Shown piece by piece: positions 1 to 42,456 of a stretch of DNA of 42,456 bases. A program made the position numbers and the translations under genes. The notes below the pieces were generated by a model. That model saw only the letters and a list, made by a program, of their open reading frames with translations, searched no databases and was not told the origin of the DNA. Source of the DNA: Methanobacteriota archaeon (GTDB taxonomy: Archaea; Thermoplasmatota; Poseidoniia; Poseidoniales; Poseidoniaceae); NCBI GenBank assembly GCA_018701175.1, contig JABIWF010000028.1, positions 1 through 42,456 on the forward strand, read 5' to 3'. Every line of letters begins with the position of its first letter. The stretch's first letter is position 1.

Positions 1-587
1 AACTCTTGATCGAGTTGATGTCTTCCGGCAGTATCCACAATGACAAGGTCGGCAGCAGCACAGGCTGCGAGTCCATTTCTGACAATTGTTGGAGCATCCT
101 TGGTATCTGGCTCGCCGTAGACTTGTACGGTGGAATCCTCGAGGAGTTGCGACAACTGGGCGTAGGCGCCAGGTCGGTGGACGTCAGCTTCGATTACAGC
201 GACACGAAGGCCGTGCTTTCTCCTGTACCATTCTGCAAGTTTAGCAGTCGTCGTAGTTTTACCTTGACCGTAGAGGCCGACCAGAAGAAGTGTAGCTCCA
301 TGCGGTTGAAATTGATGTGCGGGTCCAAGCATTCGGACCAATTCAGTGTAGAGGATGTTCATGGCATGCGTTTGCAGCGTCAGTCCCGGTCGTGGTTCTT
401 CTTCCCGCAGCCGTGCTTCTAATTTTTCGACCAAGTCTTTGGTTTGTCGAACGTTGAAATCTGCCTCTTGCAATGCACGTCGAAGGCTTCGAGTCATTTC
501 TCGAAGTTCTTCCTCATCCAACTTGCGTTTGTTCTTGAGCAACCCGATAGAACGAAAAATACCTCTGGAAAGGCCTTCGAGTGCCAT
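1..587 (-). CDS. srp54: Signal recognition particle 54 kDa protein (SRP54), N and partial G domain, truncated by the window edge
   Basis: Reverse-strand translation from ATG at 587 (absent from the ORF track because it runs off the edge): MALEGLSRGIFRSIG...LLLVGLYGQGKTTTTAKLAEWYRR...EADVHRPGAYAQL...LVIVDTAGRHQLDQE. P-loop GxxGxGKTTT, RPxAxxQL and DTAGR motifs of SRP GTPases. Confidence 0.9.
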   Translation of the reverse strand, partial: MALEGLSRGIFRSIGLLKNKRKLDEEELREMTRSLRRALQEADFNVRQTKDLVEKLEARLREEEPRPGLTLQTHAMNILYTELVRMLGPAHQFQPHGATLLLVGLYGQGKTTTTAKLAEWYRRKHGLRVAVIEADVHRPGAYAQLSQLLEDSTVQVYGEPDTKDAPTIVRNGLAACAAADLVIVDTAGRHQLDQE

Positions 588-628
588 GTGTTCCCGTAAC
601 GGCTATCCCATTTCAACCCACCCATCAA

Positions 629-1900
629 TCAAGATGAGTTCTCGCTCTGTGTAAGAGGTATGTCGAGTTGCAAAACATCGTTCTCAAGTTTGGCTTTGAC
701 TTGACTTGCTTTGGTTGGTACGGATGTCTCGACTTCTCGTTCTCTTCCGTTGAGTCCGACGTAAAGGATTCCTTCATTGCTACGAAGCGAAAGTTCATCT
801 CGGTTGATGCCGGGATAGTGAAGGTGAATGCGCTCAATATCACCGAGAATTTCACGCTTCATACCTCGATGTATAGAATGTTCGAGTTCGCTGCCAATAA
901 AGTGAGGACCAAGCGAATCATCCAGTTGTTTGACTTTACCGTACAACCTGTTACCAACGTTACGCAACTGTTCAAGTCCAACCACTTCGTCATCGAGCAA
1001 TTCCATTGTGGCTATGTCGACCGTTTCCAATTGTGAACTCAGTTCTTCAATTCGAGCGAGCTCGGATTGTCGCCGGTTCATCAAAAACGGATGCTCAAAT
1101 TCTGGCGTCACTCGATTGACAAGGCAGTTTGGAACCGGAAGTTCATATTCGCATAGCGATTGATGTGCTCGCAACGTTTCATTGATCCCCATACGTTCGG
1201 GAATTGTTACGAGGGTGAACGATGTGATGTCTGGGTTTGAAAGAACTCTGCGTACATGCAACACACGTCGCCTGAACCGTTCGAGTTCCTCCTTCATAGA
1301 ATCGCTTTCCTTACGCCCAAACAACATTGAGCGGAGACCTCCTGAAACGCGCATCATTCGAATGATTTTGTCGGACCAATTTTCGATTAACTCGGGAAGT
1401 GAGAGGAATCGAAGTGTGTGGCCAGTTGGTGCGGTATCAAACACGATGACGTCCCAAGTAGGGTCCTCTACATGCCGCAGTAACTCATCAAAGGCCAGTG
1501 CCTCGTCCAGTCCAGGGATGACCATGTCTGAGGCTTGGACCTCTGAGCGCATCTCATCCATTTCCTGCTTTGCGTTGGGATCAAGCATCATGCTCAAACT
1601 TCCAAGGCCACCCATTCCTCCACTCGAACCCATACCGTTCATCATATCGCCAAGTTTTGGCAAGACGGCAGAAATTTTTGATTCAGGATCCATTTCCAAA
1701 CCGAAAAGCCCGTCTACGCCATCGACAGGTGTTGGTTCGGAACCGATTTCAACACCTAAGGAATCTGATGTAGAGTGAGCAGGGTCGCTTGATACAAGAA
1801 GCACACGCAGTCCTGAATCAGCAAGCCAGACCGCTGTCGCTGCAGAAGTTGTTGTTTTACCAACCCCACCTTTTCCACCAAATAACAAAAGCCGTGCCAT
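629..1900 (-). CDS. Get3/ArsA-family ATPase (tail-anchored protein targeting or anion-pump ATPase family)
   Basis: ORF 629..1984; the likely start is the internal ATG at 1900 (MARLLLFGGKGGVGKTTTSAATAVWLA). Deviant Walker A GKGGVGKTT, SSDPAHS, VFDTAPTGHTLRFLSLPE. C-terminal segment resembles an ArsA HSP20-like domain. Confidence 0.88.
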   Translation of the reverse strand: MARLLLFGGKGGVGKTTTSAATAVWLADSGLRVLLVSSDPAHSTSDSLGVEIGSEPTPVDGVDGLFGLEMDPESKISAVLPKLGDMMNGMGSSGGMGGLGSLSMMLDPNAKQEMDEMRSEVQASDMVIPGLDEALAFDELLRHVEDPTWDVIVFDTAPTGHTLRFLSLPELIENWSDKIIRMMRVSGGLRSMLFGRKESDSMKEELERFRRRVLHVRRVLSNPDITSFTLVTIPERMGINETLRAHQSLCEYELPVPNCLVNRVTPEFEHPFLMNRRQSELARIEELSSQLETVDIATMELLDDEVVGLEQLRNVGNRLYGKVKQLDDSLGPHFIGSELEHSIHRGMKREILGDIERIHLHYPGINRDELSLRSNEGILYVGLNGREREVETSVPTKASQVKAKLENDVLQLDIPLTQSENSS

Positions 1901-1989
1901 AACTTCCCCAATGTGAGGTAGTCCTTGAATCCAACGCCTACACCTCAACGATGCAACGACTTGATGAATGAAAACGCAACCCACCGGTT

Positions 1990-2778
1990 ATGGCCTCGGA
2001 GTTCTTGTTGTTCCAAATGGCCAGTGTGTCTGCATTGGTCGGCATGACACTTGGATGGCGCGGAGTGATGACACGTTATTCGGGGTTCTATGACTTGCCA
2101 ACCGCATGGAGCAATGTTTTTTGGGGTATTTTGGTCGGTGGATTATACGGCTCCATGACGCACAATTTCATTGTCATCCCCTATATCGACCAGTTGCTTG
2201 TCGATGAACAAGCAGCGGTTGTAAACCCTCTTAATCTTCTGATATTATGCCTGCTCGCATCCGTAGCGGTTCATCTTTTGCTCCGTAGAGACCGGGTACG
2301 AAAGGGAAGTTCGCAGACGACAAGTGGTTGGGCTTTGGGTCTGGCTATCGGAGGAATGATGGCCATGGTATTGATACTGGTGAGTCTAAAGTCTGCCGAT
2401 ATGAGTTTACGTCTTGTGGTGACCGTTCTTTGTTTAGCTTTGTTTGGACCACGATGTGAGGCATTGATTTGTTCGTTCCAAGGGCACTTGATGCTCCGAG
2501 GACGACGTTGGGGAGCGGTCCTTCGAGGTGCGTTTTGGAGATGTGCCTATGTCGTGATGTTTGCGTTTGCTTTGGTCAACGTATCTGCATGGATTTTCAT
2601 CATTCCTGCCGCACTTGTTTTCAACCGGTACTCTGAATCTTGGATTTGGGAATCGATACCGAAAGAAGGGAAGAAACGCTTGCGAAAGATTTGGGCTCGG
2701 AACGCCAGAGATGCTCAAATCAAGCAAGAACAAGACGCAACGTCGCAAGACATCGGCGGTACTGATGCAGAGGAGTAG
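1990..2778 (+). CDS. Predicted polytopic membrane protein, function unknown
   Basis: 262 aa ORF with several hydrophobic segments and a charged C-terminus; no family recognised. Confidence 0.65.
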   Translation: MASEFLLFQMASVSALVGMTLGWRGVMTRYSGFYDLPTAWSNVFWGILVGGLYGSMTHNFIVIPYIDQLLVDEQAAVVNPLNLLILCLLASVAVHLLLRRDRVRKGSSQTTSGWALGLAIGGMMAMVLILVSLKSADMSLRLVVTVLCLALFGPRCEALICSFQGHLMLRGRRWGAVLRGAFWRCAYVVMFAFALVNVSAWIFIIPAALVFNRYSESWIWESIPKEGKKRLRKIWARNARDAQIKQEQDATSQDIGGTDAEE

Positions 2779-2780
2779 AT

Positions 2781-2792
2781 GTAAATATTTAC
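2781..2792. repeat. Perfect 12-bp palindrome GTAAATATTTAC in an intergenic region
   Basis: Read directly; upstream of the ORF starting at 2851/2905. Confidence 0.5.
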
Positions 2793-2904
2793 TTACTTAA
2801 TTCATTACTCTTTATTTTCACCCTTTTCCTTGTTCCATTGCAAATAAGCATTGCCGGGGTTTTCCGCACACAAGCGTTATACAACGTCGGCCAAACCAAC
2901 CGTC

Positions 2905-4512
2905 ATGGGTACCTGCCCCTACTGTCAAAGTGTGACCTATACGGGTGACACCATTTGCTATTCATGCGGCAGGATTCTTGCCAGCATGCGTTCGAACAAG
3001 TTCGCAATGGAGCAGCAATTCCACAAGGGCAGCCTTGACACGACGTACAAAATGACCAAAAGTCCGACAGCCGGTGGTGTCGTTCAAACCCATACTGGAC
3101 GCCGCGTCGATATCATGAAAAACCGTAGAAATAAAACTCGTCATCTGGTTTTGCTGGTACTGGTTACGTTCATCATGTTGGCTCCGCAAGTGAGGGAAAA
3201 TGTGTTTGAAAAATGGGCGCCAGGGCTCAAAGAATACATCATGCTCCTCCCAGCAGAATTTCATATCTATCCGAATGAAGCGGTTTTCACACTTGACAGA
3301 ACCATTGAGTTTGTCAACGCAGATCAACCCGGATGGGCGTATGAAGACCTCTTGATTCCTTTGGATGTAGAATCTCTGGTAGGAGAAAGTTCTGATTTCA
3401 AATATACAAATGGGGACTCCCCCCGTCCTACTGAAACTCTACAGGAATTAATCGCAGTGAATGTGGTGCTAAAATCGAATGATCAGGCTGTAGACGATTT
3501 CATAGAAATACCGATTAACGGTTCTACCTTATCGTATGCTGACCGTATTACGACTTCGAAGGGCCACCATGTCTGGTGGCCAGGATTCGATGCGAGCGAT
3601 AATCAATCGTGCAGAGTCTCGCAGTGTGTTAAGATTGAATTGGACCTTAGCCCGGGAGAAAGAGTCATTTTTTCCTTCCAAGCAACTGTCAAAAGCACAT
3701 CATATTCTTGGTGGGACAAGTCTGCAAGGGTCGATTCTCGTATTGCTGGAATCGATGATGGAATTAACCTCGAAAACAGTGGGACATTTGAAGACTTGAT
3801 GTCTCGAAATGACGGTAACAAGTCTCGTGACTTTACAGATGCCACCTGGTTTGACCGTGGAAACAGGGATGGTGTTTACCATGGATATGCGATTAACTCT
3901 CAAAACGAGCTCGTGACTCAAACTGCCGCACTTATCAGTGCAAGTCTTCCTGATAATCAAAAGGATAATGCCTACGCATATTCAAGGGCAGCCTTTGATT
4001 ATCTTCATGAATATGTATCGTACGATAAAAACGCTCCATTGACCGCCCGGAGTGGCCCCGAATGTCTTGAAGCGAAGACCGGAGATTGTGACGAGCAAAC
4101 CAACGCCTTCCTCTCGCTTTTGAGGGTCAAGAATATACCTGGATGGTATGTATTTGGTGCTTTAGCAGATATGGAATACAACGTATGGGAAGGCCACGGG
4201 TGGGGTTACATTCAACTTCCAATGAGTGATTCATGGTGTGAATCCAGAGATATTTCTTTGAATTCATGCTTTGTTGATGCATCCGTCGATGTTGTCAACA
4301 ACAAGTGGCTACTTCACACCCCGAATGCGTATATTTCTTGGATTGAACAACCTGGCAGCACCGGTACATTGGTCAATAATTATTACTCACCAGGACAATT
4401 TTCAAAGTACAAAGATACAGTTCGAATGCCGCCGATGTACACCACTCTCGGGGAAGTAGACCTCATTGGCGGAAAATATCAGGTGAAAATCCTTGCAGAG
4501 GACCTTGGGTGA
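2905..4512 (+). CDS. Membrane-anchored transglutaminase-like protein with N-terminal zinc ribbon
   Basis: ORF 2851..4512 (TTG start at 2851; ATG at 2905 gives MGTCPYCQSVTYTGDTICYSCGRIL). CxxC...CxxC, then TM LVLLVLVTFIMLAPQV, then transglutaminase-like core ECLEAKTGDCDEQTNAFLSLLRVKNIPGWYVFG...WEGHGWGYIQL...CFVDASVDVVNNKWLLHTP. Confidence 0.75.
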   Translation: MGTCPYCQSVTYTGDTICYSCGRILASMRSNKFAMEQQFHKGSLDTTYKMTKSPTAGGVVQTHTGRRVDIMKNRRNKTRHLVLLVLVTFIMLAPQVRENVFEKWAPGLKEYIMLLPAEFHIYPNEAVFTLDRTIEFVNADQPGWAYEDLLIPLDVESLVGESSDFKYTNGDSPRPTETLQELIAVNVVLKSNDQAVDDFIEIPINGSTLSYADRITTSKGHHVWWPGFDASDNQSCRVSQCVKIELDLSPGERVIFSFQATVKSTSYSWWDKSARVDSRIAGIDDGINLENSGTFEDLMSRNDGNKSRDFTDATWFDRGNRDGVYHGYAINSQNELVTQTAALISASLPDNQKDNAYAYSRAAFDYLHEYVSYDKNAPLTARSGPECLEAKTGDCDEQTNAFLSLLRVKNIPGWYVFGALADMEYNVWEGHGWGYIQLPMSDSWCESRDISLNSCFVDASVDVVNNKWLLHTPNAYISWIEQPGSTGTLVNNYYSPGQFSKYKDTVRMPPMYTTLGEVDLIGGKYQVKILAEDLG

Positions 4513-4516
4513 TATT

Positions 4517-5935
4517 ATGCGAATAATTATTGGCGGCGCAGGAAGAGTAGGTACGGACATGGCTCGTGCATTGCGAGCTGAAGACATGGATGTTGTTCTT
4601 GTCGACTCCGATTCTCGAGCAGTCAAGAACGCTCAAAATCTCGATGTACTTGTCATCCATGGTGACTTGACCACCCGTGAGAAACTCCATGAGGCGGGTA
4701 TTGGAGAGGCATCAGTTTTCGTTGCTGCAACTAATTCTGATGAACGTAACTTGCTTGCATGCGCACTTGCTGAACATGCTCACAACGAACTTGCTGGCCC
4801 GAAGGCCAAGCCATTGCTTTCCATTTGCCGTGTTCGAAACATGAACTACATTAACGAGCAAAACGCTGGGAAACTTCAGGCATGGGCGAAGGTGAACTAT
4901 GTCGTTAATCCGCTTGAGGGAGCAATTCGACGGCTTCACTCTGGTTTGCGTTCGTCTGCAATTGAAGAAGTCGTTCCTTTCGGTCACGATGCTTTCATTA
5001 TTGAACTGGACGTTACCGCCGAAGCTACACAAGTTGTCTTCCAAAAACTGGGCGAGGCTTCGCAAAAAATTGAGGGTGGTATGCCTCTCATCGTTGGATT
5101 GAAGCGTGAGGGTGAGAAAAGCCTCGTACCAGATGGAGACTTCATGCTGATGCCAAACGACCGAATCGCGGTGGCAACAACGGGACTTTCGAGTTTCAAT
5201 CGAATTCTGAACATTTTTGGTCACGAGGCTACTGATTTTCCAGCTCAGCCACGTGTTGCTGTCATCGGTGCAAACAAAATTGGTCAACGGATTGCTGACG
5301 ATTGGCTAGAATCTGGTGCATCAGTAACCGTTATTGAGCGGGATTTGCAGGTAGCAAACTCCTTTTCAGGAACAAACATTGGTTCTCACCCGAATCTCGA
5401 AGTCATCCATGGCGATCACCTCGACCGCGACATTCTCACTGAAATTGGAATTTCTGAGCATCACATTGCCATTGCAGCACTTGAAGATGATTTGGCGAGC
5501 ATTGCTGCGGCCTTGCTTGCCAGCGATATGGGTGTACAACGAACTGGCCTTCTGCTGTACGACGCTGACTTAGTGAAGGTTACTCAGAGAATGGGAATCA
5601 CATTTGCAGTCGATAGAAAGCGGGTGGCAGTGGATAACATGCTCGCCCAAATACACACTAAAACCGCAGGTGGATACGCAATATTATCGAATATACCAAA
5701 CATCATTGGGGTGAGTATGCTGGTTTCAGATCAAGCAAGATTTTCTGGTAAGCGGATTCTTGAAGCATCCTTCCCTGAATGGATGCGTATTGCCTTCATA
5801 CAACGTCAAAACACGAGCGGTATTTGGGAATCACTCCGCCCCTCTCCGGACAAAACTTTGCTGGTCGATGACCGATTAATCATCTTCTGCAGTCCTGATC
5901 GGGTCGCTGACCTCCAAAAACGGTTCAAGGTGTGA
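4517..5935 (+). CDS. trkA: Trk potassium uptake regulatory subunit TrkA (two RCK modules)
   Basis: MRIIIGGAGRVGTDMARALRAEDMDVVLVDSD; second Rossmann repeat RVAVIGANKIGQRIADDWLESGASVTVIERD; adjacent to TrkH. Confidence 0.9.
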   Translation: MRIIIGGAGRVGTDMARALRAEDMDVVLVDSDSRAVKNAQNLDVLVIHGDLTTREKLHEAGIGEASVFVAATNSDERNLLACALAEHAHNELAGPKAKPLLSICRVRNMNYINEQNAGKLQAWAKVNYVVNPLEGAIRRLHSGLRSSAIEEVVPFGHDAFIIELDVTAEATQVVFQKLGEASQKIEGGMPLIVGLKREGEKSLVPDGDFMLMPNDRIAVATTGLSSFNRILNIFGHEATDFPAQPRVAVIGANKIGQRIADDWLESGASVTVIERDLQVANSFSGTNIGSHPNLEVIHGDHLDRDILTEIGISEHHIAIAALEDDLASIAAALLASDMGVQRTGLLLYDADLVKVTQRMGITFAVDRKRVAVDNMLAQIHTKTAGGYAILSNIPNIIGVSMLVSDQARFSGKRILEASFPEWMRIAFIQRQNTSGIWESLRPSPDKTLLVDDRLIIFCSPDRVADLQKRFKV

Positions 5936-5937
5936 TT

Positions 5938-7584
5938 ATGCGTTTCGATGTGCTGAACCTCATACTTGGTTGGACGCTTATTGCGCTGACGTTGCCTCTG
6001 GTTCTGTGCGGACTGCTAACCGTATGGTTGGACGATTGGCAGTTGGCAATGTATTCATTTGCTATACCCGCAGGTCTTTCTACGTTACTTGGCACTCTCA
6101 TGCTTAGTCTCGGAACTCGTACCGATACGACAGAACGTCTTCGTGACCGTGAAGCATTTGCTGCGGTAGCACTTGTTTGGCCAATCGCAGTACTCATCGG
6201 TGCTCTTCCTTTTTGGCTTGGCGGAATGTTTGTTGGCCCATTTACACCAGATGCACTAATGATTGACATTCTTCGCGGTGGAGTTAACTCATGGTTTGAA
6301 TCGATGTCAGGCTTCACTACCACGGGTGCGACGATTATATCTCACAGTATGAGCCCGAATTGCATTCCAGGAACAACACTTGATTGTATTTATGCCCAAC
6401 CCCGAGGCTTACTGATCTGGCGGTCACTCACGCAATGGTTTGGAGGGATGGGTATCATTATGCTTGGTATGATGATTTTGTCGAGAGTCATTGGTGGAGG
6501 AATGGCACTTGCCCGAGCTGAATTGACAGGTCCTTCTCTCTCACGACTTCGCCCTAAATTAAAACAGACTGCTATTGCTTTGTGGGGTCTGTACATCACC
6601 CTTACCTTGTTGGAGTTTTCATTGCTTTACTTCACGGGTGCTATGGATCTGTTTGATTCTGTGAACCATGCACTGACAACGATGCCCTCAGGTGGCTTTT
6701 CCACTCGTGATTCGAGCATAGGATTTTACGACTCTTTCCTCGTTGAGTCAATAATTATTATTTTTATGTTACTTGCTGGAGTAAATTTTACCCTGCTGTG
6801 GTTTATTCGTGAAGGCGACTACAAACGTGCCTTTGGTGACGAGGAGTTTCGTAATTATTTGACCTATGTACTTGTTGCATTTTCTGCTATTTTCATAGCA
6901 CTGATTGCCTCTGGATATTCGATTACGAACGCATTTAGAGATGGTTTGTTTCAAGTTGTTTCCTTCGCAACATCAACCGGTTTCACATCGAGCAACTATA
7001 TGGACGGTTCTTGGCCTCTGGTAGCGCATCTTATTCTCTTCATACTGATGGTTGTAGGAGCAAGTGCTGGTTCGACAAGTGGTGGGTTGAAGTTACTACG
7101 CATCAACCTCGCTTTCAAAGTGGCAATGCGAGAACTTGTTCGAATTGCTCAACCCCGAAAAGTGGAACAAATTCGAATGAACGGTGAGGTTGTCGAACAA
7201 AACCAAATCGGGCTTATTGTGGGAATGCTGTTTGTATGGGTGGGACTCTTCTTCCTCTCAAGTTTAATATTGGCTATTTTCATGCCAAACGATTCTTTTG
7301 AAAGTGTAACCATGGTTGTCGCTTCATCGCTTGGAAACACTGGCCCGACACTCGGTGATTTCGGCCCTTCCGAGACATGGGAAAGCATGAATTCTGGTGC
7401 ACTTATTGTCACTTCCATTTTAATGTGGTTTGGTCGACTCGAATTGCTCACAGCAGTTATTTTGATGCATCCCCGCACGTGGCGAAGAGAGAAGAGGGTT
7501 CATTCAGACAGGTCTGCAATAGCACTGTTTAGAAGGCTAATTGAAGAGAAAGAAGAAAGAAGTTCTGAAGACGATTCAAAATAA
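5938..7584 (+). CDS. trkH: Trk potassium uptake protein TrkH
   Basis: Polytopic; four pore-loop-like segments SGFTTTGATI, TTMPSGGFSTRD, FATSTGFTSSNY, SSLGNTGPTLG. In-frame GTG at 5932 is an alternative start. Confidence 0.9.
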   Translation: MRFDVLNLILGWTLIALTLPLVLCGLLTVWLDDWQLAMYSFAIPAGLSTLLGTLMLSLGTRTDTTERLRDREAFAAVALVWPIAVLIGALPFWLGGMFVGPFTPDALMIDILRGGVNSWFESMSGFTTTGATIISHSMSPNCIPGTTLDCIYAQPRGLLIWRSLTQWFGGMGIIMLGMMILSRVIGGGMALARAELTGPSLSRLRPKLKQTAIALWGLYITLTLLEFSLLYFTGAMDLFDSVNHALTTMPSGGFSTRDSSIGFYDSFLVESIIIIFMLLAGVNFTLLWFIREGDYKRAFGDEEFRNYLTYVLVAFSAIFIALIASGYSITNAFRDGLFQVVSFATSTGFTSSNYMDGSWPLVAHLILFILMVVGASAGSTSGGLKLLRINLAFKVAMRELVRIAQPRKVEQIRMNGEVVEQNQIGLIVGMLFVWVGLFFLSSLILAIFMPNDSFESVTMVVASSLGNTGPTLGDFGPSETWESMNSGALIVTSILMWFGRLELLTAVILMHPRTWRREKRVHSDRSAIALFRRLIEEKEERSSEDDSK

Positions 7585-9117
7585 TTTCATTTGCCCAGGA
7601 GGCGAACTTGAATCGTCATTTTCTTCATCCACTTGCTCTTTAACCTCAAGTTCAGGCTCTGGTTCGGACTCGATTGGTTGAAATTCTTTACTGCTCAAAA
7701 GTTGTTCATAGACTTCATCGTACTCCGACATCATTTTCTTTGTCGCCCTACGGGTAAGTGGAAGCCCAGCAAGTGAGGCATGCTCTTCACTGGTAAATCC
7801 AAATTTGAACGATAGAGCGAAGTCTTGTGAATCTCCTAGCACGGGTGAATCCTTCAGCATTGCAGTCAAGAGAGGTAGCATTTCGTCTCGCAATGCAGCG
7901 TTACTCATTCCTGTTTGTTCGCTGAGTCTCTTCAATATTGAAGGTCTGGTCCTCGAGGAGCCTCTACGAAGGAAGTTTGGATAGGACGGATATATTCGTG
8001 ATTCAAACGGTACAGTATTCGTGACCGAAGCGGATAGACTTGCCAGTTGTCCACTCCAGTACCAAGATCGATGAGCAGTGCTTCGAAACTGCCCCATGTA
8101 CATTTTGGAAGCAAGTGAAAGACTCCGATTACCTCGTTGAATCGATTCCTTCCGAGGGAATAAAGACGAATTATTCCAGTGAATCCAGTTGATCATATCC
8201 GGTGGAGTTTTTTCTATAGAGCGGCCAATTCGAACTGCTTCGTGTGCATCGTTGGAGCGATACAATTTGTCGAGGCCGGGGAACACGCCCTCCGATGTAT
8301 CTCGACGGCCAGCGTACGCTTGGCTGTCAACCATTTCCTTGGTGATTGCACCATCCGCTGTGGAAGAGAGAACCTGCAGGTCTCGAACAAGTGCTCGCAA
8401 GTCTCCTGGATTCGATGCAACCAATGCTTCGATGGCTGCATCATCGAACTTGAGTTGTTCCTCACGCAAAACACGGCGAGCAATACGCCGCAATGCTTCG
8501 TTGCTGGCACGGTCGAACGTAATGGTTTGAAGGTGGCGAGTGAAGCGATCTCGAGTCGAACTCCATGAAGAGCCACTGCCCCAAAGTCCCATGATCTCAT
8601 TGCAAGCAAGAATAACCGGCTGACGGGTTTCAGCCAGCAGGCTAAGCAACTCTGCCTTACCACCTGAGTCGCCCTTCAGCGTGACTGAATTGCCCTTGGA
8701 ATCTTCCCCCTGCATCGCATTTTCGATGCGGCTTTGACTGACCTTTCGAAGACCGCCTGAAAGATGGTCGACTTCATCAATCAGTACGAGCGTACGTTGC
8801 TTCTTGATATTTGGATTGTGAAACAACGACCTGTGGGTCGACCCATGCGTCGCTACTTTGCGGATAGCCGCAGCGTTACGAGCATCCGATGCGTTCAATT
8901 CGATGACGTTCCATCCCATGTCTTGGGCAATGGCACGTGCCACAGAGGTTTTTCCAACACCCGGTGGTCCTACAAGCAGCAAGGCTTTCTTTCGAGGCAT
9001 ACCACTCTGCCATTCATCAAGCCAAGAACGAATCTTTCTTCGTTGTACTTCATTACCTTCGAGTTGGCGTTCGGACGATGGGCGGTGACGCTCTGTCCAA
9101 TCACTCACCGCAGCCAT
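7576..9117 (-). CDS. rfcL: Replication factor C large subunit
   Basis: WTERHRPSSERQLEGN, LLVGPPGVGKTSVARAIAQDMG, TLVLIDEVDHLS; C-terminal PIP-box-like GQMKLF. Confidence 0.9.
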   Translation of the reverse strand: MAAVSDWTERHRPSSERQLEGNEVQRRKIRSWLDEWQSGMPRKKALLLVGPPGVGKTSVARAIAQDMGWNVIELNASDARNAAAIRKVATHGSTHRSLFHNPNIKKQRTLVLIDEVDHLSGGLRKVSQSRIENAMQGEDSKGNSVTLKGDSGGKAELLSLLAETRQPVILACNEIMGLWGSGSSWSSTRDRFTRHLQTITFDRASNEALRRIARRVLREEQLKFDDAAIEALVASNPGDLRALVRDLQVLSSTADGAITKEMVDSQAYAGRRDTSEGVFPGLDKLYRSNDAHEAVRIGRSIEKTPPDMINWIHWNNSSLFPRKESIQRGNRSLSLASKMYMGQFRSTAHRSWYWSGQLASLSASVTNTVPFESRIYPSYPNFLRRGSSRTRPSILKRLSEQTGMSNAALRDEMLPLLTAMLKDSPVLGDSQDFALSFKFGFTSEEHASLAGLPLTRRATKKMMSEYDEVYEQLLSSKEFQPIESEPEPELEVKEQVDEENDDSSSPPGQMKLF

Positions 9118-9183
9118 AGTTCAACGATATTTCCGAGGGTTCTTCAACCTTCACTGTAGGCAGACACTTGGAGTACCTTTGAC

Positions 9184-10860
9184 TTACAACTCATCGATGT
9201 GAACTCTGTGTTGTTCACCGGTGTCTCTTGAACGAACGGTTACAGTTTGGTCTTCAAGCGATTGGTGATCGACCGTTATGCACCTTGGGACACCAATTTC
9301 ATCGGCCCGAGCATAGCGTCGACCAATCGAGCCACTCGAGTCATACATAGATACAATGTTAGGTTTCATGCATAACTTGGTGTGAATCGATTTGGCAAGT
9401 TCACCCATGCCGTCTTTTTCAAACAATGGGAATACGCAATAATCGACTGGTGCAACATGATCGCTTAGGCGTAGAGTCGTATATTCTTCTCCATCTTTGC
9501 CCACTTCATCGTAGGCATGGTCAAGGATGTGCCAAATGATCCGATCGATCCCGAATGCTGGCTCAACCACATGAGGAATGTACCATTCTCCAGAGAGGGT
9601 TTCAGTTCGCTGGTCTCGTTTCACATGCTCCGACTCAATCATCACTACATCACCCGTTTCAAGGGTAAGTGCGAGTGGGAAATGAGTTTCTGATGGAAGG
9701 TTTTCGACGGCGACTTTGACTGCACCTGCAAGTGCTCGGAATGCAGGTCCTGCTTTTGCACCATCAATGGTCCAACCATCAATTTCAACGACTTGTGGCT
9801 CGTCAAACTCGCGCCGAGCTCGCAATGTCTTACCAGTAGCGTTTTCGTGCGCCTCAAGGTCATAGCAGCCTCGATGTGCAATTCCTACACACTCAATCCA
9901 TCCGTAGGATCCGTGGATTTCAGCATCCCAGCAATCAGTCGCATAGTGAGCCATCTCATCGGCTTCATGTTGACGGAACCGCAGTCTCTGAGCATCAATT
10001 CCAACTTTCGTCAAAAAGTCAAATGTTTTGGCCATAAAATATCCAACCGTTTCGTGACGGATGATGTTTTTCTCGACTGCTTCACTGAACGTCATCTTGA
10101 CTTCGCCTTGCTCATCAGCTACCAGTGTAATCACATGGCCATCCCAAGCGGTGAAGTCATGTTTCGCCGGCTCATGAGGATTGATGAAATATTCCAATTC
10201 AGCCATGTTGAACTCTCGTAATCGAATCATTCCCTGTCGAGGAGATATTTCGTTTCTGTATCCTTTACCAACTTGCACTGCTCCGAACGGAAGGCGTTCT
10301 CGGTTGTGGCGATACAATGCTGGGAATGAAGTGAACATTCCCTGAGCGGTTTCTGGTCGCAAGAATCCTGGGCGACCAGAGCGCCCTGCACCAATGGTTG
10401 TGTTGAACATGAGATTTTGTGCGGTAATTTCTGTCCATTCCACCGCATTGCAGGACGGGCAATTTGGTTGCGATTTGTCTAAAAGCGCTTGCAAATCTGC
10501 CTTTGTCAGCGAGTCTGGATTCGGATGGAACGCTTCGAGTAAGGTATCCGCTCGGCTTGCTTCCTCACACGCCGAGCACATGGTCATAAAATCCGAAAAT
10601 TCACCGACGTGGCCAGATGCCTCAAGTACAGCGTATGGGGTGACCGTTGGGCAGGAGAGTTCGACGATGTTTCCGAGTGATAGCCAGTGGTTAAGCCATG
10701 TTTGGTTTACGCGATTTCTCAGCCTTCCACCAACTGGTCCAAAATCGTACAATCCCTTGGCTCCGCCGTGGATTTCAAAAGCAGGGAGCAAAATTCCTCT
10801 GCGTTTGAGCATTCCAGACAAACGTTCCAATCTGGCGGTATCTGCATCGGACATAGTCAC
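9184..10860 (-). CDS. glyS: Glycyl-tRNA synthetase, archaeal/eukaryal type
   Basis: RRGILLPAFEIHGGAKGLYDFGPVGGRLRNRV; FLRPETAQGMFTSF; EISPRQGMIRLREFNMAELEYF; VVEPAFGIDRIIWHILDHAY; class II aaRS motifs. Confidence 0.93.
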   Translation of the reverse strand: MTMSDADTARLERLSGMLKRRGILLPAFEIHGGAKGLYDFGPVGGRLRNRVNQTWLNHWLSLGNIVELSCPTVTPYAVLEASGHVGEFSDFMTMCSACEEASRADTLLEAFHPNPDSLTKADLQALLDKSQPNCPSCNAVEWTEITAQNLMFNTTIGAGRSGRPGFLRPETAQGMFTSFPALYRHNRERLPFGAVQVGKGYRNEISPRQGMIRLREFNMAELEYFINPHEPAKHDFTAWDGHVITLVADEQGEVKMTFSEAVEKNIIRHETVGYFMAKTFDFLTKVGIDAQRLRFRQHEADEMAHYATDCWDAEIHGSYGWIECVGIAHRGCYDLEAHENATGKTLRARREFDEPQVVEIDGWTIDGAKAGPAFRALAGAVKVAVENLPSETHFPLALTLETGDVVMIESEHVKRDQRTETLSGEWYIPHVVEPAFGIDRIIWHILDHAYDEVGKDGEEYTTLRLSDHVAPVDYCVFPLFEKDGMGELAKSIHTKLCMKPNIVSMYDSSGSIGRRYARADEIGVPRCITVDHQSLEDQTVTVRSRDTGEQHRVHIDEL

Positions 10861-10961
10861 ACCTATTCACCGCTGTAAGAACTGGCCTTTCAACCTCACC
10901 GTCATGCAAGGCCCAATATTGCCAAGCGTAGCGTTAAGAAGAACCGCCGATATTGCAAATC

Positions 10962-11276
10962 ATGGGGCAGTCAATGGTGGCTATCGTCGAACCAGACTGT
11001 ACTGGTTGCGACCTTTGCATTTCTCATTGTCCGTTTGAGGCTTTACTACCGCTCGCTTCGAACCCCGAACATCGCAAACATTCGAAAAGACCGGTCGTTG
11101 TCGTTGCAGAACAATGTGTGGGCTGTCTTTCATGCATTGGGTCATGTCCAACGGGTGCTCTCCACGAGGTTGCGATTCCAATTGATGCCTCGCAGTCGCC
11201 TCTTTTGCTGATGCCTGATTCGCCGGACACAGAACCTGTCAACCGCTGGAAAAAAGGCGGAATCGGTTGGGCTTAA
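10962..11276 (+). CDS. 2x[4Fe-4S] ferredoxin-type protein
   Basis: CTGCDLCISHCP and CVGCLSCIGSCP motifs; ORF starts at TTG 10953, ATG at 10962 or 10974. Confidence 0.85.
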   Translation: MGQSMVAIVEPDCTGCDLCISHCPFEALLPLASNPEHRKHSKRPVVVVAEQCVGCLSCIGSCPTGALHEVAIPIDASQSPLLLMPDSPDTEPVNRWKKGGIGWA

Positions 11277-11289
11277 CCGAATTTTTGTA

Positions 11290-11305
11290 AACGCTTTGAA
11301 GCGTT
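11290..11305. repeat. Perfect inverted repeat AACGCTTTGAAGCGTT (possible hairpin)
   Basis: AACGCT/AGCGTT stem around TTGA; lies between the ferredoxin stop and the helicase start. Confidence 0.5.
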
Positions 11306-11357
11306 AATTTGATTTACTCCTTGCACGCGACTCCGACCACGGGGAACGTGAAAAAAA

Positions 11358-14300
11358 ATGGCAGATATTCACTACTTGGACAATCCTTTGGAAACAGAGG
11401 AACTCCTTGAGTTGTTGTGCCCACCCGTTCGAAACTGGTTCAAAGACAAATTTCCAGACTTCACAGACCCGCAGAAACTCGCAATACCGGCAATCATGGA
11501 TCAAGAGCACTTGTTGCTTTGTTCACCCACGGGTTCAGGTAAGACGCTGACTGCTTTCCTCACCATCATTGACCAACTGGTTCGTCGAGCTCTCGATAAT
11601 AAATTGGACAAGCGAGTCTATTGCGTCTACATCTCACCGATTAAGGCTCTAGCGAACGATATTCAACGAAACTTGATCGGGCCACTCACCGAGATATCGG
11701 AAACCTATTTGCCGAGCCGTGCTCAAGAAATACGTGTTGGACTACGAACTGGTGACACTCCCCAGTCTGAACGTCAAAAGATGCTTCGAAATCCGCCGCA
11801 TATTCTCATCACCACGCCTGAAAGCCTTGCCATTGCGATTACATCGCCAAGATTCCAGCCGATTGTGAGTGAAGTTGAATACATGATTGTTGACGAATTA
11901 CACTCCTTAGTTCCTACAAAGCGTGGCGTACACCTCGCATTGACCCTCTCCTATCTTGATACCCTCCTCAATCGGCCAGTACAACGTATCGGTATCTCTG
12001 CGACGATGGAACCTCTTGAAACGGTGGCTGAGTATCTCGTATCCAGCGATGACCGTGAAAGCCGTGGCGACAACACCAAAGTCTGCATTGCTAAAATTTC
12101 GGGTTCAAGGGAACTTGATCTAGACATTTTGATTACAGACCCAAAGTTCAGTGATCTCTCAGTTCTCAAAATATTTGATAAAAACGTCGAAGCGATTGCA
12201 GATTTAATTGCTGCACACACTACGACACTTGTCTTTGCCAACACGAGGAAAATGACAGAGAATATTGTGCTAAAACTTCGTCCTTATCTTGGTGATTTAG
12301 TCGCTGGACACCACGGTTCAATGGACAAAAAAATCCGCCTCGACGTAGAGAAGCAACTCAAGCACGGGCATTTGCGTGCTGTTGTAACTTCTTCATCGCT
12401 CGAGATGGGTATCGACATTGGTTCAGTGGATTTAGTTTTGCAGATTGGTAGTCCCGGTGATATCGCAACAGCCTTGCAACGAATTGGCCGAGCAGGGCAC
12501 CACGTTGGAGGTATTCCCCGAGCACGTTTCCTACCATCGAGTGTTGACGATTTGATTGAATTAGCGGCTCTACAGGCCGCTATCCAAACTGGAGATATGG
12601 ATCGACTTGATTTCCCTGAAAATTGTCTCGACGTAGTCGCTCAATTCATGATTGGTTTGGTGATTATCAACGATATTGATATTGATGAAGCCTACGAAGT
12701 TATTGTCAATGCTTGGTCCTATCGCAACTTTGAGTACGATGATTTTATCGAAGTTCTCGATATGCTTGAGGAAGAGCGTCGTGTATGGGTCGATTGGGAA
12801 GAGAACCTCTACGGTAAGCGTGGCTACTCTCGAATGATTTACTACACCAACATCGGTACAATCGCTCCTGATAACTCATATCTCGTGTTCAATGCTGAGG
12901 GTTCAATTCTCGGGCAACTTTCTGGTTCTTTCGTATCGAATCTCCGTGGTGGAGATGTTATTTTACTCGGTGGTTCAACCTACCGTGTCACAAACATACA
13001 GGGCACTCGCGTGAACGTTGCATCCGTGACAGGACATCGTCCAACAGTTCCTTCTTGGTCGGGTGAAGCACGCTCGCGCTCACGTGAACTTTCCAATGCG
13101 CTTTTGAGCCTTATCGGGCACTGCATTGTCGCTTTACGCCGAGAACAAGATCCACGCATTCTCCTCCGTGATGCGTATGGGTTGTCGTCCGATGTTGCTA
13201 ATGCCATTGCTCGACACCTCGAAGAACATTCGATTGACTCGTTCCAAGTTCCCGACCCAAACCGAATTTTGGTTGAGCAGGTAATCTCTGGTGGACATCC
13301 GACGTACATGATTACCACATGCCGAGGAAGAGGCTTCAACACGGCCCTCGGATACTTCATGGCTGGGCTTGCAGAATCCAACAATATTTCAGTTATCGAA
13401 CTCTCCTTTGATGAAAATGGGTTACTCATTCGTACTTCGGAAGAAGTCGACCCCGGTCAAATGTATCAAGCGTTCAGAAACAACGACCACATTGAGGTCA
13501 TTGAGCGATACATCGTAAACACACAGATTTTTGCCAAGCGATTCAGAGAAGTATCTGGACGCTCAATGATTATCCCGAAGCGAATTGGGGCTGAAGAAAT
13601 CAGCCCTCAACAGTTCCAACAACGAGCTGATGCTTTGCTCAATAAACACCGAACCATCGATGACAGCCTCTTGATGAGAGAGGCCAAGAACGAAATTATG
13701 TTCGGCGATATTGACATGAAGAGTCTACAACAATTCCTCAAACTTTGTGTCAAAGGTGATGCTCGCATTGTTCACAACAAGGTGACAGTACCATCCCGTC
13801 TGGGTATGTCCCTGTTCATGTCTGCGTTTGAGGACCTCATGGCAATGAAGACACGGGCGTTCTTGGTCAAGGACATCGATCCTGCAGTTCTCCAACGGCT
13901 TCTCGGAACGCGAAGTTTGGCGACAGAACTCAGCGAAGAACAACTATCGAAGTTTTACCTCGACAAAGCACCTATTCCCGAAAATGCAGACCAATTATTC
14001 ATTCTCATGTCGCACGGTGGTGGCTTAGATCCATCGTTCCAAAATCCGCTCTATAACGACAAACTCAAGGACATCGACCTTGATTTAATCCGTGGTTGGG
14101 TTCAAGAATTATGCCAGGCAGGAAAAATCACCAAGTTGGAAGGAACCGGTGCATCAGAACTCGATGGCAAATGGTTCAGTACATTCATGGCAGAAATTCA
14201 CGGAACGCTGGGTTGTCTCTCCGTCAACGGCGGAAAAGAGGTCGATGATTTACGCGAGTTGCACACTCGTGGACTTTCGTACAGGGTTGCTACTGAATTT

Positions 14301-16640
14301 GACGGCCGCACTCCTACAAAATGGGACGAAAAAGAACTTGGGGACCCACACGAAGCACTGCGTGTCAAAATTATCGAAATGCTCGGAAGTGAAGGTCCGC
14401 AAACCGGTGATCTTCTCAGCAACCGCTTACCGTTCCCTCGAAATATGGTTGATCGAATCCTTTTGGAATTGGAAACCCGAAATGTTCTTTCTGTCGGGTT
14501 TTACAAACAGACCGACGATGCAGAATACATTCTCAAAATTGATGAACATCGCCTCATAGATGGTTCTGAAGATGTTGTTGAATATCGGTGGGTGCAAAAC
14601 CTAGTGTTGGATAAAACATTCAGGCAATATGAGGATGGTTTCGCAGCTTTCGATTCACACGTTTTGTTCCAAAAGCAGCAAGAACTCCTGTACCGAGTCA
14701 ATGATTTCAGGTTCAAAGATTGGCAAGACATGCAATTGGATTCGGATGTTATCATGGGCCGATTGTTGCACAATCGTATGGGTTACACGACCAAAGAAAC
14801 CATTCCAATGTTGCTTGGTCTCAAACCTGAACCATGGATTGGTCCAATGGAAGAAGAACTTCTTCGACGAATCCCAATTGGTGAAAACGTAACCCGTCAA
14901 GAAATACTGGCTGATTTCCCGAAGGGTGATGAGCACCGTGCTCTTCAACGTGACATCAAGTACGCATTGTCAAATCTTGAGCGGCAGATGCTTGTCGTTA
15001 AGCAATTTGAGGATGTTTCCGGCCGACGGAGAAGACTTTCTCTCTTCCACCGTGTTCATGGCGTTTATGACACTATGGATTTCGAGAGTTCATTGGTCGA
15101 TTTAATCCGACGGATGGGTCCTGTCAAAGGCAGTACACTTCGTTTCTATGTCTCTCGTTCGTTTGAAGATCTAACCATTGCACTGATGAATCTCGAGAAG
15201 GACCAACGCATCGCCAAAGTCATGGCTCTGGTACCGGACCCTGAAGCCTTCTACTGCATGCCAGATGAAGTTGAACTCTTGCAACGGCCTCGCAGAGAAG
15301 ACCGAAAAATGCGAATACTTACGCAATCTGACCCGTACGTTTCACGTTTCATTTGGGAAGTACGCAGCGTTCTTGACCGTGGATGGTATCTTCCGGTCTT
15401 CAAGGGCATAGACCCAATCGGGAAAGTGTTAATGTTCAAAGTCAACGATTACCTTGTCATCAAAGACCTTCATGTTCCAACCGCTTACCTCGATGAGTTC
15501 TGTTCCGCATTTGAGATTCTTCTTGAGAACCACGCTGACCAATTGGTCGATGTTGCAGTGATGTCCAATTTCAACAGTGAACCAGTGGCTAATTTGGATC
15601 AGACCACACGTTCTGCTCTCGAATCGATTGGTTTCAAAATGGCTGGAGAACGCATGATCCGTGGAGGTGTTGTTGATCCGCAGCCGAGAGAGATTGCAGA
15701 ACGGGCTTTGTTCTATCAACATCATTTGCACCAGAAAACACGTCTTGAGCACGAAAGCGCTGCCGTACGGAAAGTTGATGAAATCCGAGACGATTTTGCG
15801 CTCCGTGGACGTTGCGAATTGTACCGTGTCGACCTCAAAAGTATGGCCAGTGCGAATCGTTTACATCAAGGTGTGAACCTACGAGGTCATCAAGTATGGT
15901 CAACATACGAACATTTCCAAAACCTGCTAGCTATCCGTGGAGAGCCGCATGAAGAAGAGCTATGGGATATCGTCGAGTTCTTCAGTACCAACTCCGACCC
16001 AAACTTGTTCAAGGAGCGACATGCACTTACTCAATCTGAGTTCAGAAAATTGGTTCAACCACTCATTCGAACGGGTCACATTGTGCAAGACTACCGTGGA
16101 GGATTTAGAACGGTTAAAGTGGATAAGAATGCAGACCGAGTCGAACTACGGCGAGAGTATTTACGAAACTTAGTCAAAGAGTATCCAGTCATTACACTCA
16201 AGCAACTTCTGCGCCTTGCCGGAACTCCATTCAAACCTGAGGAGATTAAGTCTGTTCTTACTTCCTTTGAGGAAGATGAAACACTCGTCAAAGGCTTCCT
16301 CATCGAAGATCTCGACCAGGTATGTTGGGGTCGTAAGAATTTGCTTGAGGAGGCGAGAGATATCCCTCCTATACGCGACTTTGTTCTCCCACCAAGCGAC
16401 CCGATTGCTCCCTACTTCGCTGATATCTTGAAGGAACGCTTCGGTTTCGGTTCAGCATATTTGGTGTTTAAGAATGCTGAACCGATTGCAGCCTTCAAAG
16501 CGAATACACGGAACAACATCATCGATATCAAGGATTACGAGGGCTCTGAAAAAGCATGGAGAATCGTGAAGGAATTTGCTTGGGAGCATCAAATGCCGCT
16601 GCAGACGGATTTGAGAATCGGCGGCAAGCGATTGAAGTGA
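11358..16640 (+). CDS. lhr: Lhr-type superfamily 2 DEAD/DEAH helicase with long C-terminal extension
   Basis: 1760 aa; CSPTGSGKTLTAFL, MIVDELHSLVPTKRGVHLALTL, GISATMEP, VTSSSLEMGIDIGSVDLVLQIGSPGDIATALQRIGRAGHHVGG (Lhr signature). Confidence 0.88.
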   Translation: MADIHYLDNPLETEELLELLCPPVRNWFKDKFPDFTDPQKLAIPAIMDQEHLLLCSPTGSGKTLTAFLTIIDQLVRRALDNKLDKRVYCVYISPIKALANDIQRNLIGPLTEISETYLPSRAQEIRVGLRTGDTPQSERQKMLRNPPHILITTPESLAIAITSPRFQPIVSEVEYMIVDELHSLVPTKRGVHLALTLSYLDTLLNRPVQRIGISATMEPLETVAEYLVSSDDRESRGDNTKVCIAKISGSRELDLDILITDPKFSDLSVLKIFDKNVEAIADLIAAHTTTLVFANTRKMTENIVLKLRPYLGDLVAGHHGSMDKKIRLDVEKQLKHGHLRAVVTSSSLEMGIDIGSVDLVLQIGSPGDIATALQRIGRAGHHVGGIPRARFLPSSVDDLIELAALQAAIQTGDMDRLDFPENCLDVVAQFMIGLVIINDIDIDEAYEVIVNAWSYRNFEYDDFIEVLDMLEEERRVWVDWEENLYGKRGYSRMIYYTNIGTIAPDNSYLVFNAEGSILGQLSGSFVSNLRGGDVILLGGSTYRVTNIQGTRVNVASVTGHRPTVPSWSGEARSRSRELSNALLSLIGHCIVALRREQDPRILLRDAYGLSSDVANAIARHLEEHSIDSFQVPDPNRILVEQVISGGHPTYMITTCRGRGFNTALGYFMAGLAESNNISVIELSFDENGLLIRTSEEVDPGQMYQAFRNNDHIEVIERYIVNTQIFAKRFREVSGRSMIIPKRIGAEEISPQQFQQRADALLNKHRTIDDSLLMREAKNEIMFGDIDMKSLQQFLKLCVKGDARIVHNKVTVPSRLGMSLFMSAFEDLMAMKTRAFLVKDIDPAVLQRLLGTRSLATELSEEQLSKFYLDKAPIPENADQLFILMSHGGGLDPSFQNPLYNDKLKDIDLDLIRGWVQELCQAGKITKLEGTGASELDGKWFSTFMAEIHGTLGCLSVNGGKEVDDLRELHTRGLSYRVATEFDGRTPTKWDEKELGDPHEALRVKIIEMLGSEGPQTGDLLSNRLPFPRNMVDRILLELETRNVLSVGFYKQTDDAEYILKIDEHRLIDGSEDVVEYRWVQNLVLDKTFRQYEDGFAAFDSHVLFQKQQELLYRVNDFRFKDWQDMQLDSDVIMGRLLHNRMGYTTKETIPMLLGLKPEPWIGPMEEELLRRIPIGENVTRQEILADFPKGDEHRALQRDIKYALSNLERQMLVVKQFEDVSGRRRRLSLFHRVHGVYDTMDFESSLVDLIRRMGPVKGSTLRFYVSRSFEDLTIALMNLEKDQRIAKVMALVPDPEAFYCMPDEVELLQRPRREDRKMRILTQSDPYVSRFIWEVRSVLDRGWYLPVFKGIDPIGKVLMFKVNDYLVIKDLHVPTAYLDEFCSAFEILLENHADQLVDVAVMSNFNSEPVANLDQTTRSALESIGFKMAGERMIRGGVVDPQPREIAERALFYQHHLHQKTRLEHESAAVRKVDEIRDDFALRGRCELYRVDLKSMASANRLHQGVNLRGHQVWSTYEHFQNLLAIRGEPHEEELWDIVEFFSTNSDPNLFKERHALTQSEFRKLVQPLIRTGHIVQDYRGGFRTVKVDKNADRVELRREYLRNLVKEYPVITLKQLLRLAGTPFKPEEIKSVLTSFEEDETLVKGFLIEDLDQVCWGRKNLLEEARDIPPIRDFVLPPSDPIAPYFADILKERFGFGSAYLVFKNAEPIAAFKANTRNNIIDIKDYEGSEKAWRIVKEFAWEHQMPLQTDLRIGGKRLK

Positions 16641-16641
16641 T

Positions 16642-16670
16642 TTGGTAATTCAATCATTTTACCAATTGGT
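16642..16670. repeat. Nested inverted repeats TTGGTAA-N10-TTACCAA and ACCAATTGGT
   Basis: Read directly; immediately after the lhr stop and upstream of ATG 16699. Confidence 0.5.
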
Positions 16671-16698
16671 TGATAAGGTATCGACCGATGCTCAATTC

Positions 16699-19600
16699 AT
16701 GAAATCTCGCGTACTGCTCGTCCTGTCCATATTTCTGTTCAGTTTGATGACACCACTTATCGGTTCCAGCAGTGCCCAAGGGCCTGCAGAGATGGAAGTC
16801 CTTGGTACCGCTGTCAATCCTGCGAACAATCACACATATCACCTGCTGAGTGCAAGTTCGTGGGAAGATGCAGCCGATGCAGCCCGTGGCCTTGATGGTT
16901 TTTTGACCACGATTGATGACGCTGAGGAAAATCAGTGGTTGTTCGATACTTTTGCCTCTTTCGATAACCAGTCGCGTCACCTCTGGACAGGTCTTTCCGA
17001 CGCAAATCAAGATGGTTCATACCGCTGGCATGACGGTTCTCCATTCTATTACAACAACTGGGGTGACAGCCAACCATCTGAAGGTGGTGACGAAGATTAC
17101 GTCCATATCGCTAGCACAAACATGGGCAACATCATGCCTGCCACTTGGAACGACTTGGAAAACGACCCTCAATACTTCCCTGTTTACGGCGTTGTTGAAG
17201 TCGGAGAAGGTGCAGATTTCTCACTGCGATTTGACGGCGAAAGCGACCACATCGAAGTACCTCACGATGACAATCTCAACATCTCAAACGGACTCTATCT
17301 CTCTGCGATGGTGTACCCATTCACGACTGAAGGAATCCAGTTCATTGCCATGAAAGGCGACTACGGTTGGGGGATGTATCTGAATGAAGGCATCCTTGGC
17401 TATGCATCTGAATACAGCCTTGCTAAACACCCAATGTCAAACATGACGATCGAAGATAACATTTGGTCGCATGTAGAGGTTGAGTTTGTCGAATCGATTG
17501 GTGGTGAGTTTAGAATCAACGGTGTACCTGCGGGCCTCATATCTGCCGAAGAATCACTCATCCCACTCGGCGACTTTGGCTCCAACGATTGTTTCACATC
17601 CGGAGATACCTGCGACGAACTGTACATCGGTAGCATGGGTGCAGGTTGCGATTGCAATTACTTCGAGGGTATGCTTGACAACATTTCCGTCGGAACTTTA
17701 TCTGATAACTTATCGGAATCTGTTTGGGTAAGCAACTGGTCGTTTGGTGAAGGGGAAGGCTCTTTCACAATGGACCACGAAAACCGAGAGGGTACTGTTT
17801 ACGGAGCAGATTGGGTTATGCCTGATGGGACGATTGTAGCACAAGCAATCGAACTTGACAACGATATCGACTACTACATTGAATCTGCACAAGCAGGTGA
17901 CCAACTGTTGTTTTATGGCGATGTCGATGTGATGACCAAAGAGATGTATTTCAATATGTTTTCATGGGGTGATTTCGGTAAGGAACCAATCACCATTGAT
18001 GTCTATATCGCTCATGACCGTGTTCCAAGTTCATGGGATCATGATGCCTATTATGAGGCTGAATTCAGTTACATGTGGGAGAGCTGGAGTTGGCCTGAAG
18101 AGGGCAACTGGTGGGTTGTACTCGTTCCCCGAGAAGATGTGGAAGATGTTACCATTGCCTTGACATGGGTTGTTGCAGACCCGCCGCCCGCCCTTTCTGA
18201 AATGACTGAACTCATCAATGGAATTCCAGTGACTGGACAGTCTATTGACAGCAATCGGCAAACCCCGTTTGAAGATAGAATACTGTACTATTATGTCAAT
18301 GTAACAGAGCCCCTTTCAAGTTTGAGTGTTGAAACATATGATGGGACTGGCAATATCAATTTGGGTCTTTCTTGGATGACCGTTCCGGACCCGTTTGACC
18401 AATGGTTTGATATTTTTGAGCCTGGTTTTAATGATGATGCTATGAGTATGGACTCGAAAATGTCATGGAGTAATGGGCCTGGCAACGATGAAGTTGCTAC
18501 CATCTACGATATTGAACCTGGGCTGTATTACGTCTCAGCCTACACCTATCAAAGAGCCTCAGATTTCACGATTAAGGCGAGTTATACCTATGCTCCCGAT
18601 AACATCGAGCCGGAAGACGCCATTGAATTGACACCTGGTGTTGCCTACGGGCCATTGAGTGGTTACGATGGATTATACCAATACTTCACCATCGATGTCC
18701 CTGCGGATACCGAACGCCTCGAAGTTGACCTCTCAGAGGGATACGGTGAAGCGACGCTTTTCATGAAATACCTTGAGGCTCCTGACGCTGGTAATTATGA
18801 CCACCTTTCGGGTAGTCCTGGGGCTGGAGATGAAATTGGGTTTAACGACCCGTCACCAGGCATGTGGTACATCTTAGTCTACACAGATGAAATATTTGCA
18901 AACACCATGATTACTGCTTCGTTTGAAGATCGATATGTGTGGAGTTACGATGGAACTCCAATCCAATTGTTCAACGGAGAAGAAATTACTGGAATGGACG
19001 CACCGGCAGGTGAGGAACTTTACTTCTTCATTGAGTTTGAATACCCTGCTGAATACCTTGAGGTTGTCACCTTTGGCGGCGAAGGATCACTCTATCTCGA
19101 AGGAGAGGGTAACCAACTCTTCATGGAGTGGGACGATGGCTGGGTCTTTGAAGAGGATAATGGCGATGGCAATGATGGCAAAACAGGTGGCCGGCAAGGT
19201 GGAATGCCAGAAATGGGTTTCACGACTTCTCCAGTGTTTGAGACCTCATACGGTGAAGGAACTGAACAGTACATGTTTGTCTCTATGCCAGCAAACGGAC
19301 GTTTCGACATCACATTGATCGCTATTGAAGATGTTACTGATGTTGGATTGGTTGCGAATTGGGTTGAATCCGATATTCCTCCAGTCGATCCAAATCCAGT
19401 CGACCCAGTCGACCCAATTGAGGCTCAATCGTGTCAAGAATTTGCTTCTGAAGAAATGACTTATATCGATGAATACGAAGATGGAGTAATTTCGCAAAGA
19501 GAATACCAACGTTCTTTCGAAGACTTTACTGATTTTGACGAGATTGATCTCAACGGTGACGGCGAACTTGAGTTCCGTGAGGTCGTTCAAGAAATCTGTT

Positions 19601-20343
19601 CGTGTGAGAATGAACTGATGATTGTGTACTCGCAGGTAGAGATTTTCAACGGAGTTTCTGTTGAAGTCATGGATTCCCAGTCGTATGCGAATGAATACAA
19701 TTTTGAGAAAATGGACGCTGATGCTGACGGTATTCTCACCTACGATGAACTTGACAAGGCTGTAGCGACCTGTGTGACGACTTACGATGCATTCGACGGC
19801 GATGGCGACGGAGTCCCTGATGAAAAGGACGCATTCCCGAACGACCCAGATGAATCGGTTGACACCGATGGTGATGGTGTTGGTGATAATTCTGATATTG
19901 CTCCGAGTGTGGCGAACGATGTCATTTACTCAGCCGGAGCGGTCGTGTTTTTGATGCTCGTTGGGGTTCTTGCCTTTTTCTTACGCAGCAGCGGTGGCAA
20001 CAATGCGACCAATGAGTGGGACACGCCACAACAAATGCCAGCATTTGATGAGCGAATGATGGGAGTTGAGGAAAAATCAATTCCAGAAATAGAACCATCT
20101 GAATACGCTCCAGTTTCAGAGCAACCCAACCTTTTCGAGAGTTATACTGCTCCGACGACTGAACCATCGATTGCGTTCAGTGAGGTAAGCGATTTGTTTT
20201 CATCTAACAGTATGCAGTCCGCGCCGCCGTCTGAATTGATGGGGATGTTGGATGGTGCTGGCAATGAAGTTATCGAATACCCAGCAGGCAGTGGAGTTCG
20301 TTGGATTCGAAGCGATGCAATGCAGCCTTGGACCCAGGACTGA
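16699..20343 (+). CDS. Large secreted/surface protein: signal peptide, C-type lectin, LamG-like, PPC-like beta modules, EF-hand and thrombospondin-type-3 Ca-binding repeats, TM, cytoplasmic tail
   Basis: Signal MKSRVLLVLSIFLFSLMTPLIGSSSA; lectin HTYHLLSASSWEDAADAARG...HLWTGLSDANQDGSYRWHDGSPFYYNNWGDSQPSEGGDEDYVHI; LamG SLRFDGESDHIEVPHDDNLN; DLNGDGELEFREV, DADADGILTYDEL, DGDGDGVPDEKDAFPNDPDESVDTDGDGVGDNSD; TM YSAGAVVFLMLVGVLAFFL. Confidence 0.85.
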   Translation: MKSRVLLVLSIFLFSLMTPLIGSSSAQGPAEMEVLGTAVNPANNHTYHLLSASSWEDAADAARGLDGFLTTIDDAEENQWLFDTFASFDNQSRHLWTGLSDANQDGSYRWHDGSPFYYNNWGDSQPSEGGDEDYVHIASTNMGNIMPATWNDLENDPQYFPVYGVVEVGEGADFSLRFDGESDHIEVPHDDNLNISNGLYLSAMVYPFTTEGIQFIAMKGDYGWGMYLNEGILGYASEYSLAKHPMSNMTIEDNIWSHVEVEFVESIGGEFRINGVPAGLISAEESLIPLGDFGSNDCFTSGDTCDELYIGSMGAGCDCNYFEGMLDNISVGTLSDNLSESVWVSNWSFGEGEGSFTMDHENREGTVYGADWVMPDGTIVAQAIELDNDIDYYIESAQAGDQLLFYGDVDVMTKEMYFNMFSWGDFGKEPITIDVYIAHDRVPSSWDHDAYYEAEFSYMWESWSWPEEGNWWVVLVPREDVEDVTIALTWVVADPPPALSEMTELINGIPVTGQSIDSNRQTPFEDRILYYYVNVTEPLSSLSVETYDGTGNINLGLSWMTVPDPFDQWFDIFEPGFNDDAMSMDSKMSWSNGPGNDEVATIYDIEPGLYYVSAYTYQRASDFTIKASYTYAPDNIEPEDAIELTPGVAYGPLSGYDGLYQYFTIDVPADTERLEVDLSEGYGEATLFMKYLEAPDAGNYDHLSGSPGAGDEIGFNDPSPGMWYILVYTDEIFANTMITASFEDRYVWSYDGTPIQLFNGEEITGMDAPAGEELYFFIEFEYPAEYLEVVTFGGEGSLYLEGEGNQLFMEWDDGWVFEEDNGDGNDGKTGGRQGGMPEMGFTTSPVFETSYGEGTEQYMFVSMPANGRFDITLIAIEDVTDVGLVANWVESDIPPVDPNPVDPVDPIEAQSCQEFASEEMTYIDEYEDGVISQREYQRSFEDFTDFDEIDLNGDGELEFREVVQEICSCENELMIVYSQVEIFNGVSVEVMDSQSYANEYNFEKMDADADGILTYDELDKAVATCVTTYDAFDGDGDGVPDEKDAFPNDPDESVDTDGDGVGDNSDIAPSVANDVIYSAGAVVFLMLVGVLAFFLRSSGGNNATNEWDTPQQMPAFDERMMGVEEKSIPEIEPSEYAPVSEQPNLFESYTAPTTEPSIAFSEVSDLFSSNSMQSAPPSELMGMLDGAGNEVIEYPAGSGVRWIRSDAMQPWTQD

Positions 20344-20344
20344 T

Positions 20345-21325
20345 TCAGTTTTCCGCTTTTTTCTTGGGCTGCAACAGTCCGAAAGGCCGAAGCAACCGAA
20401 CGATGTGCTTATGCAACTCTGGTAGAATATCAAACATGATGAGAGCCATGAGGAACATAGCACCAAGTGAAACAACTCGAGCCGCATAAGCATGACCAAA
20501 TTCGAATACAGACATTCCAAGGTACGACCACTCTGTATACGTCATGTGCATCCAGATCAACCCGGCATTACGGAACAAGTTGAGGATATGAATCACTGGA
20601 ATAGTCAGCAGAAGCGCTTGACAGCGACGACGCCAATCAATGTCCAAAACCGCAATAGCACCGATGAAAATGACCATCGATTGAAGAGCAGTACATGCTA
20701 AAACAAAATTAATTCCAATTGCGGTGCCATCACTCAAAAGTAATTCCGTTTGGAACGGATATTCGCCCACAAACTCACCCATGAACCAGCGATTTCCGTC
20801 CCATGTACTCCAAGCCACTTCCCCATTGACGGTGTTCACTGTTGTTTCTCCGAGGACAACATCTCCTGATCCCGAAAAACGGAGGAACATCGCAGCTTGG
20901 CTGGCAACGAACCATATGGCCAGAACATTGAGCCATGGCACATGGGCGATGAGTAAGTACGGCCCACCAGCATATGCAACGGCACCTCTTGCCCAAAGAA
21001 GAGATTTCTTTGTTTGGATATCGACAACTCTCCCTTCCCACGCGGCCATTCCTATACCCATTGGCAAGGCTGCTGTGCAGAATATTGTGAGTACAGCATC
21101 ATCATGGGCTAAATATTTTGATGCATCGTTAAAGAATGTTAATCCGACCATTATCCAGCCAAATTGTGCCAATCGTATTCCCTCCTTTTTTCGATTGTGC
21201 CACGAAATGGCAAGGGAAATCATACCCACTGCTCCAATGAGAGAACCAACCTCTGCATTGAACAGCATGATGACTTCCAAGAGATGATTCCATTTCAACA
21301 CTGTTATGGTTCGATGCAAAATCAC
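20345..21325 (-). CDS. Archaeosortase/exosortase-like integral membrane protease-transpeptidase
   Basis: Polytopic; FVLACTALQSMVIFIGAIAV...VIHILNLFRNAGLIWMH...FEFGHAYAARVVSLGAMFLMALIMF matches the Cys / NxxR / His-Arg pattern of archaeosortases. Internal ATG at 21268 is an alternative start. Confidence 0.7.
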   Translation of the reverse strand: MILHRTITVLKWNHLLEVIMLFNAEVGSLIGAVGMISLAISWHNRKKEGIRLAQFGWIMVGLTFFNDASKYLAHDDAVLTIFCTAALPMGIGMAAWEGRVVDIQTKKSLLWARGAVAYAGGPYLLIAHVPWLNVLAIWFVASQAAMFLRFSGSGDVVLGETTVNTVNGEVAWSTWDGNRWFMGEFVGEYPFQTELLLSDGTAIGINFVLACTALQSMVIFIGAIAVLDIDWRRRCQALLLTIPVIHILNLFRNAGLIWMHMTYTEWSYLGMSVFEFGHAYAARVVSLGAMFLMALIMFDILPELHKHIVRLLRPFGLLQPKKKAEN

Positions 21326-21351
21326 TTCACCTTCGACCGTTTGGCTGTGTT

Positions 21352-22020
21352 ATGCGAGGGTTTGTTGTACAGCATACGCCAGCCCCCATGCCAGCAAACG
21401 CTCCACAGCATGGAGGGATTGCTTTTCTTGATCGTGATGGGGTACTGAACATTGGTAGCCCGAATTACATCAACACTCCTCAAGAGTTTGTAGCATTGGA
21501 CAATGCTGCAAAATCCGTAGGTGAATTGCGAAGAGCCGGTTTTCGCGTATGCGTTGTGACCAACCAATCGGCTATCGTGAGAGGCTTGTGGGACAGCATT
21601 CGACTACATGAGATTCATAACCACATGCGTGAAGAGTTCCTTGGCATCGATGAAGACGCCCATTTTGATGCGATTCTCGCCTGTCCTCACCGTCATCGTG
21701 ACCGCTGCAAATGTCGAAAACCGATGCCGGGCATGCTGAGGTTCGGAGATCGAATATTACGGCAATCTTCGGAATACCCTCTTGGCGAATCTGAAGGGAC
21801 TCTGGAACATGGCGATGGTAAAGTAGATTGGTGGGGTAAAAAGCCAAATCCGAACAATCCGGCTGACTGCATGGTTGGTGATCGAAACAGTGACATGGGC
21901 GCTGGGTGGGCATCTGGATTGCGACTCTTCCAAGTCGCTGCCGATGTAGGTATTGCGTCCAAAATTACCCGTATACTTGACCTGTCGGACGAGGGTGATT
22001 CGTTCAATCCAGTGAGGTGA
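21352..22020 (+). CDS. HAD-superfamily phosphatase, GmhB/histidinol-phosphatase-like
   Basis: FLDRDGVLNIGSPNYI; CVVTNQSAIVRG; CPHRHRDRCKCRKPMPGML; MVGDRNSDMGAGWASGL. Confidence 0.85.
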   Translation: MRGFVVQHTPAPMPANAPQHGGIAFLDRDGVLNIGSPNYINTPQEFVALDNAAKSVGELRRAGFRVCVVTNQSAIVRGLWDSIRLHEIHNHMREEFLGIDEDAHFDAILACPHRHRDRCKCRKPMPGMLRFGDRILRQSSEYPLGESEGTLEHGDGKVDWWGKKPNPNNPADCMVGDRNSDMGAGWASGLRLFQVAADVGIASKITRILDLSDEGDSFNPVR

Positions 22021-22024
22021 TGGA

Positions 22025-23224
22025 ATGGGTTGGCTTGGATTAGACGATACCGATAGTTTGGAACAAGGTTGTACGACCTATACATTCCATCAACTCCTCG
22101 AAGGCCTACCCTCGTCCGTTCAAGTTCAAACTCCGAGACTTGTACGATTGTGGCCTTTTGCCCAACAACGCACACGAGGAAACGCCGCAGTAGCCGTCGA
22201 ATTGATTACCGATGATGAGCCTCAACTTATCGAGTACTTGGAGCATTTTTGGAACATGAACATCTCTGATTTGGCTGGTCGTGTGTCAAAATCAGAGCAC
22301 GATGGTAGAGCACAGCATCCATCTGACCCAGGAATGGTATGGTTTTCATCTCAACGTCCTGACGATTCGTTTTATTTGGATTCAGTCCGCCGTGAAGTCA
22401 GTCTTCATGATGTTCCACCAGCATCATACTCTTGGGGTGGGCTGGGGCGAATTGGTGCTACTGCAGCTGTGTCATGGCGTGAAGGAAAACCAACATGGGA
22501 AGCAATTGTTTGGCGCAGTCAGGAGCGGCACGGTCAAAATGAACGACGAGTTTGCGAATCGACGTTGAAACAAATTGACGCTCTTCCTTCGACTTTCCTT
22601 TCACGTGACCCACGAAGAGGTACAAGCCTCATTGCTCCTCGCGGACCCTGCCCTGTTCTTTTCGGTGTGCGTGCTCGAGACGCTGAGACTGCAAAGTTTG
22701 CCGGCTCTGCACTTCGTGAAGCAGAGGAAACTGAAGAAAGTATTGCGATGCGGGTCTTTGTTACCAATCAGGCAACCGATGACCACCTTGGTGAACCGAT
22801 TCAAACGACCGTTCTCTCTACCTCGGTACTCGGAAGGGGTAGTACATGCATTGCCACTGAACACGGAAGTTGGATGGCATTTGGCGAGTCTGGTCCAGTG
22901 AAATTGTTGGCGCAATGGTTGGAAGCAGGTGATGTGATTCTTGGTAACGGTCTTTTTCCAGAAACAGGAGTTATGCACCTCGAGAAACTACGCCTCATCG
23001 CAGCAGTTCCGTTGCATGAACGCCCGATGTGCCTTGACTGCAATGTCCGAATGAAATCGATGGGTTCTGGACAAGGATGCAGATGCCCAAAGTGCCGTGT
23101 TCGAACGGATGATAAATGGATTGAACTGCCGAGAATTCCGCCGTATCCATCTTGGGTCCAGCCACCTTTGGATGCTCGCCGCCATTTGGCGAAACCAGTT
23201 GAATGGAACAACGATACGAACTAG
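22025..23224 (+). CDS. tiaS: tRNA(Ile2) 2-agmatinylcytidine synthetase TiaS
   Basis: N-terminal MGWLGLDDTDSLEQGCTTYTFHQLL (GxDDTDS..GCTT); C-terminal zinc ribbon CLDCNVRMKSMGSGQGCRCPKC. Confidence 0.85.
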   Translation: MGWLGLDDTDSLEQGCTTYTFHQLLEGLPSSVQVQTPRLVRLWPFAQQRTRGNAAVAVELITDDEPQLIEYLEHFWNMNISDLAGRVSKSEHDGRAQHPSDPGMVWFSSQRPDDSFYLDSVRREVSLHDVPPASYSWGGLGRIGATAAVSWREGKPTWEAIVWRSQERHGQNERRVCESTLKQIDALPSTFLSRDPRRGTSLIAPRGPCPVLFGVRARDAETAKFAGSALREAEETEESIAMRVFVTNQATDDHLGEPIQTTVLSTSVLGRGSTCIATEHGSWMAFGESGPVKLLAQWLEAGDVILGNGLFPETGVMHLEKLRLIAAVPLHERPMCLDCNVRMKSMGSGQGCRCPKCRVRTDDKWIELPRIPPYPSWVQPPLDARRHLAKPVEWNNDTN

Positions 23225-23271
23225 ACTTCGATTTGGGAAACCAATAAATCATGTGTGTGGATAAGACCAAC

Positions 23272-23520
23272 ATGGCTGACGAACAATTAACCAAGAATCT
23301 CGCATACTTTGTACTCGTTCTCGTATTTGTGGGAATGGCATGGATCATAGCGAAGAGGGCTGGGGAAAACCGACAATCAATGCTAGATGCTGCAGCCCCT
23401 AAAGTGGCAGGTGAAGATACGCTTGACGGCGGGGCAAAGAACCCGAGTCAGTTTGATGAGCCTGACGAAGACGCACTAGAAGAAATGGCAGAGTTGCTCG
23501 GTGAAGATGACGAAGATTAA
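23272..23520 (+). CDS. Small single-TM protein with acidic C-terminus
   Basis: MADEQLTKNLAYFVLVLVFVGMAWIIAKRAG...DEPDEDALEEMAELLGEDDED; ORF 23251..23520. Confidence 0.6.
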   Translation: MADEQLTKNLAYFVLVLVFVGMAWIIAKRAGENRQSMLDAAAPKVAGEDTLDGGAKNPSQFDEPDEDALEEMAELLGEDDED

Positions 23521-24128
23521 TCGAAGAATCCTTCCTCTTCAAGTCGTAGGTTAAGTACTTCATCTTCGGTACTCAATGTTCGATGGGGTCCATCTTTGGG
23601 TCTTTCAAGTCTCCACACTTCAAATCCGGCAGATTCCATCGAATCCCTAGCTCGTGCCACGACTGCTGATTTCGCTTTCCCACTGGCATCGATACTTCCC
23701 TTGCTGATAAGGAGAATACAAATTTCATCCATTGTTTCTTCAGCAAGTTTTTGCACAGCACTGATTTTATCTTTCGAGATTCGTCCAGAACGCTCGCACC
23801 AATCGTCCATCACAATGAGCTCAACACTCGGTAGTGAGTTGGAAGTTTGAATTAAAATCTCAACAGCCTGCTCGAAATCGCCTCCAATATTCATCGCATG
23901 ATACTTTGCAGAATTCGCCAGTGAAAGGTGAGAGAAAAGTTGTCCGAATCGAACTCCGTCAGGCATGAATGGGGATGCCCAAAGCACGCGTCCTCCTCGT
24001 TCGATAACATCTGTTGCCATATGTAATCCAAGCGTTGTCCCACCCACGCTTCCTTCAACAGCGAGATGGATATTCTCGCCGGATTGCTTGAAACGGAATC
24101 TCCCCATGAGTCGGGGTGGATGGAACAC
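23517..24128 (-). CDS. RecA/KaiC-like (RadB-like) ATPase-fold protein with degenerate Walker A
   Basis: HLAVEGSVGGTTLGLHMATDVIERGGRVLWASPF...VELIVMDDWCERSGRISKDKISAVQKLAEE. Walker B-like segment present; P-loop Lys replaced. ATG 24107 is an alternative start. Confidence 0.55.
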   Translation of the reverse strand: MFHPPRLMGRFRFKQSGENIHLAVEGSVGGTTLGLHMATDVIERGGRVLWASPFMPDGVRFGQLFSHLSLANSAKYHAMNIGGDFEQAVEILIQTSNSLPSVELIVMDDWCERSGRISKDKISAVQKLAEETMDEICILLISKGSIDASGKAKSAVVARARDSMESAGFEVWRLERPKDGPHRTLSTEDEVLNLRLEEEGFFD

Positions 24129-24196
24129 AGCATTGATACTTACCCATTGGCAATATCCTCAGCAACCTTCATGCCTTACCTGCACGACCCAGCATC

Positions 24197-24421
24197 ATGA
24201 GCGGCGACCTCGAAGTGCGCAAGGGTGAACGAATTCCTCGACGCCCTCTTCCAGAATTCAATGAAGCATCCTCATTCCGTGAAGCTCTTCAGCGAGACGG
24301 AATTGCCGGAACGATTCTCGGTGATGCAAACCAGTACGGGCCATTGTCGATGCTCTTTGTTTTGCTTGGTGTGGCCACAGTGACAGGATTTGTCATCAAA
24401 TTGATTTCAACGTTTCTTTGA
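24197..24421 (+). CDS. Small protein with a single C-terminal TM (tail-anchored topology)
   Basis: 74 aa; ...YGPLSMLFVLLGVATVTGFVIKLISTFL at the extreme C-terminus. Confidence 0.55.
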   Translation: MSGDLEVRKGERIPRRPLPEFNEASSFREALQRDGIAGTILGDANQYGPLSMLFVLLGVATVTGFVIKLISTFL

Positions 24422-24509
24422 ATCCGTCCCCCACTGCTGTTGAACAAAACCACATTTTTCTCCTTTTGATGACGGTAAACATCAAACCCTTTCCATTGAA
24501 CGAGCGTTC

Positions 24510-24938
24510 ATGGATGAACAGTCGGTCAACGTTGAAAGCCGAACCTCATCTCAAGACAAGCGCTGGACAATCATGGCCGCCCTCTTAGGTACAAATACAG
24601 CGTTTATGCTTTTCCAAGGCATGCAGCAGGAATTAAATCCTCAAAAAATTCGGGAAATCGCTCTTGCAATTATTGCTGCGTCACTCCCGTTTCAAGGCAT
24701 CTACTTCCTCATCTACACGTTCATGATGGAGCACGATGGCGAACTTAGCCCTGAACGTATTGAACGGTTGAATATGGCTTCAGCAGTCTGCCAGATCGTT
24801 GCTTACATTTCACTCCTCGGCGTTGCAATGATGTGGTATAACATCTCTCTTTACGTTGGATTAGCGTTCCTGCTGTCCACTTCTTTGGCCATCATTTTAA
24901 TCCGTTCAGTAATGAGTCCAGTCCATGTGAATGAATAA
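24510..24938 (+). CDS. Small polytopic membrane protein, unknown
   Basis: 142 aa with about four hydrophobic helices, nonoverlapping with other candidates. Confidence 0.6.
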   Translation: MDEQSVNVESRTSSQDKRWTIMAALLGTNTAFMLFQGMQQELNPQKIREIALAIIAASLPFQGIYFLIYTFMMEHDGELSPERIERLNMASAVCQIVAYISLLGVAMMWYNISLYVGLAFLLSTSLAIILIRSVMSPVHVNE

Positions 24939-25005
24939 TTTCTAAGTTTGACGTGCATCTCAAACTACGGCAATGTTGATGAAGCGTGGCGTGTGGAGTT
25001 TAAGC

Positions 25006-26355
25006 ATGGCCTTCTGCCCGCTGGATTATCGATACGGTTGCCAAGATTTCAAACGCATTTGGTCCGAAGTCGGACGGCACGAACGCCAACTCGAAGTTGA
25101 GCGTGCTTTGATTTGGGCACACATGCAACTTGGTCGAGTCACTGAAGTGGACTACAATGCTGTTGCAGCGATTGCAAATCCTGATTCTGTTACCAAAGAG
25201 CGCGTCTCGGAAATTGAAGCCGAAACACGCCACGATATTATGGCCCTCACCAAGGCAATGGCCGAAGCAGCCGGTGATGCAGGTTGGTGTATTCACCTTG
25301 GAGCAACTTCCAACGATATTGTAGATACAGCCGTCGCTCTGCAACTTCGCGACAGCATCGTTTTGCTCCGTGAACAATTATGTCTTCTCATCGGCGTATG
25401 TGCAGACGTCGCAGAACGTGAACGAGATACAGTAATGCTCGGACGTACGCACGGGCAAGCAGCAGTTCCGATTACTTTCGGTTTGAAAGCAGCAGTATGG
25501 CTCGATGAACTTCGCAGGCATCTGGTCCGCTTGGATGAAGCAGCACCCCGAATTTCTGTTGGTAAATTCCTCGGTGCAGTCGGTACCGGTGCTGCACAAG
25601 GCGAGAATGCACGAGAATTACAACGGTTGATTCTAACCCACCTGGGTCTCGGCGTGCCGCTCGCAACCACTCAAGTTGTCGGTCGAGACCGGTACATTGA
25701 GTACGTCTCATGGCTGTCAACAGTTGCAGCAACTTGTGAGAAAATTCTACAAGAAGTTCGAAACTTACAACGCTCCGAACTCCGTGAAGCAGGTGAAGGA
25801 TTCGATGTCGAAAAGCAAGTTGGTTCATCGACTATGGCGCACAAGAAAAATCCAATCAAGTCAGAGAACGCTTGTGGACTTGCACGTATTGTCCGTGCGA
25901 TGATTATTCCAACATATGAGAATGCGTTGTTGTGGCATGAACGCGACCTTGCGAACTCCAGCAGTGAGCGTTTTACTCTCTCGCACGGTTCGGCTCTCTG
26001 TGAAGATGTACTTGCTAAAACACGAGATGTACTCAAGAACATGTGGGTCGACGCTGAACGCTGCATGGCGAACATCAAAGCACAGAAGGGTCTTGTGATG
26101 GCAGAGAAAGTAATGATTGATTTGGTCGACCACGGCATTCCCCGAGATGAAGCACACGAAATTCTACGTGCGGCTTCTTTCGAAGCAGTGGATAAGAATC
26201 TCGAACTGATAGATGTCTGCAGCCGTACTCCTGAGATCTCTGCGGCGTTCTCTGCTGAAGAACTTGAGGCTATGTTTGAACCTGCCAACCACATTGGTGT
26301 TTCCGGTGAAATTGTCGACGAGTGCGTTGCTCTCGCTCGTCAAGCAATCGCTTGA
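25006..26355 (+). CDS. purB: Adenylosuccinate lyase
   Basis: MAFCPLDYRYGCQDFKRIWSE; HLGATSNDIVDTA; GRTHGQAAVPITFG; fumarase/ASL signature GSSTMAHKKNPIKSE. Confidence 0.93.
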   Translation: MAFCPLDYRYGCQDFKRIWSEVGRHERQLEVERALIWAHMQLGRVTEVDYNAVAAIANPDSVTKERVSEIEAETRHDIMALTKAMAEAAGDAGWCIHLGATSNDIVDTAVALQLRDSIVLLREQLCLLIGVCADVAERERDTVMLGRTHGQAAVPITFGLKAAVWLDELRRHLVRLDEAAPRISVGKFLGAVGTGAAQGENARELQRLILTHLGLGVPLATTQVVGRDRYIEYVSWLSTVAATCEKILQEVRNLQRSELREAGEGFDVEKQVGSSTMAHKKNPIKSENACGLARIVRAMIIPTYENALLWHERDLANSSSERFTLSHGSALCEDVLAKTRDVLKNMWVDAERCMANIKAQKGLVMAEKVMIDLVDHGIPRDEAHEILRAASFEAVDKNLELIDVCSRTPEISAAFSAEELEAMFEPANHIGVSGEIVDECVALARQAIA

Positions 26356-27005
26356 ACATCCGTAATTTCGTATGTTCCTCGGACGCCATCCCAGTGTACT
26401 TCTCCGAACAATTCCAATCGTCCCGGTAGATGAGGTCCGCCGGTTACCAACGTCTCGTATTCCCCACCTTCGCCGTCAACATTGAATCGATAGCGCTTTG
26501 CAAGCTCTTCGAGTTCGCTTAGAGATTCTGCATCGAGTGTACGCCCAATCCATTCTTTTCCAAGACCCTCACAACTCACCCCGGTGATGAATACCTCGAA
26601 CTTATTTTCGATAAGTCCACGCATGTGTGCTTCGCTTTGTTGATGCCAAAGCGGAGTCCAGCTTTTGATATTGAGTCGCTGTGCCATTCTTTCAATTCTG
26701 CTCTTTTGGTAATCGGAACGTAATGCACCACTAACAACACCGTCGATTTTTAGATGTGCTAATGCTTTTTCAAGGTCATTAATTTCATCCTCTTGAACAC
26801 CTTTTGTTTTGACTTCAATCCAGGGGATATCTGCGAGTCGTGCTTGGTGCTCTACCAAATGCGTTCCTGGTACTTGGAACATCCACGAATCTCCGCCAGT
26901 GATGCGAACCGTCACAAGATGAGTAACATCCCACCCACGGCATGTCGCCCACCACCAGGATGCGGCTGAATCTTTGCCGCCGGATGAGAGCACTGCAACG
27001 CGCAT
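26340..27005 (-). CDS. dph6: Diphthine-ammonia ligase Dph6-like ATP pyrophosphatase
   Basis: MRVAVLSSGGKDSAASWWWAT (PP-loop SGGKDS); VSGALRSDYQKSRIERMAQRLNIKSWTPLWHQ; GEGGEYETLVTGGP. Confidence 0.85.
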   Translation of the reverse strand: MRVAVLSSGGKDSAASWWWATCRGWDVTHLVTVRITGGDSWMFQVPGTHLVEHQARLADIPWIEVKTKGVQEDEINDLEKALAHLKIDGVVSGALRSDYQKSRIERMAQRLNIKSWTPLWHQQSEAHMRGLIENKFEVFITGVSCEGLGKEWIGRTLDAESLSELEELAKRYRFNVDGEGGEYETLVTGGPHLPGRLELFGEVHWDGVRGTYEITDVQAIA

Positions 27006-27112
27006 GTTACGGCTACATGCCCCTGTTTGAAGAGGTTAGGGGTGAAGTGGTGATGTGTAAGGGTTCAAATGGGGTGGCGTTGAGTGGTTTGTATCTCGGC
27101 CGATGAGTGTGT

Positions 27113-27134
27113 GTTCATGCGAGTGAACCCGCAT
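27113..27134. repeat. Two overlapping, mutually exclusive short hairpins upstream of psmA
   Basis: GTTCA-TGCGAG-TGAAC (27113-27128) and ATGCG-AGTGAACC-CGCAT (27117-27134) share nucleotides. Confidence 0.35.
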
Positions 27135-27177
27135 CCTCATAAAGCGTCGATTTAAGGACACAATGAGAGTGAAGGAA

Positions 27178-27900
27178 ATGCAACCAAGCGGAAGAGGATA
27201 TGACCATGGAATTACTACTTTTAGCCCAGACGGACGATTGTTCCAAGTTGAATACGCTCGTGAATCTGTAAAGCGTGGTACCACAACAGCCGGACTTAAG
27301 TTCCGTGACGGAGTAGTTTTGGTTTGTGATAAGCGTATTGTTAGCCGCCTAATTATCCCTGAATCGATTGAAAAGATGTTCAAGATTGACGAACATATTG
27401 GTATCGCAACCTCCGGCTTGGTCGCTGATGCTCGGCAACTTGTTGCACGTGCACGTGTTGATGCTCAAGTCAACCGTATCACATACGCTGCAAGCGTTCC
27501 AGTCGATGTTCTGGTCAAGAAACTCTGTGACTTCAAGCAGTCATTCACCCAATACGGCGGTTCTCGACCATTTGGCACTGCGTTGTTGATTGGCGGTGTT
27601 GACCCGAACGGTATTCACCTCTATGAGACCGACCCAAGCGGCGCATACCAATCCTATCATGCTGGTGCCATCGGCAGCGGAAGAAACACCGTGATTGAAT
27701 ACTTCGAATCCAACTGGAAAGAAGGTCTCACACTCAATGCAGCAATGAAACTCGGACTCGAAGCTCTTCGGAGTGCGAACGATACTGAACTCAACAGAGA
27801 AGCTGTGGAAGTTACCGTTGTTGATGGTGACGGATACCGTGTTCTTGACCGTTCAGAAGTGAACAAGCAAATCGACCGCTTGAAACCCCTTGAAGACTGA
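27178..27900 (+). CDS. psmA: Proteasome alpha subunit
   Basis: MQPSGRGYDHGITTFSPDGRLFQVEYARESVKRGTTTAGLKFRDGVVL; ORF starts at 27163, second ATG at 27178. Confidence 0.95.
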   Translation: MQPSGRGYDHGITTFSPDGRLFQVEYARESVKRGTTTAGLKFRDGVVLVCDKRIVSRLIIPESIEKMFKIDEHIGIATSGLVADARQLVARARVDAQVNRITYAASVPVDVLVKKLCDFKQSFTQYGGSRPFGTALLIGGVDPNGIHLYETDPSGAYQSYHAGAIGSGRNTVIEYFESNWKEGLTLNAAMKLGLEALRSANDTELNREAVEVTVVDGDGYRVLDRSEVNKQIDRLKPLED

Positions 27901-27955
27901 GTTTAGATAACCACGTTCAAATGCTGTCCCCCGACTCAACAATCGAGGGAACATT

Positions 27956-28642
27956 ATGGTAAGTCTTGATGATGCCGTGCTTGCACGCATGGAAAAAGGG
28001 GGAAAGCGGTACGAATTATTGGTCGATCCAAACTTGGTTGATGTGTTTAAGTCTGAACCTACATCAGTCGACCTCAATGCGTTTCTGGCAATGGATGAGG
28101 TGTTCCACGATATCAGAGGCGGCGAGCGACCAACAGAAGATGCCATTGAGAATACCTTTGGTACACAGGACATTTTTGAAATCACCAAAACCGTATTGGC
28201 AAAAGGCAGTATTCAACTTACGACTGCTCAACGTAAAGCTCGTGTTGAGCAAATGCGACAACAAATCGTTCATGAAATACACACGCAAGCAGTTGATCCG
28301 AAGACCAAAAGCCCTCATCCAAAAACCCGAATTGAGTTGGCACTCAGTGAGTCACGCTACTCAGTTGATCCATTCAAGCGCTTGGATGATCAAGTCAAAG
28401 ACGCTATTGAATTGCTTAAACCAATGATTCCACTGTCTTTTGAATCGGTACGGCTAGCTGTTCGAGTCCCAGGTTCTGCTTACGGTGGCTCATCTCGTAT
28501 TCTGCGACCATATCTTGAGAAGGAACAATGGCTTGAGAACGGCTCGTGGGCCGGAATTATTGAGATTCCTGCAGGTATGAAAGATACTATTTATGGGAAA
28601 TTAATGAGCCAATCTTCTGATACCGAAATGAAGGAACTTTGA
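27956..28642 (+). CDS. Ribosome assembly factor SBDS
   Basis: MVSLDDAVLARMEKGGKRYELLVDPNLVDVFKS; canonical psmA-SBDS-exosome context. Confidence 0.93.
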   Translation: MVSLDDAVLARMEKGGKRYELLVDPNLVDVFKSEPTSVDLNAFLAMDEVFHDIRGGERPTEDAIENTFGTQDIFEITKTVLAKGSIQLTTAQRKARVEQMRQQIVHEIHTQAVDPKTKSPHPKTRIELALSESRYSVDPFKRLDDQVKDAIELLKPMIPLSFESVRLAVRVPGSAYGGSSRILRPYLEKEQWLENGSWAGIIEIPAGMKDTIYGKLMSQSSDTEMKEL

Positions 28643-28725
28643 ACCGATTTTCTTGTGGTTCGATAGAATCCCTATGGGTCGGTTTTATCATGGGATGGCG
28701 ATTCGCCACGAATGGAGAGAAAGAA

Positions 28726-29421
28726 ATGTCCAACGGTCAAAACGGCGCCGAGCTGCGCCTCGTGACCCCGGGTATGGCTATTGGGCCATCAGCCGGGATT
28801 CGCGTAGGAAGTGGTGCACTCGCACAAAACGATACAATCATTGCTACCCGACTCGGGTGGGTTAAAGAATTCAACAATACGGTGTCTGTCGACCCTATTA
28901 ACAGCGCTTACATGCCTCGCTCTGGTGACCTCATCGTTGCTACAGTTGCGGAAGTTCGTAACAATCTTTGGTTCATGAACATCAACGGCCCGTTCCAGGG
29001 TCTTTTGCCAATGTCGCTTGCGCCATGGAAGGTCGAATTCGGCGCTGCACGTCAACACATGGGTATTGGCGACGTCGTTCTCGCACGTGTTCAAGAAGTC
29101 GATGAATGCCACAATGTGGTCCTCACAATGAAAGGTGTCGGCCTACGAAGACTTACTCAAGGCTCCCTACACTCCGTACCAATCAACCATCTTGAACGCC
29201 TCCGTGGTGAAGGAAACGCAACTCTTCAACGTCTTCGAGACGCTTGTGATTGCCGAATCATTGTCGGTGAAAACGGCAAAGTTTGGGTTGATGGCAACTC
29301 AGAAGGAACTGCTTGGGCTCGCCAAGCGTTCGACTTGGTTCTCAAATCAGGACACAAAGACACATTCGAAGCAGATTTAACTGCTCTTGAAAAAAATGCT
29401 CCAAAAAATGGTGATGCTTAA
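28726..29421 (+). CDS. rrp4: Exosome complex RNA-binding protein Rrp4
   Basis: RLVTPGMAIG...NTVSVDPINSAYMPRSGDLIVATVAEVRNNLWFMNINGPFQGLLPMS; S1/KH layout; followed by Rrp41 and Rrp42. Confidence 0.93.
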   Translation: MSNGQNGAELRLVTPGMAIGPSAGIRVGSGALAQNDTIIATRLGWVKEFNNTVSVDPINSAYMPRSGDLIVATVAEVRNNLWFMNINGPFQGLLPMSLAPWKVEFGAARQHMGIGDVVLARVQEVDECHNVVLTMKGVGLRRLTQGSLHSVPINHLERLRGEGNATLQRLRDACDCRIIVGENGKVWVDGNSEGTAWARQAFDLVLKSGHKDTFEADLTALEKNAPKNGDA

Positions 29422-30149
29422 TGGGCGGATACGGTGATGTACAATTATTACGCGACGACGGTCTACGACTGGACGGACGCAAGCTTGACGAAATGCGACC
29501 AGTTTCTATCGAGGCAGGAATACTTCCTGCCGCAGATGGTTCAGCAATGGTGACGCATGGATTGAATGTCGCAGTTGCTGCTGTGTATGGTCCTATGGAA
29601 GCGCATCCTCGAAAGATTCAGCGCCAAGACCGTGCAGTCATTGACGTGCGATACAACATGGCTCCTTTCTCAACCGGCGACCGAATTCGTCCGGGTTACA
29701 ATCGACGCTCCCGTGAAATCTCCAAGGTTACCGCTGAAGCCCTCGAGTCAGTCGTCCTTGTTGAGCGATTTCCTCGCTCGAAAATCCGTGTAGAAATCGA
29801 AATCTTGGCTGCTGAAGCAGGAACTCGCTGTGCTGGTCTTACCGCTGCAGCAGTTGCACTTGCTGACGCTGGAATCCCAATGCGTGACCTCATTGTCGGT
29901 GTCGCTTCTGGGAAAGTCGAAGGCATCGTTGTTCTCGATCTTGACAAAGCAGAAGACAACTATGGACAAGCTGATTTGCCAGTTGGCATTCTTCCAAACA
30001 CCGGTGAAATTGCTTTCCTCCAAATGGATGGTGACCTTTCCCCTGATGAATACAATCTGGCAATGGAATACAACTTCAAAGCCGCTGCTGAGATTCATGA
30101 AATCATGGTCGATGCACTCAAGCGCAGATACGAAGGAGGGGAAAACTGA
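29421..30149 (+). CDS. rrp41: Exosome complex exonuclease Rrp41
   Basis: LRDDGLRLDGRKLDEMRPVSIEAGILPAADGSAMVTHGLNVAVAAVYGP; RNase PH fold. Confidence 0.95.
   Translation: MGGYGDVQLLRDDGLRLDGRKLDEMRPVSIEAGILPAADGSAMVTHGLNVAVAAVYGPMEAHPRKIQRQDRAVIDVRYNMAPFSTGDRIRPGYNRRSREISKVTAEALESVVLVERFPRSKIRVEIEILAAEAGTRCAGLTAAAVALADAGIPMRDLIVGVASGKVEGIVVLDLDKAEDNYGQADLPVGILPNTGEIAFLQMDGDLSPDEYNLAMEYNFKAAAEIHEIMVDALKRRYEGGEN
30132..30141 (+). promoter_or_regulatory. Shine-Dalgarno-like GAAGGAGGGG upstream of rrp42
   Basis: Purine-rich SD 8 nt before ATG 30149. Confidence 0.6.
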
Positions 30150-30934
30150 TGGTCGAACTCGTACCAACATTGCTTCGCCAAGAACTCGCTCGCCTCGCAG
30201 AAGACGATCAACGACTCGATGGTCGTGCTCAATGGGAGGGCCGCGAAGTCAGCCTTGAAGTCGATTGCCTCTACAATGCTGAAGGTTCCGCAAAAGTCGT
30301 AATGGGCAAAACCATTGTCTATGCAGGTGTTAAGTTCGAACTCCGAACACCTTGGCCCGACCGCCCGAGTCAGGGATCACTCATGTGCGGTGCCGAACTA
30401 CGACCTGTCGCTCACCGAAAGTATGAGCCAGGACCACCTTCTCCCGAATCCATTGAATTGGGCCGAGTTGTTGACCGCGGTATCCGTGAATCCGGATGCA
30501 TTGACATGGAAAGTCTCTGCATTGTTCCTGGAGAGAAAGTCTGGGGTGTCATGATTGACATCCATGTTCTTTCCGACGGCGGAAATATTTTCGATGCGTG
30601 TGGGCTTGCCGCAATCGCTGCTTTGCGAACTGCAATTGTCCCTGCTGAACGATTTGATGTTGGTGAAGATTACAAACTGAAAGTCAATGGAACACCCATC
30701 ATGTCATCGTTTACTCGTGTCGGAGGTCGTTACATTTACGACCCATCTGAAGAGGAAGAACTTGGTGGCGATGAGCGAATCCATATTACGCTCGGAGACG
30801 AGGGTCACCTCCACTCCCTACAAAAGGGGTTAAGAGGGGTGTTCACGCCGGCCGAATTTGCAGAGATATTCGATGTGGCGCATCAGCGATGTACCGACCT
30901 TCGAACACTCGTGGCAAACCAGGAGGGGAACTGA
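30149..30934 (+). CDS. rrp42: Exosome complex component Rrp42
   Basis: DDQRLDGRAQWEGREVSLEVDCLYNAEGSAKVVMGKTIVYAGVKFELRTP; adjacent to rrp41 with a TGATG stop/start overlap. Confidence 0.93.
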   Translation: MVELVPTLLRQELARLAEDDQRLDGRAQWEGREVSLEVDCLYNAEGSAKVVMGKTIVYAGVKFELRTPWPDRPSQGSLMCGAELRPVAHRKYEPGPPSPESIELGRVVDRGIRESGCIDMESLCIVPGEKVWGVMIDIHVLSDGGNIFDACGLAAIAALRTAIVPAERFDVGEDYKLKVNGTPIMSSFTRVGGRYIYDPSEEEELGGDERIHITLGDEGHLHSLQKGLRGVFTPAEFAEIFDVAHQRCTDLRTLVANQEGN

Positions 30935-31294
30935 TTGGCAAAGCGAACACAAAAAGCAGGCGCAACAGCACGATTTGGAGCACGATACGGTGTATCCGTA
31001 CGACGTAACGCAGGGTCAGCACTGGCGAAGAAAACCGCCAAGTACACCTGTCCGGTTTGTCAATACCGTAAGGTGACTCGAAAATCCGTCGGAATTTGGT
31101 CTTGTGGAAAGTGCGGACACACCTTCGCCGGTGGCGCATGGGAACCATTCACTCGTGCTTCAGATACCAACAGCCGAATTCTACGCCGTTCAGTCGAAGG
31201 TGCAACCACCGCAGACATGGCATTCATTGCACAACAAGCAGCAATGGATTACGAACGTGCACTCGCTGCTGGCGAAATCTCTGAAGAAGAGTGA
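30935..31294 (+). CDS. rpl37ae: Ribosomal protein eL43 (L37Ae)
   Basis: MAKRTQKAGATARFGARYGVSVRR...CPVCQYRKVTRKSVGIWSCGKCGHTFAGGAWEP; TTG start directly abutting the rrp42 stop. Confidence 0.93.
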   Translation: MAKRTQKAGATARFGARYGVSVRRNAGSALAKKTAKYTCPVCQYRKVTRKSVGIWSCGKCGHTFAGGAWEPFTRASDTNSRILRRSVEGATTADMAFIAQQAAMDYERALAAGEISEEE

Positions 31295-31316
31295 GCACTC
31301 TCGTGGAGTGTTGACG

Positions 31317-31571
31317 ATGTCGTGGTCATTGACCCTGTCCGTTCAATCCAATTCACGTGAAGACACCAGAGCTCTTGCCGATGCACTCATCACTGATGAG
31401 GAAGTGATTTGGGCCAGTTCCTTCAAACACTTTTCTTTCCAACTGAATGAAGACAAAGCAAAGGATTTGCGTGCAATGCTCAATACCCGCATGCGTGGTC
31501 TCATCGCAGTAGATTCTCTACTTGCATCTCTCGTGGACCAGTCCGAGGGTTCATCAACCCAAGGCCAGTGA
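31317..31571 (+). CDS. pcc1: KEOPS complex subunit Pcc1-like protein
   Basis: MSWSLTLSVQSNSREDTRALADALITDEEVIWASSFKHFSFQLNEDKAKDLRAMLNTRMRGLIAVDSLLASL; size and position between eL43 and prefoldin beta. Real start is internal to ORF 31104..31571. Confidence 0.7.
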   Translation: MSWSLTLSVQSNSREDTRALADALITDEEVIWASSFKHFSFQLNEDKAKDLRAMLNTRMRGLIAVDSLLASLVDQSEGSSTQGQ

Positions 31572-31588
31572 GAACAACAGGTGAGCGT

Positions 31589-31909
31589 ATGGATAACATG
31601 GAACAACTACAAGTCGTCGTCAACGAAGTACAGTCTGCTCGCCAGCAACTTGCAAACTTAAGAGCCCAAGTTTTGGAACTTGAGACCACGCTTGAATCTG
31701 TCAAGACACAACCTGCAGACCTGGCTCTTCACCAACAAATGGGTGGCGTAATGGTGGAAGTTTCCGACCGTGAAGCACTCGTTAAGGAACTCGATCAAAC
31801 ACTTACGGCTCTCAAAGAGCATCTCGAACGGTTCGCTGGACGTGAAGCAGAACTTCTTGCAACCTATGACCAGCTCAAACAAATGCTTTCGGGGTCGGAG
31901 AACGCATGA
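31589..31909 (+). CDS. pfdB: Prefoldin beta subunit
   Basis: Coiled-coil MDNMEQLQVVVNEVQSARQQLANLRAQVLELETTLESV...; canonical position after Pcc1. Confidence 0.85.
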   Translation: MDNMEQLQVVVNEVQSARQQLANLRAQVLELETTLESVKTQPADLALHQQMGGVMVEVSDREALVKELDQTLTALKEHLERFAGREAELLATYDQLKQMLSGSENA

Positions 31910-32907
31910 GCACCGATGAGCAGCAAGCAGACTTGGAATCGTTTCACGATTGGCTGTTGAATGCTTGCTCACGTGGTGCTGTACCAATTGTTACCGGCAA
32001 GAACGGAGACATGGATACCATTGGCTCAGCCGTTGCCCTCTCTGCAGCCCATCCGAACCTGATGGCATGTGGGCTTCATTTGGGAAGAACTGCTAAGCGT
32101 ATGGTGGAATCGCTACAAGCACCCTTCCGGAAATTATCAGATCAGCAAACTGTGTGGCCAAAAAATATTGGTGGTGTCATCATTGTCGATGCTGCTGCTG
32201 CAGGTCAAGTTGGTGTTTCTCTACCTGAAGGTACACCTCTTTGCGTTCTGGACCATCATGCGACATGTGATTGGGAACTCGGTGAAAACGATCTGTTATT
32301 GCAATGGGATGTCCGTGCAACAACACAGATTGTCGACGCTTATCTTCGACTCTATGCACCTCAGGCCCGCTCGATCGTGGTTCGAAAGATGCTTTTGGCA
32401 GGCTTGTTAACCGACACTGCTCGTTTTCGCCATGCAGACAAGGGTGCATTCCAAACAGCCGTCAATCTCCTTTCAGGTGACGATATTGATTACGCATCCT
32501 TTGTCGAATCTGTCGAATCAGAAACCACTTCTCCCAGCGAAAGGGGGAGCCTTTTGCGAGGGCTTGAACGTGCCACATCAATTGATTCTGGTGCGTGGAA
32601 TATTGTCCATACCTATTCAGGCACACTTGAAGGACGATTAGCAAGCCTGCTCATTGGCACTGGTGCAGAAATTGCTCTCGTGAGCAGATTCCGGGATGGA
32701 ACAACCCGTCTCACGGCTCGTGCATCACGGCACACAACTCAGCGGGGCATTCATCTTGGAGAACTGATGGAAAAAGTCGCTGAACAAATCGGCGGCGAAG
32801 GTGGAGGTCACGATGGCGCTGCAGGTTGGAGCGGTACAACCGATCGCATTGCCGCAGAATCATCTTTTATTACACAAGTTGCGCACATATCAAGGAGAGA
32901 AGATTGA
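31906..32907 (+). CDS. DHH/DHHA1 family phosphoesterase (RecJ/NrnA-like)
   Basis: GKNGDMDTIGSAVAL, VIIVDAAAAG, LCVLDHHATCDW, LLTDTARF, GGEGGGHDGAAG. Confidence 0.88.
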   Translation: MSTDEQQADLESFHDWLLNACSRGAVPIVTGKNGDMDTIGSAVALSAAHPNLMACGLHLGRTAKRMVESLQAPFRKLSDQQTVWPKNIGGVIIVDAAAAGQVGVSLPEGTPLCVLDHHATCDWELGENDLLLQWDVRATTQIVDAYLRLYAPQARSIVVRKMLLAGLLTDTARFRHADKGAFQTAVNLLSGDDIDYASFVESVESETTSPSERGSLLRGLERATSIDSGAWNIVHTYSGTLEGRLASLLIGTGAEIALVSRFRDGTTRLTARASRHTTQRGIHLGELMEKVAEQIGGEGGGHDGAAGWSGTTDRIAAESSFITQVAHISRRED

Positions 32908-33971
32908 TGTCCGAAATTGAACTTCCAAAAGCACCAGGATACTTTATTTCCAAGTGGAGAGAACAAGGACCGGTCGATATCGACATGCTCACCAGGTGGC
33001 GAGATGAAATGAATTGGACCACTTGGTTACCGCTTGCAGAAGCCGCTATGTTCTTGGACGCTGCTGAGCTCTTAGCGCTCATTGAAACAGTACTCAGTCC
33101 TGCGGAAACAGCAACACTCTCATTGGTTCGACGTCGAATGCTCGGTGATACACGTTTGCAGCCGAGCATTGAAGCCGCATTGGATGTAGCACGTCACCCC
33201 GATACTCGAGACTTAGCGCTTGAAGGCCGTCTTCGAATGGAACTGGGCCTTGCAAAATATGAGGCTGGAGATTCTGAAGGTGCCAAGGAGGATTTAACTT
33301 GGGCTGAAACCCGTCTCAAGTCCGTCGCTCAGGCAAGCCGAGACCACGATCTTTCTTTGATCAACAAGGCAGCACTTCATACCGCTTGTGGTGAACCAGT
33401 CATGGCTCTGACAGTCTACTCGGATATACCTCGTAACGGCAGTCATGCTGACGAAACAATCGCTCTCTCACGGCTCGGTGCAAGTCGGATTTGTGCTGCT
33501 CTTGGCCATGATTTTGATGCTGCCCGTCACGCATGGAATGCACATGCACACGCCATCAAAGCGAACCAAGTCGGTATGGCAATTGAAGGCGGTGCCTTGT
33601 TTTTGGATTTCGCAAGTTCTTCAATAGATGAAAATGCTGAAAAAATGCTCATCCAAGTTGAAAATTCACGTCCTCGCGAGGCTGGAGAGGCTGCTCATGC
33701 TTTACGAATTCACCCCGATGATATCGATAACGTATTCCAGTGGTGTTGCTCAAACATGCCTGAAGAATCCTCTGGTGCGGACCGACCTGATTTGCGAGCC
33801 ATGGTAAGTCTTGCACATCGATTCGAAAAACTAGAGGTCTTCAGTGAAATGCTGAATAATCCTGATTCAGTTGAGGATCCTATGCTGGCTGCAATTGTCC
33901 AGAGTTTCATTCAAGATCAACATCTCAAAGGACTTTGGGATATTCGTCTGGCTACACTGACAATGCTCTAA
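32907..33971 (+). CDS. TPR-like alpha-helical repeat protein, unknown function
   Basis: [28 protein letters not shown]...; SD-like AAGGAGAG at 32892; start overlaps the DHH stop. Extended ORF begins at 32826. Confidence 0.7.
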
Positions 33972-34375
33972 TTTCCCGCACAACACCAATCGGATAAATC
34001 TGTGAACTCTTCCACTGTCCATTCTTTGAGAGGTGGAACTTCTTCCCACCATTTCACTTTCGCCACTTTGTCATCGTGCACATTCCACTCCATAATTGCA
34101 GTCTCCTCAACGACCACATGGGCGACCCACCCTTTTGGGTAATACGTTGTATTCCAACGCTGAATCTTTCCAGTAAGTCCAGTCTCTTCATGCAATTCTC
34201 TTAACATTGCTTCATCTGGGGTCTCACCTGATTCAATGTGTCCTCCTGGAATTTCCCATCCTCTTTGTGGATGCTCAACGAACAAAACCATGCCACCTTT
34301 ACCAAGTTGAATGTTCTGTTTGGAACGAGTGGTGACCCAAGCCAAAACAAACTTCGGTCGTGTGGACTGCGACAT
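33968..34375 (-). CDS. Nudix hydrolase
   Basis: [24 protein letters not shown] matches Nudix box GX5EX7REUXEEXGU. Confidence 0.93.
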
Positions 34376-34384
34376 TTCAACACC

Positions 34385-35401
34385 TCAAAATGCATTCTTC
34401 GCCTTTTGAACCCACTCTTCTGCCCATTCTTCGCCTTGAGAGACGAGCCGCCGTGCGAGGAAGAATGCTTCAGAAGCATCCCCAGCGTCCATGAGTGATT
34501 GGAGGCGAACCATGTCTTGGTTTTCCTTCACGGCTTCAACTTCCACTGTTTGATCCATTCGAGGTTCTTCAGTGAGTGTTGAAATGCGCTTTGAGAGTTG
34601 CATCATCTGTTCGAGGAATTGTGAACGTTTTTCGATGCTTGGAGCAGTCCACGGCTTTTCTTCCTCTCCCATCATTTTACCGGTGATTCTCTGCAGGAAT
34701 GAATCCCGTGGTGTTTGATGGGGCTGCAATTGTTGTACGTGATCATAGCATGACCATGCCTCATCCATTTCCGAGCGTCGCTCGTACAGCCTACCGAGTT
34801 CCATCCACAACTCGTGGTTGTTTGGCCGATGGGCGAGAAGATGCCGTGCTAATTCGATAAAGAGTCCTTCACGGCCGCCAGAGCGAATACGTTCAAGCCT
34901 TCTTGCGTAGACAATATTCGCTCGTTGGTCGCTAAAATCCAAACGTCTGCATCGTTCAGCGAAATCCTGTAGTTCGATTTCAATCGATTCAGACTCAGAA
35001 TACATTTCCCACCAAGCATTGGGGTCCAATGGGTCTCGTGCAAATGCTGCTTCGAGTAATTCAAGGCCAACGAGTAAGAAATCCACCTCTTTGAGTTGAT
35101 CGATTTGTTCTGGATCTCGTCCGAGGACGATGAAGACGTCTTCGAGAACCGCACTCAAGCCGTCACCGTCTTGATTGACAACTTTGATGTCTGCCAGACA
35201 ACGCCAATTTCTCTCGTCGGTGAAATCATGGAGCAGTGCTTGACGAGCATTTTGTTCCGCCCATTGCATGTTGTCTTCGAACCGGTCTGGATCTTTCGAT
35301 GCCAGGCGGGCAAATTTTTGAGCTTGCGTTCTGTACCGGTTGCCGAGGTTGCGTCGGGGGTGTTGCAAAAGGTCTGCACTTTCCCCTACCATAGCGACCA
35401 C
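34385..35401 (-). CDS. TPR-repeat-like protein, unknown function
   Basis: LARHLLAHRPNNHELWMELGRLYERRSEMDEAWSCYDHVQQLQPHQTPRDSF; TPR-like periodicity. Confidence 0.7.
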   Translation of the reverse strand: MVAMVGESADLLQHPRRNLGNRYRTQAQKFARLASKDPDRFEDNMQWAEQNARQALLHDFTDERNWRCLADIKVVNQDGDGLSAVLEDVFIVLGRDPEQIDQLKEVDFLLVGLELLEAAFARDPLDPNAWWEMYSESESIEIELQDFAERCRRLDFSDQRANIVYARRLERIRSGGREGLFIELARHLLAHRPNNHELWMELGRLYERRSEMDEAWSCYDHVQQLQPHQTPRDSFLQRITGKMMGEEEKPWTAPSIEKRSQFLEQMMQLSKRISTLTEEPRMDQTVEVEAVKENQDMVRLQSLMDAGDASEAFFLARRLVSQGEEWAEEWVQKAKNAF

Positions 35402-35437
35402 TCAATGTCTTCGCTTTCAATATCTTCGATGTGATGC

Positions 35438-36709
35438 TCACTGGACGGACTTGAATCCTTCATGATCGACGCCCCATGGGAGCGTTGCGTCAAAGCCGAC
35501 TTTGGCAGTTAAACCGTCACTGTCACGCGAGGGGTCGAGTGAACTTCCTTTTTGGTTTGACAGAATGAGCGTATCTTTGTCAGGTTGCCATCGAGTGACC
35601 ATTGCCCATTCGACGCGAACTGGGTTTCCAATATCGATGTCTTCATCAACAACTGTGACCATTTTCATGCTACGATGTCCTGCCAGTGCAGCATGTATTG
35701 CATTCATAGAATCTTCAGGATTCTTCTTTCGGATTTTGACAACTGCAGCCAGCCAACCACAACCACCTTCGGTCATATGGACATCGATGCATTCACAGAC
35801 TTCGTTAACTGCAGATTTAATGGTCGGAGCTCGTGGAAGCCCCATCAATGTCTTGTGTTCAGCCTCGCCTGGAATTAATGCGTGGAATATAGGATTGTCG
35901 CGGTGAACAACACCGTCGATTTCAATCACAGGTTCTTGACGGACATCATCAACAGTCCCGGTGATGTCTACATACGGTCCTTCATCATCATCTTCAGCGG
36001 TGATACGTCCCCAGAGCACATATTCGGCATCGGCTGGAGCCAAAACTCCGTTCGGCATGCGTGTTAAGCGCAATGGTTTGTCATACAGTTTTTCGTGAAG
36101 TGCCGCTGCTATGGTGAGTTCATCGATGTTATCGTCGAATGACATGGCAGCCGCTAACAGTACGACCGGGTCTGGTGCATTGACGATTGCAATGTCCACT
36201 TCTCGACCTTCCTTGCGAGCATTCATGGTAAGCGTTCGTAAGTGGCGTGGAACCAAACGGACAACCAGGTGATTTTCATCTCGAACGAATTGGCGGTGGA
36301 ACGACATGTTTCGGATGCCTGCGTCTTGGGCAATAATGACGCTTGCAGATGAATAACGTCCACGGTCTTGAGGCCAGTGGTGCGGAATTGGAAGTTTTGT
36401 AATGTCGACAACTTCCTGCAAGTTCTCAAAACATTCAGCTTCCGAGGCATCGACAATAACGGGTTCACTTGGATTGTTCATTGCCCACCCGAGCGTGTCG
36501 ATGTATTCTTCTGGAGTGATACCGATTGATTCGCACAGTCGGTCACGTGTAAGGATATTGACGGCAGCACGTTGGCCTGGTGTTTCAGGAATGTTGGTGA
36601 ACAAGGTGAGGTCGTGATTGCTTGCACGCGAGTGCTCCCACATGCCGTGGATGAGGCTGGTCGGGGCTGGTTCTTCTTTGGCTGCGCCAAGGTGGTCACG
36701 GAAGGCCAT
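35438..36709 (-). CDS. UbiD-family prenylated-FMN-dependent decarboxylase
   Basis: MAFRDHLGAAKEEP...MSFHRQFVRDENHLVVRLVPRHLRTL...VNAPDPVVLLAAAMSF...DAEYVLWGRI...GPYVDITGTVDDVRQEPVIEIDGVVHRDNPIFHALIPG...HRSMKMVTVVDEDIDIGNPVRVEWAMVTRWQPDKD. ORF 35438..36778; ATG 36709 preferred. Confidence 0.85.
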   Translation of the reverse strand: MAFRDHLGAAKEEPAPTSLIHGMWEHSRASNHDLTLFTNIPETPGQRAAVNILTRDRLCESIGITPEEYIDTLGWAMNNPSEPVIVDASEAECFENLQEVVDITKLPIPHHWPQDRGRYSSASVIIAQDAGIRNMSFHRQFVRDENHLVVRLVPRHLRTLTMNARKEGREVDIAIVNAPDPVVLLAAAMSFDDNIDELTIAAALHEKLYDKPLRLTRMPNGVLAPADAEYVLWGRITAEDDDEGPYVDITGTVDDVRQEPVIEIDGVVHRDNPIFHALIPGEAEHKTLMGLPRAPTIKSAVNEVCECIDVHMTEGGCGWLAAVVKIRKKNPEDSMNAIHAALAGHRSMKMVTVVDEDIDIGNPVRVEWAMVTRWQPDKDTLILSNQKGSSLDPSRDSDGLTAKVGFDATLPWGVDHEGFKSVQ

Positions 36710-36860
36710 GGTTCGTCCACTTAGGCACATCGTTTGAACCTTGTTTAATGCATGGGTTGGAATACTGCCTAAAATCAAACATTTTGTCGAATCTATGAAC
36801 CATATATTGTCAATCCATCCTCACAAGCATCCGTACATTCACATGGGCTTTGAGGGTCGC

Positions 36861-36870
36861 TATTAAATAG
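36861..36870 (+). promoter_or_regulatory. Candidate archaeal TATA box TATTAAATAG upstream of rpsL
   Basis: A/T-rich box about 40-50 bp upstream of ATG 36902/36911 in a short-leader arrangement. Confidence 0.5.
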
Positions 36871-36910
36871 GGGATTCAAGTCGGCAAAGTGCTTCAATGC
36901 GGTGATTATG

Positions 36911-37339
36911 ATGGGTAGAGGACTCTTCGCAGGTGCTAAAATGGCAAAGGACCGACAAAAGTTCCGCTGGTCGGACCGTCGATACAAGAAGCGCATGCTC
37001 AAGTCGCGAGCCAAGCACGACCCGCTTGCTGGGTCCACTCAAGCCAAGGGTATCGTCATTGAAAAGGTCGGTATCGAAGCGAAACAACCGAACTCCGGAA
37101 TTCGCAAGGCAGTCAAAATTTCCCTCATTAAGAACGGTAACAAACTCACAGCTTTCGCTCCTGGCGACGGTGCAATCAACTTCATCGATGAACACGATGA
37201 AGTGATGGTAGAAGGTATTGGTGGACGCATGGGCCGTTCATACGGAGATATTCCTGGTGTACGGTACAAGGTCATCCAAGTCAACGGTGTTTCACTCGAT
37301 GAAATGGTTCGTGGACGAAAGGAGAAGCCAATCCGCTGA
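36911..37339 (+). CDS. rpsL: Ribosomal protein uS12
   Basis: [73 protein letters not shown] begins at 36902. Confidence 0.95.
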
Positions 37340-37346
37340 GGTGTTG

Positions 37347-37982
37347 ATGATGTCTGAATCTGAAGTTGTAATCGAAGAAGAAGAAGAAATCGTCGAAGAT
37401 GTCCGTCCTATAGCAGGAATCGGAACACTCGTCTTTGGTAAGTGGGATGCATCTGCAATTACTTGTAAGGATCCTGGACTTTCTCCATACATTAATCTCA
37501 CAACCGTTGGTGTGCCTCACACTGGTGGACGTCACGCAAACGCTTGGTTTGGAAAAGCAAAGTTGTCAGTTGTCGAGCGCTACATCAACAAACTCATGCG
37601 CACCGGTCCTTACACTGGTAAGAAGCAAGGTGCAATGAAGGCTTTCGAATCTGCACTTGATGCGATTGCAGCAAAGTCTGGAAACAACCCTCTCCAAGTC
37701 TTTGTTGATGCGATATGCAACGGCGCTCCCATGGAAGAAATCACCCGAATTAAGTTCGGTGCTGTTTCACAACCCAAGGCAGTCGATTCTTCGCCTTCTC
37801 GCCGACTCGACGTCGCCCTACGCAATCTCGCTAAGGGTGCTCAACAAGGCACTCACAAGTCGAAGCGAACCCTCACCAACTGTATCATCAACGAACTGTC
37901 CAAGGCAGCTGCTGGAGATGCAACTTCCTTTGCAGTTGCAAAGAAAGAAGAGTTGGAACGCATCGCAGCCTCTGCTCGATGA
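37347..37982 (+). CDS. rpsG: Ribosomal protein uS7
   Basis: NKLMRTGPYTGKKQGAMKAFESALDAI...NPLQVFVDAICNGAPMEEITRIKFGAVSQPKAVDSSPSRRLDVALRNLAKGA; start internal to ORF 37218..37982. Confidence 0.94.
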   Translation: MMSESEVVIEEEEEIVEDVRPIAGIGTLVFGKWDASAITCKDPGLSPYINLTTVGVPHTGGRHANAWFGKAKLSVVERYINKLMRTGPYTGKKQGAMKAFESALDAIAAKSGNNPLQVFVDAICNGAPMEEITRIKFGAVSQPKAVDSSPSRRLDVALRNLAKGAQQGTHKSKRTLTNCIINELSKAAAGDATSFAVAKKEELERIAASAR

Positions 37983-38126
37983 AGTTGAAGTTTTGCTTGG
38001 CCTTGAAAACGGGCTTGTGAATGCGAATTTATTACGACACAGTCCTTGCTTTTCGTACCTCTGTTGCGAGTCACTTAAGAACCCCTTTCCGGTGGCCAAG
38101 ATTGACGAGAAGTCATAGGTGATTTC

Positions 38127-40334
38127 ATGGGCCGAAAGGAAGACAACATTAACAAAGCAACAGAAGTTATGCACATTTTACCTCAGATTCGAAATTTGTG
38201 TATTGCTGCACACATTGATCACGGTAAAACAACCCTCTCAGACAACCTGATAGCGGGTGCAGGTATGATGTCCAGCGACCTTGCAGGTTCTGCTCGTGTT
38301 CTCGATTTCGATGAACAAGAATCCGCCCGTGGTATCACTATCAATGCAGCATCCGCATCAATGGTTCACGGCGTTGAAGGCACTGATTACCTCATCAATC
38401 TCATTGACACACCAGGTCACGTTGACTTTGGTGGCGACGTGACACGTGCTATGCGTGCAGTTGACGGATGTTTCATCCTTGCGTGTGCAGTCGAAGGCCC
38501 AATGCCTCAAACTGAAACCGTCGTTCGCCAAGCATTGAAAGAGAAGGTAAAGCCAGTTTTGTTCATCAATAAGGTCGACCGTCTCATCAATGAATTGCAA
38601 GTAACTCCTGAAGACATGATGGCTCGATTTACTGAGACCATCAAGAAGGTCAACCGCCTTATCAAGCAGTTTGCTCCAGATGAATTCAAGAAGAGCTGGC
38701 AAGTTTCCGTTGCAGACGGAACAGTGGCTTTTGGTTCCGCTTACCACAACTGGGGAATCACCGTCCCTTACATGGCTAAGTCGAAGATTTCTTTCACAGA
38801 GATTTTCGAATACTGTAACAATGAAGACCAAAAGACACTAGCCGAAAAGGCTCCAGTTCATGAAGTTCTTCTTGACATGGCAGTTACTAAATTGCCAGGG
38901 CCTGTCGAAGCACAACCATACCGTATTCCAAACATTTGGACCGGTGACCTCGACTCAACAATTGGTAAAGCAATGATCAGTTGTGACCCTGAAGCAGAAC
39001 TTGCTATGATGATTACCAAGATTTGGATGGACCCTCACGCAGGTGAAGTTGCAGTTGGACGTATTTACTCCGGTGCAATTGCACAAGGTGAATCGGTCTA
39101 TGCAATTGGTGCAGCCAAACCAGAACGTGTTCAGCAAGTCAGCATGATGGTCGGAGGCGACCGGATTACTGTCCCGAAGGTTGTTGCAGGAAACATTGCA
39201 GCCCTCACAGGTATTCGCTCCGCTGCCGCTGGTGTAACACTGTCACGCGACAAGGATTTCACTCCGTTCGAAGCGATTCGACACTATTCCGACCCTGTCG
39301 TTACCGTTGCGGTTGAACCAAAGAGCATGAAGGACCTACCAAAGTTCATTGATGCGCTCCGTTCACTTGCAAAATCTGATGCCTCTCTCCAAGTCACAAC
39401 GAACCAAGAAACCGGTGAAGCACTGCTTGCTGGTATGGGTGAGTTGCATTTGGAAATCACAGTATACCGTATCGAAGAAGAACAGAACATCAAGGTCAGT
39501 GTCAGCCCACCAATCGTTGTTTACCGAGAAGGTATCCAAGGAAGCAACCGTGGACATGCGTTTGAAGGTAAGTCTCCAAACCGTCACAACCGATTCTTCT
39601 TTGAAATCGAAGCACTCACTCCTGAAGTTGTTGCAGCACTGCGTGCTGGAGATTTAGGATCCGGTACAATCCGACCTAACGATGCAAAGGAAGTTGGCCG
39701 TAAGTTCGGTGAACTTGGAATGGACAAAGATTTGATGCGCAAGATTTACGCAATCAACGGATCAAACGTTCTTGTGAACGACACCAAGGGTATTCAAGGG
39801 CTTCACGAAACCCGTGAACTAATCATTGAAGCATTCAACGGCGTCTGTTCAAAGGGCCCAATTGCTGATGAACCCGTTCAGGGAATGTTTGTCCGTCTTG
39901 TTGACGCCAAACTTCACGAAGACGCTATCCACCGAGGTCCTGCACAAACAATTCCTGCGGTTCGAAACGGAATAAAGGGTGCAATGATGCGTGCTCGCAC
40001 AGTTCTTTTGGAACCAATGCAAAAGGCGTTTGTCTCAGTTCCAAACGACTGGCTCGGTCAAGTAACTCGTGAAGTTACCAACCGTCGTGGTATCATTGAG
40101 GATATGCCATCTGAAGGTGAAGTTACTACCGTTGTCGGTGTTCTACCAATCGCTGAAACATTTGGATTTTCCAACGATATTCGTGCTGCATCGCAAGGTC
40201 GAGCAGTTTGGAACACAGAAAACCTCGGCTTCGAACAATTGCCTCCACAATTGTTTGACAAAGTCGTCGGTCAGATTCGAACACGTAAGGGGCTTAAGCC
40301 AGAACCTTACCCAGAATCCTACTATTCTGAGTGA
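38127..40334 (+). CDS. fusA: Translation elongation factor 2 (aEF-2)
   Basis: RNLCIAAHIDHGKTTLSDNLIAGAGMMS...DEQESARGITINAA...LIDTPGHVDFGGDVTRAMRAVDG...HEDAIHRGPAQTIPAVRNGI (diphthamide His region). Confidence 0.96.
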   Translation: MGRKEDNINKATEVMHILPQIRNLCIAAHIDHGKTTLSDNLIAGAGMMSSDLAGSARVLDFDEQESARGITINAASASMVHGVEGTDYLINLIDTPGHVDFGGDVTRAMRAVDGCFILACAVEGPMPQTETVVRQALKEKVKPVLFINKVDRLINELQVTPEDMMARFTETIKKVNRLIKQFAPDEFKKSWQVSVADGTVAFGSAYHNWGITVPYMAKSKISFTEIFEYCNNEDQKTLAEKAPVHEVLLDMAVTKLPGPVEAQPYRIPNIWTGDLDSTIGKAMISCDPEAELAMMITKIWMDPHAGEVAVGRIYSGAIAQGESVYAIGAAKPERVQQVSMMVGGDRITVPKVVAGNIAALTGIRSAAAGVTLSRDKDFTPFEAIRHYSDPVVTVAVEPKSMKDLPKFIDALRSLAKSDASLQVTTNQETGEALLAGMGELHLEITVYRIEEEQNIKVSVSPPIVVYREGIQGSNRGHAFEGKSPNRHNRFFFEIEALTPEVVAALRAGDLGSGTIRPNDAKEVGRKFGELGMDKDLMRKIYAINGSNVLVNDTKGIQGLHETRELIIEAFNGVCSKGPIADEPVQGMFVRLVDAKLHEDAIHRGPAQTIPAVRNGIKGAMMRARTVLLEPMQKAFVSVPNDWLGQVTREVTNRRGIIEDMPSEGEVTTVVGVLPIAETFGFSNDIRAASQGRAVWNTENLGFEQLPPQLFDKVVGQIRTRKGLKPEPYPESYYSE

Positions 40335-40339
40335 TCTGC

Positions 40340-40801
40340 ATGAACGGCTCGATTGCGGGCCTCTTTGCAGCACCTGAAGGTGGAGTGCCCAAGCCACTGG
40401 TTGAACAACTCGATGTTCGAGTCAACGGTTGTGTTGGAGATTATCAGAGAGACAAGAAGCATCATGGCGGCCCAAACCGCGCCGTATGCCTGTTCAGTTC
40501 CGAAGTGGTTTCATTTTTACAAGAGAACGGCCATCCCATTTACCCAGGTTCCGTTGGTGAAAATATTCTCGTTGCGGGGCTGCAATGGGAGCATGTAGGC
40601 ATTGGCACAATTTTCCAGTTTGATGATCTCATTTTGGAAGTCACATCTGATGCCCCGCCGTGTAAGACGATTCATGATTCATTTACCAACGGTAGTTTCA
40701 AGGAAATTTCAGTGAAAAAAGCACCTCACATGACGCGATGGTATGCGAAAGTCATCAAGGAAGGCAACGTCAAAATTGGCGATGCTGTTGAAATCAACTG
40801 A
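40340..40801 (+). CDS. MOSC-domain protein
   Basis: DYQRDKKHHGGPNRAVCLFSSEVVSFLQ...PIYPGSVGENILVAGL...APPCKTI; MOSC family signature including the conserved Cys. Confidence 0.88.
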   Translation: MNGSIAGLFAAPEGGVPKPLVEQLDVRVNGCVGDYQRDKKHHGGPNRAVCLFSSEVVSFLQENGHPIYPGSVGENILVAGLQWEHVGIGTIFQFDDLILEVTSDAPPCKTIHDSFTNGSFKEISVKKAPHMTRWYAKVIKEGNVKIGDAVEIN

Positions 40802-42449
40802 TTCGCTTCAATTGGAAGTCTGTTAATTCACGCAGAGCCTTCATTGCAGGTCCCTGTGGAATACGGTCCAAACAAGCATGCGCCTTAGCGTGGTAATCTG
40901 CCGCTCTTTGCTTTGCATAGTCAATAGAACCGAGGTTACCCAGTGCCTTGACAGCAGCCTCAATGGCTTGAGCGTCAGCATCTTCGCCTTTTCCAAGTGC
41001 TGCAAGCAAGGTTTGCTTGTCTTCACTGTCGGGTTGCGCAAGGGCATGAATGACCATCAACGTCCTCTTACCTTGGGCTACATCAGAACCTGCTGGCTTT
41101 CCAAGGACATCGGAATCGGACAGTACATCAATCAAATCATCCATAAGTTGGAAGCAGAGTCCTACTGCAAGACCCCAATCTGCCATACAATCTATTGTTT
41201 CTTGGTCAGCACCCGCCATTCGTGCACCAATCTCAGCACATGTGAGGAACATGACAGCAGTCTTTCCTTCAATCATCTCGATGTAGTCGTCTTCGGATAC
41301 TGCGAGCTCATCTTCAAACTCAATATCCATCTGCTGACCTTCACTTACGCGTCGAACCATCCAAGCAATTCTGTTGACCAGTGGAGCCACATCGTTTGCC
41401 TGTAGCCCTTCAGCCTGTACTAATCGCTCGAATGCGATTGCCAGCATTGCATCACCGGCATTGATGGCGGTGGGAAGGTCAAATTCAATATGGACAGCAT
41501 TTCTGCCTCTTCGAACTTCATCATCATCCATGATATCATCGTGAACCAGTGTGAAATTGTGAACTGTTTCAATCGCTGCACCTACATCGAGCATACCAGA
41601 GTGAGAGTCACCAACCGCCTTTCCGACGAGCCATGGTAGTGTTGCACGCAATCGCTTTCCACCACCATGAATGAGGTGCGTCATTGCAGCAGCCAATCGT
41701 TCATGCCGTGAGGCCATCAAGCTGTTCATGATACGTTGCTCGACCAATGGCTTGACTTCCAGAACAGAGATATTGAGTCCGGCACCCACTGCCTCTGGCA
41801 GCATGTGTGTCACATCGCCCATGTCGTGAATTTTATCGTCGCTTAATGCGTTCAATGCATCCGTGCTACCAATTGCGCTCCACCAATCATCGTTCATGAT
41901 TTGAGCAGCAATGCATCGAAACCAGGGGGCAACCGAGCCGTTGGAACGTTCCTCTTCAATGAGCATATCTTCCAACTCCTCTTGCGAGACCCACATGATT
42001 TCCGAGACCTCGTTTTCATTGATGTTGAGTTCAACGTCTTTCTGAGCAATCAAAATGTGGTCGATTTCTCTTTCAATCCACGTTTCATTCATTCGTGCTG
42101 AATAACGCATCTTTGTCATGAAAGTAAAGTCATCCGTCGAAAATTGGCTTGGGTCGATTCCAAGTTCCTGTTCTAATTTGCGAACTGCAGCCATCTTTAC
42201 ACCGAGTGCCCCTTCTTCGACCAATTCTTCATCGCTGTGAAGTGGGTGTGAGCAACAGGAATTCGCCCATACGCCAGGAAATGTGACTTTGTCGTGTGCT
42301 CGGCGTTGGAGCAGCAATCTCTTTTGAGAATCAAAGAGCAGGACACTGAATGCACGGTGGTATGCTCCAGCGTCTCTGTGAGCCGAAATTTTAGACAGAG
42401 GTCCGAGTACTACATCCTTTTCATCAACTGCAATAATTGCTTCTGACAT
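40794..42449 (-). CDS. Fusion of type I (Nudix) isopentenyl-diphosphate isomerase and polyprenyl (GGPP-type) synthase
   Basis: N-terminal YHRAFSVLLFDSQKRLLLQRRAHDKVTFPGVWANSCCSHPL...ETWIEREIDHILIA (IDI type I). C-terminal GGGKRLRATLPWLVG...LVHDDIMDDDEVRRG...FQLMDDLIDVLSD (two Asp-rich motifs). One uninterrupted frame. Confidence 0.9.
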   Translation of the reverse strand: MSEAIIAVDEKDVVLGPLSKISAHRDAGAYHRAFSVLLFDSQKRLLLQRRAHDKVTFPGVWANSCCSHPLHSDEELVEEGALGVKMAAVRKLEQELGIDPSQFSTDDFTFMTKMRYSARMNETWIEREIDHILIAQKDVELNINENEVSEIMWVSQEELEDMLIEEERSNGSVAPWFRCIAAQIMNDDWWSAIGSTDALNALSDDKIHDMGDVTHMLPEAVGAGLNISVLEVKPLVEQRIMNSLMASRHERLAAAMTHLIHGGGKRLRATLPWLVGKAVGDSHSGMLDVGAAIETVHNFTLVHDDIMDDDEVRRGRNAVHIEFDLPTAINAGDAMLAIAFERLVQAEGLQANDVAPLVNRIAWMVRRVSEGQQMDIEFEDELAVSEDDYIEMIEGKTAVMFLTCAEIGARMAGADQETIDCMADWGLAVGLCFQLMDDLIDVLSDSDVLGKPAGSDVAQGKRTLMVIHALAQPDSEDKQTLLAALGKGEDADAQAIEAAVKALGNLGSIDYAKQRAADYHAKAHACLDRIPQGPAMKALRELTDFQLKRIS

Positions 42450-42456
42450 GAGTACG

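Follow-up and report, generated by a model that had tools for sequence, protein, structure and literature searches.

The joining of an IPP isomerase (IDI) to an enzyme that condenses isoprenoid units has precedents outside the archaea. For example, the diatom protein PtIDISQS combines an isomerase with squalene synthase (PMC12168105), so it shares with the protein described here the union of an isomerase with an isoprenoid-condensing enzyme, although it is eukaryotic and its second domain is a squalene synthase rather than the polyprenyl_synt domain (PF00348) found in this case. A bacterial precedent was identified on the Bacillus subtilis plasmid CP123774.1, where a 543-aa protein that is annotated only as idi (WGP08112.1, L182:5983-7614) also places a Nudix isomerase ahead of a polyprenyl synthetase in a single chain. 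Genes for a UbiA prenyltransferase, another prenyl synthase and an FAD monooxygenase lie beside it in what looks like a terpenoid cluster. Because its isomerase groups with E. coli IDI, its overall identity to the archaeal protein is ~28%, and it lies in such a plasmid cluster, the B. subtilis fusion is an independent one.

In archaea, type I isomerases have been described as few, as present in Haloarchaea and Thaumarchaeota, and as acquired from bacteria (PMC3533463), and the fusion is not reported in a 2024 survey of isoprenoid genes in archaea, whose trees were built with IDI2 (PMC11052028). Isomerase fusions as such are already known, and a fusion of IDI with a prenyltransferase of the GGPP synthase type in Poseidoniales is not described in the open-access literature that was searched, a search that had most subscription papers and all supplements outside its reach.

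The fusion considered here was found in a stretch of DNA of 42,456 nucleotides, called the window below, which is one complete contig (JABIWF010000028.1; C148) of a genome (GCA_018701175.1) that is 1.9 Mb in size and 86% complete. The nearest named relatives of the window are genomes of Poseidoniales (Marine Group II).

A fused idi-idsA gene at a contig end

The fused idi-idsA frame has its stop codon at 40794-40796 on the minus strand and is open up to the end of the contig, which is also the end of the window (Table 1). In the initial annotation it was described as an uninterrupted ORF of 551 aa; the frame is uninterrupted, but the start codon assigned to it is probably not the true one. Because the contig ends at this point and relatives with 98, 96 and 92% identity start ~34 residues earlier, the ATG at 42449 is probably internal, and the true start would lie ~34 codons further upstream, outside the window, for a full protein of about 585 aa. 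These relatives extend upstream of the window's ATG (for example, MSGYDIADVPNIELSDSEKGLLESLGADSTQSIL-MSEAII) with a conserved N-terminal stretch that begins MSGYDI.DVP, and the last two codons of this stretch are visible in the window, which reads VL-MSEAII only.

Table 1. Positions in the window of the fused gene, its parts and its convergent neighbours.
Feature	Coordinates	Strand	Evidence or remark
Translation elongation factor 2 (EF-2), convergent neighbour of the fusion	38127..40334	+	ORF list, neighbourhood comparison
MOSC-domain protein between EF-2 and the fusion	40331..40801	+	3′ overlap with the fusion of 8 bases
Fused idi-idsA ORF	40794..42449	-	551 codons visible; 5′ end cut by contig end
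Predicted short-chain trans-prenyltransferase (GGPP synthase type), residues 233-551	40797..41753	-	PF00348; nearest structures 5jfq, 1wy0
Second Asp-rich motif DDLID (D437-D441)	41127..41141	-	Invariant apart from one D441E
First Asp-rich motif DDIMD (D304-D308), Phe299 at -5	41526..41540	-	Invariant; no insertion in motif
Junction, residues 206-232	41754..41834	-	Junction alignment, low dN/dS, predicted strand 207-212
Type I (Nudix) IPP isomerase domain, residues 1-212, eukaryote-like	41814..42449	-	TIGR02150, human IDI1/2 scores, invariant residues
Codon of catalytic C66 (CCSHP)	42252..42254	-	Aligns with catalytic Cys of E. coli IDI (1nfs/1i9a); invariant

Both the full type I isomerase and the full trans-prenyltransferase that had been recognized in this ORF are borne out by domain searches and by alignment. 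A Pfam search of the ORF places a NUDIX domain at residues 30-177 and polyprenyl_synt at residues 250-502, the latter with 222 bits against a cut-off of 27, and an NCBIfam search assigns the N-terminal half to the type I IPP isomerases (TIGR02150, 153.2 bits against a cut-off of 105.8). The catalytic and metal-site residues of the isomerase (H24, H31, C66, H68, E126 and E128) are all present when the protein is aligned to the solved human and E. coli structures, and the prenyltransferase half contains intact GGGKRLR, DDIMD and DDLID motifs. In 36 of 36 fused or split relatives, the six isomerase residues, the GGKR motif and the two Asp-rich motifs do not vary, with one D441E as the only exception, and no catalytic residue is missing from either half.

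From these features, the fused ORF very probably encodes a bifunctional enzyme that makes GGPP from IPP alone. Its N-terminal domain would convert IPP to DMAPP in the way typical of type I isomerases, through metal-dependent protonation by Cys and Glu, and its C-terminal domain would add three further IPP to this DMAPP to produce GGPP. The fusion would fix the two activities at a 1:1 ratio and would place the apparent sole source of DMAPP beside its main consumer; the fused protein is the only isomerase, and the only prenyltransferase of the GGPP synthase type, that was found in the window's genome.

A probable route from overlapping genes to a single protein

The same two enzymes are encoded separately in some close relatives of the window. 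In family f3, which is the class's third family and represents its sister order (probably Marine Group III), the isomerase and prenyltransferase are neighbouring genes, idi followed by idsA, and they are also split in the four of four genomes seen from a genus, g9, that is placed in the window's own family, Poseidoniaceae. These pairs have the enzymes, gene order, strand and a related C-terminal isomerase motif in common with the window, and the g9 pair also has the EF-2 neighbour in common with it, but they are made as two proteins with an overlapping stop and start rather than as one. The idi stop overlaps the idsA start by 4 bases (ATGA or TTGA) in all four g9 genomes and in five of the six from the sister order, and the sixth (L139) has an overlap of 10 bases.

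Alignment of the split and fused forms shows that the C-terminus of the split isomerase (e.g., VHHMGEVE-stop) aligns with the fusion junction IHDMGDVTHML, the first part of which (KIHDMGDV) matches the C-terminus of the stand-alone isomerase, and that the split idsA start MSLPESV aligns with HMLPEAV, so the methionine of the fusion corresponds to the split start Met. By this alignment, the fusion point lies exactly where the split idi and idsA genes meet. Since idsA is out of frame with idi in the split arrangement, an indel of one or two bases would join both, and comparison of the two forms suggests that a translationally coupled idi-idsA operon may have lost its overlapping stop and start to yield the fusion. 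In a combined isomerase-prenyltransferase tree, g9 falls outside all fused forms (support 81/70), and therefore one fusion, a single change on the tree, would be sufficient. One fusion may therefore be the history, but two fusions, or a fission in g9, may be as well, since the AU test is also compatible with a tree that groups g9 inside its family (p 0.215), and an EF-2 tree gave no placement of g9 either.

There is about an even chance that the fusion was a near-neutral event, in which the stop/start overlap was lost by a small indel and the outcome was a fixed stoichiometry only, with no kinetic benefit. This explanation is favoured by the position of the fusion point at the 4-base overlap of the split relatives, where so small a change suffices, but it has to be weighed against the retention of the fused state in every other genus of Poseidoniales for which a full-length match is listed, and against the constraint seen at the junction.

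This constraint is evident in comparisons with the two nearest relatives, which give a dN/dS of ~0.02-0.05 for the isomerase and prenyltransferase domains alike and a low value for the junction as well, so that both halves and the junction are under purifying selection. An AlphaFold model (29 sequences; mean pLDDT 84, pTM 0.85) contains halves that match the structures of human IDI1 and archaeal GGPP synthase, respectively, a strand at residues 207-212 in the junction with pLDDT 83-94 around it, and a low-confidence loop at residues 304-330 that includes the first Asp-rich motif. The junction is short, is constrained by purifying selection and has predicted structure, and the fusion is retained in two families, all of which would be consistent with the earlier proposal that the fusion channels DMAPP from the isomerase to the prenyltransferase or sets its local supply. 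On this reading, the fused and split enzymes would differ in flux or in product length. It seems unlikely, since the sister order and genus g9 appear to manage the same task with a split pair, the length and sequence of the junction differ between families, and prenyltransferases of this family act as dimers.

Predicted chain length of the product

The closest solved relatives of the prenyltransferase half are the archaeal GGPP synthases of Geoglobus (5jfq) and Pyrococcus (1wy0), with which it has its fold, its Asp-rich motifs and 35-37% identity in common, although these enzymes are without the isomerase fusion. The residue at position -5 before the first Asp-rich motif, F299, is invariant in relatives and is the aromatic residue associated with a C20 product. 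In the Sulfolobus GGPP synthase, the equivalent Phe77 limits the product, and its mutation gives C30-C50 chains (PMC4244643); by the rule taken from that work, in which a Phe at -5 corresponds to GGPP, the product of the fused enzyme is predicted to be C20.

Of the curated models, methanogen IdsA, a short-chain synthase, scores best, and the prenyltransferase half reaches the NCBIfam cut-off of none of the named equivalogs, falling short both for IdsA_Meth (NF040698, 293 against 468 bits) and for GGPP_syn (NF041003, 264 against 500 bits), so it is better said to work like either named equivalog than to be one, and its product length is read from one residue together with kinship. Enzymes that yield both C15 and C20 are known in a methanogen and in Thermococcus (PMC4244643), a precedent that, along with the scores, speaks for FPP or a longer chain as the product. 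The invariance of the Phe at -5, whose Sulfolobus counterpart limits chain length, and the identity of the nearest solved structures make such a product quite improbable, and GGPP remains the predicted one.

The one other prenyltransferase found in the window's genome is probably a long-chain enzyme because it has Ala at -5 and adjoins a geranylgeranyl reductase gene (L151:7887-9032). What appeared to be a second and a third prenyltransferase in this genome is a single gene cut by two contig ends (G000:C58, L150:8647-9420; G000:C139, L151:9042-9671), and the two were rejected as separate genes.

Distribution of the fusion in Poseidoniales

Of 150 listed matches, 141 are full-length fusions with the same open junction, from ~140 Poseidoniales genomes in independent assemblies, and this junction is present in 80 named loci, including the single-contig Marine Group II chromosome CM001443.1. 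Although the window's genome is fragmented and the ORF touches a contig end, this recurrence leaves only a negligible chance that an assembly join or a sequencing frameshift, for which there is no sign at 41800-41950, created the fusion. The IDI-prenyltransferase fusion, which the initial annotation had taken to be natural, is real and order-wide in Poseidoniales, where the survey of archaeal genomes found the same architecture in at least ~140 genomes.

By our own table count, ~234 of 272 Poseidoniales genomes contain a strong match and ~38 a weak one or none. Where the latter were inspected, only the second prenyltransferase paralogue was present; their number is roughly the proportion expected from assembly incompleteness, and they include genomes that are 93% and 97% complete (G042 and G055), so some may represent real losses. 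Several apparent half-genes are contig ends or N-runs, and an apparent split in a genome of the window's own genus (G124) was not counted as a true split because an N-run sits at its junction. Long prenyltransferase frames of 577-817 aa in other Thermoplasmatota were also set aside, as the extra stretch in the two loci read in the correct frame, L157 and L172, looks like out-of-frame translation of GC-rich sequence and has no isomerase motif.

A eukaryote-like isomerase in place of the type II enzyme

The type II (FMN) isomerase of most archaea was not found in the window's genome (TIGR02151, best score 23.9 bits against a cut-off of 281.3), nor above the cut-off in any sampled genome of the class among the 293 Thermoplasmatota surveyed; because the window's genome is 86% complete, its apparent lack of a second isomerase is judged in part from relatives, among them the single-contig genome G002. 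Type II isomerases are above the cut-off in 187 of the 293 genomes, all of them outside the class (187 of ~205 non-class genomes). Type I is present throughout the class; outside it, no more than five of the sampled genomes score above the cut-off (G325, G327, G372, G478 and G496), none of which is among the type II matches above the cut-off. Judged by these profile matches, the two types largely exclude each other across the phylum, and the type I isomerase of the class stands in for the unrelated type II enzyme.

In sequence, the window's isomerase is eukaryote-like, and it is far closer to human IDI1/2 (156-160 bits) than to E. coli IDI (61 bits), which sets the Poseidoniia isomerase apart from the published archaeal type I enzymes of bacterial derivation. 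Human IDI1 and IDI2 are of the same type (39-40% identity over ~215 structural columns, 42% by sequence), but they are stand-alone enzymes whereas the window's isomerase is fused. The sister-order isomerase (L138-L143) shares 50% identity with human IDI1 and is equally close to the isomerase of the window. In a small isomerase tree, human IDI1/2 fall among the sequences from Poseidoniia (93/79). The bacterial sequences are separate from these (100/99), and the type I enzymes of a family elsewhere in the phylum (f6) group with them. The bacteria in this tree are plasmids and E. coli only, with no other eukaryotes and no Asgard archaea, and therefore no direction of transfer is claimed.

It is possible that the isomerase gene was exchanged between marine archaea and eukaryotes; no viral contigs carrying the isomerase were found. 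A more elaborate reading, that the protein is a self-priming GGPP synthase which passes DMAPP on directly, and that its isomerase has a recent common origin with eukaryotic IDI1, the ancestor of Marine Groups II and III having either received the gene from eukaryotes or donated it to them, and displaced the type II enzyme, is doubtful when taken as a whole.

Genomic neighbourhood and lipid context

EF-2 adjoins the idi-idsA locus in most Poseidoniales checked, whether the locus is split (g9) or fused, and does not do so in the sister order. The convergent MOSC gene and the stop end of the fusion overlap by 8 bases in the window (40794-40801). Since EF-2 lies directly after the idi-idsA locus in the g9 relatives, the MOSC gene would have been either inserted in the window's lineage or lost in g9.

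Other genes in the window include an archaeosortase A homologue (20345-21325, minus strand; TIGR04125, 98.7 against 75 bits) and a diphthamide synthase (26340-27005, minus strand), which shares the window with EF-2, the protein that carries diphthamide. There is also a UbiD-family decarboxylase (35438-36778, minus strand; TIGR00148, 315 against 245 bits). The anhydromevalonate phosphate decarboxylase of the archaeal-type mevalonate pathway is a UbiD homologue, and the gene in the window could encode this enzyme, in which case it would be the window's second isoprenoid gene. The HMG-CoA reductase of the class (G000:C125:411-1532, G002:C1:693626-694747) scores only 30-46 bits on the TIGR00533 NADP model, with a cut-off of 441.8, so it is predicted to be strongly diverged or of another class.

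A role of the fused enzyme in archaeal lipid synthesis, as suggested in the initial annotation, is plausible because GGGP synthase, which consumes GGPP, is present in nine of nine genomes tested. For the glycerol-1-phosphate dehydrogenase family (PF13685), however, none of the six Poseidoniales genomes tested (G000, G002, G034, G004, G106 and G010) gave a match, and matches were found in a sister-order genome (G001) and in four genomes of other families. Earlier reports also described this dehydrogenase as absent and the lipids as unknown (PMC6962369, PMC7852524, PMC6461757). Marine Group III has been reported to be without it as well (PMC6962369), in contrast to the one PF13685 match in G001. 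GGPP from the fused enzyme would thus probably feed ether lipids of unusual backbone.

Implications

Few archaea of the surface ocean are as abundant as those of Marine Group II, which are uncultured. Since one chain holds both their apparent sole source of DMAPP and their predicted GGPP synthase, expression of this one protein would show which allylic precursor they can make. The likeness of the isomerase to eukaryotic enzymes makes gene exchange between marine archaea and eukaryotes a concrete question. In addition, the presence of split and fused forms in close relatives constitutes a natural experiment on the passage from operon to fusion, and a comparison of the two would show cleanly whether there is any advantage in having an isomerase and a prenyl synthase joined.
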